64,000 nucleotides of DNA from a virus. Of the stretch, positions 1-64,000 are shown one piece after another. How positions within the stretch are numbered: the first letter of the stretch is position 1; every line of letters begins with the position of its first letter. A program made the position numbers and the translations under genes. Where the stretch lies: the IMG/VR virus record IMGVR_UViG_3300009488_000019, positions 1 through 64,000 of that record; one strand, given 5' to 3'. The notes beneath the pieces were generated by a model, which made no database searches, was not told the origin of the DNA, and saw only the letters and a program-made list of their open reading frames with translations.

Positions 1-544
1 CGGCCGTAGCGTTGGTGACCATCGTGGCGGCAAGGCCGTCTCCAAGGTCTACCCAAAATGAGCCAGCGGGTGCGGAACCTTCAAGAGCGGCGACATGAAA
101 TAAATCAACGCCGATTGTGAATTGATCACTCTCTTGGCCAGCGCCTGTCCATTCAAACACTCCACCGGTACCTTTGACCGGCTCAGCATCATGAAGCCCG
201 GAAACATTCGCATGGCCCCGGAAACGATTATAAGGTACGATAACGGCTGTACCCTCTGCTTCATCAACGGACGGAAGCTCAATAAACTTAAATTCAGCCT
301 GATCCAGTGACTGTCCTTCGACAATCATGTGGACATAAATTCCAGTAGAGGCCAATGGCGTACTGAAAACCATTGCAGAAATATCATTCGTGTCGGTTAC
401 GGATTGAACGTAGCTGGCGACAAATTGTTTCCCTAAATGGATTCGATGTTCATCTGCTTGAAGCGAAACCATGAACCGGGTGATATCATCAATCACCGCA
501 GACCGTGGAATGCCTGTGCTGTCTTTACCTGCCATAAGCGCCAT
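1..544 (-). CDS. Partial protein, probably virion-associated (3' end outside window)
   Basis: An open frame runs from an ATG to the left edge without a stop (181 codons visible). The start MALMAGKDSTG is preceded by a GGAG Shine-Dalgarno about 8 nt upstream; a second ATG lies three codons in. The visible protein is acidic and beta-rich in appearance, with no signal peptide or membrane segment. I do not recognise a family. It is the third gene of a leftward group behind the promoter near 1.4 kb, and its orientation matches the late virion genes at the other end of the window, so a structural role is inferred from context only. Confidence 0.7.
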   Translation of the reverse strand, partial: MALMAGKDSTGIPRSAVIDDITRFMVSLQADEHRIHLGKQFVASYVQSVTDTNDISAMVFSTPLASTGIYVHMIVEGQSLDQAEFKFIELPSVDEAEGTAVIVPYNRFRGHANVSGLHDAEPVKGTGGVFEWTGAGQESDQFTIGVDLFHVAALEGSAPAGSFWVDLGDGLAATMVTNATA

Positions 545-578
545 GAGAGACTCTCCTTATTCTTTTTATGTTAGAAGG

Positions 579-809
579 TTAATTATTAGGTGTGTGCCGT
601 GGTGTGTATTCGCCACACGTCCATGTTGAGCAACTAAGAGGGAAACACTGTCCGGGGTTAGCAAGCATATCCGCAAGCTGATAAGGTGGAAAAACCGCTA
701 CTATCGGCGGCCAACGATGACAGTGGCCAAACACATAATCATTATACAAGATATCGTTTGATAACGTCCAATACGTACAGGACGCACAATCTTTAAGTGG
801 TGTTGGCAT
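579..809 (-). CDS. Small Cys-rich putative zinc-binding protein
   Basis: 76 residues beginning MPTPLKDCASCTYW, with a GGAG site 8 nt before the ATG. It has CxxC, then GHCHRWPP, then CxxxTCGEY. This pattern (CxxC, C-x-RxPP, CGE) is common in small phage zinc-finger-like proteins of unknown role. It lies between the secreted protein upstream and the edge gene downstream in one leftward unit. Confidence 0.7.
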   Translation of the reverse strand: MPTPLKDCASCTYWTLSNDILYNDYVFGHCHRWPPIVAVFPPYQLADMLANPGQCFPLSCSTWTCGEYTPRHTPNN

Positions 810-981
810 CTTTTTATCTCCTGTGGGATAATTTCCGCAGGGGCTGGCTCAAGTTTCTATATTGTATCCCATTTTAATTTAGCCCCGGTCGCAGCCGGGA
901 TGCGCAGTATGTCTGCGTAATGACAAAAGAGTTTAGGGACAGCAGCTTGGCCATTTGGATATCGCTGCTCAGTCCCTCATT

Positions 982-1329
982 TTATTTATCGTAATCTCCG
1001 TTCGAAAGTCCTAAATTGTAAAGATCAAAACATTCCTGCGTGTCTGTGATTCTCCAGAGTTGCTGATCGGCTTTGCCCATAAAACACATCGGGCCGTTCT
1101 GTGACAGATACCAAATCATGAAGTCGTTGTATTTGTCCTGAACTGTACCGTAAATGATCATGCTCTTGGATTGTGAAAACTGAACAACCCCTTGCCCAAA
1201 TTCAGATGTGATCTCCATCTGAGGCAGAGTATCCAGATCGACCGGCACCGGCTGGCGATTATCCGCAGCAGCAAGCCCGGCAAGAAAAATCGTTATGAGA
1301 CTTAAGTAAGCAAGAATTTTAGTTAACAC
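982..1329 (-). CDS. Putative secreted protein with signal peptide
   Basis: 115 residues starting from GTG, with AAGGAG about 7 nt upstream. The N-terminus (MLTKILAYLSLITIFLAGLA) is a typical Sec signal peptide ending before AADNRQ. The mature part is about 93 residues with two cysteines (QNGPMCFM and TQECFDLY) that could form a disulfide. No family is recognised. It is the first gene after a strong sigma70-type promoter, so it should be well expressed. A periplasmic or membrane-associated role is inferred. Confidence 0.75.
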   Translation of the reverse strand: MLTKILAYLSLITIFLAGLAAADNRQPVPVDLDTLPQMEITSEFGQGVVQFSQSKSMIIYGTVQDKYNDFMIWYLSQNGPMCFMGKADQQLWRITDTQECFDLYNLGLSNGDYDK

Positions 1330-1373
1330 GTTTCGATCTCCTTTTTCTTTTTGGTTGTTCTTTCCTCTGTTTG

Positions 1374-1402
1374 AATATAAGACCGTATATAGGGTTTGTC
1401 AA
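1374..1402 (-). promoter_or_regulatory. Near-consensus sigma70 promoter reading leftward
   Basis: On the minus strand the -35 box is TTGACA (positions 1397-1402), the spacer is exactly 17 bp and the -10 box is TATATT (1374-1379). The start of transcription would fall about 40 bp before the GTG of the secreted-protein gene. This is the best bacterial-type promoter seen in the window and implies use of host RNA polymerase. Confidence 0.8.
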
Positions 1403-1532
1403 GGGACTGAGGTTACCCGGCAGCCTAACGGCTGAATATATCAGGAAAAGAAAATTTAAAAAATAACGAGCGGGGAGCGTCCTCTTACGTGGCAGACCAT
1501 GATCCCGTGTACGAAAACGGGTAAAACCTGTC

Positions 1533-2075
1533 CCTTTGTTGTATGTATTTATACAATAATTAGATAAAGGTGTCTGAGATGCCCGTAATTGAATTTAAAA
1601 GCTCATCTGGCCGTCAGTGGGTGAGGTGCGATATTTACGTCCAGTGAGCAGCCTCTGAGGAAGTCTGAGCGTATATTCTAATCTGTAGCAATAGTACAAA
1701 ATCCAAGATGCGGCGGCAGGGCTTGGGCAGGTTCCCTGATCCTTTGATCTGCAAGGATAATAAAACACCCGCCAGAATATTTGCCTTCGTCTCTGCAAGA
1801 GGAACCATAGGCAAATTTATATTCTGAGACAACGTTTCCCTTTGGTTAGTTTTTTCTCTACGTTTCTCTTTCGTTTCTTTTAACATTTCTTTTAACGTTA
1901 AAGAAACGTCATCTCCCGGCCATCTCTTGTTATATTTATTATAGAGATTTTTATCTTCAATGATTTCGCTTATGTGGCGGCCCCCATTTTGAGTGTCTCA
2001 AGTAGGTGTCTCATGTGTCTCAAGATACAACACCTTTGTTGTACCAAATCCAGATTTTACTACCTCTTTGTTGTA
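1533..2075. repeat. Dispersed CCTTTGTTGTA motif (3 copies)
   Basis: CCTTTGTTGTA occurs at 1533-1543 and 2033-2043, and a one-mismatch copy (TCTTTGTTGTA) at 2065-2075. The middle copy is part of an inverted repeat, TACAAC...GTTGTA (2026-2043). This looks like a recurring protein-binding site in an AT-rich stretch. Confidence 0.45.
1994..2022. repeat. TGTCTCA repeats (3 copies)
   Basis: TGTCTCA is found at 1994-2000, 2007-2013 and 2016-2022, just beside the CCTTTGTTGTA copies. Short clustered direct repeats of this kind resemble iterons or operator sites; the function is not known. Confidence 0.45.
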
Positions 2076-2090
2076 TCTGAATTAAAGAAT

Positions 2091-2130
2091 CTATAGTTTC
2101 TAAATGGGAACTATAGTTTCCTTTTGGGAA
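2091..2130. repeat. 20-bp tandem repeat (2 copies)
   Basis: Two head-to-tail 20-bp units share CTATAGTTTC at their left end and TGGGAA at their right end, 16 of 20 positions identical. The period is about two helical turns, suitable for same-face protein binding. The surrounding DNA is AT-rich. Confidence 0.55.
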
Positions 2131-2514
2131 TTTGCGTTCCCCTCAGCAGCGGGAGTGGATTATCCTTCGGAAACAGCTTCTCCACTTCCAGTGAATCAGT
2201 TTCCTTTGAATAATCCAAACAGTCCCTTCTTCCCGCTTTGCCGGTAAACATACAATGTTTTGCACATATATGGACAATAAATTGCACGAAACCATACAAA
2301 GTTACCGGAATCGTGGTAAAAATAGGTGACACTTTAGTGGACATTATTAACAATCCTTGTATCCCGACTTGCAAGGGTGTTGTACTTATTCATACAATAT
2401 CCATTGTTTTTCAAAAAAAATATTTGCGGAAGTTTGCGTGTAACCCTATATAGTCATTCCAGATGTGGGCGATCGGTGAGCGCCGGGGCCGGGCCTCGAC
2501 AAGCCCCCCGTGGT

Positions 2515-2547
2515 CACATTGTAGCCACATCGTAGCCACATCGTAGC
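2515..2547. repeat. 11-bp tandem repeat (3 copies)
   Basis: Three adjacent 11-bp units: CACATTGTAGC followed by two exact CACATCGTAGC. The period is about one helical turn. It directly follows a very GC-rich block. Confidence 0.6.
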
Positions 2548-2848
2548 TGTTTGTTCCCGTACCTTTGTATTATCGCACGTACACATGTATATGGGATACA
2601 TATGTGCTACGCTCTAACGCTGCGTGATCATTGATGATACTCTCATGGCTGGAGGACATGGCGTGCCAACTCTATGCAGGACAACAGGGAATGAGCGCCT
2701 GAGATTTAATTTACCGCTCCGCTGCGCCTACTTTATATTGGAATAGCTGAAATCATAGGGGTGAATCAGAGCAAATCTCTTGCATTTTGCCCATAATCAC
2801 CATATCTATGTAGTTCACTACATAACCACATCAATGAGAGGCCGCTGA

Positions 2849-2891
2849 CTGCACGATCGCAACCTTACCCTTACTTGGGTATGGCAACGTT
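2849..2891 (+). repeat. 43-bp dispersed repeat, copy 1
   Basis: This copy aligns without gaps to two others in the same region, at about 70% identity to copy 2 (30 of 43). Conserved blocks are ACGATCG, CCCTTAC and TATGGCA. All three copies are on the same strand and lie 410-426 bp apart. Phage promoter, operator or structured RNA are all possible. Confidence 0.5.
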
Positions 2892-3077
2892 TGAGCGTGG
2901 GTATACATGTGCGCTGATGGATTCCCTGCTGCACTGGAGGCTTAGGCCGAACTCACTGGTAAAATGCCTCTTGTATAATAAGGTACGATTTAACCAGTTT
3001 TATCCTGCATGCTACGCATGGCCATAAAGACCGGGAGAACGGGGAGACGTGGGAGAGACGTGGGAATGGTTAACGAT

Positions 3078-3115
3078 TGGCCAGCCGTAGGCTGCGTGGT
3101 AACACCGGTTATCGC
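3078..3115 (+). repeat. Structured element shared with 10.63 kb, copy 1
   Basis: A 19-bp stretch (TGGCCAGCCGTAGGCTGCG) is identical to one at 10629-10647. It contains the hairpin CAGCC-GTA-GGCTG and is followed in both places by a second, similar stem around GGTAAC...GTTATC. Conservation of both stems in two gene-free regions suggests a functional RNA or DNA element. Confidence 0.5.
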
Positions 3116-3274
3116 TTGGCCGGTATTATCAACTTGAGGATACCAAACGCCAAAGCAGAGCTTTTATCACAGTGAGGGCCACAGCCACCAAATGGGCTGG
3201 AATGCAGGGATATTGATGGTTTTGACCATTATTGGGGAATCTGGGCTGATTTTATCCCCGCCAGATGCGTCAGG

Positions 3275-3317
3275 CTGGACGATCGGGCCTTGGCCCTTAC
3301 ACTGGTATGGCAGTGAT
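3275..3317 (+). repeat. 43-bp dispersed repeat, copy 2
   Basis: 84% identical (36 of 43) to copy 3 with no gaps. Blocks CTGGACGATCGG, TTGGCCCTT and TATGGCA are shared. This copy alone contains a perfect GGGCC-TT-GGCCC hairpin. Confidence 0.55.
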
Positions 3318-3358
3318 TTGACCTTAGTATGTCGATGATCTGACGACTTACCCGGTCA

Positions 3359-3380
3359 GAATGTCCGGTTGAATGTCCGG
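3359..3380. repeat. GAATGTCCGG direct repeat
   Basis: GAATGTCCGG occurs twice at a 12-bp period (3359-3368 and 3371-3380). It is a short tandem repeat of unknown role in the non-coding region. Confidence 0.4.
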
Positions 3381-3466
3381 GTAGAGGTTGTCTAAATTGG
3401 CCACGTTGCCCAAATGGACAACAGCAGGTATTTAGACAAGCTGGTGAGTTGATACCCACGGTGTTC

Positions 3467-3535
3467 TCATTAGCTTATCCTGTCGCACGTTCATTAGCTT
3501 ATTGTGTTCGTGTTCGCTATTCCCGAATCACGAAC
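3467..3535. repeat. Direct and inverted repeats
   Basis: TCATTAGCTTAT occurs at 3467-3478 and 3491-3502 (24-bp period). Just downstream GTTCGTG (3506-3512) is the inverse of CACGAAC (3529-3535). The cluster looks like a multi-site binding region. Confidence 0.45.
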
Positions 3536-3684
3536 GTGACATTGGCCTTAAACTTTGGGGCTTCTGAGGGGTCAAATGCAACGGGCACCAAACGGGCATA
3601 AGGTGCATTAAAGATACCGTTAACGGCTATAATGACCATTAAAGTAACATTTAAGCAATATTCGACCTCCTGAGAGGCTCACCA

Positions 3685-3727
3685 CTGGACGATCGGACGT
3701 TGGCCCTTGCCCTACTATGGCAATGAT
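3685..3727 (+). repeat. 43-bp dispersed repeat, copy 3
   Basis: Third gapless copy of the repeat that contains ACGATCG and TATGGCA. It lies about 90 bp upstream of the rightward sigma70-type promoter. Confidence 0.55.
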
Positions 3728-3815
3728 CACGCTTGTTTATTCTGGCATGATAAGAGCCTGTTTTGTCGCAATTCACATTTATATGCCACAATAGCAGTTT
3801 AAATGGCAGGAAGGG

Positions 3816-3844
3816 TTGACAGATGTATTTTTATGCATTAGATT
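3816..3844 (+). promoter_or_regulatory. Rightward sigma70-type promoter
   Basis: The -35 box TTGACA (3816-3821), an exact 17-bp spacer and the -10 box TAGATT (4 of 6 consensus, 3839-3844) face the early operon. The first gene starts about 700 bp downstream, giving a long untranslated leader that contains several possible hairpins. Confidence 0.6.
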
Positions 3845-4502
3845 ACAACAGGCGGGAGAGGTTAACGCCTACCTGACGACTCACAAATGAGCGCAGGTTC
3901 AAACCATACGATTCAAGATGTTGAACCGCTAAACTCTCACAATCATTGATGATCTGAGATTATTTCGGTCAGGGTTAATAATTATGAACCTTGGCCGATT
4001 GTTGTTTAAGCCTACAGCAACGTGGGTTTACAACGATTCAGATTTAATGAGGTTCACAAATGTGAACAATTGGAGGGTTTTTGACCCATAAAGATATACG
4101 TATTTGGGCCAAGAAATAAAACTTCAATTTTTCTTTGCCTACGGGAATGCGGCTCTACAAGGAATTAATCATTTTGTGGCCAAACTTGGCACGCAAGATG
4201 CATATACCTAATAATGCCTTCGGGTGGCACCCGGCGGCAACCGACTGAGAGAAATCAGGCGGGTCAGACCAAAACTTTCGGGAAATAAAAGCCTGACAGC
4301 GTAACCAACCGGGACTCAGACGAAATACCGAAAGCCACTAACCTGACGGAATACCAAACACTGCGAAGGACAATACGCAGAACTCGTCTATACAATGCAG
4401 ATTCAATGCATTGGGACGGTTCGGGCGGCAGCTAAACGGTTCCCGATTATTCCCCTACTGTAGATCAGCAAGGGTTGATGGGATGCGGTAAAGCGCAGTG
4501 AC

Positions 4503-4518
4503 TAAGTTTTAAAACTTA
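4503..4518. promoter_or_regulatory. 16-bp perfect palindrome
   Basis: TAAGTTTT/AAAACTTA is a perfect palindrome about 40 bp before the first early gene. It may be an operator for a dimeric repressor or a small hairpin in the leader; no matching regulator is identified. Confidence 0.45.
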
Positions 4519-4532
4519 TGCTTTCCTAAATG

Positions 4533-4548
4533 CCCTGTAAATACAGGG
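4533..4548 (+). promoter_or_regulatory. Hairpin overlapping a ribosome binding site
   Basis: CCCTGT-AAAT-ACAGGG forms a tight stem. Its right arm contributes GGG to the GGGAG Shine-Dalgarno of the next gene, so folding could mask translation initiation. Confidence 0.45.
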
Positions 4549-4556
4549 AGATTAAC

Positions 4557-4928
4557 ATGATTGAGAAATCAACCAAGTTTGAGTTCATAGTATCAATGGG
4601 TGAAGGCCAACTATTCAGCGTCAAGACCGTCAGAGAGCGGCTTTACAGCTACGCTCTGAACCGGGTGCGCAAGTTCTTTCCGGGGCGTGAGATCATTATA
4701 AGAGAGATCAGGACAACGACTGAGTACATGCCTGACGTTACCATCCCGGCAAACATTAGTGACTTCACGATCTACGAAGACCATGACGACAATGGCCCAT
4801 CCTATACGGTTGTAGAGGGATCAAAGGGTGCCACTGGATCATACTTACTTGATGATCCTAAAATCAAGCAGTTGTTGAAGCTGGGTGTTTCAATCAAAGC
4901 TGGCATTGACAACCGCACCAATTCATAA
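4557..4928 (+). CDS. Hypothetical early protein
   Basis: 123 residues starting MIEKSTKFEFIV. This ATG was preferred over one nine codons upstream because GGGAG sits 6 nt before it. It is a soluble mixed alpha/beta protein by appearance, with acidic stretch YEDHDDNGP in the middle. No family is recognised. It is the first gene of the rightward operon, a position often used by phages for host-takeover factors; that is only inference. Confidence 0.7.
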   Translation: MIEKSTKFEFIVSMGEGQLFSVKTVRERLYSYALNRVRKFFPGREIIIREIRTTTEYMPDVTIPANISDFTIYEDHDDNGPSYTVVEGSKGATGSYLLDDPKIKQLLKLGVSIKAGIDNRTNS

Positions 4929-4941
4929 AGGAGCTATCCAA

Positions 4942-5100
4942 ATGGATAAGAACAAAGCAGGTACGAAATTTAACAACTGGCTGAAACATAATGACTTCAC
5001 GCATCGGCAGATTGACAACCGATCTGAGCGTAAAGAACGTGAGACTGAAGACCGAAATCCAATCGAAGTCAACGATACCGGACGTGTATGGAGGTTCTAA
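4942..5100 (+). CDS. Small basic/charged hypothetical protein
   Basis: 52 residues, start MDKNKAGTKFNNWLK with AAAGGAG upstream. Highly charged (RSERKERETEDR), with no membrane segment. It sits 13 nt after the previous gene and 2 nt before the next in the same operon. Function unknown. Confidence 0.65.
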   Translation: MDKNKAGTKFNNWLKHNDFTHRQIDNRSERKERETEDRNPIEVNDTGRVWRF

Positions 5101-5102
5101 AA

Positions 5103-5252
5103 ATGAGGTATTACCTTATTATAGCAGCATTGTTTGTTTGCATCGTAGCCTACGCTTGGAACAACGGCCTATCAGGCGCTGTGCAAGAGGCCAAGAACGA
5201 TGCGGTAACCATTCAAAATCAGTACGATAACATCTTCGACCAACTCAAATAA
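5103..5252 (+). CDS. Small single-pass membrane protein
   Basis: 49 residues. The N-terminal stretch RYYLIIAALFVCIVAYAW is a clear membrane or signal-anchor segment, followed by a soluble tail (SGAVQEAKNDAVTIQNQY) that looks helical. Two nucleotides separate it from the preceding gene. The layout resembles small phage inner-membrane proteins; the role is unknown. Confidence 0.6.
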   Translation: MRYYLIIAALFVCIVAYAWNNGLSGAVQEAKNDAVTIQNQYDNIFDQLK

Positions 5253-5317
5253 ACCACCAGCCACAGGGCATCTAAGAGAGCATAAACCTTTAAACCTATT
5301 AATTGAAAGGATTTACA

Positions 5318-6241
5318 ATGATTAAAGAAATCAAGACGAAGAACGTGTATGAGGCTATGGAAGCTGGCGACCATGATTACACTGTAGAAATGCAGCCGTT
5401 AACTCTTCCTGACGGTACAGTTTGTTGGGATAAGAAAGCGGTCGTCCGTAAGGACAGCGGTGCCTATCTTGGTACGGTTGGCAGAGACTATCAGCCTGTG
5501 CAGCCTGTACGCATCTATGAAATGGTTAACGCCATGTTGGATGCGACCGGCGGCGAGATTACCGGGGTTGTCAACATGCACAAAGGCAGCGTGTTTGGAG
5601 TGGTATTGCACCTTAATACTGCTGAGTACCTGCCGGGAGACGCTGTTGAACTCAACTTTTTGATGCTGGCCGCTCATAACGGCATGTATGGCATCTTAGG
5701 TCGTGCCCTCAGCCGCCGACTGTTCTGTCTTAACCAATTGCCCACTTCCACTAAGTTGTTCAATTTAAAGCATACTCGCTTTGTTGAGGGACGTTTGGAC
5801 GTGGCCACTAAAATGCTGACCTATTATGATAAGGAAATCAACAGCTTCAACAGCAACATGAAGCAACTGGTTGATTTTCGTATGGATGCTGACGCAACAA
5901 ACCACTTCGTGAATGCCATGTACCCGGTGCCCACGAAGACAGAGTCTAAGCGCTCTGAGAGCATTCGTACCAATCAAATCAGCAACCTCATTGACCTTCT
6001 GTATAGAGGTCGTGGAGTTGATCAGCCCGGAGTCAAGGGCACTGGTTGGCATGCATTCAACGCTCTGACTGAGTTCGTCAATCATGAGCGTACCACGAGA
6101 GTGAAAGATGGCCGGGACGAAGCAGAGGTACGCTTTGAAGCGATCAACTTTGGCTCTGGCAATGAGCTTATGCAACGTGGGCTGGGCATCCTTCTGGGTA
6201 TGTCCAATTCACAGCCTGACATTGTCAAGTTCGCTTACTAA
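5318..6241 (+). CDS. DUF932-family phage/plasmid protein
   Basis: 307 residues from MIKEIKTKNV, with AAGGA 7 nt before the ATG. The pattern fits DUF932: a mid-region RALSRRLFCLNQ (usually R-x-x-C-x-N), LKHTRFVEGRL, and the C-terminal signature GTGWHAFNALTEFVNH. The family is common in phages and plasmids and is expressed early; its biochemical role is unsettled. A gene-free, strongly folded stretch follows it. Confidence 0.85.
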   Translation: MIKEIKTKNVYEAMEAGDHDYTVEMQPLTLPDGTVCWDKKAVVRKDSGAYLGTVGRDYQPVQPVRIYEMVNAMLDATGGEITGVVNMHKGSVFGVVLHLNTAEYLPGDAVELNFLMLAAHNGMYGILGRALSRRLFCLNQLPTSTKLFNLKHTRFVEGRLDVATKMLTYYDKEINSFNSNMKQLVDFRMDADATNHFVNAMYPVPTKTESKRSESIRTNQISNLIDLLYRGRGVDQPGVKGTGWHAFNALTEFVNHERTTRVKDGRDEAEVRFEAINFGSGNELMQRGLGILLGMSNSQPDIVKFAY

Positions 6242-6320
6242 TCACAACCGGCTGGCTATGCCGGGTTGCCACTACCTGAGCAATATGGCTCGAAAGTGGT
6301 TGTGCCAGCAGTTTGCAAGT

Positions 6321-6359
6321 CCTTGAGCGCCGGGGAGATTATGGCTTCCCCGGCCAAGG
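6321..6359 (+). ncRNA. Long hairpin in intergenic RNA
   Basis: CCTTG plus GCCGGGGA pair with TCCCCGGC plus CAAGG, interrupted only by a 3-nt bulge, around a 10-nt loop. No T-run follows, so it is not a standard terminator. It may be an RNA-processing or stability element. Confidence 0.5.
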
Positions 6360-6485
6360 CATAAGATGGGCTACGGCCTGAGCGACATGGCTCGAAGATA
6401 CCGGGTTTGCTGGTTCCCACTTCATGCGTCCCTCATGGCGCAAACGCATGGAGAAAAAACCTTGGCCCGATTCATGCCTGTTTCT

Positions 6486-6585
6486 GACAAGTTTGCAGAG
6501 CATGGACTATGGGAATCCTAAACTTGTCTATCTATAAGTCTGCGACCGGCGCTGTTATGGGTTGCTCACCCTTCGTAGACTTATA
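6486..6585 (+). ncRNA. Two adjacent stem-closed RNA domains
   Basis: GACAAGTTT (6486-6494) pairs perfectly with AAACTTGTC (6520-6528). Directly after, TATAAGTCTGCGA (6533-6545) pairs with TCGTAGACTTATA (6573-6585) with one G-T pair, enclosing a small GGGT-TGCTC-ACCC hairpin. The second domain ends 29 nt before the next start codon and could act as a leader element for it. Confidence 0.5.
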
Positions 6586-6614
6586 AATATTAACACTTAA
6601 CAAGGAGTACAATT

Positions 6615-6836
6615 ATGAAATTGTTTTCAGTAACAGTGAACGTGGCTTGCCAGAATACCGGCAGACGCTATCGCCTAACGGTAGACGTAATGGCCAAACA
6701 CGAGTGCGAAGCTCGTACAATGGCTATGAGTGATCTTTCAGACAAAGACCTACTCATGGACGTTAACATTTTAACGGTCGATATCATCGAACTCTTAAAC
6801 CGGGTTAACGTGGTATCGGTGATGGAGGTAAAATAG
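6615..6836 (+). CDS. Hypothetical small protein
   Basis: 73 residues (MKLFSVTVNVACQNTGRRYR), with CAAGGAG upstream. Beta-strand-like N-terminus, then a helical half. Its stop codon touches the next ATG, so the two are co-translated. No family recognised. Confidence 0.65.
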   Translation: MKLFSVTVNVACQNTGRRYRLTVDVMAKHECEARTMAMSDLSDKDLLMDVNILTVDIIELLNRVNVVSVMEVK

Positions 6837-7037
6837 ATGTATAAAACTATCTCCAAAAACATTAACGGGATCGCCTCCGGTGATTTGAATTTGTATTTCA
6901 GCCCACCGAAGCGAAAGAAGAGGCGTATCCGCAATGCCTTCTGCATGTCAGACCCAGCGAAGGTTGAGCGGGTGAGGAGGTTAAAGAAAAATGTTATTCT
7001 TGCTGCACTTGCCGAAAGAGGCTACAAATCTGGTTGA
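6837..7037 (+). CDS. Small basic protein
   Basis: 66 residues, very basic in the middle (PPKRKKRRIRNAF) and near the end (RRLKKN), suggesting nucleic-acid binding. It begins immediately after the preceding stop. Function not recognised. Confidence 0.6.
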   Translation: MYKTISKNINGIASGDLNLYFSPPKRKKRRIRNAFCMSDPAKVERVRRLKKNVILAALAERGYKSG

Positions 7038-7248
7038 CAGCCCTCAGCTAAGCCGCTCTACCTGTGAGTTTATAGTGCAGGTTTGCTTTGAGTGCATGGT
7101 TCCCGCTGTTGGACGAGCGCTGGCTCCTAAGCGGGACGTGAGCCGGGAGGATTGGAATAGAACCTTTGGCGCTGCTAATGACGCAAAGAAGCGGTGGCAA
7201 CAACTTGGGAAGGATAGAGGTATAAAGAATGACTCCACAGATGCTTAA
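6991..7248 (+). CDS. Hypothetical protein overlapping its neighbours
   Basis: 85 residues if the first ATG is used. The 3' part (DWNRTFGAANDAKKRWQQL) looks like real protein and is helical. The start is uncertain because the first ATG lies inside the upstream gene and has only a weak AAAGAAAA upstream. It overlaps the next gene by 20 nt. Confidence 0.5.
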   Translation: MLFLLHLPKEATNLVDSPQLSRSTCEFIVQVCFECMVPAVGRALAPKRDVSREDWNRTFGAANDAKKRWQQLGKDRGIKNDSTDA

Positions 7249-7408
7249 GTACAAAAAGAATTTCCCCACCTGTTTACATGCTGGGGTTGTTGATTTAACC
7301 AAAGGCAAAGGCGACCATCGTAACTGGTGGTGCCCTTGCTGCGAAACCCATTGGTTCAAGGGTGTAGAGCGAAACCCCGATGAATGGGATGCATGGCTGG
7401 AGACTTAA
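7229..7408 (+). CDS. Small putative zinc-ribbon protein
   Basis: 59 residues (MTPQMLKYKKNFPTCLHAG...). It has NWWCPCCETHWFKG, i.e. CxC C with nearby His, and C15/H17, suggesting a metal site. AAGGATAGAGG precedes the ATG. It ends with DEWDAWLET directly before the following gene. Confidence 0.6.
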   Translation: MTPQMLKYKKNFPTCLHAGVVDLTKGKGDHRNWWCPCCETHWFKGVERNPDEWDAWLET

Positions 7409-7409
7409 A

Positions 7410-7589
7410 ATGGATTACACCTACGAATGCAACGGTGAGATTAAAACGCTCACTGATGATCAAAAGACAATTGTTGAGCATCGTGGCACCTACTTCTGTG
7501 TTTATTGTGCAGACTGCTGCAATGTTCCTGTACTTCACCTTTTAAAGAGAACGAAAGGAAATAGCCATGAAGAAAACGCTTCGTCATGA
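7410..7589 (+). CDS. Small Cys-rich protein
   Basis: 59 residues from MDYTYECNGEIK; GGAG lies 8 nt upstream. Contains FCVYCADCCNVP, a CxxCxxCC cluster that may bind zinc or an iron-sulfur centre. Its end overlaps the next gene by 23 nt. Confidence 0.6.
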   Translation: MDYTYECNGEIKTLTDDQKTIVEHRGTYFCVYCADCCNVPVLHLLKRTKGNSHEENASS

Positions 7590-7803
7590 TCAACTATCGG
7601 ATAGAGCTTGCTTGGGATTCAAAAATAACGGCTGCCGCAAACTGATCAAACAGAGAATGGTTGACCAGAAAGATGCACGCCGTTGTTATGGCTGCTTCTG
7701 CTTAGCAGAGTTTGACCGGGGTCATACAGTCAATACACAACCCCGAAAGAAGCGTATACTCAAAAACTTACCCGTGAAATCATTTACCATTTCACAGGCT
7801 TAA
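7567..7803 (+). CDS. Small Cys-rich basic protein
   Basis: 78 residues with GAAAGGAA before the ATG. Cysteines at CLGFKNNGC and CYGCFC could form one zinc site; the C-terminal third is basic (QPRKKRILKNLPVK). This is the last of a run of small metal-binding-type genes before an inverted repeat. Confidence 0.6.
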   Translation: MKKTLRHDQLSDRACLGFKNNGCRKLIKQRMVDQKDARRCYGCFCLAEFDRGHTVNTQPRKKRILKNLPVKSFTISQA

Positions 7804-7814
7804 GGGATAAATTG

Positions 7815-7850
7815 TAGTCATTAGTGCAGTCATTCCTAATGACTATACTC
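7815..7850 (+). promoter_or_regulatory. 10-bp inverted repeat touching a candidate -10 box
   Basis: TAGTCATTAG (7815-7824) and CTAATGACTA (7836-7845) form a perfect inverted repeat with an 11-nt loop. The right arm overlaps TATACT (7844-7849), a 5/6 match to a -10 box; the -35 (TTAGTG) is poor. It could be an operator-controlled promoter for the sliding-clamp-like gene or an RNA hairpin. Confidence 0.4.
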
Positions 7851-7892
7851 TATCTTTTAATCCACAACAACCTCAAAACTGGAGGGTATCAC

Positions 7893-8423
7893 ATGTTTAA
7901 AATCTGCAAGAAAGACGTTACTGGTTATTCGACTGAGACGCATTTGAATGAGATTCAATGGCTGGCTTCTGCATTGGCCACTGATGATCTTCGCTTTCAC
8001 GTCTCGCATATCTGGGTAAGAGAAAATCGTCAGGCTATTGCAACTGATGGAAGTCGGATGCACGTAGTTGATATGGTTTCCTTGGCTCCCGGCTATTACA
8101 AAGTGGTCAAGAAGGCCAGATGGTGGATCACTTTGGAGAAGGTCGAAAATGAGTCTGGCTGTGAATTTCCAGACTGTGACGTGGTTCTGGATGATCAGGC
8201 TAAGATCAACCGGCCAGTGGTTATGGACTGCACAAAGGAAGCTCACATCGAATACACCAGACTCGTCCGTACGATGGATGATAACGGTGTTCGTTATGAG
8301 TTTTTCAATGCGGCTGTCAATGGCTCTGAGTCGTATGAGATTAAGTTTGATCGTGACTGCAATCATGCCATTTATTTTAACATGGGCAACCGTACGGCCA
8401 TTGTAATGCCGTTTAACATTTAA
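7893..8423 (+). CDS. Half-size DNA sliding-clamp-like protein
   Basis: 176 residues from MFKICKKDVTGYS, with GGAGGG before the ATG. Residues 49-57 read IATDGSRMH, close to the ATDGHRL signature of the bacterial beta clamp, and the C-terminus (RTAIVMPFNI) resembles the beta-clamp end (VVMPM-R-L/V). Cellular clamps have about 366 residues in three domains per subunit; this is less than half that. Known phage clamp-like proteins of this type are presumed to support the replisome. Processivity function here is inferred. Confidence 0.55.
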   Translation: MFKICKKDVTGYSTETHLNEIQWLASALATDDLRFHVSHIWVRENRQAIATDGSRMHVVDMVSLAPGYYKVVKKARWWITLEKVENESGCEFPDCDVVLDDQAKINRPVVMDCTKEAHIEYTRLVRTMDDNGVRYEFFNAAVNGSESYEIKFDRDCNHAIYFNMGNRTAIVMPFNI

Positions 8424-8433
8424 AGTTACTTCG

Positions 8434-8524
8434 ATGCCCGGTACCGTTCGCCTCTACCAGCAACGTTGAGCCACAGGCCGATGGTAGCACTCAGGCGCTC
8501 CACTAAGTGGCGATTACCGGGCAT
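8434..8524 (+). ncRNA. Candidate structured RNA (multi-branched)
   Basis: A perfect 10-bp closing stem, ATGCCCGGTA (8434-8443) with TACCGGGCAT (8515-8524), encloses CGCCT/AGGCG (8449-8453, 8493-8497) extended by CTACCA/TGGTAG (8454-8459, 8482-8487), and a small CCAC-TAA-GTGG hairpin (8500-8510). The element is free-standing between two genes, has no T-run and lacks a tRNA T-loop. Pairing was done by eye. Confidence 0.55.
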
Positions 8525-8563
8525 TGACGCAACCTTAAATACTTAAATAGGAGGCTATATAAC

Positions 8564-8851
8564 ATGGAGGCTGAGATCAGGTCTTTGGAAACCACAGATG
8601 GATTATTCATTAACCTAAACGATGTTCTAAATATGTTAAACAAAGTCTACCGGACAACGTGTAACGTCACGACCTTAAAGGTTCTGGAGGCTTTGAGAAA
8701 CGGAGAGGTAATCAATGAGCAAAGTCATTTTAAATCCTACCAAAGCGCAGAGAGACGTAGTGGGCCGGGTTTGGTACAACTTGATCCTGCAAAGGCCATG
8801 CTATGGGCCAGTACGCAAAATAACAAGGGGAAAGAAAAAGGGTTGGTTTGA
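8564..8851 (+). CDS. Hypothetical protein with long 3' overlap
   Basis: 95 residues, with AGGAGG 8-9 nt before MEAEIRSLETTDG. The first ~50 residues look ordinary. The last ~45 overlap the next gene in another frame and look less protein-like (low-complexity, basic), so the native end may differ or a frameshift may join the two. No family recognised. Confidence 0.5.
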   Translation: MEAEIRSLETTDGLFINLNDVLNMLNKVYRTTCNVTTLKVLEALRNGEVINEQSHFKSYQSAERRSGPGLVQLDPAKAMLWASTQNNKGKEKGLV

Positions 8852-8939
8852 GGTTGCGGTGTTAGCCTGTTCAGAAGAGTATGGCATACACCTAAAAAGG
8901 AAAATCTTTAGTCCGAAAAACATTACCTTCATTGATTGA
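8715..8939 (+). CDS. Hypothetical small basic protein
   Basis: 74 residues from MSKVILNPTKAQRDVV with GGAGAGG upstream. It begins within the preceding gene, about 137 nt before that frame ends. A basic segment VRKITRGKKKGW may bind nucleic acid. It is the last protein gene before the RNA-rich region. Confidence 0.6.
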   Translation: MSKVILNPTKAQRDVVGRVWYNLILQRPCYGPVRKITRGKKKGWFEVAVLACSEEYGIHLKRKIFSPKNITFID

Positions 8940-9214
8940 ATTGAATGCATGACGTTGGGTAGCTCCCTGCAATGGCATGATATAACATGCAGCGTTGTGC
9001 ATTAACTCCAATTTATGTCGGTGCCCTGCCGGGAAGAGCGGCCACAGAGCGGGACGGTAGATATGTGATCCTTTGAGGTTATAATCTATTGTACCCGTGG
9101 ATGAACGCCTGTTCAGAACTGGACTACCGGGATGCTACAGGGACATGGTAACCTTATCATTAGATATGCGGGGAGGTTTGGCTGGAGTGGAAGTCTTAGC
9201 AGCGGAAGCGATCA
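8940..9214 (+). other. Gene-free, folded lead-in to the tRNA-like array
   Basis: No credible coding sequence. AATGCA-TG-ACG pairs with CGT-TG-TGCATT (8944 to 9003) around an inner GCATG/CATGC hairpin. A second GC-rich segment (9020-9060) carries CCACAGAGCGGGACGGTAG, reminiscent of the GAGCCACAGGCCGATGGTAG in the 8434-8524 RNA. Confidence 0.4.
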
Positions 9215-9309
9215 GCCGGGGATGCGGCCTGTCAGCCGATGTTCATCCTCTTACCGTTGAAGCGGATATCTATAGGGTAGCAGGTTCGATTCCTGCCACC
9301 GGCAAACCA
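9215..9309 (+). other. tRNA-like element 1, aberrant
   Basis: The 3' half is tRNA-like: T-stem GCAGG/CCTGC with loop TTCGATT (9280-9296), then CACCGGC, A and a nearby CCA. The 5' GCCGGGG (9215-9221) pairs with CACCGGC except for one G-A. A CGGC/GCCG arm follows. The anticodon region is long and irregular; a 7-nt loop ACCGTTG can be drawn but lacks U33. A degenerate or unusually folded tRNA is likely. Confidence 0.4.
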
Positions 9310-9314
9310 ATTTT

Positions 9315-9366
9315 GAGGGCTGTGCGGCTGGTGCTGCGGGGTTCGATTCCCAAATGGCCCTCACCA
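9315..9366 (+). other. tRNA-like element 2, no anticodon arm
   Basis: Only 52 nt including an encoded CCA. The acceptor stem GAGGGCT/GGCCCTC is fully paired (one G-T). A D-like arm GCGGC-TGGT-GCTGC and a T-arm with loop TTCGATT are present, but there is no room for an anticodon arm. It resembles a tRNA minihelix. It may be a deletion remnant, a processed RNA or a tRNA mimic. Confidence 0.45.
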
Positions 9367-9370
9367 ATTT

Positions 9371-9463
9371 AGCGGAGTGGTGGAAATTAAATACACAGCC
9401 CCGTATAAGGGGTCGTCCGGTTGATCGCCGGAATTGCGGGTGAAAACCCCGCCTCCGCAACCA
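9371..9463 (+). other. tRNA-like element 3, class II with Leu-like D-arm
   Basis: 93 nt with CCA. The stem GCGGAG/CTCCGC, a GTGGAAAT D-region like that of tRNA-Leu, a GC-rich anticodon stem around GTATAA(G), a long variable arm (TCCGG/CCGGA) and a perfect T-stem GCGGG/CCCGC are visible. The D-loop lacks GG and the T-loop is TGAAAAC rather than TTCRANY. The anticodon cannot be assigned safely (ATA if the loop is 7 nt). Confidence 0.45.
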
Positions 9464-9468
9464 CTTAT

Positions 9469-9653
9469 GGGTGCATAGATGGGTACCTATACAGAAATGA
9501 TCATCATGCGTTTACCGTGAAGGCCAATCCTTCCGCACCACGATTGGGAATACGAGCCGATGAACGGAGGCAGCGCATGCCTGTATAGGGAGAGGTCGAT
9601 ATAGTAAGTAGCGTTTTATGCAGCGAATGGAGGTTAGAATCCTCCTGCACCCT
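9469..9653 (+). other. tRNA-like element 4 with structured insertion
   Basis: The 5' GGGTGCA pairs perfectly with 3' TGCACCC, preceded by a T-stem GGAGG/CCTCC with loop TTAGAAT. The span is 184 nt, over 100 nt too long. The excess is a self-contained domain at 9486-9589 closed by CCTATACAG/CTGTATAGG, stacked on CATGCG/CGCATG, with CCAATC/GATTGG inside. Without it 80 nt remain, normal tRNA length. It is too small for a usual group I intron. Confidence 0.4.
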
Positions 9654-9663
9654 GCTCAATTTT

Positions 9664-9837
9664 ATCCGTACTGGAAAACAGCGGGTGACCGCAGGTAATG
9701 CTGCGTCTCGTCTGAAGGCTGATAACCGACTGAAGGTGAGAGCCTGTCAATGGCGTTAACTAAGCGGAGCCTCTGGATGCATACATACTCTGCCGGGGTG
9801 ATCGTTCAAGGTGGTTCGATTCCATCTGCGGGTGCCA
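9664..9837 (+). other. tRNA-like element 5, oversized
   Basis: The 3' end is tRNA-like: T-stem GGTGG/CCATC with loop TTCGATT, TGCGGGT, G and an encoded CCA. The best 5' partner is ATCCGTA at 9664 (7 pairs, two G-T), making a 174-nt unit, again about 100 nt oversize. The middle holds a GCGG/CCGC hairpin and other stems. The pairing partner is less certain than for element 4. Confidence 0.3.
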
Positions 9838-9845
9838 ATTTATGT

Positions 9846-9909
9846 GGGGGAGAAATGGTGAAGCAGGTAGCTCCTGTTCAACGGGTTCGATCCCCGACTC
9901 CCCCATCCA
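9846..9909 (+). other. tRNA-like element 6, D-arm missing
   Basis: The acceptor stem GGGGGAG/CTCCCCC is perfect, followed by A and TCCA. The T-arm is CGGG/CCCG with loop TTCGATC. Between the acceptor and an anticodon-like arm (AGCAG-GTAGCTC-CTGTT, giving AGC if real) only nine nucleotides replace the D-arm. Total about 60 nt. D-armless tRNAs are known from animal mitochondria but are unusual here. Confidence 0.4.
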
Positions 9910-10003
9910 AATCTCGGTAGCGTGCGGCCTGTCTGCCTATGACGGTGAAAAGTCGCAATATAAAATAGCAGAGGTTAAGCAAAAACTCGTCCGTCACATC
10001 TAA

Positions 10004-10073
10004 GCGTCAGGACAAGGTCAAGACAGGGGCTGCAAACCCCTGAACCCCGGTTCGATTCCGGGCTGGCGCTCCA
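10004..10073 (+). tRNA. tRNA-Cys (GCA), compact D-arm
   Basis: Acceptor GCGTCAG/CTGGCGC, anticodon stem AGGGG/CCCCT around CTGCAAA (anticodon GCA), T-arm CCCGG-TTCGATT-CCGGG, discriminator U and encoded CCA. U73 is typical of tRNA-Cys. The D-arm is shortened to about 14 nt. This is the most canonical tRNA of the cluster. The late genes include a 42-cysteine protein, which could raise Cys demand (inference). Confidence 0.8.
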
Positions 10074-10101
10074 CTTCTAACTATTCAATAGGAGAAACAA
10101 C

Positions 10102-10431
10102 ATGTATTCAGTCGCAGTGAGTTATACAGATTCAAGAGGCAATGACAAGGTCAGAGCGTTCACTTCAACCGCTGGTTCAAAGCACGAAGCGTTAGGTGAG
10201 GCCTTCATGCTCATGACCAAGGTTATCATTGGTGACTTTGTGGTCAAGGCTTGGGACATTGCAAATGACGTGGCCGCAATACTGGACGCTATTGAGGCTA
10301 ACGTTCGGGCCGGGAAGAAAATCGCAGCAATCAAAATCCACCGGGAAATGACCGGTGCTTCGCTGCGGGAGTCGAAAGACTTTGTGGATTCCCATTACTA
10401 TGATTGGCCGAAGAATCCGATCGATCTTTAA
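10102..10431 (+). CDS. Protein with ribosomal L7/L12 C-terminal-like domain
   Basis: 109 residues; AGGAG precedes MYSVAVSYTDSRG. Residues about 77-99 read KIAAIKIHREMTGASLRESK, very close to the L7/L12 C-terminal motif (K-x-AVIK-x-R-x-x-TGLGLKEAK). The N-terminal half is a separate beta-rich part. In L7/L12 this fold contacts translation factors. Phage proteins with the fold are known but poorly understood. It directly follows tRNA-Cys. Confidence 0.6.
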   Translation: MYSVAVSYTDSRGNDKVRAFTSTAGSKHEALGEAFMLMTKVIIGDFVVKAWDIANDVAAILDAIEANVRAGKKIAAIKIHREMTGASLRESKDFVDSHYYDWPKNPIDL

Positions 10432-10708
10432 ACAGGGTTTACCCGTTAACGTATTAGGTTCTCAGAGAAGGTAAGATTGGCCAGACCGGGATGCGTTAAC
10501 GGTACCATAAGAGGGTTTATCCGAAAAAAGATATCGTTCCTGCGGTATCTCCGAAGCGTGGTCTACGAATGCTGGCACTGAAGGTCGTATTCGCAATAGC
10601 CCGGATCAACCGGGCCGGGTACGGCCAGTGGCCAGCCGTAGGCTGCGGGATAAATCCTGTTATGGTAAATATTGGATCACAATAATTCAACTTCAATAGG
10701 AGGGCGAA
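10432..10708 (+). other. Gene-free region with hairpins
   Basis: No coding sequence is seen. It starts with TACCCGTTAACG pairing with CGTTAACGGTA about 70 nt later (one bulge), and holds a perfect GCCCGG-ATCAA-CCGGGC hairpin (10599-10615) and the element shared with 3.08 kb. CCGTTAACG also recurs in the hairpin near 23.95 kb. Confidence 0.5.
10629..10666 (+). repeat. Structured element shared with 3.08 kb, copy 2
   Basis: 19 bp are identical to 3078-3096, including CAGCC-GTA-GGCTG. The following stretch is diverged but again places GGATAA near TGTTATGG. It ends about 40 bp before the next gene. Confidence 0.5.
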
Positions 10709-10876
10709 ATGAACAAAAGAATTTTAGTAATCGTGGGCGTGATCTTATTTGGGTGCTTTTTTCGGTTTGATCCGATTAGCACCAACTTTAAGACCACCAA
10801 GTTTTATGACCGCTGGACGCATTCCGTCATTGTAGTTTCTAATGATTCCAATCCGTGGGCGGGAGGGATTAAATGA
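10709..10876 (+). CDS. Small membrane-anchored protein
   Basis: 55 residues (MNKRILVIVGVILFGCFFRF...). The N-terminal 18 residues form a signal anchor or, given GCFF, possibly a lipobox-like site. AGGAGGG precedes the ATG. It overlaps the next gene by four nucleotides (ATGA). Function unknown. Confidence 0.65.
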   Translation: MNKRILVIVGVILFGCFFRFDPISTNFKTTKFYDRWTHSVIVVSNDSNPWAGGIK

Positions 10877-11040
10877 TGAAATGTATAGCATGCGACCATT
10901 CGTGCTACGTGGACGATCTTAGCACGATCGACAAATTTGTATACCGATGTGAGGTAACCAAGAAGATAATCGACTCAGTGGGGTCTGAGGGCTGCGGAAA
11001 AGGTTTTAGGACGCAAGGCCCACAGGATACAGGAGAATAA
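10873..11040 (+). CDS. Small zinc-ribbon-like protein
   Basis: 55 residues with CIACDHSCYV, YRCEVT and EGCGKGF, a four- to five-cysteine pattern typical of small phage zinc ribbons. It is translationally coupled to its upstream neighbour by ATGA. Confidence 0.65.
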   Translation: MMKCIACDHSCYVDDLSTIDKFVYRCEVTKKIIDSVGSEGCGKGFRTQGPQDTGE

Positions 11041-11041
11041 C

Positions 11042-11221
11042 ATGGAAAAAGAAGAATTTTGTAAAATCTGCGGCAATGGAATCCTTTACGGCTACGCTAC
11101 GGTATGCGATAGCTGCGAAGCTCTGGAAAATCTGGTGAAACCTCACCGGGACAAAATTGCTTACACTGACGAAAATGGGACAAGGAGATATTATCATGCA
11201 GCGCAAAGTCAAGAAGGCTAA
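11042..11221 (+). CDS. Small zinc-ribbon-like protein
   Basis: 59 residues; FCKICGNG and TVCDSCEAL provide two CxxC knuckles 16-18 residues apart, a classical zinc ribbon. AGGAG lies just upstream. Its 3' end overlaps the next gene. Function unknown. Confidence 0.65.
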   Translation: MEKEEFCKICGNGILYGYATVCDSCEALENLVKPHRDKIAYTDENGTRRYYHAAQSQEG

Positions 11222-11318
11222 GTATCCATGCCGGGTACCGACCGCAAAGCCTACTGAATGGCACAAAGACAAGAAACGTTATAACCGGAAAGAAAAACAT
11301 CGGAGGGACTACGCATGA
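11196..11318 (+). CDS. Very small basic protein
   Basis: 40 residues, about 40% Lys/Arg (MQRKVKKAKYPCRV... KKRYNRKEKHRRDYA), with GGAGATATT before the ATG. Probably binds nucleic acid or ribosomes; no family recognised. Confidence 0.6.
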   Translation: MQRKVKKAKYPCRVPTAKPTEWHKDKKRYNRKEKHRRDYA

Positions 11319-11434
11319 AAATTTATGGCCAACCTATCATCGCAGATAAAATTGATGTTATCCTCTTAAGTACTGTAGCCGCTGGGCTTTTCATGCTGGC
11401 GGCTATCGGAATTGCGCTATACATATACGCCTAA
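11315..11434 (+). CDS. Very small membrane protein
   Basis: 39 residues with one strong membrane segment (VILLSTVAAGLFMLAAIGIA). The start overlaps the preceding stop (ATGA) and GGAGG lies in the preceding gene. Its last codons form the left arm of a terminator. Confidence 0.6.
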   Translation: MKIYGQPIIADKIDVILLSTVAAGLFMLAAIGIALYIYA

Positions 11435-11460
11435 CACATGAGTCTGTGTTGGGCCTTTTT
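11429..11460 (+). terminator. Rho-independent terminator
   Basis: GCCTAACACA pairs over 10 bp (one G-T) with TGTGTTGGGC around a 6-nt loop and is followed by CTTTTTC. It overlaps the stop codon of the small membrane protein gene and would end or attenuate the first part of the early transcript. Confidence 0.75.
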
Positions 11461-11495
11461 CTATTGGCTAAAACCATTAACGTTAGGAGGGGATC

Positions 11496-11663
11496 ATGGA
11501 GCAAGAAAAAAGCATGTTCAGCTTTGACAAGAAGAACCGGACTATTGAAACCCGGTCGTTTCCATTGTGGGTTAAGATGGATCACGGCTGGCAGGAAATT
11601 GAAATTCCACAACAGGTGATCACCGGCTGGACTTTGCCCGTGGTCAGAGAGGGGAAAAAATAA
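11496..11663 (+). CDS. Hypothetical small protein
   Basis: 55 residues (MEQEKSMFSFDKKNRTIETR), with AGGAGGGG before the ATG. Beta-rich by eye (PLWVKMDHGWQEIEIP). First gene after the terminator. Function unknown. Confidence 0.65.
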   Translation: MEQEKSMFSFDKKNRTIETRSFPLWVKMDHGWQEIEIPQQVITGWTLPVVREGKK

Positions 11664-11664
11664 G

Positions 11665-12135
11665 ATGAAATTTAATCTACTATGCATGTCATGTGGTGAG
11701 AAACTGGACGTTACGGAGACTTCAATGCCCTATACCGTTGATGGTGAAACCGTCATAGATGTTTCGGTTGATCCCTGCGGTTGTATGGAACCAGAAAAGG
11801 ATTTGTACCCTGAGTTGGGAAACGCTGAGCCTATTAGGCTGCCTTATTTAACGCTGGCTCGTATCTTGGTCAAGAAGGTGGTCAATGTCACCTATCGGAA
11901 GAAAAATGGTGACCTACGGGAACTCACAGGCTTTCTTGGGACGAATGACCTGCGGCATGTGGACTCCAAACTGCATTACTTCCATGAGCTTGATGATGAT
12001 GGGGTGGATAGTGAGGTTGGTGGTCTGGCTAAAACAAACTGCAAATGCCTAATGATCGACCGCATAATTCATGTAACCCATTTCGATGCGGATAGTGGCA
12101 TCCAGACGATCTATGAAGTGGAGGAATATTTCTAA
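11665..12135 (+). CDS. Hypothetical protein with N-terminal zinc knuckle
   Basis: 156 residues. LLCMSCGEKLDV (CxxC) and VDPCGCMEPE (CxC) in the first 40 residues suggest one zinc site, followed by an alpha/beta region with NCKCLMIDRIIHV near residue 130. The last base of its stop is the first of the next ATG (TAATG). Confidence 0.65.
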   Translation: MKFNLLCMSCGEKLDVTETSMPYTVDGETVIDVSVDPCGCMEPEKDLYPELGNAEPIRLPYLTLARILVKKVVNVTYRKKNGDLRELTGFLGTNDLRHVDSKLHYFHELDDDGVDSEVGGLAKTNCKCLMIDRIIHVTHFDADSGIQTIYEVEEYF

Positions 12136-12449
12136 TGAGATACTCCATTAAAGCAGCGGTCTTTCTGGCTGAAACGGATATGGCGCTTGCGAAGGTCATA
12201 TCCTACATCGTTTACAGCTTTGACCCCGAAACAAAAACGTTAGTTTCTCAACTGGTAAAGGAAGTCCGTATCGAACTGGACGAAACTGCCGGGGAGCATG
12301 GGGGCAAAACTCTCGTGGCCCGGCAAGAAACCGATAAAGAGGGTGCCAAAATAATGGGTAACGTGGACGCTTGTTTGTTCTTTGATCTGATGGGCGAATA
12401 CAATACTGTAGGGCATCTTCAAGATATACGGGAGGTATTTCATGACTGA
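12135..12449 (+). CDS. Hypothetical protein
   Basis: 104 residues (MRYSIKAAVFLAETDMALAK). Mixed alpha/beta, acidic, with no motif recognised. It is coupled by overlaps both upstream (TAATG) and downstream (8 nt into the RNA ligase gene), so it may be made in similar amounts to the ligase. Confidence 0.65.
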   Translation: MRYSIKAAVFLAETDMALAKVISYIVYSFDPETKTLVSQLVKEVRIELDETAGEHGGKTLVARQETDKEGAKIMGNVDACLFFDLMGEYNTVGHLQDIREVFHD

Positions 12450-13347
12450 GTTATGGAACTTTGAAAAGTTTGACAAGATACCCCGGCTACGGCGGGGGCT
12501 GGTGATCACCGAAAAGATTGACGGTACCAATGGTCAAGTTTCGATCATAGACCGCCGGGAAATGCCTGAGAAGTATCTTACACCTGACCCGGATTCCGGT
12601 TTGAATTTACCCTTCTTTAGCGTCTCACAGGACGGTGAGGACTACCTGATGCTGGCTGGCAGCCGTAACCGCTGGTTAACCAATGCAAAGCAGGGTGACA
12701 ACTATGGCTTTGGCCGCTGGGTATCGGACAACCGGGACGAACTATTGCAGATGGGTGTAGGCCGCCATTACGGTGAATGGTGGGGATCGGGTATACAGCG
12801 TGGTTATGGATTGCAGAAGGACGACAAACGCTTCTCACTTTTCAACGTTGCCCGATGGTCATGTGAAATCCCACAACGTACGCCACCGGCATGTGTTGGT
12901 GTTGTACCTATTCTAATGAGGTCTGAAAACTTTAGCATGGACTCCATTCAGATAGCTCTGGATGATCTGGCTATCAACGGGTCAACAGCGGCACCTACCT
13001 TCATGAAGCCAGAGGGCATAGTAATCTATATGACTCAGGCTCGTAGGCTGTTTAAGATTACCCTTGAAAATGATGGAGTGGCAAAGTCTCAGGTGAAAGG
13101 GAAAGCGCCAAATGGTGGACTGAAGACTTCCAGAGAGTGGGCCAAGGATTTTCCGTTAGTATCAATTCTCGATCATGACGGTTGGGATCGTACGAATTTT
13201 GAGTTCTCGTTCAACGAAGAACTGATAACTCGTGGAGAATTTCGGTTCCGGTTAAATCAATCTACACTTGGTGAAATAGCCCCGGCTGGCTCTGAGTCTG
13301 CGCCTACACTGGACGAAATCACTGCGATCATGAAGGAAGGTGACTGA
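12442..13347 (+). CDS. RNA ligase, T4 Rnl2-like
   Basis: 301 residues. The nucleotidyltransferase motif I is EKIDGTNG (lysine 25 would carry AMP), followed by a motif Ia-like GSRNRWLT, YGEWWG, motif III-like FSLFNVARW, motif IV PEGIVIY and motif V LFKIT. Rnl2-type ligases join RNA 3'-OH and 5'-phosphate ends and repair nicked RNA, for example tRNAs cut by host defence nucleases. It shares the early operon with RtcB and a metallophosphoesterase. GGGAGGT lies upstream of the ATG. Confidence 0.85.
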   Translation: MTELWNFEKFDKIPRLRRGLVITEKIDGTNGQVSIIDRREMPEKYLTPDPDSGLNLPFFSVSQDGEDYLMLAGSRNRWLTNAKQGDNYGFGRWVSDNRDELLQMGVGRHYGEWWGSGIQRGYGLQKDDKRFSLFNVARWSCEIPQRTPPACVGVVPILMRSENFSMDSIQIALDDLAINGSTAAPTFMKPEGIVIYMTQARRLFKITLENDGVAKSQVKGKAPNGGLKTSREWAKDFPLVSILDHDGWDRTNFEFSFNEELITRGEFRFRLNQSTLGEIAPAGSESAPTLDEITAIMKEGD

Positions 13348-13535
13348 TGGAAATAGGTCACGGTGAAACAGGTAAGATCATGGCCTTCGGTCGGGATCAG
13401 GATGGTAAGAGCTACCGGCTGGAGGTCTTTGCGGTCGAACGGGAAGTCTTTGAGAATACGCTGCGGATCGTTGTGCAGCTACCATTCAAGGCCGACCATA
13501 AAATCTGGGAGGAGTTACGTAATGGAAATAACTAA
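13347..13535 (+). CDS. Hypothetical small protein
   Basis: 62 residues (MEIGHGETGKIMAFGRDQDG). It overlaps the ligase stop by one base and the next gene by 14 nt. Beta-rich by eye. No family recognised. Confidence 0.6.
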   Translation: MEIGHGETGKIMAFGRDQDGKSYRLEVFAVEREVFENTLRIVVQLPFKADHKIWEELRNGNN

Positions 13536-13851
13536 GGAAGACATACAACGTGGCCGGGAGGCCGAAGGGAGAAATGAAAAAATGAATCTAATGAACTCAG
13601 CGCAGAAGGCCAACAGCAAAGAGTTTAGCGATAATTACGATGGAATATTCCGAAAGCCAAAGCAGTCGATGCTGGAGTGGTACGGATACCTGCACGTCAT
13701 GGGTAGCGTCCATTTAAAACGGTACTTTGGTGACCGGGGCGACATTGATGAAGCTATCGAATCTGACTTTGTGGTCTTTGTTAAAGGGCCGTTTGAAGCG
13801 GAGTCACGGCAAGAGGCACTTAAAATTTTAAAAGGGGAGATAGGCAAATGA
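13522..13851 (+). CDS. Hypothetical protein
   Basis: 109 residues starting MEITKEDIQRGREAEG, chosen because GGGAGGAG precedes this ATG. The C-terminal half contains an alternating strand/helix segment (DFVVFVKGPFEAESRQEALKIL). No family recognised. Overlaps the next gene by 4 nt. Confidence 0.6.
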   Translation: MEITKEDIQRGREAEGRNEKMNLMNSAQKANSKEFSDNYDGIFRKPKQSMLEWYGYLHVMGSVHLKRYFGDRGDIDEAIESDFVVFVKGPFEAESRQEALKILKGEIGK

Positions 13852-14117
13852 AAGCGATTCCACAATACAACTTCAGAGAAGGCGACCGGGTGATGGTCAA
13901 GTTCGAGCATAGCCTTGTGCAGCCGGGCATCAGCAAGTTCCAATCCAATGAGTTTGCCCCACGTACGGACGTTACCAAAGCCGTTGCATGGAAAAAGGGT
14001 ACCATTGACCTCATCGACAATGGCCGCATTCACGTTCGTCTGGACAAGGCCTACAAGGGTGTTGCCAAAGGCTTCGTGCCGTTAGATCGGCTCCAATCAT
14101 TCGTCTGGGGGGTGTAA
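13848..14117 (+). CDS. Hypothetical small basic protein
   Basis: 89 residues with GGGGAGATAGG upstream. Sequences such as FREGDRVMVKFE and GRIHVRLDKAYKG suggest a small SH3/KOW-like beta barrel, but this is only an impression. Confidence 0.6.
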   Translation: MKAIPQYNFREGDRVMVKFEHSLVQPGISKFQSNEFAPRTDVTKAVAWKKGTIDLIDNGRIHVRLDKAYKGVAKGFVPLDRLQSFVWGV

Positions 14118-14118
14118 C

Positions 14119-14613
14119 ATGGATATAAAAAACTATTTAATTCATTGCTATCTGTACTATGAGTTAAATGAGAGCATCATTTCAGATGAAGATTTTGATA
14201 AGCTCTGCGTGCGGCTGCTGGCCAACTGGCCTACGCAACAGTCGGTGTATAAGAAATACATCAGCAAGAACGATCTGGAAGCTGGCACCGGGTTTACCCT
14301 GTTTTACGATCACGAGACAAACAAACGGGATTACCCATCAGAGATTATCGAAACGGCCCAAACGAAATTGGCTGAGCATAGGGCACAGCGAGTGCTTCGT
14401 TACCGGGTAACCACAAACGATCCTGACATGCTGTATCTTAGTTTGAAGGACTGTGAGGACTGGTTTTTAATCGGTCTGGAAGTGGACTACAAACATTTCT
14501 TACGGGGTCACAAACAGAAAATGGCGCTGGGTGTTATTGAGCGCATCTGGAAAGAGAGGGAAGGTGAATCTAAGGATGATAGTGAGTCTGGCGATGATAG
14601 TGTTATCGCTTAA
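14119..14613 (+). CDS. LigA N-terminal-domain-like protein
   Basis: 164 residues. LYYELNESIISDEDFDKL resembles domain Ia of NAD-dependent DNA ligases (YY-x-L-x-x-P-x-I-x-DxEYDxL), which binds NMN. No adenylation lysine motif (KxDG) is present, so it is not a ligase by itself. Similar LigA-related stand-alone phage proteins are known without an assigned function. The acidic C-terminus overlaps the next gene. Confidence 0.55.
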   Translation: MDIKNYLIHCYLYYELNESIISDEDFDKLCVRLLANWPTQQSVYKKYISKNDLEAGTGFTLFYDHETNKRDYPSEIIETAQTKLAEHRAQRVLRYRVTTNDPDMLYLSLKDCEDWFLIGLEVDYKHFLRGHKQKMALGVIERIWKEREGESKDDSESGDDSVIA

Positions 14614-14827
14614 TGGATTAGCGGCGGCACATGAGACTGAGAAGTATAAACATCAACCAACCGGGCACCGGTATGGCGGCGGCTTTATGTGGGGTGGTAT
14701 CTATAGAACCTACGTGAATGCAGAGAAAACCCTATGTCGTGATTTGATTTATACCCATACAAAGCTGCACGTCACTGACCCGTTTGAATGCACGCCAACT
14801 CTTAAACGAGTATACAAGGAGGAGTAA
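14576..14827 (+). CDS. Small secreted protein
   Basis: 83 residues from MIVSLAMIVLSLNGLAAA, a clear signal peptide with an AAA-like cleavage site. The start lies within the preceding gene; GGAAGG and AAGG lie upstream. The mature protein has two cysteines (TLCRDLIY, FECTPTL) and Gly-rich GHRYGGGFMWGG. Confidence 0.6.
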   Translation: MIVSLAMIVLSLNGLAAAHETEKYKHQPTGHRYGGGFMWGGIYRTYVNAEKTLCRDLIYTHTKLHVTDPFECTPTLKRVYKEE

Positions 14828-14830
14828 ATC

Positions 14831-14977
14831 ATGAGAATTATTGGAAGCGTGGGCTTCGCCTTTCTAATAGGGGTGATGATTCACATTGATCAACCTGCTG
14901 TAGCTGCTGCTATGTTTACACTTTTCGTAGGGCTACTTATAGATGATGTCGTAATGGCAATCAGAGGGAGGTTCTAA
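14831..14977 (+). CDS. Very small two-helix membrane protein
   Basis: 48 residues with hydrophobic stretches GSVGFAFLIGVMI and AAAMFTLFVGLLIDDVVMA. AAGGAGGAG precedes the ATG. The stop overlaps the next start (TAATG). Confidence 0.6.
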   Translation: MRIIGSVGFAFLIGVMIHIDQPAVAAAMFTLFVGLLIDDVVMAIRGRF

Positions 14978-15153
14978 TGTCAGTCGAATTTGATAATCTG
15001 TATGACCGGGTGAGTGAACAAGAAACACAACTGGAACGTCAGGCTATTGTGATTGAAAGTCTGGAATCCGAAATCGAAAATCTTAAAAAGAGGATGGACT
15101 CTGAGGTTAAGCGTCTTGATACTTTTAATCGGAGTCATGTGGAGACAATATGA
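14977..15153 (+). CDS. Small coiled-coil protein
   Basis: 58 residues, nearly all heptad-like (EQETQLERQAIVIESLESEI...). It overlaps both neighbours by 1-4 nt and precedes the primase gene. Possibly an oligomeric accessory protein; function unknown. Confidence 0.6.
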   Translation: MSVEFDNLYDRVSEQETQLERQAIVIESLESEIENLKKRMDSEVKRLDTFNRSHVETI

Positions 15154-15962
15154 TAGACGACAAATATTTTACCAGTGACATGCAAATGCACCGGGGCTAC
15201 CGCTTTGAGCATGACTGCCCTACCGGGCCGGGCCGTGATAGGCCGCTGGTAGTCACTCGCATAGCAACCGGGTGGAAGTGGTTTTGTCACCGTTGTGGTG
15301 AGAAGGGCATCAAGTGGGCCAAAGGCTTAAGCCCGAAGGAATGGCTCAAGTTTAATCAGGCTCGTGAAGTGCAGGAGAATACGACTGTCTCAAAGGTCGC
15401 TCTTCCGCATGGTATGAGCAAACATATCCCGGCAGTGGGCCTTGCGTGGCTTTATAAGTATGGTATTGAGGACGTTGACATAGATCAATACCAGATAGGC
15501 TACAGTTCAACGTTAAACCGGGTTGTGCTGCCAGTGTATGATGGGCTGGGAAAACTGGTTTACTATCAGGCCCGGAACCTTGGTAAAATAACAGATAAGA
15601 GTCCGAAGTATATGAACGTCAAAGCCAGAGGCCGTCAGGACATCTATTTTGAAATCTGTAATCCCTGTTTTGATGGTAAAAAGGTCATTATAGTTGAGGA
15701 TATCCTCTCAGCTATTAGGGTAGGGCATCAGCAAGACGTTATGGCCCTCCTGAATGCTTATATACCGGACGATCTTGTCTTTAGGCTTGCCAAGGTATAC
15801 CCGTTAATCGTCTTATGGTTAGACCCCGATAAGTGGGATAGAATGCTAAAACGTACCAAACGTTTCCGGTCATTGGGATTGAACGTTAAAATGGTGCGGG
15901 TAAATCAAGACCCAAAATTCTATACCGATGATGAAATCGGTCAAACAATCATGGAGGTATAA
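15150..15962 (+). CDS. DNA primase (zinc-binding and TOPRIM type)
   Basis: 270 residues. The N-terminal part has a zinc-ribbon-like HDCP ... WFCHRCGEKG. A TOPRIM-type core follows: KKVIIVEDILSAIRVG near residue 175 supplies the conserved glutamate, and PLIVLWLDPDKWD near 212 the DxD-like acidic pair. The arrangement matches the primase half of T7 gp4-like proteins, with the helicase encoded separately downstream. It should lay RNA primers for lagging-strand synthesis. Confidence 0.8.
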   Translation: MIDDKYFTSDMQMHRGYRFEHDCPTGPGRDRPLVVTRIATGWKWFCHRCGEKGIKWAKGLSPKEWLKFNQAREVQENTTVSKVALPHGMSKHIPAVGLAWLYKYGIEDVDIDQYQIGYSSTLNRVVLPVYDGLGKLVYYQARNLGKITDKSPKYMNVKARGRQDIYFEICNPCFDGKKVIIVEDILSAIRVGHQQDVMALLNAYIPDDLVFRLAKVYPLIVLWLDPDKWDRMLKRTKRFRSLGLNVKMVRVNQDPKFYTDDEIGQTIMEV

Positions 15963-15963
15963 A

Positions 15964-16314
15964 ATGGGAAAGAGACAGAAGCAAGCTGATCTGGAAGAGA
16001 ATCTTATAGGCCTTGCCTATCTGGACTTTGTTGGATTGAATAAAGCAGCGGAGAAGGGTACCAAAATCCACAAGGACATGGAGATTAAGGGTGTTGTAAC
16101 TGGCCGGGTGACGAAGACGGAGCGTATCTGGTGCCCCTTTGCAGAGCAAACTGGCTTCGACTGTAAGAACATTGGAGTTGAGGAAAGCTGCACAGACGGT
16201 AAGAATCCCTGTCTTCGGGTAGGTGAGGACTCACCGTCAGACAGACCGTTCGATGGCCTTGACCCGTGGGAATTTAAACGACAAATCAGTCCGACTCACA
16301 TGAACTTTGAATAG
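15964..16314 (+). CDS. Hypothetical protein with Cys-rich C-terminal half
   Basis: 116 residues from MGKRQKQADLEENL, with GGAGG before the ATG. The C-terminal half has IWCPFAEQTGFDC, EESCTDG and PCLRVG, four cysteines that may hold a metal. No family recognised. Confidence 0.6.
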   Translation: MGKRQKQADLEENLIGLAYLDFVGLNKAAEKGTKIHKDMEIKGVVTGRVTKTERIWCPFAEQTGFDCKNIGVEESCTDGKNPCLRVGEDSPSDRPFDGLDPWEFKRQISPTHMNFE

Positions 16315-16323
16315 GAGGTTAAA

Positions 16324-16530
16324 ATGACCCCAGCATTAAAAGAAGTATTGGATAACATCATGGACGTATTCACCGGGGCCGATGGTGGCGCAGACTATTG
16401 CAAAGTACGATGGGCATTAGAGAAGTTTGAGCAAGGTGCCCTTGACGGTAGCAAATCGTCAATGGATATTCTCGACATCGTCATTAAATTTTCAAAACTA
16501 TTAACCATCTTAAAAGAAAGGGTGGATTAA
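16324..16530 (+). CDS. Small helical protein
   Basis: 68 residues, all-helical in appearance (LKEVLDNIMDVF... DILDIVIKFSKLLTILKE), with AGGAGG upstream. Ends directly at the next ATG. Function unknown. Confidence 0.6.
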   Translation: MTPALKEVLDNIMDVFTGADGGADYCKVRWALEKFEQGALDGSKSSMDILDIVIKFSKLLTILKERVD

Positions 16531-16692
16531 ATGGAATGGTTATGGGACATGGTCTTACGACCGGCATTAATTTTAATGTTCATTGCAGGGATAGGCTGTG
16601 CGCTTATCTCACTGTACTGGCAGTGGCAGGACTACTGCTGGAAATACGGAAAGGGGAAGTATAAAAATGACAAAGCAAACCAAAGAGCGTAA
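16531..16692 (+). CDS. Small membrane protein
   Basis: 53 residues with one membrane segment (ALILMFIAGIGCALISLYW) and a basic tail (KYGKGKYKNDKANQR). AAAGGGTGG lies upstream. It overlaps the next gene by 26 nt. Confidence 0.6.
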   Translation: MEWLWDMVLRPALILMFIAGIGCALISLYWQWQDYCWKYGKGKYKNDKANQRA

Positions 16693-16771
16693 ACGAATTA
16701 AGGCTGCGCAGCGAAGGTCACGCACCTGTGACCGGGCTTTCAAGCGTAAGAAATCAGGGAGGCCTTGCTAA
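16667..16771 (+). CDS. Very small basic protein
   Basis: 34 residues, about half Lys/Arg (MTKQTKERKRIKAAQRR...). GGGGAAG precedes the ATG and the stop is shared with the next start (TAATG). Too short for a family call. Confidence 0.5.
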   Translation: MTKQTKERKRIKAAQRRSRTCDRAFKRKKSGRPC

Positions 16772-16884
16772 TGGATACGTTAACTGTATACTGGTACGCC
16801 ATTAAGTATTGGGCTGGCGGCACTCCGTGGGAGAAAGCCTTTGAAACTGCTGTCAGCATTGTTAATGGCTGGAAGGAGGACTAA
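16771..16884 (+). CDS. Very small hypothetical protein
   Basis: 37 residues, aromatic-rich (YWYAIKYWAGGTPWEKAF). It is coupled to both neighbours through TAATG overlaps, with GGGAGG upstream. Function unknown. Confidence 0.5.
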   Translation: MDTLTVYWYAIKYWAGGTPWEKAFETAVSIVNGWKED

Positions 16885-17402
16885 TGTATTATTTTACGAG
16901 CGACCAACATTTCGATCACATCAATATCATTAAGCACTGCTACCGGCCTTTCAGGACGGTGGATGAAATGAATGAGAACATCATGAACGCTTGGAACCTG
17001 ACGGTTACAAAGGACGATGTTGTAGTCGTGGCCGGTGACATTTCAATGCTTCCATCGGCTGATCTAATTCACAAAAGGTTTTTATCTAAGCTGAACGGCA
17101 ATAAAGTTTTCCTTCGTGGGAACCATGATCACTGGATGAAGGAAAAACGCTACATCTACAATAAACGGATCGAAGGCGTGCATGTATCTGTCTGTCACTA
17201 TCCCATGCGTACGTGGCAGAACAGCAATCACGGAGCTTGGCAACTGCATGGCCACTCGCACGGAACGCTGGAGCCGTTCTACAACCAATTGGATATCGGG
17301 ATCGACAATGCTTTCAAAATCTTTGGGAGCTATCGACCATTCTCTTTTAATGAAGTCAAAGCAATCATGGAGGCGCAAGATGATCAAACAAACATTCTCT
17401 GA
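16884..17402 (+). CDS. Calcineurin-like metallophosphoesterase
   Basis: 172 residues carrying the full motif series: FTSDQHFDH (D-x-H), VVAGDIS (GD), LRGNHDHW (GNHD), VCHYPMRTW and LHGHSHG (GHxH). These residues bind two metal ions. Such enzymes hydrolyse phosphoesters, in some cases RNA 2',3'-cyclic or 3' phosphates. Its 3' end overlaps the RtcB gene by 23 nt, which favours a joint role in RNA end processing. Confidence 0.85.
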   Translation: MYYFTSDQHFDHINIIKHCYRPFRTVDEMNENIMNAWNLTVTKDDVVVVAGDISMLPSADLIHKRFLSKLNGNKVFLRGNHDHWMKEKRYIYNKRIEGVHVSVCHYPMRTWQNSNHGAWQLHGHSHGTLEPFYNQLDIGIDNAFKIFGSYRPFSFNEVKAIMEAQDDQTNIL

Positions 17403-18552
17403 TAAGCCGGTCAACATCTTTGGCATTGGCAATATCCAGCCAAAGGCACTGACGCAGTTAGAACAGTGTATGGAACCGGATTGGGTAATTCGAGCAGCAG
17501 CAATGGCCGATATGCATCTGGGCTACACTATGCCGATCGGTGGAGTGGTTCTAACCGATAAAGCCATGATCATACCTTCATGGGTTGGTTACGACATTGG
17601 CTGTGGCGTATCTGGTATCCGTACAACCTTTGATCCACGGGAGATACGGAGCAAGTCGCAAGAGATTTTCGACAACATCTATCGGATGGTACCGACCGGT
17701 AGGAATTGGAACCAGTATGAACCTGCTGGGTATACTGCGCATCTGGAGGGCATGCCAATGTCCTTTTGGATGGCTGATAATTATAAGGAAAAGAAAGCTG
17801 GCGCTCAGCTTGGTACGTTAGGTTCTGGAAACCATTTTATAGAAATTGGTATTGATATGTTCGATGCGGTTTGGATCATCGTACATTCGGGATCACGGAA
17901 CCTTGGGCATAACGTTGCCAGCCGCTACATTGCGGAGGCATGTGGTCATGCAACCGGTGTTTACAAGCAGAAAGAGGGTAGTCACCCTTTGATTGTTGGT
18001 ACGGAACCCGGCAATGACTACGTGACAGATATGAATTTTTGTTTGGAGTTTGCCCTATTAAATCGGAAGGTGATTTTGGATAGGGTGGAAACAGCCATTC
18101 AATCTGTCTCATGTGATGGAGGTATGACTGCGATCACATTAATCAATAAAAACCACAACAGTGCAGTGTTGGCCACGTATGGGTTTGGTGAAGAAACAGT
18201 ACAGGGTTGGCTGCACAGGAAGGGAGCAACTGATGCAAGCGAAGGCGTTAAAGGGATTATTCCGGGCAACATGCGGGACGGCAGCTATATTGTCACAGGA
18301 AGAGGCAACGTGGATAGTCTCTTTTCGGCATCTCATGGAGCAGGTCGAATTGGCTCACGCAGAGAAGCTAAAGAGGAGACAACTCTTCAAGCGTTTGCAG
18401 AGAGCATGGAGGGTATCACGGCACGAGTCTCACTTGCTACGCTGGACGAGAATCCTTTGGCATATAAAAACTTCGAGTCTGTCATGTCGGCGCAAGAAGA
18501 CTGTGTAAAAGTGATCGACCAAATCAAACCATTAATCAATATCAAAGCATAG
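17380..18552 (+). CDS. rtcB: RNA ligase RtcB
   Basis: 390 residues from MIKQTFSDKPVNIFG, with GGAGG upstream. RtcB joins RNA ends bearing 3'-phosphate (or 2',3'-cyclic phosphate) to 5'-OH ends using GTP and Mn. Recognised segments are MPIGGVV, VGYDIGCGVSG (metal cysteine), LGTLGSGNHFIEI, IVHSGSRNLGH, and WLHRKGAT, where the histidine is guanylylated. Length matches the family. It is the ligase of tRNA splicing in archaea and animals and of RNA repair in bacteria. The upstream phosphoesterase is co-translated with it. Confidence 0.92.
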   Translation: MIKQTFSDKPVNIFGIGNIQPKALTQLEQCMEPDWVIRAAAMADMHLGYTMPIGGVVLTDKAMIIPSWVGYDIGCGVSGIRTTFDPREIRSKSQEIFDNIYRMVPTGRNWNQYEPAGYTAHLEGMPMSFWMADNYKEKKAGAQLGTLGSGNHFIEIGIDMFDAVWIIVHSGSRNLGHNVASRYIAEACGHATGVYKQKEGSHPLIVGTEPGNDYVTDMNFCLEFALLNRKVILDRVETAIQSVSCDGGMTAITLINKNHNSAVLATYGFGEETVQGWLHRKGATDASEGVKGIIPGNMRDGSYIVTGRGNVDSLFSASHGAGRIGSRREAKEETTLQAFAESMEGITARVSLATLDENPLAYKNFESVMSAQEDCVKVIDQIKPLINIKA

Positions 18553-18564
18553 GAGATTGACAAC

Positions 18565-18807
18565 ATGAAAAAACAGCCGAAGATTGCAGTTCTATTGAAA
18601 GATAAACGGAACCCGGTACACGCATGTATAGGTTGTCCTAAAGCTGGGACATGGACGGCAACAGGGTATGAGTGCCCTGTGTTTGCAGAGCCAGCCAAGA
18701 CCTATAACATTCGTACATTCGGTATTTGCCCTCACAATAAACCCGTGGCCGTAGTCAAGAAGATGGTGACTCAGGGTCAGCAAAAACAGAGAAAGGGGAA
18801 AAGATAA
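18565..18807 (+). CDS. Small Cys-containing protein
   Basis: 80 residues; HACIGCPKAG, YECPVFA and GICPHNK give CxxC plus two more cysteines, probably a zinc or Fe-S site. The C-terminus is basic (QQKQRKGKR). AGGAG lies upstream. It sits directly before the helicase gene. Confidence 0.65.
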   Translation: MKKQPKIAVLLKDKRNPVHACIGCPKAGTWTATGYECPVFAEPAKTYNIRTFGICPHNKPVAVVKKMVTQGQQKQRKGKR

Positions 18808-18808
18808 T

Positions 18809-20029
18809 ATGCAAGAGGTTACGATCCTAAAGGCTATGCAGGATTTTCAAGCGTTCTCGAAGTACTCACGGGTGCTGTTTAAAATCCCTAACTTCGAGCA
18901 AGACGCTAAGTCAATCCTGCTGGCCATCCAGAAGTATTATCAGAAGTATACAGATAAAAAGCTGATCACGCATGATGAAATAGAAGCCTTCTATCAGTAC
19001 CTGTATCCCCAGAAGAAGGATATGGCCGCAGTGGGCTTGCTGTTTACGGGCATGAGGAACGCTGAGATTGCGAATACGGAGCTATTGCAAGACCTGCTTA
19101 ACCAAACAGTGGAGCAATACCTATCGGTCGATATAGCAGACGTGGCCACGGCTGTCATGCAGGAGTCACGGGGCACCGGCATTGAAGAGATTAGATCGTT
19201 GGTTCGGAAGTACGATGAAGTCACCGGGCTGATTGACGAGATTGAAAACGATGTGTGTAACCTGAAAGCTGCGGAACTGGTGGCCAAGGCCTCTGGTGAA
19301 GGGCTGCGGTTTCGGTTGAAGTGGCTCCGAAACACCTATGGCTTGCTGAGGCCCGGTACGCTGGGCCATATCTTTGCACGGCCCGATGCTGGGAAGACTT
19401 CATTGGCCTTGAATGAACTCTGTTATATGGCAAGGCAGCTTAGTCCTGACCGGCCCGGTCTATACCTTAATAATGAAGAGGGTATCGAACGGATCAAGTT
19501 AAGGGCCATGTCTTCGATGATGTCAGTGAAGGTGGAATACATTGAAGCCAATCCTGCGAAGTCAGATGATATCTGGGAGAATGAATACAAGGGTGACAAC
19601 ATCAAATTCATTGGTGGGATTAACCATATCAGCATGGTCGTTCAGAAGCTGGAACGGTTTAAGCCCCGTGTCATTGTGATTGATCAAGGCCCGAAGGTTG
19701 ATACTTACGGGAACCTTGAGGGTGTTGCCCGGCTTCAAATTCTTTACAATACCTATCGTGATCTGGCCAATGAGCATGACTGTTCGATCATCACGTTAGG
19801 TCAGGCTGACAATAACGCTGAGAATAGAAAGTACCTGAGCCTCAACAATCTTGACGCATCCAAAGTCGCCATTCAAGGCGAGTTAGATTGGTGCCTTGGG
19901 ATCGGTAGAGTGGACGCTGAGGGTTATGAAGAGGTACGCTATCTCAGCAACGTTAAAAATAAATTAACTGGCCGGTATGGTAAAGGCGAAGTTCGATTTG
20001 ATATTCAGAAATGCCGGTTCATGGATTAG
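18809..20029 (+). CDS. DnaB-like replicative helicase
   Basis: 406 residues. A long helical N-terminal part (about 1-160) is followed by a RecA-type core: Walker A ARPDAGKTS near residue 190, Walker B PRVIVIDQ near 290, and a sensor-like IITLGQADN. This is the arrangement of DnaB/gp4-type hexameric helicases that unwind DNA ahead of the polymerase. AAAGGGGAAAAG precedes the ATG. It lies between primase and polymerase. Confidence 0.85.
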   Translation: MQEVTILKAMQDFQAFSKYSRVLFKIPNFEQDAKSILLAIQKYYQKYTDKKLITHDEIEAFYQYLYPQKKDMAAVGLLFTGMRNAEIANTELLQDLLNQTVEQYLSVDIADVATAVMQESRGTGIEEIRSLVRKYDEVTGLIDEIENDVCNLKAAELVAKASGEGLRFRLKWLRNTYGLLRPGTLGHIFARPDAGKTSLALNELCYMARQLSPDRPGLYLNNEEGIERIKLRAMSSMMSVKVEYIEANPAKSDDIWENEYKGDNIKFIGGINHISMVVQKLERFKPRVIVIDQGPKVDTYGNLEGVARLQILYNTYRDLANEHDCSIITLGQADNNAENRKYLSLNNLDASKVAIQGELDWCLGIGRVDAEGYEEVRYLSNVKNKLTGRYGKGEVRFDIQKCRFMD

Positions 20030-20039
20030 GAGGGAGATT

Positions 20040-20582
20040 ATGTTTCAGACAATCTTTTTGGATATGGACGGAGTCATTGTAGACTTCGATGAAGGGGTAC
20101 GGCAACGCTACAACGTGGCATGGTACCCTACTGAATTTAAACTTCCGTATAAAAAATTCGGTGTAACCTTTGAAGAGTTCTGGAAAGACATGGAAGACCC
20201 CGACTTTTGGGCCGACCTTCCGTGGCATGGTGACGGTAAACGGATTCAGGCAATAGTGGAACCGTTCAAACCTACCATTCTAAGCGCCGCATTCAACGCT
20301 GGTACGATCCAAGGCAAACTGGAATGGCTGAACCAGAATTACCCGGATACGATGGCACAGGGGCAACGTAGAGTGCTTCTCGCTAACGGTCATGAAGCGA
20401 AACAGGCTGTTGCGGGGCCGGGTAAAATCTTGATTGATGATCGTAATTCAAACATTGATCAATGGGAAGCTGCCGGGGGTGTTGGTATCCTTTATCCCCG
20501 ACCTTGGAATCGTATGGCCTATGTGCGATACCCGATTGAATACCTTATGAGCAGCCTCATGAATGCAATAGGTGGCAAGTGA
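20040..20582 (+). CDS. HAD-family 5'(3')-deoxyribonucleotidase-like protein
   Basis: 180 residues. The HAD motif I is FLDMDGVIVDF at the N-terminus; the C-terminal KILIDDRNSNIDQW carries the motif IV acidic residues. Small HAD nucleotidases of this form dephosphorylate nucleoside monophosphates. AGGAGGGAG lies before the ATG. The stop overlaps the polymerase start, suggesting a link with nucleotide supply. Confidence 0.75.
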   Translation: MFQTIFLDMDGVIVDFDEGVRQRYNVAWYPTEFKLPYKKFGVTFEEFWKDMEDPDFWADLPWHGDGKRIQAIVEPFKPTILSAAFNAGTIQGKLEWLNQNYPDTMAQGQRRVLLANGHEAKQAVAGPGKILIDDRNSNIDQWEAAGGVGILYPRPWNRMAYVRYPIEYLMSSLMNAIGGK

Positions 20583-22510
20583 GGACTGTAGCGCTGGACG
20601 TTGAAACGAGTAAGGCTCCTATTCTGCATCCGTGGCAAGAGGGTGCAGAGCTTGTCTGTGTGGGCCTTGCTGATGAAAGCGGCTGGCGGCGAACGTGGGT
20701 ATTTAACCATGACGAACTGGATGATCTTGAAACCCAGCGAGAAAAGATAGATGAAATCCAAGCAGAGATTATTAACTGCTCTCGCATCGTTGGCCATAAT
20801 TTAAAGTTCGATCTTAACTGGCTCAGAGAGCTTGGAGTCCGGTCAGGGCATGCTAAGCTATGGTGTACGCAGGTTGTAGAGTACCTGCTGAACTCACAGC
20901 GCATAGGCGACCTCTCACTGGAAGAGTTATCCAAGCGGTACCTCAATATTCATAAGATCGACCGGGTCAAAACCATGTGGGATGCTGGGTACGAAACACG
21001 AGAGGTTCCTTTGCGAATACTCTTGCCGTATTGTGAGCAGGATTGTATCAATGCTCTGGCAATCTATCAGCTACAGGTACCTTTGGTTGAAGTAAACCGT
21101 CTTAAGGAATTGGCTGCAATCCAGAATGAAAATACTCGTGTGCTGTCTACAATAGAACGCAACGGTATGTTACTCAACGTGGAAGTGGCCTTACAGCATG
21201 TGAAGGCACTGAGATTACAACTCGAAGTGTTGGATACAGAAATTAAGATGGTAGTTGGATATGATTTTAACCTTAGCAGTGGGCACGAATTATCAGCCAT
21301 GTTATTTGGTGGCGTTATCAAACGGCCCCGTGAAGAGTGGGTGATTCGGGAGTTGAAGTCAAAGCCTGAGTCAACCTATAAAATGCGGGTAGTCTATGAT
21401 GAAGTCAAAGTCAAAGGTATGGGCTTTAAAGCTGATAAGAAAATGAAAACCAAACGAGACGGTGTCTACAAAACTGACAAGAATACGATCAAGTTTTTAA
21501 CGGCAAAAACCAAAGACCAGCGCAATTTAAAGAAGTGGTTATTTGAACGCTCAGGCGCTGCTAAAGCACTTGAATCTTTATTGGGTGACAATGGTACAGG
21601 TATCATTAACAAGGTAGTCAATGGTCTGGTGCATCCGAAGTATAACATGACGGTGACCAAGACCGGACGACTCTCTTCCAGTGATCCTAACGGCCAGAAC
21701 CTACCCCGTGAAGGAACGAGTCCAATTAAGCTATCCTTCGTTGCACGCTTTGACTACATTCTTGAATGTGATATCTCCAAAGCAGAATGGGTGGCCGTGG
21801 CAGTACTCTGTAGGGATGCGGTAATGATGCAGGAGATACATGATGGTGTTGACCCGCATACAGAGAACGCTAAGAATTTCTTTGGGGCTAAGTTCGATAG
21901 GAACGGTGAGCCTTTAACTAAAAAGGATTCGGAGCTACGTACTGTTGCAAAGATCATGACCTTCCGTTTGATCTATGGTGGTTCGGCCTATTCATTTTAC
22001 ATGGATCAGAAGATGCCTAACCTCTCCAAGAAAAAATGGGAAGAAATCGTGGAAGCGTTTTACGAGAAGTACAAAGGCTTGGCCAAATGGCAAGCTGAAA
22101 ATGTTAGGTTGGTTTACCGTAACAACGGTGTTCTACGTAATCCTACTGGTAGAAAGTTCCGCTTCTTTAAGGGGCCAAAAGGATACCGACCGCAGCAGGT
22201 TAAAAACTTCCCGGTGCAAGCGTTTGCTACGGCTGATATAATGCCGCTGGCAATGATCATCATCTATAAGAAGTTTGTGAAGGCTGGATTCAAATCCCTT
22301 ATAGTGGGTCAGGTTCATGACGCTTTGATCTTTGACGTTTACAAAGAAGAAATGGAGGCTATTGCCACAATGTGCAGAGACGTATTCCGTAAGCTGCCAG
22401 AGTACGTAATGCAGGTATGGCCTGAGATTAACTTTGACCTTCCGATGGACGGTGACGCTGACTATGGGGAGAGTTGGGGTGATCTACAAAAACTTAAACT
22501 CGCAGCATAG
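20579..22510 (+). CDS. Family A DNA polymerase with 3'-5' exonuclease
   Basis: 643 residues from a GTG start (AGGTGG upstream; 4-nt overlap with the nucleotidase gene). Exonuclease motifs: ALDVETS, GHNLKFDLNWL, LPYCEQD. Polymerase motifs: TGRLSSSDPNGQNLP, motif A ECDISKAEW near residue 396, motif B RTVAKIMTFRLIYGG near 460, motif C GQVHDALIF near 577. This is the replicative polymerase. An insert between exo and thumb (about residues 245-330) is Lys-rich and less conserved. Confidence 0.93.
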   Translation: MRTVALDVETSKAPILHPWQEGAELVCVGLADESGWRRTWVFNHDELDDLETQREKIDEIQAEIINCSRIVGHNLKFDLNWLRELGVRSGHAKLWCTQVVEYLLNSQRIGDLSLEELSKRYLNIHKIDRVKTMWDAGYETREVPLRILLPYCEQDCINALAIYQLQVPLVEVNRLKELAAIQNENTRVLSTIERNGMLLNVEVALQHVKALRLQLEVLDTEIKMVVGYDFNLSSGHELSAMLFGGVIKRPREEWVIRELKSKPESTYKMRVVYDEVKVKGMGFKADKKMKTKRDGVYKTDKNTIKFLTAKTKDQRNLKKWLFERSGAAKALESLLGDNGTGIINKVVNGLVHPKYNMTVTKTGRLSSSDPNGQNLPREGTSPIKLSFVARFDYILECDISKAEWVAVAVLCRDAVMMQEIHDGVDPHTENAKNFFGAKFDRNGEPLTKKDSELRTVAKIMTFRLIYGGSAYSFYMDQKMPNLSKKKWEEIVEAFYEKYKGLAKWQAENVRLVYRNNGVLRNPTGRKFRFFKGPKGYRPQQVKNFPVQAFATADIMPLAMIIIYKKFVKAGFKSLIVGQVHDALIFDVYKEEMEAIATMCRDVFRKLPEYVMQVWPEINFDLPMDGDADYGESWGDLQKLKLAA

Positions 22511-22526
22511 AATTGGAGAGAAAAAA

Positions 22527-22736
22527 ATGACAAAGAAAAACACGAAAACTAACATGGTATTGGCCCACCTTTTATCTGGACGCTCAATCACTCAGCTTGA
22601 AGCTCAGGCAGAGTACTCACTGTTCAGACTTCCGGTGATCATCGCCACGCTGCGGGATCAGGGGTATTACATCAAATGCACCACCAAAACAGCGGTTAAC
22701 GGTACCCGTTATGGCCGCTACACAATGGGAGGGTAA
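22527..22736 (+). CDS. Small helix-turn-helix protein
   Basis: 69 residues. HLLSGRSITQLEAQAEYSLF and RLPVIIATLRDQGYYI match the phage-type winged helix family in which a short HTH is followed by NGTRYGRY (HTH_39-like). It likely binds DNA. TTGGAGAG lies upstream. Confidence 0.7.
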   Translation: MTKKNTKTNMVLAHLLSGRSITQLEAQAEYSLFRLPVIIATLRDQGYYIKCTTKTAVNGTRYGRYTMGG

Positions 22737-22737
22737 C

Positions 22738-22914
22738 ATGGCAGACAAGTATACGGAGCAAACGGCTAAGGCTCTGTTGCAGAACCACGGCATTAAGTTT
22801 GATGGCCACAGCATTTCCGTAAAGCGCTGTGGTATCAAGCTGTGGGGAGCAATCGACTATCTGGTTAACAACCATGAGTACTTCTACATGAAGGAGGAAA
22901 ATAAAAATGCCTAA
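22738..22914 (+). CDS. Hypothetical small protein
   Basis: 58 residues from MADKYTEQTAKALLQ, with GGGAGGG before the ATG. Alpha/beta in appearance (GIKFDGHSISVKRCGIKLWG). No family recognised. Overlaps the next gene by 8 nt. Confidence 0.6.
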   Translation: MADKYTEQTAKALLQNHGIKFDGHSISVKRCGIKLWGAIDYLVNNHEYFYMKEENKNA

Positions 22915-23242
22915 AAGATTTTGTGTTATCTGCGAAAAGCAGTTGGCTGAGGCGAACAAAGAGGACAGATGTTTTTGTCACCAAGCGGGGATGATCGTCC
23001 ATGAGCATATACCGGTCACTGGTTGTACGTCATGGAAACCCGCTATGGAATCCGGTGCGAACGCACCTTCAGAAGTGCCCTCACCGGGGGATGATGGTTA
23101 CAATGATCTGGCCTTTGACAAAACTGTGGTAGGTGCCATTGACGAAGATGGAAGTATTTATGAGGTTGACCTTGGTGAACTGCCGCCGATAACCAAAGAG
23201 TTTTATGAGGCTGATACGATCATAAACGAAACGGGAATATAA
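22907..23242 (+). CDS. Hypothetical acidic protein with Cys/His N-terminus
   Basis: 111 residues. FCVICEKQ, DRCFCHQAG and VHEHIP provide C, C, C, C and His ligands for a metal; the rest is acidic (YNDLAFDKTVVGAIDEDG). AAGGAGG lies upstream. Function unknown. Confidence 0.6.
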   Translation: MPKRFCVICEKQLAEANKEDRCFCHQAGMIVHEHIPVTGCTSWKPAMESGANAPSEVPSPGDDGYNDLAFDKTVVGAIDEDGSIYEVDLGELPPITKEFYEADTIINETGI

Positions 23243-23271
23243 ACCTTTAACTTTGAATGGAGATTATCATT

Positions 23272-23931
23272 ATGATTTTAGAAATTACAGGATTAGAAAG
23301 AGGTACCATTACATCGAAAGCTGGGAAGGCTCTGACCGGCCTAACCGTCATTGGTATTAAGATTGACCGTGATGGAAACGCCGGGGAAGAGTACGAAAAG
23401 TTTTTGATGGATTGGAAAAACACCGATGAAATTGCGGTGCTGGAAGAGGCCGGTATCGGTGCGACCGTTAACATGCGGTCAGTCAAGGACGGTAACTTCT
23501 GGAATCTTGACAGTGTTGAGATTATGGAAGAGGGCACCGGCCAGAGTTCAACCCCCTCCACTGCTAAGGAGCAACCCGCTACACAGACCCCGGACGGCCC
23601 CGCTACTGCACAGCCTAAGAACGCCACGGCTGCCCCGGCCCCAGAAGTGGTCACTCTTGCAGCTTCTGTGGAAGCCATGCGGATTGAAGCTCTGAAAGCA
23701 GCGGTGAAGTTAACCGATGCGATCCTTAAATCTGACCCACGTTTTAAGTCCCTGCTGCCGGTCACCAAGACCAATGTGGAGATTGTGAGTCAAATGACCC
23801 TTGAGAATGCCTCAAAATTTGAGTCGTTTATTAAGGGTGGGGCCAAAGCTGATGTTGCATCTGATGCGGCTGATCTGAATACCGATGGAGTGGACGCTGA
23901 GGAGCCGTCAATGCCCGGTGACGAAGACTAA
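23272..23931 (+). CDS. Possible single-stranded DNA-binding-like protein
   Basis: 219 residues from MILEITGLERGTI (TGGAG upstream). The first ~95 residues are beta-rich and could be an OB-type fold; a Pro/Ala/Thr-rich linker (about 100-135) follows, then a helical segment and a strongly acidic end (EEPSMPGDED). Folded domain, flexible linker and acidic tail is the SSB layout, but the extra helical part is atypical. The position among replication genes supports the idea. Confidence 0.45.
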   Translation: MILEITGLERGTITSKAGKALTGLTVIGIKIDRDGNAGEEYEKFLMDWKNTDEIAVLEEAGIGATVNMRSVKDGNFWNLDSVEIMEEGTGQSSTPSTAKEQPATQTPDGPATAQPKNATAAPAPEVVTLAASVEAMRIEALKAAVKLTDAILKSDPRFKSLLPVTKTNVEIVSQMTLENASKFESFIKGGAKADVASDAADLNTDGVDAEEPSMPGDED

Positions 23932-23939
23932 TTAACCGG

Positions 23940-23998
23940 GGTTATCCGTTAACGTAGCAGACCATCAACGAGTGCATGGTGAGCGTTAGCGGGTAACC
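23940..23998 (+). ncRNA. Long two-tier hairpin before a nuclease gene pair
   Basis: GGTTATCCGTTAACG (23940-23954) pairs over 15 bp with CGTTAGCGGGTAACC (23984-23998) with two G-T pairs. Inside, ACCAT pairs with ATGGT. It ends 21 nt before the next ATG, and no T-run follows. It may be an RNase III site or a translation-control structure. Confidence 0.6.
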
Positions 23999-24019
23999 TC
24001 TAACCGAAAGGAAACCTAA

Positions 24020-24202
24020 ATGAAATTCAAACTAAAGAAAAAGGATGCCAAGATTATCCGAAATTTCTTGGGTGGCACTTCGACCTGTGACATCACGGAA
24101 TTTTGTGAAAAGAACGGGTTTAAAAATGGCACAGAGATTGATGATAGTCTCTTCATGCTCTACAAGGCGCTGGAAAATACGGCCAAACCGGAGCAGTTCT
24201 GA
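24020..24202 (+). CDS. Hypothetical small protein
   Basis: 60 residues (MKFKLKKKDAKIIRNFLGG), with AAAGGAAA upstream. The first helix is basic and TSTCDITEFCEKNGF could be a small HTH. Its stop overlaps the next start (TGATG). Confidence 0.6.
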   Translation: MKFKLKKKDAKIIRNFLGGTSTCDITEFCEKNGFKNGTEIDDSLFMLYKALENTAKPEQF

Positions 24203-24711
24203 TGCTAACCGTGCCCATCACAACGGCCATGTATACAGAGGCCAAGGAACTTGCAGATGCGCAGGGTGCCCTTAAGGGATCAATTAGGTTTGGTCAGGGA
24301 AACATTTACGGCTATCTTGGAGAAGCTATTTTTCAGAAGCTCTATGAATGCGTCCGGGTTAATGACTACGAACATGACTTTGTGATTAACCGTTACGACC
24401 AAGACATCAAAGTCGATGTCAAAACCAAAATGACTTCCTACAAACCACTGCCTGAGTACGAAGCATCTGTCACTAAGATGCCGAAGCAGCAGGAAACACA
24501 TATCTATTTCTTTTGCCGTGTCCATAAGGATACCAGAAAAGGGTGGGCAATTGGATGGGAGTTTTCAGATGTGTTTTTCAAGACCTGCTATCTGAAAGAG
24601 AAAGGCGACAAAGACCCTTCCAATGGGATGATCTGTAAACGCACCTGTTGGAACATCTATCATAATCAACTGCGCAGTCCAGAGAGTCTGTGCAATTATA
24701 TCGGGAGGTAA
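24202..24711 (+). CDS. PD-(D/E)XK nuclease-like protein
   Basis: 169 residues. GYLGEAIFQKLYE supplies a conserved glutamate, and DQDIKVDVKTKMT the D...DxK pair of PD-(D/E)XK nucleases, with a later YFFCRVHKD strand. Such enzymes cut DNA using Mg. It sits directly before a second nuclease of the same superfamily. Substrate unknown. Confidence 0.6.
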   Translation: MLTVPITTAMYTEAKELADAQGALKGSIRFGQGNIYGYLGEAIFQKLYECVRVNDYEHDFVINRYDQDIKVDVKTKMTSYKPLPEYEASVTKMPKQQETHIYFFCRVHKDTRKGWAIGWEFSDVFFKTCYLKEKGDKDPSNGMICKRTCWNIYHNQLRSPESLCNYIGR

Positions 24712-24716
24712 TCTAC

Positions 24717-25685
24717 ATGGCGAATACCGAAAACACTTTGAACTACACTACCATCCCACCGCTGAGAGACGCTATCTTTGAGTACACTCGTTCCTATGAC
24801 AATTGGGGATCGGATTACTCAGTCACTGGATTGCTTCGACCGGCACGGGAGATTATGCTGGTGGATAGGCATAAGAAGGAAATAGATGCCCAGCCATTCA
24901 CGCATGACAAGCTGCTGAAGAGTCTTAAGTCCTTCAAAGGTACGGCGATACATAATCACTTTGAGTATATGCTTCGCCGGTTCATGGGCAAAAACCAAAA
25001 GAAGGGATACATCATTGAGCGGAGAATTTGGGATCGGATCAACGGTCGTAAAATCTCTGGTAAGTTTGATGCCTTCCTTAACGGTTGTCTGTATGATTGG
25101 AAGACAACGTCAGTCTGGAAAAGAATCTTTGGGGATTGGACAGACTTTGAAAAGCAGTTAAATCTGTATGCTTATCTCTTAGGAATCTGCGGGATAGAAG
25201 TCAAGATGATATCTATCATTGCATGGTACCTTGATTGGGATAAGATGAAGGTCTGGAATGATCCTGAATATCCTCGTGCTGAGATAGAACAAATCGTTTA
25301 CTCTGATTTGTGGACTGCCAAAGACCAGAAGTCCTATCTCTTCGACCGCATTGACCACATGAAAAGGAATGAGAAGCTGGCCGATGACGACCTCGAACTT
25401 TGCACGGACAAAGACCGATGGGCTAAGCCTACAGCCTATGCGGTTATGCGCCCCGGTCAGGCTCGTGCGGTTGCTTCAAAAGGTTTGACTACCAAAGCAA
25501 AAGCAAATGCCTTTATTAAGGACGCAAAGCAGGAAGACAAAGCTACCTTCACTGTAGAGTGTCGGCCCGGTCTAAACACCAAGTGCCTTGACTACTGCAA
25601 TGCGGCACCGTTCTGCAATCAGCATCAAGCATGGTTAGCTGAGAATCAGGCGGCTGTTGATGCGCATATAAAGGCGACCGGCTAA
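24717..25685 (+). CDS. PD-(D/E)XK exonuclease (Cas4/RecB-like)
   Basis: 322 residues from MANTENTLNYTT, with GGGAGG upstream. HNHFEYMLRRF gives the metal-binding His/Glu, GKFDAFLNGCLYDWKT gives the D...D-x-K core, and FEKQLNLYAYLLG the RecB-type QxxxY motif. The C-terminal region adds CLDYCNAAPFC, which may bind metal. Phage members act in recombination and DNA degradation. Confidence 0.75.
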   Translation: MANTENTLNYTTIPPLRDAIFEYTRSYDNWGSDYSVTGLLRPAREIMLVDRHKKEIDAQPFTHDKLLKSLKSFKGTAIHNHFEYMLRRFMGKNQKKGYIIERRIWDRINGRKISGKFDAFLNGCLYDWKTTSVWKRIFGDWTDFEKQLNLYAYLLGICGIEVKMISIIAWYLDWDKMKVWNDPEYPRAEIEQIVYSDLWTAKDQKSYLFDRIDHMKRNEKLADDDLELCTDKDRWAKPTAYAVMRPGQARAVASKGLTTKAKANAFIKDAKQEDKATFTVECRPGLNTKCLDYCNAAPFCNQHQAWLAENQAAVDAHIKATG

Positions 25686-26134
25686 TGGGTTGGCATCGAC
25701 AAGCAAGGAAAGCGAAACGGCGTGTGCATCCATACGCCGGTTGCAAAATGGCTTCAAAGGCAGAAGTCAAGTTTGCTGAATGGATGGATGCGAAGCAATT
25801 GAATTGGATGTATGAACCTGAGAAACTTGATTGGGTACCACCGCTGCGCAAGTACACGCCTGACTTTAAGGTGATGCGCAAAGATGGGAGCTTCTTTTTT
25901 GTGGAGTACAAAGGCTATCTTAGGCCCGAAGATAAAACAAAAATGGCAGCTATTAGAAAGCAATACCCTGACTTAGATATCCGGTTTGTCTTCATGAAGG
26001 CTAACAAGCCATCGTATAAGGGTGCGAAAACCACGTACGCTGGTTGGGCTGAGAAGAACGGGTTTCTATGGGCTGAGCTTACTATCCCTGAAGATTGGTT
26101 ACTCGAAACCAAACCATATAGGAGGCCGAAATGA
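25685..26134 (+). CDS. Endonuclease I, T7 gp3-like Holliday junction resolvase
   Basis: 149 residues. SKAEVKFAEWMD, KYTPDFKV, FFVEYKGYLRPEDKTKM (the E-x-K catalytic strand) and the C-terminal KGAKTTYAGWAEKNGF are the hallmarks of T7 endonuclease I, which resolves branched DNA before packaging. The ATG overlaps the previous stop by one base. Confidence 0.85.
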   Translation: MGWHRQARKAKRRVHPYAGCKMASKAEVKFAEWMDAKQLNWMYEPEKLDWVPPLRKYTPDFKVMRKDGSFFFVEYKGYLRPEDKTKMAAIRKQYPDLDIRFVFMKANKPSYKGAKTTYAGWAEKNGFLWAELTIPEDWLLETKPYRRPK

Positions 26135-26436
26135 GACAGTGCAACCAATGTAGTAATCGGAAATGTGATCAGCTAAGAATGCACCGGGCAAAGAAACGAG
26201 TACTCACTCTGGAAGAGTTACAAGGTGATTGCACCAGACATATTCGTGTGCCCCGTGTTACAGAACCTCTGATTGACTTGGCTGTTGGCAATAACCCACA
26301 GGGAGTGCAGGATTGCTTGTCGCAATTCCCGTTCCCGACTGACCATCTTATCAGCGGAGGAAAAAAACGTGGACGTAAACGAAATCGCAAACGAACTCAT
26401 AGAAGCAAAAGACCGTCTGGAAACACTGGCAGCTAA
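26131..26436 (+). CDS. Cys-containing protein with basic tail
   Basis: 101 residues; CNQCSNRKCDQL gives a CxxCxxxxC cluster at the N-terminus and GKKRGRKRNRKRTHRSKR a very basic C-terminus. It starts within the endonuclease stop (ATGA). The basic tail overlaps the next gene, so its sequence may be constrained by two frames. Confidence 0.55.
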   Translation: MRQCNQCSNRKCDQLRMHRAKKRVLTLEELQGDCTRHIRVPRVTEPLIDLAVGNNPQGVQDCLSQFPFPTDHLISGGKKRGRKRNRKRTHRSKRPSGNTGS

Positions 26437-26515
26437 CTATCCCGGCTTAGATGCAGACCCACTGTTCTATGAGCCACTGGAATCAATAACCAAAATACTG
26501 GAGGAAATCGAATGA
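26369..26515 (+). CDS. Small acidic helical protein (GTG start)
   Basis: 48 residues (DVNEIANELIEAKDRLETLA...). A GTG start is chosen because GCGGAGG sits 8 nt upstream. Strongly acidic and helical, in contrast with the basic tail encoded in the overlapping frame. Overlaps the next gene by 4 nt. Confidence 0.55.
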   Translation: MDVNEIANELIEAKDRLETLAANYPGLDADPLFYEPLESITKILEEIE

Positions 26516-26937
26516 ACGGACTAACAGCAAAGCGGCTAAGGAATCTGGCGTACGCTATCGTTGTAGCGGGTGGAGAAAAACCCGGAGAGAAGTACAACCA
26601 GTATAACCAAGAAAGCAATTGTATCTCATGGGAACCGGCGTATGAGGATGGGTACCGGCATGACTTCTCTACCAAGACGAACATCATTGGTATGCGTTAT
26701 GCGGATATCAACAATGCCAAGCACGCTCGTGCAAAAGACCCAGATGGGAATGACCTTCTTGGTATGTTTAAAAACCCCGGCACTGTTCATCATGCGCACA
26801 AGGTGACGGTGCTTTACAGGCATCTTAAAAAACTATGGAGGCGTACTCATGGACGACATGAAATCTTCGGGAAGAAATTTAGACGAAATTACCGATCCGA
26901 TTTATCATCCTTACAGACGGCTCCAGTTAAAGGTTAA
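26512..26937 (+). CDS. Hypothetical basic protein
   Basis: 141 residues (MNGLTAKRLRNLAYAIVVAG), with GGAGGAAAT upstream. Positively charged, especially at the C-terminus (RRTHGRHEIFGKKFRRN), suggesting nucleic-acid binding. No family recognised. Its last ~30 codons overlap the next gene. Confidence 0.6.
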   Translation: MNGLTAKRLRNLAYAIVVAGGEKPGEKYNQYNQESNCISWEPAYEDGYRHDFSTKTNIIGMRYADINNAKHARAKDPDGNDLLGMFKNPGTVHHAHKVTVLYRHLKKLWRRTHGRHEIFGKKFRRNYRSDLSSLQTAPVKG

Positions 26938-27076
26938 TCTCGTGGCTATGGTAGTCGCTTATGCGGTTGCGGCTGTGCTGGCAATCATCCGGTACTTCGA
27001 TCCTAACGGAGACAAGTACGTTAAGACAAGGAAATATGAAGATGATTACTTGCGAAAAATGCGGAGAAACCGGTAG
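26849..27076 (+). CDS. Small membrane protein
   Basis: 75 residues with one membrane segment (LVAMVVAYAVAAVLAIIRYF) flanked by charged ends. GGAGGCG lies upstream of the ATG. It overlaps neighbours on both sides. Confidence 0.55.
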   Translation: MDDMKSSGRNLDEITDPIYHPYRRLQLKVNLVAMVVAYAVAAVLAIIRYFDPNGDKYVKTRKYEDDYLRKMRRNR

Positions 27077-27263
27077 GATCGGTTATCTTCGGGTAGAGAA
27101 TTACAAACTCATAATCGTATGCGACTTCTGTGAAGATTGGATACGGGAAGGAGAAGTTAATGAGCTTTGCACCAAAACAACTCAGAGCGTTCATAGAGGA
27201 CGTTCTCAACCTGTTCGGCCAGAAGGCAAACAGTTCCAGCTTCGATTCACCTTCGGCAGTTGA
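27042..27263 (+). CDS. Small zinc-ribbon-like protein
   Basis: 73 residues (MITCEKCGETGRIGY...). Two CxxC knuckles (TCEKCG and VCDFCEDW) 25 residues apart form a zinc ribbon. The last ~33 codons overlap the lysozyme-like gene. RBS is weak (AAATATGAAG). Confidence 0.55.
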   Translation: MITCEKCGETGRIGYLRVENYKLIIVCDFCEDWIREGEVNELCTKTTQSVHRGRSQPVRPEGKQFQLRFTFGS

Positions 27264-27651
27264 GCTATTGATGCTTACGGCTGCACAGGAAACTCACCTT
27301 GGAAAGTATCTGAAACAGGTACGTGGCCCGGCGTTAGGAATCTATCAGATGGAACCAAATACGTATCAAGATATTTGGGCCAACTACATCTGCTATCGCC
27401 AAAACCTTCTGGACGCAATGAACGACCTGTATGGTAACTCAGGTATTGAGTGGCAGCTACGGATGCGGGGTGATCTGGTCTATCAAACGATCATGTCACG
27501 AATCTTTTATATGCGTATACCTGCTGCACTCCCGGCAATCGACTCTCCGATGGACTTAGCCTACTACTGGAAGAAATACTATAACACCAAGTATGGCAAA
27601 GGCACCCCTGAAGAGGCTTACAAGAACTATCTCAAATTCTGTTTTAAATAG
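27160..27651 (+). CDS. Lysozyme/transglycosylase-like protein
   Basis: 163 residues from MSFAPKQLRAFIED, with AAGGAGAAG before the ATG. LLMLTAAQETHLGKYL (candidate catalytic Glu) followed by GPALGIYQMEPNTY matches the SLT/lysozyme fold pattern E...G-x-x-Q-M-x-P. Such enzymes cleave peptidoglycan. Its place in the early operon, away from the holin, could mean a second or main endolysin. No signal peptide. Confidence 0.65.
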   Translation: MSFAPKQLRAFIEDVLNLFGQKANSSSFDSPSAVELLMLTAAQETHLGKYLKQVRGPALGIYQMEPNTYQDIWANYICYRQNLLDAMNDLYGNSGIEWQLRMRGDLVYQTIMSRIFYMRIPAALPAIDSPMDLAYYWKKYYNTKYGKGTPEEAYKNYLKFCFK

Positions 27652-27661
27652 GAGGGAACCA

Positions 27662-27880
27662 ATGGGACTATTCAATAAAACCTATGATCAAATCGTCAAG
27701 GGATTCACGAAGGTCAAGTCAGACCTACGTGCGCTGGAGCAACGGGAAACCGAAAAGTCAATAACTTTGGATCGGGAGATTGTCGCCTTACGGGACGAAC
27801 GGAATGTTGCCCTAAAGGAATCAGTCCGGGCCGGTGCCACTGCTGACAAACTGGACGAGTTCTTCGGCAAGGATGCTTAA
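27662..27880 (+). CDS. Small coiled-coil protein
   Basis: 72 residues (MGLFNKTYDQIVKGFTK), with AGGAGGG before the ATG. Residues 15-60 form a charged coiled coil. Function unknown. Confidence 0.6.
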   Translation: MGLFNKTYDQIVKGFTKVKSDLRALEQRETEKSITLDREIVALRDERNVALKESVRAGATADKLDEFFGKDA

Positions 27881-27890
27881 ACACTTAACA

Positions 27891-27915
27891 CTGACAGGAT
27901 AATTTATACTGTCAG
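27891..27915 (+). promoter_or_regulatory. 7-bp inverted repeat, operator or hairpin
   Basis: CTGACAG and CTGTCAG are perfect inverse copies separated by GATAATTTATA. They lie between two genes, 18 bp before the next ATG. The AT-rich loop contains -10-like sequence, so an operator or a small hairpin are both possible. Confidence 0.4.
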
Positions 27916-27933
27916 ATATAAATAGGAGGCAAC

Positions 27934-29049
27934 ATGAAAATAAATTGTGGAACATGTAACTATTCCTATCCCCGTCATTGGGGTGAAGGATTTTCAATTG
28001 GCGGCTGCCTGAAAGACTCTGAGGTCTGTCTCACAAAAAGTGAGGCTGAAACCCGACAAATGCTGAGGGCCGTTTACGGTATGATGTACGACTACCGGCT
28101 ATGGCTGCCCAAAGGTGACGAGCCTGACGAATCCGCTATTATCCCTGCCATTCCTAAAGCATTCATTGGTGAACAGTTGCAGATTGCTGGTGCGAAGTAT
28201 GATGCACTGGTGAAGGAAAAGGAAAAACCCATCTGCTTTCACTGCCCTTCAACGTTGTGGTGCGGTGACTGTGACGATGCCCTGAAGTGTATGGAAGTCG
28301 ATCAGTGTGGTACCTGTGAGTTTGAGACAGAGTGCAATGATAACGACATAGCCGTAAACGGTGGGGAGCTTAGCCAACCTGCGCATACGCACGGTGATGA
28401 TGGGGTTATGACCTTTAAGCCACTCAGACCAACGCCGCTGCTGCTTACGTTTGAAGAGAGCCAGCCGACAAAGGACTTTATCGAAGCTGATCAGTCGGTG
28501 CCCTTCTGTGCAGAGGACTGTACGCTGCGGGAAAACAATCAGGATGCGTGCGAGAATGACTGTCTCCCTCAGCAGCTTAAAACCATTGAAGAGGTTGAGG
28601 ATATCTTTGATGGGCATCTGGAAGCAGCTTATGCCGAAGCGGAAGCAGAGTCTCCGCACATGCTTAATGGGCACGTCTTTGCTCCATCTGAGGCGTATCT
28701 CAAGGACATGGAGGAAGAGCTACCCAAAGGCGCAGTGAGCGGTCGTAACTACGATGCCATTGATGCTCTGGAAAAGCGTGAAGAGGACGTGGTGCTGCAC
28801 CCTAATCACTATGCCGAAGCAGATATACCTTCTGGTATTGAGTGTTGGGATTGGTATGAGTTGGCCATGACGGAAGAAGAAATCACTGGCCATTTTAAAG
28901 GGAACGCTTTGAAGTATATTTTCAGAGCGGGAAAAAAGGGCAACGCCATTCAGGATTTGGAGAAGGCCCGGAACTATCTTGCCCGGTGGATTGGTTACCT
29001 CAACGGTGATCGAACCGTTCACATGCGGGGCAAGAAACATGACGGTTAA
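27934..29049 (+). CDS. Cys-rich protein fused to a C-terminal DUF3310 domain
   Basis: 371 residues. The N-terminal half is Cys-rich in several clusters (CGTCNYSY, CFHCPSTLWCGDCDD, CGTCEFETECND), followed by an acidic linker. From about residue 285, HPNHYAEADIPSGIECWDWY, GNALKYIFRAGKKG and KARNYLARWI match DUF3310, a domain often annotated as phage nucleotide kinase-like, function unproven. Usual DUF3310 proteins are much shorter, so this is a fusion. Confidence 0.75.
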   Translation: MKINCGTCNYSYPRHWGEGFSIGGCLKDSEVCLTKSEAETRQMLRAVYGMMYDYRLWLPKGDEPDESAIIPAIPKAFIGEQLQIAGAKYDALVKEKEKPICFHCPSTLWCGDCDDALKCMEVDQCGTCEFETECNDNDIAVNGGELSQPAHTHGDDGVMTFKPLRPTPLLLTFEESQPTKDFIEADQSVPFCAEDCTLRENNQDACENDCLPQQLKTIEEVEDIFDGHLEAAYAEAEAESPHMLNGHVFAPSEAYLKDMEEELPKGAVSGRNYDAIDALEKREEDVVLHPNHYAEADIPSGIECWDWYELAMTEEEITGHFKGNALKYIFRAGKKGNAIQDLEKARNYLARWIGYLNGDRTVHMRGKKHDG

Positions 29050-29209
29050 ATTCAAATGCCGTGTACGTGGGTGTAAGAAAGCAGTTGATCATCCTTATAC
29101 CTGCGCCCCACGCTGTCCTATTCATGGCAGCAAAATGGTAAAGGCGCAGCGGGAGTGTTCTGCTCCTGCTGCTGGTTCTAAATATACGGAATACGGCGGG
29201 AGAGAATGA
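29039..29209 (+). CDS. Small zinc-finger-like protein
   Basis: 56 residues (MTVKFKCRVRGCKK...). CRVRGC, TCAPRCPIHG and ECSA give several metal ligands. GGGG lies upstream and the start overlaps the DUF3310 gene end. Confidence 0.55.
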   Translation: MTVKFKCRVRGCKKAVDHPYTCAPRCPIHGSKMVKAQRECSAPAAGSKYTEYGGRE

Positions 29210-29424
29210 TGATCCAGTGTGATAATGAGAAGTGTCTGTTTGCGAAGCGAGATCATCATGGCGATCTGGTATGTAGCTCTTCACCCTCACTGCAAGGTGT
29301 GGTAGACGAGCGGCTGGTGTGTCATACGTTCAAGCTGCGCACTGGCCCTACTGAAGAGTTACAACCGGGCCGCAATAAGACCGGGCTTTTCCCCGGACAA
29401 ATAGGTTATAGGAGGGATGAATAA
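29206..29424 (+). CDS. Small Cys-containing protein
   Basis: 72 residues; CDNEKCLFAKRDHHG, LVCSSSP and LVCHTFK form a four-Cys pattern like other small phage zinc proteins. GGGAG precedes the ATG. It overlaps the previous gene by 4 nt. Confidence 0.6.
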   Translation: MMIQCDNEKCLFAKRDHHGDLVCSSSPSLQGVVDERLVCHTFKLRTGPTEELQPGRNKTGLFPGQIGYRRDE

Positions 29425-29703
29425 ATGGGATCGACTCAACGTTGTAACACCTGTAAATTTGGTGATTGGGGATACAAAGGAAAGGTACCCTGCGGCGACT
29501 GTATTGCTTTTAGCAAGTGGCAAACGTTTGCTGGTGCGCCACCTGTCAAGCACCCTACGGTAGAATTGGAGTGCGAATGTGGCAACCGGGAATCAACCTT
29601 TTCTCCGCATCCCCTCACGGGTTTTGTCTATAACTCTAACTGGAGTGTACGCTGTGGCGTTTGCTCTGCTAAAATGACGGAGGTTAAGAATGACTCTAAA
29701 TGA
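29425..29703 (+). CDS. Zinc-ribbon-rich protein
   Basis: 92 residues with three knuckle pairs: CNTCKFG with PCGDCIAF, then LECECGN with VRCGVCSAKM. Likely binds two zinc ions. AGGAGGG lies upstream. Function unknown. Confidence 0.65.
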   Translation: MGSTQRCNTCKFGDWGYKGKVPCGDCIAFSKWQTFAGAPPVKHPTVELECECGNRESTFSPHPLTGFVYNSNWSVRCGVCSAKMTEVKNDSK

Positions 29704-30004
29704 TATCCGAAAAATCCAAAGCCGCATCGACAATCTGAAACAGAAGCATGAGCTTCGCTCAGACGATTATGTCAAAGAGCATTGCCCATATAAAGTGGGT
29801 GATCTAATCACTGTGGCCGGTTACTCTCACAAAGGGAAACAGCTTATGATTGACGGGATTGAATTGAAGCAGGGCTTCGGCTGGAACGATCAACCCTTAT
29901 CATACGGCTTCGTGTATACCGGCGGCATCGTAAATAAAAACGGAAGAGTTGGGGAACTTTACACCAGCTTTGAAGTTAAAATAAAGGAGGGAGAGGATGA
30001 ATGA
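29690..30004 (+). CDS. Hypothetical protein
   Basis: 104 residues (MTLNDIRKIQSRIDNLKQKH). A short coiled coil is followed by a beta-rich part (YKVGDLITVAGYSHKGKQL) that looks like a small barrel. Overlaps the next gene by 8 nt. Confidence 0.6.
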   Translation: MTLNDIRKIQSRIDNLKQKHELRSDDYVKEHCPYKVGDLITVAGYSHKGKQLMIDGIELKQGFGWNDQPLSYGFVYTGGIVNKNGRVGELYTSFEVKIKEGEDE

Positions 30005-30770
30005 AAAAGAAATTAAAGTCACTGGTGAACGAACTTTCGACTCTGGCGCTCAGCGTGATCCAAACGAAAACAAAGGAAGGTATGATCTCTTATCTCCGTT
30101 ATTCCTGCGGCGATTGGCGCAACATACGCAAAAGGGTGGACAAGTTCGTGGTGATCGAAATTGGGAAGCTGGCATGCCTATGGCTGCTGTCCTTGATTCT
30201 GCTATTAGGCACCTTTATAATTATCTCGAAGGCGACCGAAGTGAAGATCATCTGGCTGCGGCTTCTTGGAATGTAATGAACCTGATCCATACGGAAGAGC
30301 AGATTGAACGGGGGAACCTACCGTCTGACCTTGCCGATGGACTACCGGACTACACCAAAAAAAAGAAACCGGAGATTGCCAAGATGGATTTGGCAATGGC
30401 TGAACTGGCTATGACCGGGCTGCTGTATACCAAAGTCATTTCGTATGAAGACCTCTACCCAAATGAGATTATACCGTTGCGGGGTGAAAGTCCGTATGCG
30501 AAGTCTGGCCCCCATGAGAATTGGGACGCTGATTATTACGTAGGCCATTGTGGAAACCACGGGGATTATGATACCCGGAAGGGTGACTGTCCGGGCTGTG
30601 TCAGGGAATCCACTGGCAGTCATGGGCACCCTGACCCTGAGCCGACATGCGGAAACTGCACCACGGCTACCCCGGAGGGAGAGCCAATACCCTTCTCTGA
30701 TGAATGCATGACCTGTAGCCGCCTGAGTAACTGGAACGGCCAACCCCGCTCTGGAAAGGATGGTGCCTAA
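29997..30770 (+). CDS. dATP/dGTP diphosphohydrolase N-terminal-type domain with Cys-rich tail
   Basis: 257 residues, AAGGAGGG upstream. FDSGAQRDPNENKGRYDLLS, RLAQHTQKGG, DRNWEAGMP, AIRHLYNYLEGDRSEDHLAA and AASWNVMNLIH match the phage family named for dATP/dGTP diphosphohydrolases (DUF5664-like). Related enzymes shape dNTP pools, in some phages for base-modified genomes. No purZ-like gene is seen here. The C-terminal 90 residues hold VGHCGNHGDYD, GDCPGC, TCGNC and CMTC, probably two zinc knuckles, an unusual extension. Confidence 0.7.
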   Translation: MNEKEIKVTGERTFDSGAQRDPNENKGRYDLLSPLFLRRLAQHTQKGGQVRGDRNWEAGMPMAAVLDSAIRHLYNYLEGDRSEDHLAAASWNVMNLIHTEEQIERGNLPSDLADGLPDYTKKKKPEIAKMDLAMAELAMTGLLYTKVISYEDLYPNEIIPLRGESPYAKSGPHENWDADYYVGHCGNHGDYDTRKGDCPGCVRESTGSHGHPDPEPTCGNCTTATPEGEPIPFSDECMTCSRLSNWNGQPRSGKDGA

Positions 30771-30973
30771 TGGCTTTACAAACACCTGAATGTTTTGAGG
30801 CAATGCGGCAGGAGTTCATGCTGCAACGTGCTGAGCGCCAGTGGCTGGAGTGGTTTTTTCAGAAGGCGTTATCAGGCCCGACCGAAGCAGGTCTACGACA
30901 AAGGTTGCAGAAGATGTATGAAAAGGAAACGGGGCGTACCATTCCCCCTAACTATCGGCAGGAGGACGAATGA
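30770..30973 (+). CDS. Small hypothetical protein
   Basis: 67 residues (MALQTPECFEAMRQEFML). Helical and charged. It is coupled to both neighbours (1-nt overlap upstream, 4-nt downstream). No family recognised. Confidence 0.55.
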   Translation: MALQTPECFEAMRQEFMLQRAERQWLEWFFQKALSGPTEAGLRQRLQKMYEKETGRTIPPNYRQEDE

Positions 30974-31350
30974 AGCTACTGATAATTCTCATGAGTCTTT
31001 TGATTACCGTTTCAGCGATCGCCGGGGATATCCGTTTAACGTGGGATGCGAATGACGAGCCTACCGTAACCGGGTATAACGTGTACTGGCGCAACCACAT
31101 CAATGAAAACTACAAACTGATGTCAGAAATATTCGAGCAAGACTTTGACAACCCGTTGTTTCCAGAGATTGGAGTCTGGGGTTTATCCAACAGCTTGAAT
31201 TATTACTTTGTGGCAACAGCGTTTTCAACCGATGCTGAAAGTGGCCATTCCAATGAAGTTCTATGGTCATACACTGCACCGGCCCCTAAGCCTGACTCTG
31301 GTGGAGGCGGGGGTGGGTGTTTTATCTCAACCGTTGGAGGGACGCAATGA
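30970..31350 (+). CDS. Secreted FN3 protein with CFI-box-like C-terminus
   Basis: 126 residues. A signal peptide (MKLLIILMSLLITVSAIAG) precedes one fibronectin type III domain (IRLTWDANDEPTVTGYNVYW ... ESGHSNEVLW), then a Pro-rich spacer and the tail SGGGGGGCFISTVGGTQ. Gly-run-CFI-S/A-T tails (CFI-box) are known at the ends of bacterial exported proteins, notably in Desulfobacterota and relatives. A phage copy suggests a host-derived surface protein. Confidence 0.7.
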   Translation: MKLLIILMSLLITVSAIAGDIRLTWDANDEPTVTGYNVYWRNHINENYKLMSEIFEQDFDNPLFPEIGVWGLSNSLNYYFVATAFSTDAESGHSNEVLWSYTAPAPKPDSGGGGGGCFISTVGGTQ

Positions 31351-31553
31351 TATTTAATTTACTCGACTTTCAAATCAGTACGGCGAATCGCATCTATTAC
31401 CTTGACCTTGTCTCTGTGGAAACCGAAAACAGTGACATGGCTGATGGCCTGTATTCGCTGTTCCATCTGGCCTATGTAGATGGGGAGTGGTTCTTTGACC
31501 TGTTCTATCTGGGCAAGCCGATCTACAAATTGGCTGTTAAACTTTTCGGGTAG
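31347..31553 (+). CDS. Hypothetical small protein
   Basis: 68 residues from MIFNLLDFQISTANR, with GGAGGG upstream; ATGA overlap with the FN3 gene. Aromatic, beta-rich sequence. Function unknown. Confidence 0.55.
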   Translation: MIFNLLDFQISTANRIYYLDLVSVETENSDMADGLYSLFHLAYVDGEWFFDLFYLGKPIYKLAVKLFG

Positions 31554-31564
31554 GCCTACTGTCG

Positions 31565-31592
31565 GGGGTGCGTGTTACAAATGACGCATCCC
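31565..31592 (+). terminator. Weak terminator-like hairpin
   Basis: GGGGTGCGT pairs with ACGCATCCC (one G-T) around a 10-nt loop; the T-run (CTTTTTAG) comes about 11 nt later, farther than usual. Attenuation before the integrase region is possible. Confidence 0.35.
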
Positions 31593-31628
31593 TGACTCAA
31601 TCCTTTTTAGAAAGGTGGTGTAAATGAT

Positions 31629-31829
31629 ATGCTTCGATTCTGGCATTTTGTCTTAATGGTAATTATCTTTTTCGTACTCACGCTCTCACCGATTTGGTCA
31701 GTCTTTTTGGTCATGCAGTGTGAGGCTTTTGAAGTTAAATATACGGGTGCAAGCTGGACGGATCATGTTTATTATGATGCTCTGGTGAAATCCAAATGGC
31801 GAAAGGTAGGTTTAGATGATAAATTTTAA
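31629..31829 (+). CDS. Small membrane protein
   Basis: 66 residues with one long membrane segment (FWHFVLMVIIFFVLTLSPIW). AAAGGTGG lies upstream. It overlaps the integrase gene by 14 nt. Function unknown. Confidence 0.55.
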   Translation: MLRFWHFVLMVIIFFVLTLSPIWSVFLVMQCEAFEVKYTGASWTDHVYYDALVKSKWRKVGLDDKF

Positions 31830-32748
31830 TCAAGCGTTTGAGTTGTGGCAGGATTGGGCGGGGGATAACCTGAAGGGTAACACAAGCCAGCCAATGATAT
31901 CTCGCTATGAGCGGCATCTGAGGCGGTCTGTTGGGAGCCTTTTGCTGGATACGCTGGATGAACCCCGTGCCCGGAAGGTAATTCGTAACCTGAAACGGAA
32001 AGGGCTGGATCAGCCTACCATAAAACAATGTATCAATACGATCAATTCCATCTATAATGCTATGGTTGAGTTGGGCCACTGGCAGGGTAAAAGCCCCCTA
32101 TATGGTATGAAAATTAAGCAGTCCAAGCACAGACGGATTCGTACCCTATCTAAAGGGCAATGCCATGATATACTTTCAGCCTTTAAAGCGGCCTCACGTC
32201 CTCTGTATTGGACTTTGGCCGTCCTATGCTACCATTGCGGCATGCGACCGTCAGAAGTCCTGTCACTGAGGCCTATGGATATCTCAGGCGATACGATCAC
32301 GGTGCCCAATGTCAAGACTCCGACCGGCCAACAGAAGACCAGACGTGTTTTTGTCCTGACGAACCAAGCAGCGGCTGCTGTAGCCTACCTTATGAGCCTT
32401 CCTGTTGAAGTCTACGACCGGTTTTATCCGCTTACGGTTGATACCCGATACGTCAATACGATCCTCTCGTCCCTTGGCCATAACGAAAACATCAGTGTCC
32501 GTGACCGGGTAAACCGGATCAGCCTTTACACCCTACGGCACAGCTATGCAACTCACATGCTGGAAGAGGGTGCCGACATTCATCAGGTACAGGCCGCTCT
32601 GGGCCACGACAACCTGAATAGCACTATGGTTTATTTACACGCATCCAACAAAGCAGGACGTGAAGGTCAGGAGATTTTGGCTACGGCTTTGGATCGAACG
32701 GATAAACCTGAATTGCGTGCGATTAACGGAGGGAACCATGTCAAATGA
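31816..32748 (+). CDS. Tyrosine recombinase/integrase
   Basis: 310 residues. The catalytic domain shows Arg144 in CGMRPSEVLSLR, a beta-hairpin lysine near TPTGQQKTRR, Arg241 in YTLRHSYATH, His264 in ALGHDNLNST and the nucleophile Tyr273 in MVYLH. The usual His of H-x-L-R is Tyr238. The N-terminal ~110 residues look like a SAM-like core-binding domain. It could mediate genome integration or dimer resolution. No att site was recognised. Confidence 0.85.
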   Translation: MINFNQAFELWQDWAGDNLKGNTSQPMISRYERHLRRSVGSLLLDTLDEPRARKVIRNLKRKGLDQPTIKQCINTINSIYNAMVELGHWQGKSPLYGMKIKQSKHRRIRTLSKGQCHDILSAFKAASRPLYWTLAVLCYHCGMRPSEVLSLRPMDISGDTITVPNVKTPTGQQKTRRVFVLTNQAAAAVAYLMSLPVEVYDRFYPLTVDTRYVNTILSSLGHNENISVRDRVNRISLYTLRHSYATHMLEEGADIHQVQAALGHDNLNSTMVYLHASNKAGREGQEILATALDRTDKPELRAINGGNHVK

Positions 32749-33007
32749 TCAATACGAAAGTTACGAAGATTGGTATGATAACGGCCCCGGCTCTGAGGCG
32801 TTCAAACGCAAGATGCGAACCGGGAGAACTCCATGCGCATTTCCAAATCTAACCTGTGAACCGACTAAGGTTTTCACAGAAGAAACCTATCACAACAAAG
32901 AGCATGGAAGCATGATCAAAGTGACTCTCAGGATTCCAGTTCGGCAATGGAATAAAATAAAACAAACGGTCATTAGAGTGCTGGCTCGTGTCAGGTTAGG
33001 AGGGTGA
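32738..33007 (+). CDS. Hypothetical small protein
   Basis: 89 residues from MSNDQYESYEDWYDNG, with GGAGGG upstream. Acidic N-terminus, basic C-terminus (VRQWNKIKQTVIRVLARVR). Overlaps the integrase by 11 nt. Confidence 0.6.
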   Translation: MSNDQYESYEDWYDNGPGSEAFKRKMRTGRTPCAFPNLTCEPTKVFTEETYHNKEHGSMIKVTLRIPVRQWNKIKQTVIRVLARVRLGG

Positions 33008-33008
33008 T

Positions 33009-33362
33009 ATGCCATACAAAGATAAAGTAAAGATAGCTGCTATGAACAAGCTCTATCGGGAAAAGAATTGGGCAAAGATTGCAGCCCGGCGTAAAGCCCA
33101 CCATCAACGGTATCCGTGGCGCTGCGCAGAGCGGGTTGCTCGTAGCTCCTGTAAGAACCAACCACCCCGTGACATTATAAAGTGTCGGCGTGTGTATAAA
33201 GAGGTACGGTTACTTAATGAGGCTGCTGGCTGTCAAAAGTGGAACGTGGATCACATCATTCCTAAATCAGAAAACGGCCCTCACCATGAACATAATCTTC
33301 AAATCCTGACAGCAAAAGACAATAACCTTAAAGGTGATTTTTGGAGGGATAACATCTTATAA
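33009..33362 (+). CDS. HNH endonuclease
   Basis: 117 residues with WNVDHIIPKSENGPHHEHNL...LTAKDNNLKGD, the beta-beta-alpha-metal HNH core (DH, N, then a loosely matching third ligand). The N-terminal half is basic. Small free-standing HNH proteins are common at phage module borders. It is the last rightward gene before the two-way terminator. Confidence 0.75.
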   Translation: MPYKDKVKIAAMNKLYREKNWAKIAARRKAHHQRYPWRCAERVARSSCKNQPPRDIIKCRRVYKEVRLLNEAAGCQKWNVDHIIPKSENGPHHEHNLQILTAKDNNLKGDFWRDNIL

Positions 33363-33370
33363 AAAAGAAA

Positions 33371-33420
33371 AGCCCGGCTACTCCCCGGTTCAATGGGAGC
33401 GGTCGGGCTATTTTTGTTTT
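33371..33420. terminator. Bidirectional terminator between convergent operons
   Basis: AGCCCG...CGGGCT encloses a second stem CTCCC/GGGAG. A-rich sequence lies on the left and TTTTTGTTTT on the right, so it can end both the rightward early and the leftward late transcripts. Confidence 0.85.
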
Positions 33421-33434
33421 GAGCGGTCGGTACT

Positions 33435-33680
33435 TTAACTTGTGGGTACAATAAAACCATAGAGGAACTTTCCAGCAAGAGCAATGGCTGTGCCTAACAC
33501 TCCACGTTTCGTCCACGTCACCGTAGACTCCAGCTTCTTCAGCTTGTCCTCGTGAACCTGACATTGTCCAAAGCCTTTGCCTTCCATTGTTTTCTTAAAA
33601 TCTTTCTGATCGCCCCTGATCTTTTCCACCCGTTCGTCCAACCGGATCAAAAGTTCGTCCCTCTTCTCTTCAGTTAACAT
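33435..33680 (-). CDS. XhlA-like coiled-coil/membrane protein (lysis accessory)
   Basis: 81 residues: a charged coiled coil (RLDERVEKIRGDQKDFKK ... KLKKLESTV) followed by one membrane segment (GVLGTAIALAGKFLYGFIV). The layout is that of XhlA-type haemolysin-like proteins that work with holins. It is the last gene of the late operon, next to the holin. Confidence 0.65.
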   Translation of the reverse strand: MLTEEKRDELLIRLDERVEKIRGDQKDFKKTMEGKGFGQCQVHEDKLKKLESTVTWTKRGVLGTAIALAGKFLYGFIVPTS

Positions 33681-33685
33681 TTTCC

Positions 33686-34111
33686 TCAGTCTCCTTTTTT
33701 TCGACTCATGAAGTCAGCAATTCTGCGGTAACCAAAAGCAGAACCTACTGCGATTCCCAGCATCCAGTTGTACCAATCTGGACATTCCTTGAGAGCGGCA
33801 AATCCTTCTCTCACTATACCCTGAAAATCAATACCCCACATTGCAGGTAAGAAGCTCAGGATCGCCGGGATAGATAGGAGCAACGTGAACCACTCGTCTT
33901 TCCATCCTGAATTTGTGATACTCAAATTCTCCCATGCGATATCAGCTTTCTGGCCGGTGGCCAAACGCTCAATTTTTGCATTGACTTGTGCTTCGGCAAT
34001 CATAAGATCACCTTTTAACTTCGCACTCTTCCGGGCTTGCCAGCCCTCTACGATGGTGCCTACCGGTTTAAGGATAGCACCAAACGCTTCTTTAACAAAT
34101 CCCCAAATCAT
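33686..34111 (-). CDS. Holin (GTA-type 3TM holin-like)
   Basis: 141 residues from MIWGFVKEAFGAI; this internal ATG is preferred because AAGGAGGG lies directly upstream. Hydrophobic segments include WFTLLLSIPAILSFLPAMW and WYNWMLGIAVGSAFGYR, matching the family of three-TM holins used for phage and gene-transfer-agent release. It likely permeabilises the inner membrane for the endolysin. Confidence 0.7.
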   Translation of the reverse strand: MIWGFVKEAFGAILKPVGTIVEGWQARKSAKLKGDLMIAEAQVNAKIERLATGQKADIAWENLSITNSGWKDEWFTLLLSIPAILSFLPAMWGIDFQGIVREGFAALKECPDWYNWMLGIAVGSAFGYRRIADFMSRKKGD

Positions 34112-34121
34112 AATACCCTCC

Positions 34122-34289
34122 TTAGTTTTGATTAACTTTTCCCTTTTTTGTGCGGCTTGGATCAGCGGAGTTACGTCCGGTATTCCATGCGGCATCCAAT
34201 TGTCGTTGTTGTTCGGCCCGGCGTTTTTTCTCGCCGCCTATAGCGTCATGATCCACTGCGCCCGGATCAGTTTTCTTTTCATCTGACAT
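34122..34289 (-). CDS. Small charged hypothetical protein
   Basis: 55 residues (MSDEKKTDPGAVDHDAIGGE), with AGGAGG before the ATG. Basic C-terminus (DPSRTKKGKVNQN). It lies between the giant protein gene and the holin, each with its own ribosome site. Confidence 0.65.
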   Translation of the reverse strand: MSDEKKTDPGAVDHDAIGGEKKRRAEQQRQLDAAWNTGRNSADPSRTKKGKVNQN

Positions 34290-34290
34290 A

Positions 34291-37200
34291 TTATCCTCCT
34301 GCTGCTAAGTATTTATCTATAGCTTTTTTGAGCAACGCTTTCCGTTTAATTAACAGAGCGTCAATCTCTTTGTTTTTTTGATCCCTTGATTTACCACTGC
34401 GGAGAATTAGATTCTCTTGAGTCTTAAATCGCTTCAACCGTTTCCTGTAATTTAGCATTGACTTCCGCTGGCGCAACAGGTCACGCTTCTCAACTCTATA
34501 CTCTCGTGCTTCGTCCCTACGACCTTCCTTCTTTAATAGATTCAAGGTACGATGGGCTTTCTCACCTTCAAGGAGCATGTCATAAAACTTCTCCTCGTAT
34601 CGGCTACGTCTGGCTGGCCGGTCAAATCTAACAAAACGTGAAAGACCGGAAACATAGCCAAGCGTGTCATATAGGAACGGGTCTTCTGGTGCTGACGTTG
34701 CGGCTTTGAATGCAATATCTACCCCAGAAAACGTTAGCGCTGACAGGTATGAGAAATAATCTGCAAAGAACTTCTCAATACGCAATGGCGACTGAGCTAT
34801 CTCTGGCAGCCCAGCTAACTCTGCTACCTTGCCAATACCCTTTGCTAACACTGATGTCCGTGGGCCAAACTGTTCGTCTGCATCCACTAACTCTTTGCCC
34901 CGTGGTACAATAGGTGCCCCTGTGAAGGAATCCCTATTTGCGTACTGATGAATCCACGGTTTCAAGAACTGCGGAATTGGATTGAATGCGAACATATCCA
35001 TAAACGCAAACTTAGCGAAGTCCCAGAGGTTGCTGTCTCCAGCAAAGCGCTGGTTGAATAGTGACTTGAATAGTTCAACAGGCATCTTACCAGCCAATGT
35101 ACCTATCTCAAATGGAGATGGGATACGTACGTGGCCAAGGCCCGGCACATCAAAGATATGGAAGTAATACCATTTCTCGTCATTGGTCAATTCCTTGTAA
35201 CGGTCATCGTCTTCGTTCCAGAGATGGTTAAGCAGTGAAGCCATACCGATCGCTGCTGACGTGAGATAGAAATTAGCCAGATGCTTCTTTCCTTTCTTGG
35301 TGTTGGTTCCTTCTCGTCCCAGCTTGTAAAGTCCCTGTATACGTGCATTAAGGAACGGTACCATTGCAACGAAAAAGCGGGTGACTCCCCATTTACCACT
35401 CCGGTGAAAGTCCAGCAAGTCCTTCGCAGCATAACCAGCTTCCTGTGCGGTCTGTCCTTTCTTACGCTTCTTGGCATACAAACCTACACGGGCTGCGTTC
35501 TCAGACATCTCACCAAGTTTGTTATACATGTCAAGATACTTCAATGGATTGCCCCAGCCTCGCTTACCTTTCTTAGCTCGTTTGCGGAGCTTGGCAACAC
35601 CACGTTCTGTCTGTGCCATGATATCCCTTTGATGATAGGCACCACTGAAAGCCCCACCTGTTGAGCGGAGTTCCTTCATTATCTCTGTATTCATACCAGC
35701 ATGGTACATGCCTCTCATGGAATCAATGATCGGGATAAATTCCTTTTCAAGAGTTGCGGTTGTGATTGAATCACGAAACCAGTTAGCCAGTTTGAAGGCC
35801 GGGTTCTGCGTGACAGCGTATGTCAACCAACGTTTCGGAGCGTTGACTATCCGTGAGAACGTACCATTACTGATATCATCCAGATGCATGATTGCATTAA
35901 ATGTCAGCTTGTCCTCAACCTGCCAGAACTGATCCTTACCTCTGACCTTAATTTGAACGATACCCTTTCCGAAAGTACGATCGGTGCGCTCAGCCAAATC
36001 AAACTTCTTAAGGAGCTTAAGCGCTTTGACCCGTGCAACGTTACGCAGGGCATTATGGATGCTGGACGAATACGCATTCAGAAGGTTTGACATAGGATCA
36101 CCCACGTTCTTACGTGAGCCTTTGAGCCTTTTCATACCTCTAATCTTTGCGCCGGTTGCGCCCGGATGAAGCATTTTAATATCACCGTCAAGGAAGTCGG
36201 TCATGGTTCTAAAGAACGGCATGTAGTTTTCCCGCTCCCAAGTCGATCTGGTTTCACCATCAATGATACTGGCGCTCTCCAGAATGTCCAGTACGGATTG
36301 GTTGTATTCCTTGAGCCGTGTCTCAGAGTCGTTCCATAGCTGCTTATTCGCAGCGTACAACTCTTTGGTAGACTCCAGAATAGTGTCAATCATTTCTTGA
36401 TCATCAATAAGCTCACCGGCCTCATTGTTTCCAAACAACTGCGAACGACCTTTGTTCAGCATTTCCTGCGCCGACTTGGCTTGCTGCCAGAGTAGAAATA
36501 GCTCAGCATCATCACCAAGATTCTCAAACACTTTAAGCAGACCACCTTTGCTTGAGTCCTCCCGGTTATATTGCACCCAATTGTTTTTCCAGATAAGGCG
36601 ACCGTCTTCTAAGAATGATCTAAAGATAGATTCAAAGTTTGACAGCATGTTCAAATCCATATAAGCGTCCTCACCGATAACAAGCTCACCAGCTTTTTGT
36701 TGGAGCTTACCTATTTTATAAAGCGGATCGGCCAGACCGGTTCCGATATGATCCATCAGCGTCTCAAGAAACTTTCGAATCTTATCTCTGAATGGAGTCG
36801 GCTTGATCCCAATCTGTTGTATCAATTTCCACTGGTCAGGGGTTACCCGATCACGTAAATCCTTACGAGAAAACCGTTGTGACCGTTCCTCAGCGGAAAC
36901 GGATAAATCTGGTGGTGTACGGCCCAAATCGACCTCGTCAGAGGCCACAGGTTGGACGATCGTACCCTCACCTATAGCAGTATCAGCCGTTTTAACGACA
37001 GTTGCAAGAGCGACCTCTGGGGAGGCCTCAATGAAGTTACCTTTTTTAGCCGCATTTGGGAAGATAGCTTGGACTTCATCCAGATAATCAGCGGTCTTCA
37101 TGTTGTTTTGAAAGCCCTTGGTCGTCTCTTTTCCCAGACCAGACCCGTCACCTTCATAAATTCCAAAGATAGCTCGACCATTCGGCTTGACAATGTCGGC

Positions 37201-40200
37201 TGCCTGTTGGATCACCCGCTGGCGAATGTCAGGTTGCGCAATAACGTTCAAAACATTTGCGGCTGTGACCGTGTCGGCCCCGCCTTCGTAATCTGTCAGA
37301 TTCAAGACTTCATCATTATGCTCTGCTGTCCGGTTGAACGGATCGTATACCCGGTGGATCACATCTGACTTTCTCAGATGGTCAGTCACGTTATCAAATT
37401 TACCACCACCAATATCGAAGACCGTTTCACCGGCTCCGAAGTTATACTTGGAAAATAACGTGGGCATTTTATCCTTGTTTATGGACGTGTCTGCACTGGA
37501 GATATCCTGCGCAGCTTTCTCCCAGAGCGCCGGGTTGATCTTTAGGCGCTGAGCCTGTTTCGATTTTTCACCGACTACAATATTTGGAATGGTTAGTTTG
37601 CCATTACCAGCGCCACAATTTGCCTGACACTGAGTATCCAGTTTACCATTAAAACATTTTGCTTCGTTCAAGCAGCAGGTTCTATTTCTTAGATTAGGTT
37701 CCTTTGCGATAATCTCTTTCACCGCTGTGGACTTGTAAGACATCGACTCGTAACCCGGTGGCGTGTTGGCTTTGTCACCATGAAATAAAGTGATGATCCC
37801 AATCTTAGAATCCTTCCCTAACTCCACAAAGTGCTTTGGATTTTTGGCAACAGTTCGGACGTGGACATTCGGATATTTCTTAGCCAGCCTGTGAGCTATG
37901 CCGTGATCCATCCCGGTGCCTTCACTGTCGATTGAGACATTAATGGTAATGCCTGTATGTGCAAAGTCCTCAACGAACTCTGGCCGTTTTGTGATAGCCT
38001 TTATAGATAGGCCACGGAGTTTAGCTTGTTCGAGAAGTAGCTCAATCTGTACCCGGTGAGCCGACTTGATATAATCGGAGAAGCTGAACATACGCAGACC
38101 ACCACGTTGATTGGCCTCAGCGACCATAGCCTCTGAGAATACGTACTCGCCTTTGTTCTTACCCTTCGTGTGCCTTTTAAGAAGGTAGTCCGTATACGGA
38201 ATGGCCGTGATCATGGTCTTGACCTTTTCGTAGTCTACCCGGCTTTTGGCTGCACCTTCATTATGCAGAATGACAGCGTTCCGTCTATTCTGTTCCACGT
38301 AGCAATATGAGCAGGGCACGTCAAGGCCTTCCTTCCGGGCCTGATCCATTAGGTTAATCCAGACAGATTGCTCTGTCAAATCCTTAAGCTCAACCTGACC
38401 TTGCTCGAACTGATTATGTAACCAGCCAGCAAACGCCTCAGTCTTCGGACAGATGTTGCCCGGATCATAACTGAAATGCGTTTTGTTATTTTTGGAGAAG
38501 CCCTGATTGGCTAAGTCTGCACCAGTGGGATCAACACCAAACAGATACCTGTCCCTGATATTCTTATCAGAGTAGAAATACTTATCGCTGACGATGTCCC
38601 TTTCACCAGTAGCAATATCCTCAAACATAGATTGAACCTCAGTCTGCTCTGTCTTATATCCCTTGAAGCGGAGATAGATGGCTTTCATGACGTTCTTAAT
38701 CTTGTTAAAGGCCTTGGTGAGATTCGATGTTGGCGCACTCTTGCGGCCAAGGTTCCATTCAGCAAAGCTCTTTGCGAACCAGCGTTGCCAATCGGTAGGT
38801 TCCTTAACTTCCTTCGGTTTGGTTTTCAACCATTCATTGTATAACTGTTTGGCCTCGCCACGTTTCAGCAAACGTCTGGCAGCGAAGTATCCAAACTCCT
38901 CAAGGAAATGGCCAGCGTCACCATCCTTATATAAGGTAACGATCGTCTTGGCATCTTGTTTAAGATCACCCATCTTCTCAAGGCGCACCGATGCGGTACC
39001 GGCCTCATCGGAGGTCAGTACTTCAAAGTGTTCCCGGTATGCTTCGGGCATAGAGTCCAACATGGCCTGAGCGTAATTGAGAGCGTCCTCATTGGCCCCT
39101 GCCTTTTTCAGCCGTTGGATATCATCGGAGAATGTAACCTCCCCACCCTTCGCAAGCTGCTGCCGTCTGACAGACTTCTGCATGGTCTTGACAATACCGT
39201 CAAGCTGCACATCAGTCATGTTCGGATTGAAACCCAGAGCCTTAGCTAACCGGCGCAGGAATCCCCGGACACGCATCTTGATAGGCGTACCCCGTTTCTT
39301 TTCAAACAGGTTAACCAGTACCTCTTCAGCGGCCAGTTCATCCGTTGCATAACCACCATCCCTAAAGGACTTGACCTCTGTGGGATATCTGGCTTTGATC
39401 ATATCAGTGATCTGTTTAAAGTCAGCGCTCAGCTTACCAGCGGCTGCCAGATTCTGAAATGTATTATGCCCGGACTCGTGCCATAGAGTATCCAGCGCCT
39501 CTACAAAGTCTGTGTGCGCACCCGCAATAATATAGGTTGTATTATCAGTGGGTGACCAGAATCCTTGTATAGCGCCTGAGCGTACCTCTGCGGTTTGTTC
39601 GGCTTTAGGCAAATCGCTTATCTGCTCGACAACGGTAACTTTACCAAGATTCAGCTTTTCCTTTTCCTTAATGCGTGCTTCGATCTTGGTCTTCAATTTT
39701 TTGGGGGCTTCGGCTTTATCCGTTAACGGTTTAACGGGAACTCGCTTCTGACGTTGGCCGGGTAAATCAGCCGATTTGGTAACCCCGTATTTTGTTGTGG
39801 CCGCCTCGCTTGTGAGAAACCCATCACCCTGACTGATAAACCCGCTGGTTGCTTTCTTCAATGCAATGGCTTCATTCTGCGCCAGCGTTAGGTCAGCCGT
39901 ATTGATGATATCAAAATGAGACGATCCTTCCAGAACCGTACCATCAGGGAATTTGATAGCGGCCTTTAAGTCCTTCGGTGGGGCTTGAACTTTAGGAGCC
40001 TTCGGTGGGATACGCCTTTCAGCATCCCGCTTTGCTATCTGAATTTTGGTTAGACCAAGCTGCTTCTCTCTGGCTCTGGCTCTCGCACCTTTAAACCGCA
40101 TCATCCGTTGTGGCTCTGGTTTCTTCTCTGCTGGTTTCTTAGCGGCTGGCTCCTCAACTTCATCAAACTCTGTGAACAGGTCACCAGTGGCTTCCTTAGA

Positions 40201-42075
40201 GACAGGCTCAAGGGTAGGGGCACCTTCCTTTTTTGCCGCTACTTCGGTTTTCTTGGCCTCTGTCTCTTCGGCTTCTTGGGCTTCCTTTATCTGTAGCTCT
40301 TGGAACTTCCGATTTTCGTCAGCATATTTCTTGCCCTCTTCGGCTTGCTCCAAAGCACCAACACGATCCCGCACACGCTCAGCTAATGCATCGGCTGTAA
40401 TCTGATACTCATAAGGTTTCTCTTTCAAGTCCTTATCATTTTTTAGATCATACTCAAGACTCTTCAGCTTTTTGATACTATCCTCTTCCGTGACCAATGC
40501 TTTCCGGGCATCGTTAATCGGTTTAGCATCCAGCCTTCCAGACTCTTCAAATAGACCCTCAGTGGTTGATACCTTCTCAACGTACTGTGAGCGCTGTTGT
40601 GATCGGGCGACTCTTTGATCTTGCTCGAACTGTGCCGCTGCCTTTTGCTCCTGCTCAAGACGTGCCTCTTCCTTTGCGGCCACTGCTGCGGCCCTTTGGT
40701 TATTGATCTCTTTGACAGCAGCCAGACGCTCTTGCTGTGTCTCTTCTGTTCTAATAGAAGTGGATCGTTCCTGATTGGAAGTATCTGTTGAGAGTTGCGT
40801 CCCTGACTCGACTTTGGTTATTACATCATCATCGTCCACAAGTTCAGTTTCAGCTTCTGGATCAAAATCCTTTTTCTCAATCAGTGGATTCTTTGCCATA
40901 GCCAGTTGCTCAGGCGAAGGCTCCAGAATATTCTTAACGGCTTTGACAGTCTGACCAGCAATCTGACCGGGAGCTTTAATAACGGCTGCCGCACCACCGG
41001 GGATAAGTCCACCGGCTGCACCAACTGAAAAACTCTCCCAACGTTTGGCCCATTGTTCACTGGACTTCAAACGTTCCACAATCTCCGTCATGGAGTCCTC
41101 TGCGTTTGCCTCTGGCATTTCAGCCATAACATCAGCAACTACTTCCCACTCACCCTGTGCCAACTCTTCAATACCTTCTGCTGCCATATTCTGTAGGATC
41201 GCTCCACCCTTTTTTTGTATGATTGCAGGGATAGCCATTTTGGTTGCGGCTGTGGAGAAGACAGTCTTAAAGGCTTTGATACCGATTATGTTACCAGCTA
41301 CCTCCAGCGCTGCGGCTGGCAATGAATATAGTCTGGCGGCTGCATCAGCGTCCGAAGCCTTGATACCTTCCTTCCGGTAATCAGTAAACTTCTGGCCATG
41401 CATCTGTACTGCACCAACAGCTAAACCCAGAACTGGATTTACAATGGTAGCAGCCATGATAGGCGCAGAACGGGTGAGTCCTTTTAGCGCCTTCTCGAAA
41501 AGGTTTGCTACTGGATTGGTGTATATATCAGTTGCTTCTGTATCAGGGTATTGTTCGGATAGGTCGGTATAGTAATCCCTGAGCTTTTGGGAATGCTCTT
41601 GAGCAATGGCAATCCGATACGCATCTTTAATATGCTTCGGCGTTTCCATGCCCGTGCGTTCCTTATACTCATTCAGGAACCTACCATAGCGTTTACGTAG
41701 CGCTATGTTTCCCATAGGACTATCGGGGTCAATATTTAGGGGATCATTGGCCAACCGGACTTGAGGGTCTTCCTTCTCGTCCTGAAAGGTCTTCATCATA
41801 TCATGTACGTCACGAGCCTCTTCTATACCGGCCCGGCTACGCATGAAGTCTCCCACGGAGCCAACGACTTCTGCTTTAAGTTGTTTGCCAAGCTCTTTTG
41901 CTTTAGCAATCTGACCAACTGGTTTTGGTGCGTCCATCTGGTGATCACCCTCCTGCACTGCTGGCATTTGGGTTGCCTCTTCCGTTTCCTTGAAAGGATC
42001 AAAATCTATACGGACAAGATTCTCATCATCCTCTTCTTCTGAAAACGGGTCGTATTCAATTCGTTCTAATGTCAT
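34291..42075 (-). CDS. Giant polyvalent internal virion protein (2594 aa)
   Basis: 12% of the window. Layout by eye: acidic N-terminus with two (Y/F)DPF repeats; a hydrophobic region around 190-270; charged coiled coils (about 440-700); a zinc-protease-like HESGH at 866-870; a Cys-rich segment with CSYCY at 1255-1259 and later CC/C/C/C clusters, perhaps a radical-SAM-like barrel; a methyltransferase-like VFDIGGG at 1552-1558; helical stretches; an LPD38-type region around 2060-2300 (RWLTYAVTQNPAFKLANWF, FLNARIQGL); a basic coiled C-terminus. Such polyvalent proteins are thought to be packaged and injected with phage DNA. The enzyme activities are inference. Confidence 0.8.
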   Translation of the reverse strand: MTLERIEYDPFSEEEDDENLVRIDFDPFKETEEATQMPAVQEGDHQMDAPKPVGQIAKAKELGKQLKAEVVGSVGDFMRSRAGIEEARDVHDMMKTFQDEKEDPQVRLANDPLNIDPDSPMGNIALRKRYGRFLNEYKERTGMETPKHIKDAYRIAIAQEHSQKLRDYYTDLSEQYPDTEATDIYTNPVANLFEKALKGLTRSAPIMAATIVNPVLGLAVGAVQMHGQKFTDYRKEGIKASDADAAARLYSLPAAALEVAGNIIGIKAFKTVFSTAATKMAIPAIIQKKGGAILQNMAAEGIEELAQGEWEVVADVMAEMPEANAEDSMTEIVERLKSSEQWAKRWESFSVGAAGGLIPGGAAAVIKAPGQIAGQTVKAVKNILEPSPEQLAMAKNPLIEKKDFDPEAETELVDDDDVITKVESGTQLSTDTSNQERSTSIRTEETQQERLAAVKEINNQRAAAVAAKEEARLEQEQKAAAQFEQDQRVARSQQRSQYVEKVSTTEGLFEESGRLDAKPINDARKALVTEEDSIKKLKSLEYDLKNDKDLKEKPYEYQITADALAERVRDRVGALEQAEEGKKYADENRKFQELQIKEAQEAEETEAKKTEVAAKKEGAPTLEPVSKEATGDLFTEFDEVEEPAAKKPAEKKPEPQRMMRFKGARARAREKQLGLTKIQIAKRDAERRIPPKAPKVQAPPKDLKAAIKFPDGTVLEGSSHFDIINTADLTLAQNEAIALKKATSGFISQGDGFLTSEAATTKYGVTKSADLPGQRQKRVPVKPLTDKAEAPKKLKTKIEARIKEKEKLNLGKVTVVEQISDLPKAEQTAEVRSGAIQGFWSPTDNTTYIIAGAHTDFVEALDTLWHESGHNTFQNLAAAGKLSADFKQITDMIKARYPTEVKSFRDGGYATDELAAEEVLVNLFEKKRGTPIKMRVRGFLRRLAKALGFNPNMTDVQLDGIVKTMQKSVRRQQLAKGGEVTFSDDIQRLKKAGANEDALNYAQAMLDSMPEAYREHFEVLTSDEAGTASVRLEKMGDLKQDAKTIVTLYKDGDAGHFLEEFGYFAARRLLKRGEAKQLYNEWLKTKPKEVKEPTDWQRWFAKSFAEWNLGRKSAPTSNLTKAFNKIKNVMKAIYLRFKGYKTEQTEVQSMFEDIATGERDIVSDKYFYSDKNIRDRYLFGVDPTGADLANQGFSKNNKTHFSYDPGNICPKTEAFAGWLHNQFEQGQVELKDLTEQSVWINLMDQARKEGLDVPCSYCYVEQNRRNAVILHNEGAAKSRVDYEKVKTMITAIPYTDYLLKRHTKGKNKGEYVFSEAMVAEANQRGGLRMFSFSDYIKSAHRVQIELLLEQAKLRGLSIKAITKRPEFVEDFAHTGITINVSIDSEGTGMDHGIAHRLAKKYPNVHVRTVAKNPKHFVELGKDSKIGIITLFHGDKANTPPGYESMSYKSTAVKEIIAKEPNLRNRTCCLNEAKCFNGKLDTQCQANCGAGNGKLTIPNIVVGEKSKQAQRLKINPALWEKAAQDISSADTSINKDKMPTLFSKYNFGAGETVFDIGGGKFDNVTDHLRKSDVIHRVYDPFNRTAEHNDEVLNLTDYEGGADTVTAANVLNVIAQPDIRQRVIQQAADIVKPNGRAIFGIYEGDGSGLGKETTKGFQNNMKTADYLDEVQAIFPNAAKKGNFIEASPEVALATVVKTADTAIGEGTIVQPVASDEVDLGRTPPDLSVSAEERSQRFSRKDLRDRVTPDQWKLIQQIGIKPTPFRDKIRKFLETLMDHIGTGLADPLYKIGKLQQKAGELVIGEDAYMDLNMLSNFESIFRSFLEDGRLIWKNNWVQYNREDSSKGGLLKVFENLGDDAELFLLWQQAKSAQEMLNKGRSQLFGNNEAGELIDDQEMIDTILESTKELYAANKQLWNDSETRLKEYNQSVLDILESASIIDGETRSTWERENYMPFFRTMTDFLDGDIKMLHPGATGAKIRGMKRLKGSRKNVGDPMSNLLNAYSSSIHNALRNVARVKALKLLKKFDLAERTDRTFGKGIVQIKVRGKDQFWQVEDKLTFNAIMHLDDISNGTFSRIVNAPKRWLTYAVTQNPAFKLANWFRDSITTATLEKEFIPIIDSMRGMYHAGMNTEIMKELRSTGGAFSGAYHQRDIMAQTERGVAKLRKRAKKGKRGWGNPLKYLDMYNKLGEMSENAARVGLYAKKRKKGQTAQEAGYAAKDLLDFHRSGKWGVTRFFVAMVPFLNARIQGLYKLGREGTNTKKGKKHLANFYLTSAAIGMASLLNHLWNEDDDRYKELTNDEKWYYFHIFDVPGLGHVRIPSPFEIGTLAGKMPVELFKSLFNQRFAGDSNLWDFAKFAFMDMFAFNPIPQFLKPWIHQYANRDSFTGAPIVPRGKELVDADEQFGPRTSVLAKGIGKVAELAGLPEIAQSPLRIEKFFADYFSYLSALTFSGVDIAFKAATSAPEDPFLYDTLGYVSGLSRFVRFDRPARRSRYEEKFYDMLLEGEKAHRTLNLLKKEGRRDEAREYRVEKRDLLRQRKSMLNYRKRLKRFKTQENLILRSGKSRDQKNKEIDALLIKRKALLKKAIDKYLAAGG

Positions 42076-42092
42076 TACGACTCCTCTTTAGG

Positions 42093-43508
42093 TTAGGGTT
42101 TTACTCTAAAATAATCTCCATCCTTTTTGACATACCATTTTCCATCAGGCGCTTGTTTTGCGTCTGGGTAGTCTTTGGGTGGCGTACCGGTTTTAGTCTT
42201 TGCTGCTGTACCAATTTTAGTTTTTGCTGCTGATTCGGCTGCATCAACATCTCCACCGCTACCCTGAAAACCAATGGTCTTCGGCTTTTGCTTTGGGATG
42301 GAAGTTGTAACGGCCTTCATGAAAGCATCGTACTCTGGTGTGTTAGGCTCTAAGAATAATTGGTCAGTCGCAATCTTCTGAGCGGCCAATAGGTTCTTAG
42401 CGTTCTTGGCTTTCTGTACCATACGCATAGCCTTATCCACATTACCGTCAAACGCTTTGATGGTTTCAGCAAGGTCTGCTGCCAGCTTACGCTCTGGTGA
42501 CCAACCCTTCCGGGTTTCTGCTGAGCCAACCTTTCTGGCCTTTGCTGCTTCGGCTTTGACTTTACCAATGTCAGCCTCACCTTTGCGTTGACCAACACTT
42601 TTAAAACGTCCAGCAAGAAAAGCCTCTTCAGTGATAATACCCATGTCCTCACCGTTCGGCCCCCACATACGAATCTTTAAAGAGCGTTTACCATCTGCGC
42701 CTTCCAGCCATGCGGCCTGTACTTCCTCGCCTCTTGCGTTGGTATAGTATTTGGATTCCAAGATACCGTCTGCGTTTCGTTTCTTCCGGTCTTCAAAATC
42801 TTTGATGTACTGTTTAAAATAATTTTGTTGACCTTCCTCACCTTGGAAGTTAGACATCTTCGTAGTGAAGTCCTCAAACATTGCATCGGTTGAATCAAAC
42901 TTCATTTCGATTTTACCACCATCAGCAGTTGTAACTGAGTACCCGGTTTTATCATCATTGAAGACAAGATCGGCACCATCATTATGCATCTCGTAACCTT
43001 TCTCAAGGTGACCAAGCATGGTACCATAATCTTTAACTTCACCAGACATAGCTGCCACGGCACCCTGCCATTCCTTTTGAATACCAGCAAACTGCTCAGA
43101 AGCCTGTGCCTTGTGGAGCTTCATAGAACCTTCTGTCAGTGTAACATCTTTGGCCATTTGACCAACCTGCCAATCACTGAAAGCTCTGGCCTTCTCTGGT
43201 GTAAAGTCTTGGAACGATGGTTTGTACGGGATACCTGACTCTTGTGCAATGAGATTTTGCTTATCAAATTCATCTTGGTGACCTTTGATAACAATGTCCT
43301 CTCGTGCCTGATCAAGTTCTAATTGCGCCGCTTCGTTGGAAATACCTTTCCCTTCGATAGTGGCTTCATGCGTTTCCGCAGTTCTGGCTTCTTGTGCTGC
43401 TGCGGTCTGCTGATCTTTGAGTTGCCCCACGACACCAGCTATAGCGCCCAGCCCTCTATTAAAGCGGTCACCCGCACTTTCCCTTTGTGGTAATACGATT
43501 GCTGCCAT
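42093..43508 (-). CDS. Putative internal virion protein
   Basis: 471 residues, mainly long charged helices (QLELDQAREDIVIKGHQDEF..., RKLAADLAETIKAFDGNV) with an Ala-rich N-terminal part. The C-terminus YPDAKQAPDGKWYVKKDGDY resembles short modules seen at the ends of phage internal and tail proteins. It lies between the giant internal protein and other likely core proteins. No enzymatic motif. Confidence 0.6.
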   Translation of the reverse strand: MAAIVLPQRESAGDRFNRGLGAIAGVVGQLKDQQTAAAQEARTAETHEATIEGKGISNEAAQLELDQAREDIVIKGHQDEFDKQNLIAQESGIPYKPSFQDFTPEKARAFSDWQVGQMAKDVTLTEGSMKLHKAQASEQFAGIQKEWQGAVAAMSGEVKDYGTMLGHLEKGYEMHNDGADLVFNDDKTGYSVTTADGGKIEMKFDSTDAMFEDFTTKMSNFQGEEGQQNYFKQYIKDFEDRKKRNADGILESKYYTNARGEEVQAAWLEGADGKRSLKIRMWGPNGEDMGIITEEAFLAGRFKSVGQRKGEADIGKVKAEAAKARKVGSAETRKGWSPERKLAADLAETIKAFDGNVDKAMRMVQKAKNAKNLLAAQKIATDQLFLEPNTPEYDAFMKAVTTSIPKQKPKTIGFQGSGGDVDAAESAAKTKIGTAAKTKTGTPPKDYPDAKQAPDGKWYVKKDGDYFRVKP

Positions 43509-43523
43509 AATTATTTCCTCTCC

Positions 43524-43772
43524 TTAAGATAGTAGGTAGCCGCCTAATCCAACGGCTCCACCGATTACGGCACCCCAAGGGCCACCGATCATTGCACCGG
43601 TTGCGGCACCACCAGCAATGCCCTGTAGCGCACCACCAATGTCTTTGCCCTCTTCACCCGGTTTAATAATTCTGTCCTGTTTTGAAAATGATGCTGCCGC
43701 CTGACCCAATGCTTCTGTAGCCTTGGCAGCGTAACCACCACCTTGCGATCGTCCGATAAAGTTTGTTGCCAT
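43524..43772 (-). CDS. Glycine-zipper membrane-active virion protein
   Basis: 82 residues from MATNFIGRSQGGGY (AAGGAGAG upstream). The C-terminal 40 residues are a Gly/Ala zipper (GGAATGAMIGGPWGAVIGGAVGLGG), typical of membrane-inserting or channel-lining segments. Position among internal virion genes suggests a role in DNA ejection; this is inferred. Confidence 0.6.
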   Translation of the reverse strand: MATNFIGRSQGGGYAAKATEALGQAAASFSKQDRIIKPGEEGKDIGGALQGIAGGAATGAMIGGPWGAVIGGAVGLGGYLLS

Positions 43773-43785
43773 GATTGCTCTCTCC

Positions 43786-44469
43786 TTATATTGGCAGACC
43801 GGCTGCCTGTGTTTTCCGTGCGAAGTCCTCAGACTCAGCGCCTCTGCGGATTTGAGTTTCACCTAATGCAGTTGCCTTGGCTTTCTCCAAACCAACATTA
43901 GCGAAGGCTGCAATACCACGACCTGAGCCGGGATCAATACCAAAGCGGGATAGGTTACGTGTGGCAATCTCACCTTCTTTAGCGAAGGCCTGTTGCACTC
44001 CTGCTCTATGCTCTGACACCCTACCCTCTACATCGACTCCTGAGAGAGCCTCCTTATAGATGGATCGTATAACTCCACCACGTTCCTTTTGCGTAGCGAA
44101 CCTATCTTTCTGGGCCTCAACTTCAAACGGGATAAGCTCTGACTGTGCAGAAAACTGTTGCTGTGTAAGCTCTGCTTCTGAGATAACTGCTTCGGGATCG
44201 TACCCCTCACGCTGCGCACGTTCCGTTAACTCACCTGTTTTTTCATCATAAGGATTGTATGACACGCCATGCTTAAAGAAGTTGAACATCTCGTCAGCGA
44301 TACCTTGCTGCTTCTCTGAGATAGCCAGCATGCCAGCGTTGTATTTCTTATCAACCTCTGGAGCAGACCCACCTTTACATAAGGCAATCGGGCCGGTGTA
44401 GTTGAAGCACTCAGTCTCAATGACTGAACCTTTCTCCATGTCTATTACAATTTTGGTATAGACCTTCAT
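43786..44469 (-). CDS. Putative internal virion protein
   Basis: 227 residues. A short beta-rich N-terminus (KVYTKIVIDMEKGSVIET ... YNYTGP-like) is followed by long Gln/Ala/Glu-rich helices. GGAGG precedes the ATG. Similar proteins occur beside nozzle and core genes in podoviruses. No enzyme motif. Confidence 0.6.
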   Translation of the reverse strand: MKVYTKIVIDMEKGSVIETECFNYTGPIALCKGGSAPEVDKKYNAGMLAISEKQQGIADEMFNFFKHGVSYNPYDEKTGELTERAQREGYDPEAVISEAELTQQQFSAQSELIPFEVEAQKDRFATQKERGGVIRSIYKEALSGVDVEGRVSEHRAGVQQAFAKEGEIATRNLSRFGIDPGSGRGIAAFANVGLEKAKATALGETQIRRGAESEDFARKTQAAGLPI

Positions 44470-45011
44470 TCGTAATCCTCCATTGTGGTGTAAAGCATCA
44501 TGCCCTCTACGGGCTTTTGGAGTGACTCACTCCATATAAGATTTGGGATTCGGCCTACAACGTTCAGGCCAACGTCCATTAAATACGTGATCGCAATCTC
44601 GTTGGTCGTGGGAAGCATGCCCATGATCATCGGAAATTCCTTCAAACAAATCTTCATTGCTTCCTGACCGATCTCCACGTTTCGCCAGTGGTCGCCCCAA
44701 TATTCGGGGAAGCTCATGAAGTGACAATATGCGTGGGTAGCCTCTAATCTGTTCAGCCAGAAGTATCCCACTGTACCTGTTTCGGTTTTACCCAAACCCG
44801 TTTTATCCGTTAACGATATTTTGAAAAAGATTGTACGAAAATCGGTTACGTGATCAACGAACTCTCGTGCATTCGTTATGGTTCCATCGTCAAACATTAA
44901 ACGGGTAACACCGGCACTTTCCGTACGTTGGTAAAGCCGGGCGATATCGCTATCCCTCATTGTGGGTACACCGTCAATCTTTTGATACAAAGTAAATTCT
45001 AATCCATCCAT
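44466..45011 (-). CDS. GNAT-fold T7 gp13-like internal virion protein
   Basis: 181 residues from MDGLEFTLYQKIDG, chosen for its AGGAGGGGG ribosome site; an ATG 24 codons upstream is possible. Segments ATHAYCHFMSFPEYWG, NVEIGQEAMKICLKEFP and TNEIAITYLMDVGLNVVGRIP resemble a GNAT acetyltransferase fold like T7 gp13/DUF2833, which helps assemble the internal core. Catalytic activity is doubtful. Confidence 0.6.
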   Translation of the reverse strand: MDGLEFTLYQKIDGVPTMRDSDIARLYQRTESAGVTRLMFDDGTITNAREFVDHVTDFRTIFFKISLTDKTGLGKTETGTVGYFWLNRLEATHAYCHFMSFPEYWGDHWRNVEIGQEAMKICLKEFPMIMGMLPTTNEIAITYLMDVGLNVVGRIPNLIWSESLQKPVEGMMLYTTMEDYE

Positions 45012-45030
45012 GTTGCCCCCTCCTAATTTT

Positions 45031-45060
45031 GGTGGGGAGCCTATCGGCGCAACCCCCACC
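45031..45060 (-). promoter_or_regulatory. Hairpin before a ribosome site
   Basis: GGTGGGG and CCCCACC pair around a 16-nt loop, immediately upstream of the AGGAGGGGG used by the gp13-like gene. It may separate that gene's translation from its upstream neighbour. Confidence 0.4.
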
Positions 45061-45079
45061 TGAATATTAAACTTGTTTA

Positions 45080-45532
45080 TCATCCATTGGTTTCTGCCCT
45101 AAAACTTACGCCAGCCAATGAGGTCAGTGTGGCTGATCCAGCTACAATGATCACCTGCCCATTCACATTTATTTCAACGTGGGCCGGGTCTGTTGCACTA
45201 TCCGAAGACACCACAAACCGTAAGGTTGCACTTGGTCTGCATCCGGTTGGAAGCTCAAAGACAACACTCGTTGCCCCCGGCGTTCCGTCTTTGACTCCAC
45301 CGGATAGATGAACCATCTCAGCGGAGTCCTTTCGATAAGCGGCACCCTGATAGGGATCACCATAATTCTGCCACGAGTTCAGCAACCCCGTATACGTCCA
45401 TAGCGATCCGTTCATAGCGTAACGAGATATAATCTTCTCAACCACCTTTTTTAATGAATCCAGAATTGACCACATTGAATACTTCGCATCCTGTGGTACC
45501 TCATAGATTGTTTCAAAGATCGGCTGTGCCAT
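45080..45532 (-). CDS. Hypothetical virion protein
   Basis: 150 residues (MAQPIFETIYEVPQDAKYSM). A short helical start is followed by a beta-rich region (SATLRFVVSSDSATDPAHVE), as in small tail proteins. It overlaps the nozzle gene by one base. Function unknown. Confidence 0.6.
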   Translation of the reverse strand: MAQPIFETIYEVPQDAKYSMWSILDSLKKVVEKIISRYAMNGSLWTYTGLLNSWQNYGDPYQGAAYRKDSAEMVHLSGGVKDGTPGATSVVFELPTGCRPSATLRFVVSSDSATDPAHVEINVNGQVIIVAGSATLTSLAGVSFRAETNG

Positions 45533-47427
45533 TAGTTGAGTTCCTTCATTGATTGAGCAATTGAAAAACCACGTACAGGAATGTAGCCTTGCAATTGAAC
45601 CTCTACGTTGCGACCATGTTTTGGAGGCAAACGAAATGGGTTATTGGTTGTGATGTTCTTTTGCATAACCATTGTACCATTTACATAGTACGTGAATTTA
45701 ATGATGTTAGATATCTCAATCAGATTAAGGTCAATTAAATTACTACCATTAAACCGGGTGACGTTGAAGGACATGTCCTTGTCGCTATTGTCAGGTTGTA
45801 GCTGAACAACAGGTGTTGGCTCAGCCCCATCACCGTAATTAAAGGTATCTTCCAAATCACCCGCTGCAAAGATAGCCGCATTTAATGTGGCAAGGTAATC
45901 ATTCTCTTCCATCTGATCAACCAAGTCTGCGTATGTTTCAGAATCAACTTCAACCTGCGCACATGTAAATCCCATATCCATTGGAAGTAGAAAACGTTTT
46001 GACTTCCATGTATAGTACATGAAATTGAATAGGTCGCCTTCCCACTCTTCAATAGCAACGGCAGACGTAATGGGATTGGTGAAGACTTTAAAGAATGCAC
46101 CTGAATCCTTTGACCGATAAAAGGTATGGTAAAATTCATTCACCGTTGTGAAGGTATCGTTCTCCATATCAAGCATGAAGGTTTCGTCTGTATTGACAGA
46201 AGCAAAGTACTTGCCATTGAAATACCCGCCATGTAATGTTGTCGGCGTGTACTCATTCCATTCAACTGGTGTTAAATATTTAAAGGTAACAACCGTTGGG
46301 CCGTCATAATTGATTTTAATCAGGCCTTCGTTAGAAGCATAAATCACACCACCAACAGTCGAAACGGTACTGCGTTTTGAAACACAAGGATAGAAACCCG
46401 GTACCCTTTGCTTTCGCAAAGTGGCAGGAGTCTCACCTGTTATAAGGTATGCCACACCTTCTGTCAAAACTACCAGTGTTGTTCCGAAGCTGCCAAGCGC
46501 TACAACATTATAATCAAAAGTCATGGCGTATTCATCAGGCCATGCGTGGGGCAAATACTGCTCAGAGTAATACACGCTATTCCCTACGAAGCCAGCGAAG
46601 ATTCCATTGGTCAAACCGATTAGGCCTTTGATACCTGCTGGGATACCTTCATAAAGCTCTGTGGGTAGAACCTCTCCAAGATCAGCATCGTCCACATCGT
46701 CTGTAAACGTGTCTGTGCCAAAGGTATGCGTGGTTGCGTTGAACTCTCCAACGTACTGAAATTCTGCTCCGGTCACGGATGAGTTCGTGCGATAGACACG
46801 GACGTACGGAATTTCACCATCGACCGTAGAGCGAAGTCCAAATCCTGCGGGTGGCTGCGTGAAGTCTTCAATGATAACATCACCCGTGTTATAAACAGCG
46901 GTTGAAAGGAGAGTTTTAATCGGGCCAGTTTCCTCACCGTATCTTGAAACGTACGTGTAGACATACGCTCGAAACTCTGATCCACCATCATGTCCTGAGA
47001 CAAAGCCCCAAGTTCCAGTATCAACCGGAACAGCAGGGCCAAACTTATAATAGTCTGTGGTCTGATCGAACGGTGCGCTGTCAATATCATTCACATGCGC
47101 ACGGGGTTCGGCCTCGCCCGTATAGTAAAGTCTCTCGAATTGATCAGAGGCGATTGGTGACTCTGCGTAATCCAGATCATTCACAGAGTATAACCAATTT
47201 GAATTGATGCCTTCTGTATATCTATGAAGAGATTTATACGCAGCCGCAGCAATAATCTGCTGCACGTCATTTCTATTCCATGCACGCAGGTCACTCTTCT
47301 CCACCCGGACATTCTGAGCTATCTGTGCCTGAGTATCCTTGAGTAAATGCGTAGCTAATTTTGGTTGCGTACCTTCAAAATTATTTATTGTTATCTTCAA
47401 TTTGAAGTACCTCTGCTTCTGCGTCAT
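45532..47427 (-). CDS. Tail nozzle/tubular protein B-like
   Basis: 631 residues, nearly all beta. NVRVEKSDLRAWNR at the start, YVYTYVSRYGEETGP (a common nozzle signature), FVGNSVYYSEQYLPHAWPDEY and LTEGVAYLITGETP match podoviral nozzle (T7 gp12 / P22 gp10-class) proteins that close the tail and contact the receptor. Neighbouring genes are tail or internal proteins. Confidence 0.75.
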   Translation of the reverse strand: MTQKQRYFKLKITINNFEGTQPKLATHLLKDTQAQIAQNVRVEKSDLRAWNRNDVQQIIAAAAYKSLHRYTEGINSNWLYSVNDLDYAESPIASDQFERLYYTGEAEPRAHVNDIDSAPFDQTTDYYKFGPAVPVDTGTWGFVSGHDGGSEFRAYVYTYVSRYGEETGPIKTLLSTAVYNTGDVIIEDFTQPPAGFGLRSTVDGEIPYVRVYRTNSSVTGAEFQYVGEFNATTHTFGTDTFTDDVDDADLGEVLPTELYEGIPAGIKGLIGLTNGIFAGFVGNSVYYSEQYLPHAWPDEYAMTFDYNVVALGSFGTTLVVLTEGVAYLITGETPATLRKQRVPGFYPCVSKRSTVSTVGGVIYASNEGLIKINYDGPTVVTFKYLTPVEWNEYTPTTLHGGYFNGKYFASVNTDETFMLDMENDTFTTVNEFYHTFYRSKDSGAFFKVFTNPITSAVAIEEWEGDLFNFMYYTWKSKRFLLPMDMGFTCAQVEVDSETYADLVDQMEENDYLATLNAAIFAAGDLEDTFNYGDGAEPTPVVQLQPDNSDKDMSFNVTRFNGSNLIDLNLIEISNIIKFTYYVNGTMVMQKNITTNNPFRLPPKHGRNVEVQLQGYIPVRGFSIAQSMKELN

Positions 47428-47713
47428 AAGTTAATTTAGGCATTGGGTTGCCGTCCGAAAGTTGCCCAATGTGTGCAACCATTAATTTGATATTGGTGTT
47501 CTGACGGTTGCGTTCTTTATTGGCGGCGGTCTGTTGACCCTCTAAGCGCTCTAATACAACCATGAGCATTAGCGTGGATCGTTTGGGTGCGCAGTCGTCA
47601 ATCGTCTCTGGCTGGCCTCCACCACCCGGCCTCCAAGTTGTCTTAATAAAATTAGGACACTTTTCTTTATACTTTTTCCACCACGGACATTTGATGTAGC
47701 ATGTTCCTGTCAT
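47381..47713 (-). CDS. Hypothetical protein with N-terminal Cys motif
   Basis: 110 residues (MTGTCYIKCPWWKKYKEKCP). Cysteines at 5, 9, 19 and 41 may hold zinc. GGGAGGG precedes the ATG. The C-terminus overlaps the nozzle gene by 47 nt. Confidence 0.6.
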   Translation of the reverse strand: MTGTCYIKCPWWKKYKEKCPNFIKTTWRPGGGGQPETIDDCAPKRSTLMLMVVLERLEGQQTAANKERNRQNTNIKLMVAHIGQLSDGNPMPKLTYDAEAEVLQIEDNNK

Positions 47714-47737
47714 TTGGTTTCCCTCCCAAAGTTAAGA

Positions 47738-48628
47738 TTAATCTTTTGTTGCAATAACACCATTGGCTGCCTCTGGCCGGTACGTGGCTGGAGTCTGACT
47801 TGCGCCACCATCAGCCGTACCACTCAATCCAGTTGCACCATGATTATGCGCATCCCCGCTACCTGCGGCAAGGGCTGTATGTGTATGTGCGCCTTCCGTA
47901 CTTACGTGGCCACTTTGATCAATGGGATGAGAATCACCCTCGCCACCCTCAACTGCTGCGTTGGTAGACGAGCCGGGATTTCCTGTTCGCCGGGACAGAT
48001 CATGATTATGGCCGCCGTTTGAGTTGGTTGTATGTGTATGGCTGGGCATTTCAGCTTCAGTTAATATGTGATCAGGGGTTGTATGCGTATGGTCATTCAT
48101 AGCATGAACGTGAGTCCCTTGATCCCAATCACCAACTACTTGCCCACCGGCTACGTTGTAGTCGTCTGATCCACCCTTTATAGCAAGGACAACATCAGCA
48201 ACACCAGCATCATACGTCCACCCATCAGGCACGTCTCCATCATCACAATAGAAGTACATCTTGGTTCCGACCGGAGCATAGAGTTGAATCTGATGTGAAA
48301 CAATTTCGGTGATCATGTCTTCAATAATCTGAGCGCATGGCCGTAGACTGACAATATCATTTGCAGTGAAGGCTTGTGCTGCACCTGTTGAAGAGTCTTG
48401 ATTACGGACGATCACATCGAACACGTCAGCGGTACGAGTTGTGACTTTTACAATTTCCCAATTACCATCTGCCTTTTGAAGAGTGACGTAGAAGTAATTG
48501 TCACCAGCGGTTGACGGAAACTCTGCACCTTCACCAACCTTCATTGTTAGCGTAAGCGCAGCAGCGGATATGCCAGCGTCTAATTGCCCGGTGGCATTGT
48601 TTGTTATTTGAACGGCTAAGTCGGCCAT
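47738..48628 (-). CDS. Tail fibre/collar-type protein with HxH repeats
   Basis: 296 residues. Around residue 130, YAPVGTKMYFYCDDGDVPDGW is the tail-collar start; then many H-x-H pairs follow (THVHAMNDHTHTT, PSHTHTT, GHNHDL, AHTHTAL, AHNHGATG). In known tail fibres such HxH rows bind iron along a trimeric needle. It probably forms a receptor-binding tip. Confidence 0.8.
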   Translation of the reverse strand: MADLAVQITNNATGQLDAGISAAALTLTMKVGEGAEFPSTAGDNYFYVTLQKADGNWEIVKVTTRTADVFDVIVRNQDSSTGAAQAFTANDIVSLRPCAQIIEDMITEIVSHQIQLYAPVGTKMYFYCDDGDVPDGWTYDAGVADVVLAIKGGSDDYNVAGGQVVGDWDQGTHVHAMNDHTHTTPDHILTEAEMPSHTHTTNSNGGHNHDLSRRTGNPGSSTNAAVEGGEGDSHPIDQSGHVSTEGAHTHTALAAGSGDAHNHGATGLSGTADGGASQTPATYRPEAANGVIATKD

Positions 48629-48631
48629 GAT

Positions 48632-49333
48632 TTATACGCCTCCCGAAAATTCTTTCCATTTGATTGTTTCTTGGTGAGTTGAGGTACCACCAGACATTGC
48701 ATGTTTGGTTGCATTCGATACATACTTTCGATACTCTCTACGATAGTCACCAGCCGAAGGCCCATCTGTCCAGACTTGACCCGGCATCTTAAGGATACGA
48801 AACTTTGCACCAGCTACGAAAGCCTCTGACCAATCCTCAAATAGATCGGTGTCGATCGTTGTAGCGTCTCTCAGGGGCTTTAAAGACAGTTTAAAATAGA
48901 TTGTACTCATGTCGTCAGCCATATCAAAGACTCGTATGGTATGATTGTTTGGAATCCAAAAGAACTTAAACCGATTATCATTTGCAATAACACTACCTGC
49001 ACCAGTATTGGTTTGCTCCCAATTCGTCAGGGTGTTACGTATGTTACGCTTGTAAGGTACATAGCGCTCTCCGTCAATCATGATCTCAAGAAGAGTTACC
49101 GGGCGAAGGTTCAGACAAAATTCAGATATGTCGAAGTCGATACAATCTTGGATATCATCATCAATATCGTCTTCGTCAATATCCAACTCAAACTCTCGCT
49201 GTAGGATATTTGTCTTCTTACAGAAGTCCAGAATGACTGTGACTACTTCACGCTGAACGATCGGATCAGGGCATGACAAAACGTCTGGCTTGATCAGTTG
49301 TTTCAATTCTGTGATTGCTGTGGTATGTGCCAT
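48632..49333 (-). CDS. Putative head-tail/tail protein
   Basis: 233 residues (MAHTTAITELKQLIKPDVLSC). An acidic stretch DIDEDDIDDDIQDC is followed by a beta-rich region. Comparable genes sit between the adaptor and tail fibre in podoviruses. No specific family is claimed. Confidence 0.6.
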   Translation of the reverse strand: MAHTTAITELKQLIKPDVLSCPDPIVQREVVTVILDFCKKTNILQREFELDIDEDDIDDDIQDCIDFDISEFCLNLRPVTLLEIMIDGERYVPYKRNIRNTLTNWEQTNTGAGSVIANDNRFKFFWIPNNHTIRVFDMADDMSTIYFKLSLKPLRDATTIDTDLFEDWSEAFVAGAKFRILKMPGQVWTDGPSAGDYRREYRKYVSNATKHAMSGGTSTHQETIKWKEFSGGV

Positions 49334-50007
49334 TAGTCAGTCTCCCTATTTTTCTTTGGACTATAAATCTCCTCTGCGCCTTCCTTACGGCCAAGGCTCT
49401 CTAAGAAGATATCCATGTGTCCCTTTGTGCGTAGAAAGCTGTTTTCAATATCAGTATCTTTTGAAAAACATAAAGCCAAGCAATAATGCAATAGGCTATT
49501 GGCATACTCGTCTTCCATCATAATGTCGTCACCAATAACTTTTGAACCATTGTCAGGCAGCTTCCCGGTCATGACCTCAAGGTAATTTGTACCTGTTGAT
49601 TTCGGATACACCCAAAAGAGTTTCGGTGCCCGTTTGGAATCATATATAACATGCGTAACTACTGCATTGGCCGTGTCAGCCATCCAGCCCGGATTGATAG
49701 CGTTCATCAACTTCTTATCAACTACCTCTACCACATCTCCACGAGTTAATCCATCTGTGCCCATATTACTCAGCACGTCAAGAAGCATCACTGCTCGTGT
49801 AGGTAGGGATTGTTGCGAACCTGCTGCTAAAGCCACGGCTTCAACCACAGGATAAGAATCGGTTTTAAGTTTAGCGATTTCCGTCTCACCATCTTTGACC
49901 CAACCTAACATCTCAGCTTCTGTCCAGCGCCGGGTTGTTTGATCCGAATCCTCATCCTGTAGTATGATTTCAGCTTTATCAATTATGCTTTGATAAGTCT
50001 CAGCCAT
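49333..50007 (-). CDS. Head-tail adaptor-like protein (DUF6682-type)
   Basis: 224 residues. RRWTEAEMLGWVKDGETEI, SQQSLPTRAVMLLDVLSNMG and NPGWMADT match a family found downstream of podovirus capsid genes and thought to be the adaptor between portal and nozzle. GGAGG precedes the ATG. Confidence 0.7.
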   Translation of the reverse strand: MAETYQSIIDKAEIILQDEDSDQTTRRWTEAEMLGWVKDGETEIAKLKTDSYPVVEAVALAAGSQQSLPTRAVMLLDVLSNMGTDGLTRGDVVEVVDKKLMNAINPGWMADTANAVVTHVIYDSKRAPKLFWVYPKSTGTNYLEVMTGKLPDNGSKVIGDDIMMEDEYANSLLHYCLALCFSKDTDIENSFLRTKGHMDIFLESLGRKEGAEEIYSPKKNRETD

Positions 50008-50018
50008 TTCTCCTCCGA

Positions 50019-50444
50019 TTAGTCAACGTAACTGTAAGGGTAACGTTGGACTTTTCGTGACTTCCATTCGATGCTACCGTCCATCATGGTAGCGGGATAG
50101 AGACGATCCTCAACCGCATCCTTAATACATGAATCGAGAATGTACTTCGGAACTTCGACTTCGATCTCTTTGGGAATGTAAAAGCCACGTCCGTTATGGC
50201 CTACGAAGACATACGGTATGTCTTGCTCTCCGATGGAATGAAAGATAACCTTTCTAAGATCAATGCCCTTGTCTTTCAACTCCTGCACATGCTCTTGGGT
50301 TTCCTCCACTTCACCTTTAACTGCGGCCAGTTTGATTGCGTCAATTGCTGCTTTACGATTGTACTTCTCAAGTTTGATACTGAGACGATCCAGTTCACCT
50401 TGAATTTCGGAATCTTTCCAACTCCATAAATTTGTTTTACTCAT
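50019..50444 (-). CDS. Hypothetical protein with coiled coil, near capsid gene
   Basis: 141 residues from MSKTNLWSWKDSEIQ, using the AAGGAGATAT site. The N-terminal half is a coiled coil; the second half (EQDIPYVFVGHNGRGFYIPK) is beta-rich. Function unknown; a structural role is inferred from position. Confidence 0.6.
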   Translation of the reverse strand: MSKTNLWSWKDSEIQGELDRLSIKLEKYNRKAAIDAIKLAAVKGEVEETQEHVQELKDKGIDLRKVIFHSIGEQDIPYVFVGHNGRGFYIPKEIEVEVPKYILDSCIKDAVEDRLYPATMMDGSIEWKSRKVQRYPYSYVD

Positions 50445-50494
50445 AATTATATCTCCTTGATCTCTGCTGGGTAACAGGTTAGCCCTCACATTAT

Positions 50495-50522
50495 CCCTCT
50501 CTTATTTTTAAAGTGGAGAGGG
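50495..50522. terminator. Inverted repeat after the capsid gene
   Basis: CCCTCTC and GAGAGGG pair around an A/T-rich loop about 70 bp past the capsid stop. The T/A run is inside the loop, so intrinsic termination is uncertain. It may stabilise the capsid message. Confidence 0.35.
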
Positions 50523-50591
50523 CCGGGGGAGGGAGTCCCGACCCAAACCACTATACTAATTACTACCAAGACAATTAGCCTAAACCGATCT

Positions 50592-51644
50592 TTAGGTCAG
50601 GGCATCATCGTCTGAGATTGCAACTTCGATCCGGGTCATCCATGAGTCGTTCAGGATGATGGTCGTTTGCATCGACTTCCAAGATGCGTGATTACGCTGT
50701 GCCAGCGGATCGGAATCCGAAGGTTTTGCGTTCACGATCATCGGCGTAATGGCGGCTTTGCCTTTCAGCGGAACCAGACCATAAGCGTCTTTTGCAAAGA
50801 TTAGGATCGGATACACGTCTGCGATTCCACCCGTCTCAAGGACGTTAGAACCGGAGCTTGCACCACCACCTCGCCACGGCTCTACGAGTGTAGAGGCGAC
50901 AAAGCGGATTTTACCAATCGCACCAATCTCGTTGTCCCACGGTGAAACGCTACCGTAGTCAGCCGGTGACACGAAGGTCGTCAGCTTCTCAAGATTGTAA
51001 CGCATGTCGGTATGACACACGCCTACGAAGGCCGGTAGGATCGCCTCTGTCCCGTAAGACGGAGTCGAACGAACCATACTCATGATCGGCTTAGCAAGCT
51101 GCCGCTCAAGAGAACGCTCTGCCCGGCGAAGGTCGGCCAGTGCCAGAACGGTGTTAACATCGGTACGTGCTGTACCATTCGCATAGATCACGTTGGTTCC
51201 CGCTTTTAGAACGTTGAAACGTGCGGATTCCAGAATGATCGGTGCTTGCTCACCAAGGACTTCGATGGCCTCTTGAAGAACGGGGTCTTCGTGAGTGTCC
51301 ATGACCACGTCAGAAATTTCCACCCGGTCGCCGTACTGCACGAGCGTAGCGGTAACATCCTGTTTACTCAGAGCGGTTGCGGAAGGCGTTACACCCTCTG
51401 TCAGTTGCTTCTGGGTCGGATCGAAGTTGTCGGTGGAGAAATACGCTGCCGGTGTAAAGGTCGAAAGAGCGGCGTCTTTCAGGAAGTACCGTCTGAACGA
51501 TACTGTTTTTGTCGAGTTTTTAGGAAGCGGTTTCGACTGACCGAACTTCTCAAAAACAAGTACCGGCATTCCACGTTTCAGAAGTTCTCTGACAACGTAT
51601 GCTGCGGTACGGGGGCTAATATCTCCATAAATGACTTGACTCAT
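50592..51644 (-). CDS. Major capsid protein (N4-gp56 family)
   Basis: 350 residues. TKTVSFRRYFLKDAALS, LTEGVTPSATALSKQDVTAT and LVQYGDRVEISDVV are the signature of the N4-gp56 capsid family (HK97 fold). The rest fits in length and ends with a beta-rich stretch. It follows the scaffold gene in the late operon and should be the most abundant virion protein. Confidence 0.9.
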   Translation of the reverse strand: MSQVIYGDISPRTAAYVVRELLKRGMPVLVFEKFGQSKPLPKNSTKTVSFRRYFLKDAALSTFTPAAYFSTDNFDPTQKQLTEGVTPSATALSKQDVTATLVQYGDRVEISDVVMDTHEDPVLQEAIEVLGEQAPIILESARFNVLKAGTNVIYANGTARTDVNTVLALADLRRAERSLERQLAKPIMSMVRSTPSYGTEAILPAFVGVCHTDMRYNLEKLTTFVSPADYGSVSPWDNEIGAIGKIRFVASTLVEPWRGGGASSGSNVLETGGIADVYPILIFAKDAYGLVPLKGKAAITPMIVNAKPSDSDPLAQRNHASWKSMQTTIILNDSWMTRIEVAISDDDALT

Positions 51645-51665
51645 AATGGTGTCTCCTTAAATAGT

Positions 51666-52763
51666 TTACTTCTGCTTTTCGTCTTTTTTCTCTAACTCGT
51701 CCCAAGCTCCATCGAAGTCGTCCTTAGTGATTTTAACAGCACCCTTCTTAGCGCCAGCGGTGCTGGCAGGTACTGCTTCGATCGCTGCGGCCTTAGCCTT
51801 CTTCTCCTCAGAACTTGCAGAATTGGTTGTGGTTTCTTTGCCTTTGCCAGCGGCACGTTTATAACTGTCAAACATACCGATAACCTCTGATGCGGAACCC
51901 TTTTTTAGAATCTCATGCAATCTGGGCTGCAAGTATTCAGGCTGTCGTTTGATCCAAGTTTCCAGCGCCCCTGAGTCATAAATCTTCTGCCAATCAGAGT
52001 GGGCTGTATTGATAGCGGCCATGTGAATCCTATCAGCCTCTACCTGTGCAGTTTCCTGCGCTGCTCCTTGGTTCTCTTCCAGCGTTTCAATCTTGTCGCC
52101 AATCTTGTCATTGAAAATCTTGGTAGCTAACTTCTCCGCTACCTTTTTCATTGGGCCTTCCAAATCAGGATATTCTTTGAAGAAAACACTCAACTCAGCA
52201 TCATCAATATCAGGGGAGACTTCCGATGTACTATCTTTTCCCTTAGCCTCTGCGTCTTTGAGCTTTTGTTCAGCCTCTGCTGCACGCTTCTCCGCAGCTT
52301 TAATCCTGCCGTCCCACGAGCGCATCTTCTGCTCTTGCGCTGACTGTGCATCTTTCAGCGCTGTAATCTCTGCGTCACGGGGATCAGGGGTGATTTTCTT
52401 ACCATCACTATCAAGCGTCTTATCGGGGTCAGCTTGGGCGGTGTTAAGAATGTCACCGTCTGTGTCACCAGAATCAGTGGACTGAGACTCTTTTGCCAGT
52501 GCGTCTGCTTCCGCTTTCGCTTTAGCTTTGGCATCCGTTTCTTCATTCTTTGCTAACTGAGCTTCCTGATCAGCATCTGTTTCATCAAGTGGTTTGGTAA
52601 CTTTCTTACCTTCCAGTTCGTCCCAACCGGCATCAAATTCATCCTGATTAGGATCATCGGGTTCAAGAGCTTTCAGTGTTTTTAACTCTTCGGCTTCATC
52701 AGCCTTTAAAGTTTCGATTGCCTCTAACTCTTCTATTCGTGCTTTTTGATCTAATGTAATCAT
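51666..52763 (-). CDS. Scaffolding protein
   Basis: 365 residues from MITLDQKARIEELEA (GGAGACACT upstream). Very acidic and helical, with a Lys/Glu/Ala-rich middle and no globular domain, as expected for a scaffold between portal and capsid genes. The N-terminal region has DEFDAGWDELEGKK and the C-terminal region DDFDGAWDELEKK, nearly the same 10-residue motif, which also appears in the portal protein. Confidence 0.8.
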   Translation of the reverse strand: MITLDQKARIEELEAIETLKADEAEELKTLKALEPDDPNQDEFDAGWDELEGKKVTKPLDETDADQEAQLAKNEETDAKAKAKAEADALAKESQSTDSGDTDGDILNTAQADPDKTLDSDGKKITPDPRDAEITALKDAQSAQEQKMRSWDGRIKAAEKRAAEAEQKLKDAEAKGKDSTSEVSPDIDDAELSVFFKEYPDLEGPMKKVAEKLATKIFNDKIGDKIETLEENQGAAQETAQVEADRIHMAAINTAHSDWQKIYDSGALETWIKRQPEYLQPRLHEILKKGSASEVIGMFDSYKRAAGKGKETTTNSASSEEKKAKAAAIEAVPASTAGAKKGAVKITKDDFDGAWDELEKKDEKQK

Positions 52764-52834
52764 AGTGTCTCCTAACGTATCCCCGTAGCCTTTGCAGGGC
52801 AGGGGCATTACTTGACAGGTTCCCTCCTGTCTGA

Positions 52835-53071
52835 TTATTCTCCGAAGGCACCGTCATATTCAGTGACTTGGACTTTGGGGCCAATCCCCTTGTGCATCAG
52901 TTTGAGTTCCCTGATTGCGCCTTGATTTTTTAAGAACTCGTCTTGCTCCGCTGTATCGTTCTTTTCCCGAAGGTCGGCTATCCAAACACCGACCAGTTTA
53001 CGAAATGCACGGGCTGCGTCTGTCTGGGCAAACTCCTTGCATTCAGCCATTACCGTTTTCCGTTGTTGCAT
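52835..53071 (-). CDS. Small helical protein between portal and scaffold
   Basis: 78 residues (MQQRKTVMAECKEFAQ), AAGGAGGG upstream. Helical, and ends in TEYDGAFGE, a partial match to the DFDGA(F/W)DE motif of the portal and scaffold. It may take part in prohead assembly (inference). Confidence 0.6.
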   Translation of the reverse strand: MQQRKTVMAECKEFAQTDAARAFRKLVGVWIADLREKNDTAEQDEFLKNQGAIRELKLMHKGIGPKVQVTEYDGAFGE

Positions 53072-53080
53072 AGTCCCTCC

Positions 53081-55201
53081 TTACTGTGCAGATGCGGTTG
53101 GGTTACCATTGTTGGGCTTAATCTCTGTGCCCCCGCCGGTACTCAAATCCTTCTGGTTGCCGGGGCCAGCGTTATTGGTATCTCCCGCTGCGCCCGGATC
53201 ATTACTTACGTGACCACCTGACTGAGCTTTAAGCATTGCCAAATCCTTCTCGAACTGTGCATCGGCTGCGGCTGCTTCGGCTCGACTCTTCTCTTCAATC
53301 TTGACAGAGTTCGGGTCTTTGATCAAGTCCATGTCGTCCAGATCAAGAACCTTGGTATACTCTCGAAGGACGTTGTCCCGTTTGGTATACATAAGGTCGG
53401 TCGGGTTGTTGGTTACATTCATAAAAGTGATAAGTGACTCCGCTTTTACTTCTCTTGCGATTAGCGAAGTACTACCCTTTGCCATGACCTGATAATCACC
53501 CTTGATATTTTCCTTCGGATTAAACTCCATGTTCCAGAAGTAAAGCCCTTTAATAAAAGGTAGGGTAATACCATCATCAAAGTTTTTAATCTGATCCTTC
53601 ACGGTTACATTGGCTGCACCCATAAGCATTGAAAGCCCGGAAGCCGTCTTACCTGCGCCGCCTACGTTCTGGCTGTCGCCGTACATGTACCGTGGAATAG
53701 CCGTTACTTCATCCGTTGCGCTCATGAAGAAATTAATCATCGCCATGAACTCATTGGTGTATGAAGGTAGACTATAGACCCGTATGGCCTGAGCGGTTGC
53801 ATCAGTTCCAGTACCGTCCCGCAGGAAGACTCTAAACGGATATAAATCTTTTGGGTCTTCGTTTACATCAAGCAGATCGGTATTGGCCTCAATGATAGGC
53901 CCGGCTGAGATAGCAGCATTGTCAAGCATTGCTCTGACAGACGCATTAAATAACTTTTGCGCTTGTCGCATAATGCTGGGGATACCTTCTCCCCAAAGGC
54001 TGGTATCGTCTTTATCATAGTAATAGAAATGGTACGGCAGTGTCACGCCTTCGATATGAGAGACATTTGCCTTAATTATAATGTCACCCAAAATCCAAAC
54101 GTTTGCTGCGACTTCCAGTTGAAACTCGTCTGGAATATCTACACCGGCATCACGGAGTTTGTCAGCGCTCAAGAATCCCCAATACTCTTTTAGCTCGTAT
54201 TTTCCTTTACGGCCAATCACGCCGGGGCCACTCGACTCATGCTTGTCACTCCACGTCTGGGATATAGATGTGTTATTAAGACCCCTCAGATCGTTCTCAA
54301 AGGTCTTTAACTCTGCATCACCATCAGGATACTGTCGGAGGTATGCGTTGATTGCTGCGCCATTGAAGTCGTCTCTCTGGCCTAACTCTTCCACCTTATG
54401 CCGGTTCATGACATAACGTTGAAACGCTCCTCTCATTTCATCCGGTTGGCGTGCAGACATGTCAGGATACACGTCCCATACTGATACGTTTTCACAGTAT
54501 GGAGTCAGCTTCTTCATTTCAATGGTTACCCATTCGCCGGTTTCCTGATTAGGTAACCAACGTTTCGATGTGACCGTCTTGGCCAGTGGGCCTTTCAGGA
54601 TACCTGTTCCGTACAGGTTTCCATCGAAAATCGTTTGACGGATAATCCAGCGGTATTTCAACTCACTAAGCTGGTCGTGCATTTCTTGTTCCATGTTACG
54701 GCTACGCAACTCTGCCTCTTCATTGATGAACTTTCGGATCAACTCTTCCGTAGGCTCCTCACCGGTCTGCTCTTGGTATTGCAGCATGATGGATTCAATG
54801 ACCTCTGGCAGTAGCTCAGGGATCGGTGACGGACTGATAGACCAGTTCTTATCGCCGTTAGCGGGAAAGAGCAAGTCAGTTTCCCTTGCTGCGACTGTCT
54901 TCGTCTTAGTTCGAGTTAGACTTAAGAAAGCCTTAGATCGTTTCGGATGAAGTTTGGCCAACACTTCCGGGTCATACTCTCCCCGGTATTGGCGAAGGTC
55001 TTTAATCCACCGCTCTTCTGTGAGCCTCTTGTCACGCTCAAACTCACCAAACATAGACAGCAGGTTAGAACCTAATGGAGTTCTGTATTTCTCCATTTCG
55101 ATAATACCATCCATGCCGGTACCGTCTTTTTCAGCGGTTTCGATTTCATCAAAGGCACCATCAAAATCGTCTTTATATGCTTCTGGATTATCTTTAGGCA
55201 T
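53081..55201 (-). CDS. Portal protein
   Basis: 706 residues. Typical podoviral portal features: RTKTKTVAARETDLLFP, a clip/stem area with TIFDGNLYGTGILKGP, LPYHFYYYDKDDTSLWGEGI and SIMRQAQKLFNASVRAMLDN. An Ala/Glu-rich barrel and a disordered Gly/Asn-rich C-terminus follow. The N-terminus carries DDFDGAFDEIE, shared with the scaffold. It forms the dodecameric DNA channel at one capsid vertex. Confidence 0.85.
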   Translation of the reverse strand: MPKDNPEAYKDDFDGAFDEIETAEKDGTGMDGIIEMEKYRTPLGSNLLSMFGEFERDKRLTEERWIKDLRQYRGEYDPEVLAKLHPKRSKAFLSLTRTKTKTVAARETDLLFPANGDKNWSISPSPIPELLPEVIESIMLQYQEQTGEEPTEELIRKFINEEAELRSRNMEQEMHDQLSELKYRWIIRQTIFDGNLYGTGILKGPLAKTVTSKRWLPNQETGEWVTIEMKKLTPYCENVSVWDVYPDMSARQPDEMRGAFQRYVMNRHKVEELGQRDDFNGAAINAYLRQYPDGDAELKTFENDLRGLNNTSISQTWSDKHESSGPGVIGRKGKYELKEYWGFLSADKLRDAGVDIPDEFQLEVAANVWILGDIIIKANVSHIEGVTLPYHFYYYDKDDTSLWGEGIPSIMRQAQKLFNASVRAMLDNAAISAGPIIEANTDLLDVNEDPKDLYPFRVFLRDGTGTDATAQAIRVYSLPSYTNEFMAMINFFMSATDEVTAIPRYMYGDSQNVGGAGKTASGLSMLMGAANVTVKDQIKNFDDGITLPFIKGLYFWNMEFNPKENIKGDYQVMAKGSTSLIAREVKAESLITFMNVTNNPTDLMYTKRDNVLREYTKVLDLDDMDLIKDPNSVKIEEKSRAEAAAADAQFEKDLAMLKAQSGGHVSNDPGAAGDTNNAGPGNQKDLSTGGGTEIKPNNGNPTASAQ

Positions 55202-55212
55202 AACGTCCTCTT

Positions 55213-56718
55213 TTAGTAACCGGCATCACTATCTGCTGGCATATTAGTGGGTGTCTCAGTATGCTTGGCCTTGAGCTTCTTACGGCCCTTAGCTGTTCTC
55301 CCCCCTGTCAATTCCATGACCGCATACTGTAAAGCATCATGAACGTGTGAGTAAATATTCTTATCTGCTTTTTCGTGGAACTTTGGATCGGAGTTCCCTG
55401 CTGAAATGGCAACACGCTTCTTTTCAAAATGGTACTCACTGATAAATCCTTTTCGTAATACCTCACAAGTTGGATTTAAAATGAAGCCCTTTAATTTACG
55501 CAAAACGTGTACCACAGATTCCTTACGCTTTGTCCAGTTATTTGTCAGCCCGGTACGATACGGTAGGCCAGCCGCCTTAATGACTTCACACGCTGAACGC
55601 ATATCATTGTCTGACCGTTTCGTGGCTGAAGGATCAACAATCAATTGGTACGCAAAGCCTTTGTAGTTATTCTTGAGATACGGTTTAAGATGGTCTTCAC
55701 AGAACTTCTCAATTGAACAGTCCTCTGTTACCAACTCGTCCAGTACCAGAACTTCTCCCATCGGCGTAAGCTGCGTTATACAGGCAGCGGGTGTTAGGCC
55801 CAAGTCCATTCCGATTACCAGTGGCACACCCTTAAGAGGTTTGTGAATATTCTTTGCTGTATGAATATTATCATCAAACTCTGGGTACACTGGCCGCCCA
55901 CTCTGCATCAGACCATAGTTGTTCAGGATCATAATGTTGACCCAATCTGGTCTGGCTCCGTATACCTGATCTTGGTAGTAATCGTCAGGTACGTTTCTAA
56001 CATTATCGGCTTCGTAGTTGATTATATAATGGTTCCCAGCAACATCAACAATTGGCTCCTTAGAGTCAATCCTTGGATCGTTGTTGGCTACCAGAAGCAG
56101 TGCTGACGGCTGATGGTAGAAACCATGCTTCGGTGGCTTCTCTTCTTCTGCAATAGTGTAAAGCCAATGCGAAGTATCAACGGAGTTGTAATCACAAATA
56201 ATAAATGGTGATACAGGTCTTAATGATTCATCACCCGGCTCTTGTGGGAACCGGTTAATACGAGACTTGGACATCTGATGGATGCCTCTTGGAATCTCAG
56301 CACACTCATTGATATGCATGCCAGTTAACTCCAAGGATTGTAATTTGTTGACATCGTCCTCACGGTCGAGAGCGATAAAGACCAACTCAATGTCAACCAG
56401 CGATTCCCCGTCAGGGTGCGGGAACCGTAGCTCTCCACGGATAGGTGTATCGTACACTATATTGACCATGCCCTTAAACCAGTTCTTCCATGATTTAATG
56501 ACGGTCGATTTCAACGCCGGGTACGATGCTCGTATGATTGCGTACCGACTGAACCGTGTGTTGTCATACCAAACCTTTTGCTTCATGGCGTTTAAGACGA
56601 TCTGCCAAATACAACCAGATGATTTTCCAGAGCCTACTGGCCCCCGGCAGAATAAGTACTTCCGATCATCTGCATGTATCTGTGCGAACGTTGGTATGCT
56701 GCTATAGTTTAGTTCCAT
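55213..56718 (-). CDS. terL: Terminase large subunit
   Basis: 501 residues from MELNYSSIPTFAQ; a GTG start 12 codons upstream is possible. Walker A is RGPVGSGKSSG (about 25-35), followed by ELVFIALDREDDVNKLQSLE and an acidic LTGMHINECAE (Walker B-like). The nuclease half has VPLVIGMDLGLTPAA and LIVDPSATKRSDND. It cuts and pumps DNA into the prohead. No small subunit was recognised; the two small genes upstream are candidates only by position. Confidence 0.88.
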   Translation of the reverse strand: MELNYSSIPTFAQIHADDRKYLFCRGPVGSGKSSGCIWQIVLNAMKQKVWYDNTRFSRYAIIRASYPALKSTVIKSWKNWFKGMVNIVYDTPIRGELRFPHPDGESLVDIELVFIALDREDDVNKLQSLELTGMHINECAEIPRGIHQMSKSRINRFPQEPGDESLRPVSPFIICDYNSVDTSHWLYTIAEEEKPPKHGFYHQPSALLLVANNDPRIDSKEPIVDVAGNHYIINYEADNVRNVPDDYYQDQVYGARPDWVNIMILNNYGLMQSGRPVYPEFDDNIHTAKNIHKPLKGVPLVIGMDLGLTPAACITQLTPMGEVLVLDELVTEDCSIEKFCEDHLKPYLKNNYKGFAYQLIVDPSATKRSDNDMRSACEVIKAAGLPYRTGLTNNWTKRKESVVHVLRKLKGFILNPTCEVLRKGFISEYHFEKKRVAISAGNSDPKFHEKADKNIYSHVHDALQYAVMELTGGRTAKGRKKLKAKHTETPTNMPADSDAGY

Positions 56719-56947
56719 GATTCTTTTTAAATCTCCCCCCAAGTTGATATTCACGTCCTTCGATTTCTAAATGCTCTTCTCGCTCACGAGTAATTCCTTC
56801 GCAGTCATGTTTAAAACCCACCTTTAAGTTACGGTGACAGTCAGCTATACACCGACCACTACCATTTAACTTCGCAAAGGCGCAATGATCCCGCATGATC
56901 TTAAAACACTCTTGCATACTGAAAGTAGTAATTGTGCTTTGCGCCAT
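56702..56947 (-). CDS. Small Cys/His-rich protein
   Basis: 81 residues if MAQSTITTFSMQ is the start; the start is uncertain because no good ribosome site is visible and it lies in the preceding gene. CFKIMRDHCAFA, GRCIADCHRN and KHDCEGI form a probable zinc site. It overlaps the terminase start. Confidence 0.5.
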   Translation of the reverse strand: MAQSTITTFSMQECFKIMRDHCAFAKLNGSGRCIADCHRNLKVGFKHDCEGITREREEHLEIEGREYQLGGRFKKNHGTKL

Positions 56948-57260
56948 TGTCCAAGGTGACTTCAAATATAACCGTATGCTTCTGACCGCTCTTGTAAGCT
57001 GCGGTAGACGGATACTCGAAGTAAACAGAAATGATATAATCAGAGATTACGATGGATTTTGAATCGTTAATCAATTCAGAAGTTGTCTCTGTCTGATCAG
57101 CGATTGCGTCTTCCTTATCGACTTTGCCAAGATAACTTTTGACGGTTGCTGAGGAAAGTACCGTACCTGTTGGTAGGGCTTCTTCCATGTCAAAATTATG
57201 TGGGCCGTAATCATCACTGTAATATCTGACCTCTATTGTTTTACGTTCAAAATCTGGCAT
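56901..57260 (-). CDS. Hypothetical beta-rich protein
   Basis: 119 residues (MPDFERKTIEVRYYSDDYGP). Alternating strands and an Ig-like feel (SIVISDYIISVYFEYPSTAA). It starts within the radical SAM gene end and may be a virion accessory protein or belong to the modification cassette. No family recognised. Confidence 0.6.
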   Translation of the reverse strand: MPDFERKTIEVRYYSDDYGPHNFDMEEALPTGTVLSSATVKSYLGKVDKEDAIADQTETTSELINDSKSIVISDYIISVYFEYPSTAAYKSGQKHTVIFEVTLDNGAKHNYYFQYARVF

Positions 57261-58686
57261 TTTCTATCATCCTTATCGTTTTGTTTAAAATGTCGTTTGA
57301 GAGTTCACGCTGTTTTTCATCACCCTCTGGGTTAGCCAATATCCGTTTACTCAGGTTCAAGAACTTTGTAAGTATTTCCCGATCCGCAAAACGGTTCTGA
57401 ATAGGTCGGGCCTGAGCCTCTGTACTACCCGTGTAGTTTGTATGGTCGCATACGCAAGCCCTTTCAGAGCTTCGGTCTAAATGGATGATCTCCCTATCGG
57501 TTCCTTCTGAATAACACATGTTAAAACAAACGCAGCCTTTAGGCTTATGCTGTTGAGGACTCTGCATTAAACTCACACCAGCTTCTTTGGCTTTGGCCCG
57601 GAGCAATAACCCCGCTTCGTGCTGGACTTTGGTGAACGCACATTCAACTTTAGGCTGTTTACGTATGTCACCCGTAAAGTCGTAATTGGTTGCATAGCAC
57701 CCGCCGTTGCAGCCCGATTTACCCGCACCCCAAATCTCGCACTTCTGACAGCTTGTGCAGGGATCGTTGATAAAGTCGAACTCGTCAAGGAAGTCCCGGT
57801 TTATCCATTCGAACGAGTCTCCCTTTGGTTGAGCGATACACGTTGGTGACGCTGCTTTTTCGTTAGCGGATAACCCGTGTTTGTTAAATCGGTGACACGG
57901 AAAACCATACCCGTCTACTGACCATGACATATAATGAGTCCCGGCACCGCATGGATTATACTTCGGCCCACCGTTACCAATGGCTTCATCATTAAGGTGT
58001 TTGATTGTAGCAGGTAACCCTTTCTTAACCCGCTCGACTTGGTACTCTACAGTCAACGCAAGTTGCTCTGCCGCAATTTTAAGATTCTCAGGTGTCCAAT
58101 TAGACTCATAGACCGGAGAATAAATTGCTTCCTGTAATCCCAAATCTTCAAACATAAATTTTATAGATTTAAAAAAGTCTTTAACGTGATCTGCATGCAG
58201 CGACATACGCACCTTTGTAGACGGTACAACCGCTAAGGCCAGACGCACATTTTCAACTACCTTATCCCATGAGCCAGTACCGTTTTTAAAGCAACGGTGA
58301 GCGTCATGTTGATCTCTTAGGCCATCCATAGATATCATAAACAGTGACTTATGCTCCAGACACCACTTCACTCTGTCTGGTGTGTAAAGAACACCGTTTG
58401 TGGTACCACCAAAAGAAACCTCTCGACCTAACTCTTTGGCCTTGGCCTCAGCATAGTACGTCAACTCTTGTAGGGTATCCCATCGGATTAATGGCTCCCC
58501 ACCCCACCATGTGACACTCAGAGGCCTGTCAGTGGACGTTTGAGGCATCCACCAATCAAGTATCCGCTTTCCCATGTCGATTGTGAGATGCTTCGATTTA
58601 TGCTGCGAATGTGTGAAACAATAATCACACGCTAAGTTACAACCCTCTGTTAAATCAAGGGTGCAGGATGATAATCCCTCCATCAT
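57247..58686 (-). CDS. Radical SAM protein, SPASM-type peptide maturase-like
   Basis: 479 residues. The [4Fe-4S] motif is C16-x3-C20-x2-C23 (EGCNLACDYCFTH); GGEP lies at 62-65; LFMISMDGL follows. The C-terminal part has YNPCGAGTHYMSWSVDGYGFPCHRF and DPCTSCQKCEIW...GCNGGCYATN, the cysteine spacing of SPASM/twitch auxiliary-cluster domains in peptide and protein maturases (anSME, PqqE, sactisynthase types). A further Cys-rich tail (GCVCFNMCYSEG, RACVCDH) is unusual. TAAGGAG lies upstream. It follows the PanC-like gene by 8 nt. The likely substrate is the Cys-repeat protein encoded nearby (inference). Confidence 0.85.
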   Translation of the reverse strand: MMEGLSSCTLDLTEGCNLACDYCFTHSQHKSKHLTIDMGKRILDWWMPQTSTDRPLSVTWWGGEPLIRWDTLQELTYYAEAKAKELGREVSFGGTTNGVLYTPDRVKWCLEHKSLFMISMDGLRDQHDAHRCFKNGTGSWDKVVENVRLALAVVPSTKVRMSLHADHVKDFFKSIKFMFEDLGLQEAIYSPVYESNWTPENLKIAAEQLALTVEYQVERVKKGLPATIKHLNDEAIGNGGPKYNPCGAGTHYMSWSVDGYGFPCHRFNKHGLSANEKAASPTCIAQPKGDSFEWINRDFLDEFDFINDPCTSCQKCEIWGAGKSGCNGGCYATNYDFTGDIRKQPKVECAFTKVQHEAGLLLRAKAKEAGVSLMQSPQQHKPKGCVCFNMCYSEGTDREIIHLDRSSERACVCDHTNYTGSTEAQARPIQNRFADREILTKFLNLSKRILANPEGDEKQRELSNDILNKTIRMIENARF

Positions 58687-58694
58687 ATATCTCC

Positions 58695-59582
58695 TTACTT
58701 AATTTTTCGTATTGCCAGCCAACGGCCAGTTGGTAGCTGGTAGCTGAGTTTTGAGTATGATAAACCCTTTAACCATTTCGGTGTATATTTAAAAGTGGGT
58801 TCAGTTTTGTCGTCTAAAAAATCCAAGGCTGCCTTTTTGACTTTAGCCTTTTCCTCTTTGGTAAAATCATCGGCACCATCAATGAGAAGCCGGGAGCTAC
58901 TTACAGGCACACCATAGTCCTCATCTATGTACGGGTCAATTAAAAGATAGTCTTCATACTTGGAATAAGTTTTATAAATGTATTCCTTGGCCATGTTCAT
59001 ATACAAATCTCTTTTTCCAGAAGCCTTAATTTTATAATCAACTGCACCGGAAAGAGCCGCAATCAAATGCGATCGCAAAAGACCAACAATCATTTTATTA
59101 TGAAAAATATCTAATTCATCATCAAGCATAATCTTATCTGCTTTCTCCACAATTTTATCAAACGGTTTGTAAAGCGCATCAAAGTCTAAATTATGTAGAG
59201 GGAGCATGACTGCTGCGCCCATTCGATCTTTATCATTATGCCACGGTGTGAACTCTTCCAGACTCATTTCTAAAACGTAGTCAATTCCGTGGTTGGTACA
59301 CCACTCTAAAAGGGCATCTTGCTCATAGGGCTTGAGGTAGTTTGGGTGAAAGCTATCTCCACCATCTAACCAACCTGACAGGGTAAAGAGTTCGAGAATT
59401 GGCATAAATATCTTTACGACTATTTTTGCGTCTGGCCGCAAGCGTTTAATCTCTGATATCATCCACGCATGCCCAGCGTGTAGGTATGATACATTCTTGC
59501 CCTGCAATCCAAAGTGAACGATCGGATTGTTAGCATGATCAGCGATTAGATTATATTCCTGTTCCCGATTAATGACTTCCAT
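58695..59582 (-). CDS. HxGH nucleotidyltransferase-fold (PanC-like) protein
   Basis: 295 residues from MEVINREQEYNLIAD (GGAAGATGG upstream); a TTG five codons earlier is possible. NVSYLHAGHAWMISEIKR at 31-48 matches the HxGH motif of the PanC (pantoate-beta-alanine ligase) / cytidylyltransferase superfamily, which binds ATP and activates a carboxylate or phosphate. Later YKIKASGKRDLYMNM and PYIDEDYGVPVSSSR would sit where PanC has its ATP-binding KMSKS-like region. Substrate unknown. Its start overlaps the membrane protein stop region, implying joint expression with the radical SAM gene. Confidence 0.6.
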   Translation of the reverse strand: MEVINREQEYNLIADHANNPIVHFGLQGKNVSYLHAGHAWMISEIKRLRPDAKIVVKIFMPILELFTLSGWLDGGDSFHPNYLKPYEQDALLEWCTNHGIDYVLEMSLEEFTPWHNDKDRMGAAVMLPLHNLDFDALYKPFDKIVEKADKIMLDDELDIFHNKMIVGLLRSHLIAALSGAVDYKIKASGKRDLYMNMAKEYIYKTYSKYEDYLLIDPYIDEDYGVPVSSSRLLIDGADDFTKEEKAKVKKAALDFLDDKTEPTFKYTPKWLKGLSYSKLSYQLPTGRWLAIRKIK

Positions 59583-59583
59583 T

Positions 59584-60615
59584 TTACCATCTTCCAAAAG
59601 TGAAGCCCAAAGCGATATAGGTTATGACAAAGGCCATTCCGATTGCGGTACCAAGTTTGTCGCCTTTGAACCATTCCTTCGCACAGGCCCAATAGTTTTG
59701 AGTGTTTAGTTGAATCCCAATGAAAAAGGACGGTAGCCCAATTATGGGGTGATTAATCAACAGCCAGATATTAGCAAGCTGCCATACACCAGCAATCAAC
59801 ATTGCTCTCCAGTATCCGATCTTGGTACCTAACCAAGCACCGGGCCAACGAAGTAGCGCTGTGCTTAGGGCTGCAATACCAAAAGCGTAAATGGCTTCCA
59901 TCTTGGTCATACCAAAAGTCATGAATGCCGGGATCACCTTTGTGATACAGAGATAATACACGCATCCGATGATCGTATGCCAAGCTGTCCAGTACCACCA
60001 CTTCGGAGTCTTGAGCAATTCCGCAACCTTCGTTTTACTCCATGATAGAAGTTTGAACGAATGATCTTTAACTGCGAACGAAGCCCATGTACCAAAGAAG
60101 GCAAAGAGTGCGGCTGCTGCTGCTGCGAACATACTAAAGCCAGCGGCTTTGACTACAGCGGCCAGTAGCAAATAGAAAAGGGCACTTCCGAAAGTCTTGG
60201 CTGATGCTTGTGGTGCAACTCGTAATGAGTCAATCTCACTATCCTTATTCTTTAGCGGCACTGCAAACGGCAGTATCTTAACTGCTGCGGCTGCGAGTCC
60301 CAGACCGATTCCAAACAGCCACATGTTAAAGGCTGCTCCAAGAATACCTAAGACACCCGCAAAGGTGGCAGCGGCTATTAGGTAATGTGCTTTCACACGA
60401 TCGCTCATAAAGCCAAGTGCCAGAACTGATAAGGAAACGGTTGTAAAGAAAATCCCCATTCCTTGTTTCAAGTTCATTTCCACCACACCTGATTTTGCTA
60501 TGGCAGAAAATCCTCGCTGAATCATATAGACAATTAGCACCATGCCTGATAGCGGTAGCCAATCATAACTGATGCTTTTCAATTTGTTAAATTTATCTTT
60601 AATCCAATTCCACAC
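59584..60615 (-). CDS. Multi-pass membrane protein, MFS-like transporter
   Basis: 343 residues from a GTG start with GGAGGG about 10 nt upstream. About ten hydrophobic segments can be drawn (for example WLPLSGMVLIVYMIQ, MGIFFTTVSLSVLALGFM, ALFYLLLAAVVKAAGF, GTAIGMAFVITYIALGF). GFMSDRVKAHY resembles the loop 2-3 signature of major facilitator proteins. It sits between the Cys-repeat and PanC-like genes, so it might move a modified product or its precursor. Multi-pass transporters are rare in phage late operons. Confidence 0.6.
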   Translation of the reverse strand: MWNWIKDKFNKLKSISYDWLPLSGMVLIVYMIQRGFSAIAKSGVVEMNLKQGMGIFFTTVSLSVLALGFMSDRVKAHYLIAAATFAGVLGILGAAFNMWLFGIGLGLAAAAVKILPFAVPLKNKDSEIDSLRVAPQASAKTFGSALFYLLLAAVVKAAGFSMFAAAAAALFAFFGTWASFAVKDHSFKLLSWSKTKVAELLKTPKWWYWTAWHTIIGCVYYLCITKVIPAFMTFGMTKMEAIYAFGIAALSTALLRWPGAWLGTKIGYWRAMLIAGVWQLANIWLLINHPIIGLPSFFIGIQLNTQNYWACAKEWFKGDKLGTAIGMAFVITYIALGFTFGRW

Positions 60616-60646
60616 CTTAGTTTCCCTCCTAACACTAATTTAAAAT

Positions 60647-61501
60647 TTATGTCCAAGGATACTCATAAGCTGCAACGTGACATTGAACACATACATCGGT
60701 AAAGCACGTCACATCACAAGAACACGCACCCTCATTGTTACAAACTGAATCACACGTACAGTCAACATTTCCATCACAAGATGAATCACAGCTACAAGCT
60801 GAGTATCCAAAACAGGCGCTATTGCAGGAGCAATTTACGTTTCCGTAACATGTATTATTGCATGAGCAAGCCGAATGACCCTGACATGAAAAGTCACAAT
60901 TACATGAATCAGCCTTACACGATTGACTGTTACAAGCGCCGTTGCATGAGCATGCCCCATATCCATGACAGGTATTATTGCATGAGCAATTTACGTTTCC
61001 GTAGCAAGCGCTATTGCACGAGCATGCTGAATAACCAAAGCACGAAGCATTACAAGTACAGTCAACATTCCCATCACAGGAGGCATCACAATTACAGACA
61101 TATCCATCACATGTAGCATCACAGCCGCAGGTATCAGTATCACAGTTATGGCATTGATAGCACTTGCCATTCTGTATATAGTTCATGTTGTCTCTGACTT
61201 CTTCAACCAGCGGATCACCCCCATCTGTCATTGGGATGCTTCCAAATATATACCCCGCTGCCGCTGTCCATGTGAATGTACCCTCACCAATTAAGGTCTT
61301 GAGAGCATCTAAAGCATCTTGCATTTCTGTGAAGAGAAGCGCATCTATCCGTGTATTCGTTGTTGGCTCTTCATCCGTGAAGGTTGTTAACGAAATACCG
61401 TAAGCGGCTTCCCATGCATTAATGGCATCTTGCAGTTCGTCTGCATGAACTGGCTTGAATGTCACCGCATAAGAAGGGTCAGTCCATGTTTGTTGAGCCA
61501 T
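60647..61501 (-). CDS. Virion-type protein with 12-residue Cys-rich repeats (candidate modification substrate)
   Basis: 284 residues. Residues 1-110 are Cys-free and resemble a structural N-terminal domain (MAQQTWTDPSYAVTFKPVHA). Residues 114-274 hold 42 cysteines in about 12 units of the form C-x-C-(N/D)-x2-C-x-G-x3, with alternating sub-types CYGNVN and CFGYSA. The protein ends HVAAYEYPWT. Regular Cys spacing plus a nearby radical SAM/SPASM gene suggests thioether or other side-chain modification; disulfide, metal or Fe-S binding are alternatives. The gene lies between a tail-type gene and the transporter gene. Confidence 0.75.
   Translation of the reverse strand: MAQQTWTDPSYAVTFKPVHADELQDAINAWEAAYGISLTTFTDEEPTTNTRIDALLFTEMQDALDALKTLIGEGTFTWTAAAGYIFGSIPMTDGGDPLVEEVRDNMNYIQNGKCYQCHNCDTDTCGCDATCDGYVCNCDASCDGNVDCTCNASCFGYSACSCNSACYGNVNCSCNNTCHGYGACSCNGACNSQSCKADSCNCDFSCQGHSACSCNNTCYGNVNCSCNSACFGYSACSCDSSCDGNVDCTCDSVCNNEGACSCDVTCFTDVCVQCHVAAYEYPWT
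60680..61162 (-). repeat. 36-bp coding repeats of the Cys-rich protein
   Basis: The DNA repeats with a 36-bp period, e.g. TTACGTTTCCGTA recurs. Copies are diverged at third codon positions while Cys, Gly and Asn codons stay, so selection acts on the protein. Not a CRISPR: the repeats are contiguous and in frame. Confidence 0.7.
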
Positions 61502-61502
61502 T

Positions 61503-62288
61503 TTATTTTACCTTTACCCAATGCCTTCCGTTAACCTCAACCTCATTTCCCGGTGGCCCCCAGATGATGTTTGGTTCTTTGCCAATGTAAACGGCCACAA
61601 TTCTATCTGGATGAATAATCTTTTCATACCACCGCATCTTTGTAAGCTCACCATGCTTATTGCTGGTCAGCACCGTACCGGGGTGATAACGCTTATTGTC
61701 TATGTGAGCAAGCACCCATCCCGCAACTGCGAGAGGCACCTGTCTTTGGCTTTTTCGTTGGCCGACTGCCATGCCGTACACGTCAGAGGAGATACCTAAG
61801 ATTCCTTCCTGACAGCGTTTATCGGCTTTCATTGCGCCTATCCAAGACGCTTTATAGCAATAGCCGGGCTGTGCATCAGGGCCAGCCAATTTAATAAAAT
61901 CGGCATAGTCAGAGAGATACGCATTATAAACACGGGTTGCATAAAAATACCCATTGTAACCCAGCACGGTTGTACCGGCAGGGGAACTCTGATTGTATTC
62001 AAGCGTACCGGCTGATCCAATTTTAAATGTCTCTGATCCCGTTTCTGCTAATCGTAACTTGTCAATCAGTATCCAACGTTTGGAGCCGGGGTTGTTGTCC
62101 GGGGCGATAATGCCGGGGCTTGATTCACCCGCACCAGAAGCCGCATCCAGATTATGCAGGAATAGCTCATCACCGTCAAACGTAAAACTTTTGTAATTGT
62201 CAAGTAGAATAGCTCCGTCTATCCCATCCAGATCATCCGTGGTTCCACCAAGAAGACCTACAGCGGGGTAAAAGTTTTTGTCTGGCAT
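61503..62288 (-). CDS. Virion protein with peptidase G2-like C-terminal domain
   Basis: 261 residues. The C-terminal half (YADFIKLAGPDAQPGY, EGILGISSDVYGMAVG, AVAGWVLAHIDNKRYHPGTVL) resembles the peptidase G2 intramolecular-cleavage domain found at the ends of phage tail or appendage proteins. The N-terminal half is beta-rich. Probably an adhesin or fibre component. Confidence 0.6.
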   Translation of the reverse strand: MPDKNFYPAVGLLGGTTDDLDGIDGAILLDNYKSFTFDGDELFLHNLDAASGAGESSPGIIAPDNNPGSKRWILIDKLRLAETGSETFKIGSAGTLEYNQSSPAGTTVLGYNGYFYATRVYNAYLSDYADFIKLAGPDAQPGYCYKASWIGAMKADKRCQEGILGISSDVYGMAVGQRKSQRQVPLAVAGWVLAHIDNKRYHPGTVLTSNKHGELTKMRWYEKIIHPDRIVAVYIGKEPNIIWGPPGNEVEVNGRHWVKVK

Positions 62289-62299
62289 AACTTACACCT

Positions 62300-62782
62300 T
62301 TAAGCGAAACGTACAGTTATTCCGCACAGATCATTGTTGTGGTTGACCGCAGCAGCGCCTACTGTCCGTCTGACAAAAATACGAACCGCAGCAGAGGCAG
62401 CAATGTCACCACAATCTAAAGCGGCACCCTCAGTGGTCGGATGGGTAAAGGTCACAACTGGTGCGTCCGGGGCTGTGTCTTCATCTGCCAGTTCCTGCGT
62501 AGCTGTAGCGTCAATACCCACATCAATTGCGGTATCGCCTGAAGCAGTTTCATCATCTATCCACAGGGTGACATCATCAGCTTGATCGGCACCGGAGTTA
62601 TAGATATCAAACGCCCGGTACTCAATGTCGCCGGGTGTAGCCTCATCTTCGTCCACATGATCAAATAGATTGTTCATGACTGTTCCTGAGATTTCCACGG
62701 AACTCATGGTACCACCTAAAGATGCATCTGGGTCAGCGTTTGCGCCTCCACCGGTTAGTCTAAATTCTATTACAGCAGCCAT
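62300..62782 (-). CDS. Acidic beta-rich virion protein
   Basis: 160 residues (MAAVIEFRLTGGGANADPDA). An acidic domain with FDIYNSGADQADDVTLWIDD looks like an Ig/cadherin-type sandwich. GAGG lies upstream. It overlaps the next gene by one base. Probably a surface or fibre component. Confidence 0.55.
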   Translation of the reverse strand: MAAVIEFRLTGGGANADPDASLGGTMSSVEISGTVMNNLFDHVDEDEATPGDIEYRAFDIYNSGADQADDVTLWIDDETASGDTAIDVGIDATATQELADEDTAPDAPVVTFTHPTTEGAALDCGDIAASAAVRIFVRRTVGAAAVNHNNDLCGITVRFA

Positions 62783-63573
62783 TAAATTACCTCACTTGTA
62801 TGGTTATGTTTTGTTGTTACAAACTCAGTGTCTACCGGATGGGCTTTGATATCTGTCTCTACCGGAGTCGCACTGATTGAAAAGTCAACTGGTTTTACTG
62901 TATGTGTAGTTATTGGCAATGTTGAATTAAATGATTTGAATTGAAAAATCAAAGGATGCGCATCAATTGTAAAAAGTAATGGATTCACTTTGACTAAAGT
63001 AATTGGCTCATACTGTACCCCAATCACTGTCCACGAACTATCAAAATCTGCAAGATTGTATAACTTCCAACTGGAGTCGAACGCAGCAAGGTTAAAAATC
63101 TTCCAGCTAAAATCTTGCCCTGTCGAATTAAAGATTTTCCATGACGAATTAAACGAATCTAAATTATAAATTTTCCAACTCGAATTGAATGAGTCAAGAT
63201 TAAATATCTTCCAACTGGAATTAAACGAGTCAAGATTAAATATCTTCCAGCTTGAATTGAAAGCATTTAAGTTATAGATTTTCCAAGCCGCATCGAACGA
63301 ATCAACATTAAAGATTTTCCATGCAGAGTTAAAAGAATCTAAATTATAAATCTTCCAAGATGAATCGAATGTGTTGGTATTAAAAATCTTCCAAGCTGAA
63401 TCAAATCCAGCCGCAGCACGTATCTGCCATGAGGAGTCAAATGAATCTACGTTAAATATTTTCCAACTTGAGTCAAATGCACTCCATTTATAAAGGCCAT
63501 ACCAATGAACCGTGGCCCCAATCAGAGGCTCAGTCCACTTCACAGTAGCCCCTGATTTCCAATATACTGACAT
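62782..63573 (-). CDS. Repeat protein with 13 x 12-residue F-D/N-S-S-W-K units
   Basis: 263 residues. Residues 31-186 are 13 tandem 12-residue units with consensus DSFNSSWKIFNL (W almost invariant; K in 11 units; F/Y at position 10). An N-terminal 30 residues and a beta-rich C-terminal domain (187-263) flank them. Such repeats could form a beta-prism or solenoid adhesin. The Trp-Lys-rich units also resemble substrates of radical SAM cyclophane or Lys-Trp cross-linking enzymes, but that is speculative. GGGGG precedes the ATG. Confidence 0.75.
   Translation of the reverse strand: MSVYWKSGATVKWTEPLIGATVHWYGLYKWSAFDSSWKIFNVDSFDSSWQIRAAAGFDSAWKIFNTNTFDSSWKIYNLDSFNSAWKIFNVDSFDAAWKIYNLNAFNSSWKIFNLDSFNSSWKIFNLDSFNSSWKIYNLDSFNSSWKIFNSTGQDFSWKIFNLAAFDSSWKLYNLADFDSSWTVIGVQYEPITLVKVNPLLFTIDAHPLIFQFKSFNSTLPITTHTVKPVDFSISATPVETDIKAHPVDTEFVTTKHNHTSEVI
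63016..63483 (-). repeat. 36-bp coding repeats (SSWKIFN units)
   Basis: Thirteen in-frame 36-bp repeats; neighbouring copies share runs such as TAAATATCTTCCA on the plus strand. Copy number may vary between relatives by recombination. Confidence 0.75.
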
Positions 63574-63584
63574 GATTTACCCCC

Positions 63585-63863
63585 TTACAGGATTGAGCTT
63601 AGTGAACCTACAAAAATTCCACCAGCGAAAAGTGCTACACCAATCAGAATTGGTTTGATGTTGGCTTTGATTTTGTTCACAAAACCTTCGATCTCTTCTT
63701 TGGCATCATCAAGTTTCTCACCAAGAGAGTCTTTAATTGAGTCAAGCTCAATTTCCAAATCCACTTTGCGTTCCCGCAGTTTGGCTTCAATGTCTTCCAG
63801 AGAGTCCTCAACGGAGTCCTTGGCTTCTGCCATTTTGTCTTTGATTTCTTCAATTGTACTCAT
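63585..63863 (-). CDS. Coiled-coil protein with C-terminal membrane anchor
   Basis: 92 residues: a 65-residue charged coiled coil (MSTIEEIKDKMAEAKDSVED...) and a C-terminal membrane segment (PILIGVALFAGGIFVGSL). AAGGAG precedes the ATG. It is the first protein gene after the tRNAs. Function unknown. Confidence 0.65.
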   Translation of the reverse strand: MSTIEEIKDKMAEAKDSVEDSLEDIEAKLRERKVDLEIELDSIKDSLGEKLDDAKEEIEGFVNKIKANIKPILIGVALFAGGIFVGSLSSIL

Positions 63864-63893
63864 TGCGTTTTCTCCTTAAGGTACTGGTTAGTA

Positions 63894-63971
63894 TGGAGGG
63901 CCGGGAAGGATTTGAACCTTCGACCCGTAGGTTAACAGCCTACTGCTCTGACCTGACTGAGCTACCGACCC
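63894..63971 (-). tRNA. tRNA-Asn (GTT)
   Basis: Fully canonical: acceptor GGGTCGG/CCGGCCC, D-arm GCTCAGTCAGGTCAGAGC, anticodon stem GTAGG/CCTAC around CTGTTAA (anticodon GTT), T-arm GAAGG-TTCAAAT-CCTTC, encoded CCA. The discriminator is U, whereas bacterial tRNA-Asn normally has G73. Confidence 0.9.
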
Positions 63972-63974
63972 TTC

Positions 63975-64000
63975 TGGTAGCAGCGGAAAGACTTGAACTT
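63975..64000 (-). tRNA. tRNA 3' end, cut by window edge
   Basis: T-loop TTCAAGT, T-stem half CTTTC, acceptor half CGCTGCT, A and encoded CCA are visible. The identity cannot be read because the anticodon lies outside. It is 3 nt from tRNA-Asn, so a tRNA cluster continues to the right. Confidence 0.8.

Follow-up and report, generated by a model that had tools for sequence, protein, structure and literature searches.

The record comprises 69,127 bases, of which bases 1-64000 were analysed here as one stretch (hereafter, the window). This record of about 69 kb was identified as a tailed phage by its proteins (DnaB, PolA, portal, terminase, and internal virion protein), and a tyrosine integrase gene is also present. 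The ends of the record overlap, as judged from the 83% identity between its first 498 and last 510 bases; this terminal overlap probably represents two strain alleles of one gene joined in one assembly. Two repeats were observed: a 43-nt element (CTGGACGATCGG...) in three copies (2849-2891, 3275-3317, and 3685-3727), within an ORF-poor 2-kb stretch (2500-4500), and a sequence (TGGCCAGCCGTAGGCTGCG...) in two copies 7.5 kb apart (86%; 3078-3112 and 10629-10663), both outside evident ORFs.

The array

The segment from 8941 to 10073 on the plus strand is non-coding and contains eight tRNA-like units, separated by short spacers of the form (N)CA-ATTT. It lies between two protein genes of the same strand, an overlapping, hand-read ORF at 8718-8940 (+) that stops just 5' of the array and a gene at 10102-10431 (+). 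The units, together with the putative RNA-repair genes and the start of a second tRNA cluster, are as follows.

8944-9010, plus strand: unit U0
9017-9309, plus strand: unit U1, 293 nt
9315-9366, plus strand: unit U2, 52 nt
9371-9463, plus strand: unit U3
9469-9658, plus strand: unit U4, 190 nt
9664-9837, plus strand: unit U5, 174 nt
9845-9909, plus strand: unit U6, 65 nt
9910-10003, plus strand: L7, a non-tRNA stretch of 94 nt
10004-10073, plus strand: unit U7, tRNA-Cys(GCA)
12442-13347, plus strand: RNA ligase (PF09414, 30.8 bits; phrog_548)
16884-17402, just upstream of the RtcB-type ligase: metallophosphoesterase ORF (PF00149, 24 bits)
17182-18552, plus strand: RtcB-type RNA ligase (PF01139, 280.7 bits)
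63894-63971, minus strand: tRNA-Asn, first member of a mostly ordinary cluster that reaches about position 65,991 of the record

Unit ends were placed by an encoded CCA followed by ATTT. The string CCAATTT occurs at 9008, 9307, 9364, and 9835, and TCAATTT at 9656; CCAATT spacers are also found between the tRNAs of the minus-strand cluster. An earlier reading made from the sequence alone (hereafter, the sequence-only reading) had counted seven T-arm-like 3' halves, five of them with TTCGATT/C loops. All seven were recovered within 9280-10069, with the five loops at 9285, 9342, 9815, 9886, and 10051 and the other two reading TTAGAAT (9634) and TGAAAAC (9441). Exact matches to GGTTCRANYCC within the 64-kb window are restricted to five plus-strand sites in the array and one in the minus-strand tRNA-Asn. 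Encoded CCA, reported for several units, was found in six of the seven T-arm units (U4 ends in TCA instead) and in seven of eight once U0 is counted.

The same reading had placed six aberrant units ahead of a normal tRNA-Cys and started the array at 9215. Aberrant units do precede the tRNA-Cys, but the array is larger, since it includes the additional unit U0 (8944-9010), which has a CCA-ATTT end and a 13-bp stem. The start at 9215 was not upheld: U1 most likely begins at 9017, with 9215 as an alternative whose acceptor partner carries one mismatch. A 7/7 acceptor partner would fall 4-9 nt past the preceding (N)CA by chance with P = 0.002 for U1, 0.0014 for U4, 0.018 for U5, and 0.0002 for U6. 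Multiplying these P values gives a joint chance of about 1e-11 for the four units and about 5e-8 for the three long ones alone (U1, U4, and U5), figures which assume independence and boundaries fixed prior to the search.

Structure of the individual units

In U1, the acceptor GTCGGTG/CACCGGC (7/7) is combined with the T-arm GCAGG-TTCGATT-CCTGC and the tail AAACCA. Within 320 nt upstream, the only 7/7 partner of CACCGGC (9297-9303) is GTCGGTG (9017-9023), whose first base lies 7 nt past the CCA at a CCA-ATTTAT boundary, whereas the shorter form (9215-9309) pairs at six of seven acceptor positions. The start at 9017 is therefore favoured on the basis of its perfect acceptor and the tight packing of the units. 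The two units described as about 180 nt long were confirmed as U4 and U5. U4 has a fully Watson-Crick acceptor (GGGTGCA/TGCACCC, 7/7), whose 3' strand has its sole 7/7 partner within 320 nt at the unit boundary, the T-arm GGAGG-TTAGAAT-CCTCC, and the tail TGCTCA. Its D-loop sequence GGGTA is broken by a domain closed by a perfect 9-bp stem (CCTATACAG/CTGTATAGG); without this insert it would read GGGTA-GAG, like a usual D-loop. An anticodon-like arm (GTAGC-GTTTTAT-GCAGC; UUU, Lys) with four of five pairs lies 5' of the T-arm. The acceptor of U5, ATCCGTA/TGCGGGT (7/7, two of them GU), starts 6 nt after the TCA of U4 and has one other, weaker candidate partner within 320 nt; its T-arm is GGTGG-TTCGATT-CCATC, followed by GCCA.

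Unconstrained minimum free energy folds recovered the acceptor and T-arm of U1 and the acceptor, a 3-bp D-stem, the insert stem, and the T-arm of U4; in U5 the acceptor was kept and the T-arm was not. No anticodon arm could be securely placed in U1 or U5. The inserts lie between perfect 7-bp acceptor strands and do not derive from other parts of the window. Since the three units are no more stable than shuffled sequences (z of -1.1 for U1, -0.8 for U4, and +0.26 for U5), nothing in these values shows selection on the inserts themselves. Introns were also considered as their identity: no Rfam intron family was among the matches up to E = 10, which speaks against a group I intron, and the intron mode of ARAGORN reported no intron-containing tRNA in the array.

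The unit said to lack an anticodon arm was confirmed as U2, which consists of an acceptor (GAGGGCT/GGCCCTC, up to 9 bp), a short hairpin, a 3-bp T-stem with the loop TTCGATT, and ACCA (z -2.2). The class II unit with a degenerate T-loop corresponds to U3, the most significantly stable of all units (z -2.97). Its acceptor has six of seven pairs (A1.A72), the D-stem 3/3, and the T-stem 5/5 with the loop TGAAAAC, and it further carries the hairpin GCCCC-GTATAA-GGGGT, the variable arm TCCGG/CCGGA, and ACCA. By position, all four elbow bases (G18, G19, T55, and C56) are changed, while 24 of 25 stem pairs are intact. The unit reported to lack a D-arm is U6; this reading is possible, but its D-loop-like GGTA motif also allows a missing anticodon arm, as in U2. 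Its single internal arm can accordingly be drawn either as AGC-AGGTA-GCT, a D-arm, or as AGCAG-GTAGCTC-CTGTT, an anticodon arm showing AGC, next to an 8-bp acceptor (TGGGGGAG/CTCCCCCA), T73 plus CCA, and the T-stem CGGG/CCCG with the loop TTCGATC (z -2.3).

The stem of U0 (AATGCATGACGTT/AGCGTTGTGCATT) accompanies the hairpin GCATG-ATATAA-CATGC, a D-loop-like GTTGGGTAG, and a 3' TCCA followed by ATTTAT (minimum free energy -23.5 kcal/mol, z -2.2); a convincing T-arm was not found in it. Hairpin loops of 6 nt are common to U0 (ATATAA) and U3 (GTATAA). Between U6 and U7, L7 has no tRNA fold (z +0.6) and contains TGCGGCCTGTCTGCCTATG, which repeats positions 9223-9241 of U1 at 89%. Finally, U7 has a weak D-arm and a TCCA end.

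Detection by standard programs and related loci

The sequence-only reading had described the tRNA-Cys as the only unit that folds normally. By the usual thresholds it alone passed the gathering cutoff of the Rfam tRNA model RF00005 (33.4 bits versus 29), with U0-U6 below it, and at normal settings ARAGORN called just U3, as tRNA-Tyr(ata). Six of the eight units thus escape both programs. A 7-bp acceptor and a 5-bp T stem with 3' CCA are largely retained in U1-U7 (48/49 acceptor and 32/35 T-stem positions paired, 80/84 in total; CCA in six of seven), with T stems shorter than 5 bp in U2 and U6 and none in U0. By contrast, a 5-bp anticodon stem with a 7-nt loop and U33 is secure only in U7, and the anticodon half is abnormal in every other unit. 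The Rfam scan also returned weak matches below the cutoffs, namely mascRNA-menRNA for U2 (19.1 bits, E 3.1) and tmRNA for U6 (15.8 bits, E 0.0024). A tmRNA reading of U6 was rejected, given a cutoff of 47 bits and no tmRNA report from ARAGORN; no tag reading frame was found by eye or by ARAGORN. Relaxed ARAGORN calls, among them a Val(TAC) nested at 9055-9130 and, in U4, a Lys(TTT) of normal length, were set aside because of obvious false hits on both strands alongside them.

The minus-strand cluster (63.9-66.0 kb of the record) holds 16 tRNAs. Twelve were called by ARAGORN (Asn, Ile, Ser-GCT, Leu, His, Glu, Gln, Pro, Thr, Ala, Asp, and Gly) and four were read by hand, with their acceptor and T stems checked (Trp-CCA, Met-CAT, Tyr-GTA, and Ser-TGA). 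If the hand-read tRNAs are right, no tRNA for Arg, Cys, Lys, Phe, or Val appears to be present in the cluster. Some of its T-loops also depart from TTCRANY (Met AGCATTA, His TGCGAAT, Tyr TGCAAAT, and Gln ATCGACA), and its tRNA-Met shows A1.A72 and a D-loop with no evident GG.

The closest near-complete relative (G050, 67 kb) has a portal protein 57% identical and is collinear with the window for a large part of its early and structural genes. Its tRNAs form a single normal minus-strand cluster (62-66 kb), which apparently provides for all 20 amino acids when hand-read Pro, His, and Trp are counted and whose tRNA-Val has a T-arm that U5 matches. From the first 60 kb of this genome ARAGORN reported no tRNAs, and no early array was found there. 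In the same relative (locus L137, 2702-2799) we observed a 98-nt tRNA-like unit that has GGTTGATCGCCGG in common with U3 (9419-9431). A further genome, G042, belongs to the same species across the minus-strand cluster (99.9%), and its record lacks the early region. No homologous array was detected by DNA matches in phage records, by an exact 28-mer, or by searches with nearby early proteins or the polymerase; the portal search gave relatives, none of them carrying the array, and GTDB contigs gave none.

All fetched loci were also covered by a descriptor scan for tRNA-type 3' ends, which returned 107, 81 of them with a partner at normal length. No further mini unit was among the 107, and one convincing long unit was, in a distant phage (L058, IMGVR_UViG_3300032277_000033, 179-304). 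This 126-nt unit, missed by ARAGORN, is followed 70 nt downstream by an RNA ligase gene and has the acceptor GCGGGAG/CTCCCGC (7/7), a 5/5 T-arm, ACCA, and about 50 nt inserted ahead of a normal-looking D-loop (GGTTGGTA). At five other phage RNA-ligase loci (L005, L008, L035, L043, and L063), ARAGORN made a single call no more than about 650 nt from where the ligase begins; the call at L005 (Arg) looks spurious, and the remaining four are ordinary tRNAs.

Origin and possible roles of the array

What phage tRNAs do is under debate, and recent studies tie them to escape from tRNA-cutting defences. Our leading explanation, which we hold tentatively, is that the array units derive from phage tRNAs and may be kept mainly for their acceptor stem, T-arm, and CCA, acting as decoys or damage-resistant tRNAs. 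The array would be expressed as a tRNA-type multi-unit transcript, from which host tRNA-processing enzymes would release CCA-ended tRNA-like RNAs. These RNAs could compete for or resist host enzymes that act on tRNAs, be they anticodon nucleases or attackers of the 3' end or the elbow, while the phage RtcB and RNA ligase would repair the real tRNAs. The decoy step is one that we infer, and it fits the presence of both ligases in the same phage; a minority of units (Cys, possibly Lys) may still decode. In favour of this explanation we count the near-perfect acceptor and T stems with CCA in seven of eight units, against anticodon and D halves that are lost, shrunken, or interrupted; the placement of the long-unit partner strands exactly at unit boundaries; the unconstrained folds of U1 and U4; the elbow loss of U3 with its stem pairs intact; and the folding of U2 and U6 better than shuffles. 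The RtcB, RNA ligase, and phosphoesterase genes, and the L058 unit near an RNA ligase, point the same way. Against it we count the inserts of U1, U4, and U5, which fold no better than shuffles, and the failure to find a relative with the array. A narrower version, in which the array is a dedicated non-decoding operon of mimics (CCA-ended, anticodon-less minis and D-arm-expanded giants) that absorbs or survives host tRNA-attacking enzymes, we consider unlikely.

The sequence-only reading had allowed for either a decaying cluster or functional mimics. The evidence speaks against long decay, because acceptor stems, T stems, and CCA remain intact and the changes have fallen on loops and anticodon arms. 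In neutral simulations, which are rough in that the register was fitted and 12 positions were hand-chosen, 80 of 84 pairs were likely at 3-5% substitution, had P = 0.001 at 10%, and were never seen at 20%. The loss of four of the 12 near-universal positions in U3, likewise a rough count, corresponds to a divergence of roughly 17% or more (flat prior), at which 24 of 25 pairs would be very unlikely. The cluster may have been rearranged recently and have undergone little substitution since, and decay of this kind, in which indels scrambled an ordinary tRNA operon whose stems have yet to erode, is nearly as likely as the decoy explanation. It would account for every unit being broken differently, for inserts no more structured than shuffles, for L7 without a fold, for the T-stem erosion in U2 and U6, and for the single normal cluster of G050 with no early array; on the other hand, the retained pairs, the CCA ends, the changed loops with intact stems of U3, and the tight spacing between units all argue against it. 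An assembly or sequencing error seems unlikely as the origin of the array.

It is rather improbable that the units are working, non-canonical tRNAs that supply isoacceptors absent from the minus-strand cluster, with D-arm inserts tolerated or removed (e.g., cut out, with the phage ligases rejoining the ends). U7 (Cys) and U4 (Lys, UUU) do match two of the five missing amino acids, which is weak; the apparent full set in G050, the Val-like T-arm of U5, the usual-looking D-loop of U4 without its insert, and the RtcB and RNA ligase are in line with decoding. However, U2 has no anticodon arm, U6 has no complete cloverleaf, U1 and U5 have no secure anticodon arm, and the ARAGORN intron mode returned nothing. 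Least probable is that the units serve to mark processing sites or to protect the 3' ends of early mRNAs and are not products themselves. Their position between same-strand protein genes would suit this, and tRNA-like tops suffice for tRNA-processing enzymes; nevertheless, eight tandem units exceed what punctuation needs and no other gene borders within the window carry such units. An array with an intact acceptor/T half and a lost decoding half would split the two roles of phage tRNAs and open the decoy idea to direct tests, and it would show that standard tRNA finders overlook a class of tRNA-like RNAs (six of eight units here).

Among known RNAs, the tRNA-like domain of tmRNA (RF00023) and mascRNA (RF01684) resemble the array units in having an acceptor and T-arm but either no anticodon arm or something else in its place, and they are the families weakly matched by U6 and U2; however, those scores are far under the gathering cutoffs and no tag frame was found in the array. 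Non-canonical tRNAs (tRNA-Sec, allo-tRNAs, and armless mitochondrial tRNAs, reviewed in PMC7609411, where the word "phage" does not occur) are similar in arm loss and in acceptor/T lengths, 8/4-like in U6 and 9/3-like in U2. The missing-arm tRNAs of that review are mitochondrial and lack the D- or T-arm, whereas in the array it is the anticodon arm that is lost. An effector that cuts tRNA tails is on record (PMC12851939), and phage tRNAs that evade tRNA-targeting defences have been documented (van den Berg et al. 2023, PMC10264068; PMC11555353). These defence-evading clusters are likewise phage tRNA arrays, some with RNA-repair genes, and have altered anticodon regions. Nevertheless, their tRNAs keep the cloverleaf and carry substitutions in the anticodon loop, whereas in the units described here the anticodon arm is missing or inserts of 100-200 nt are present (PMC10264068, PMC11555353).
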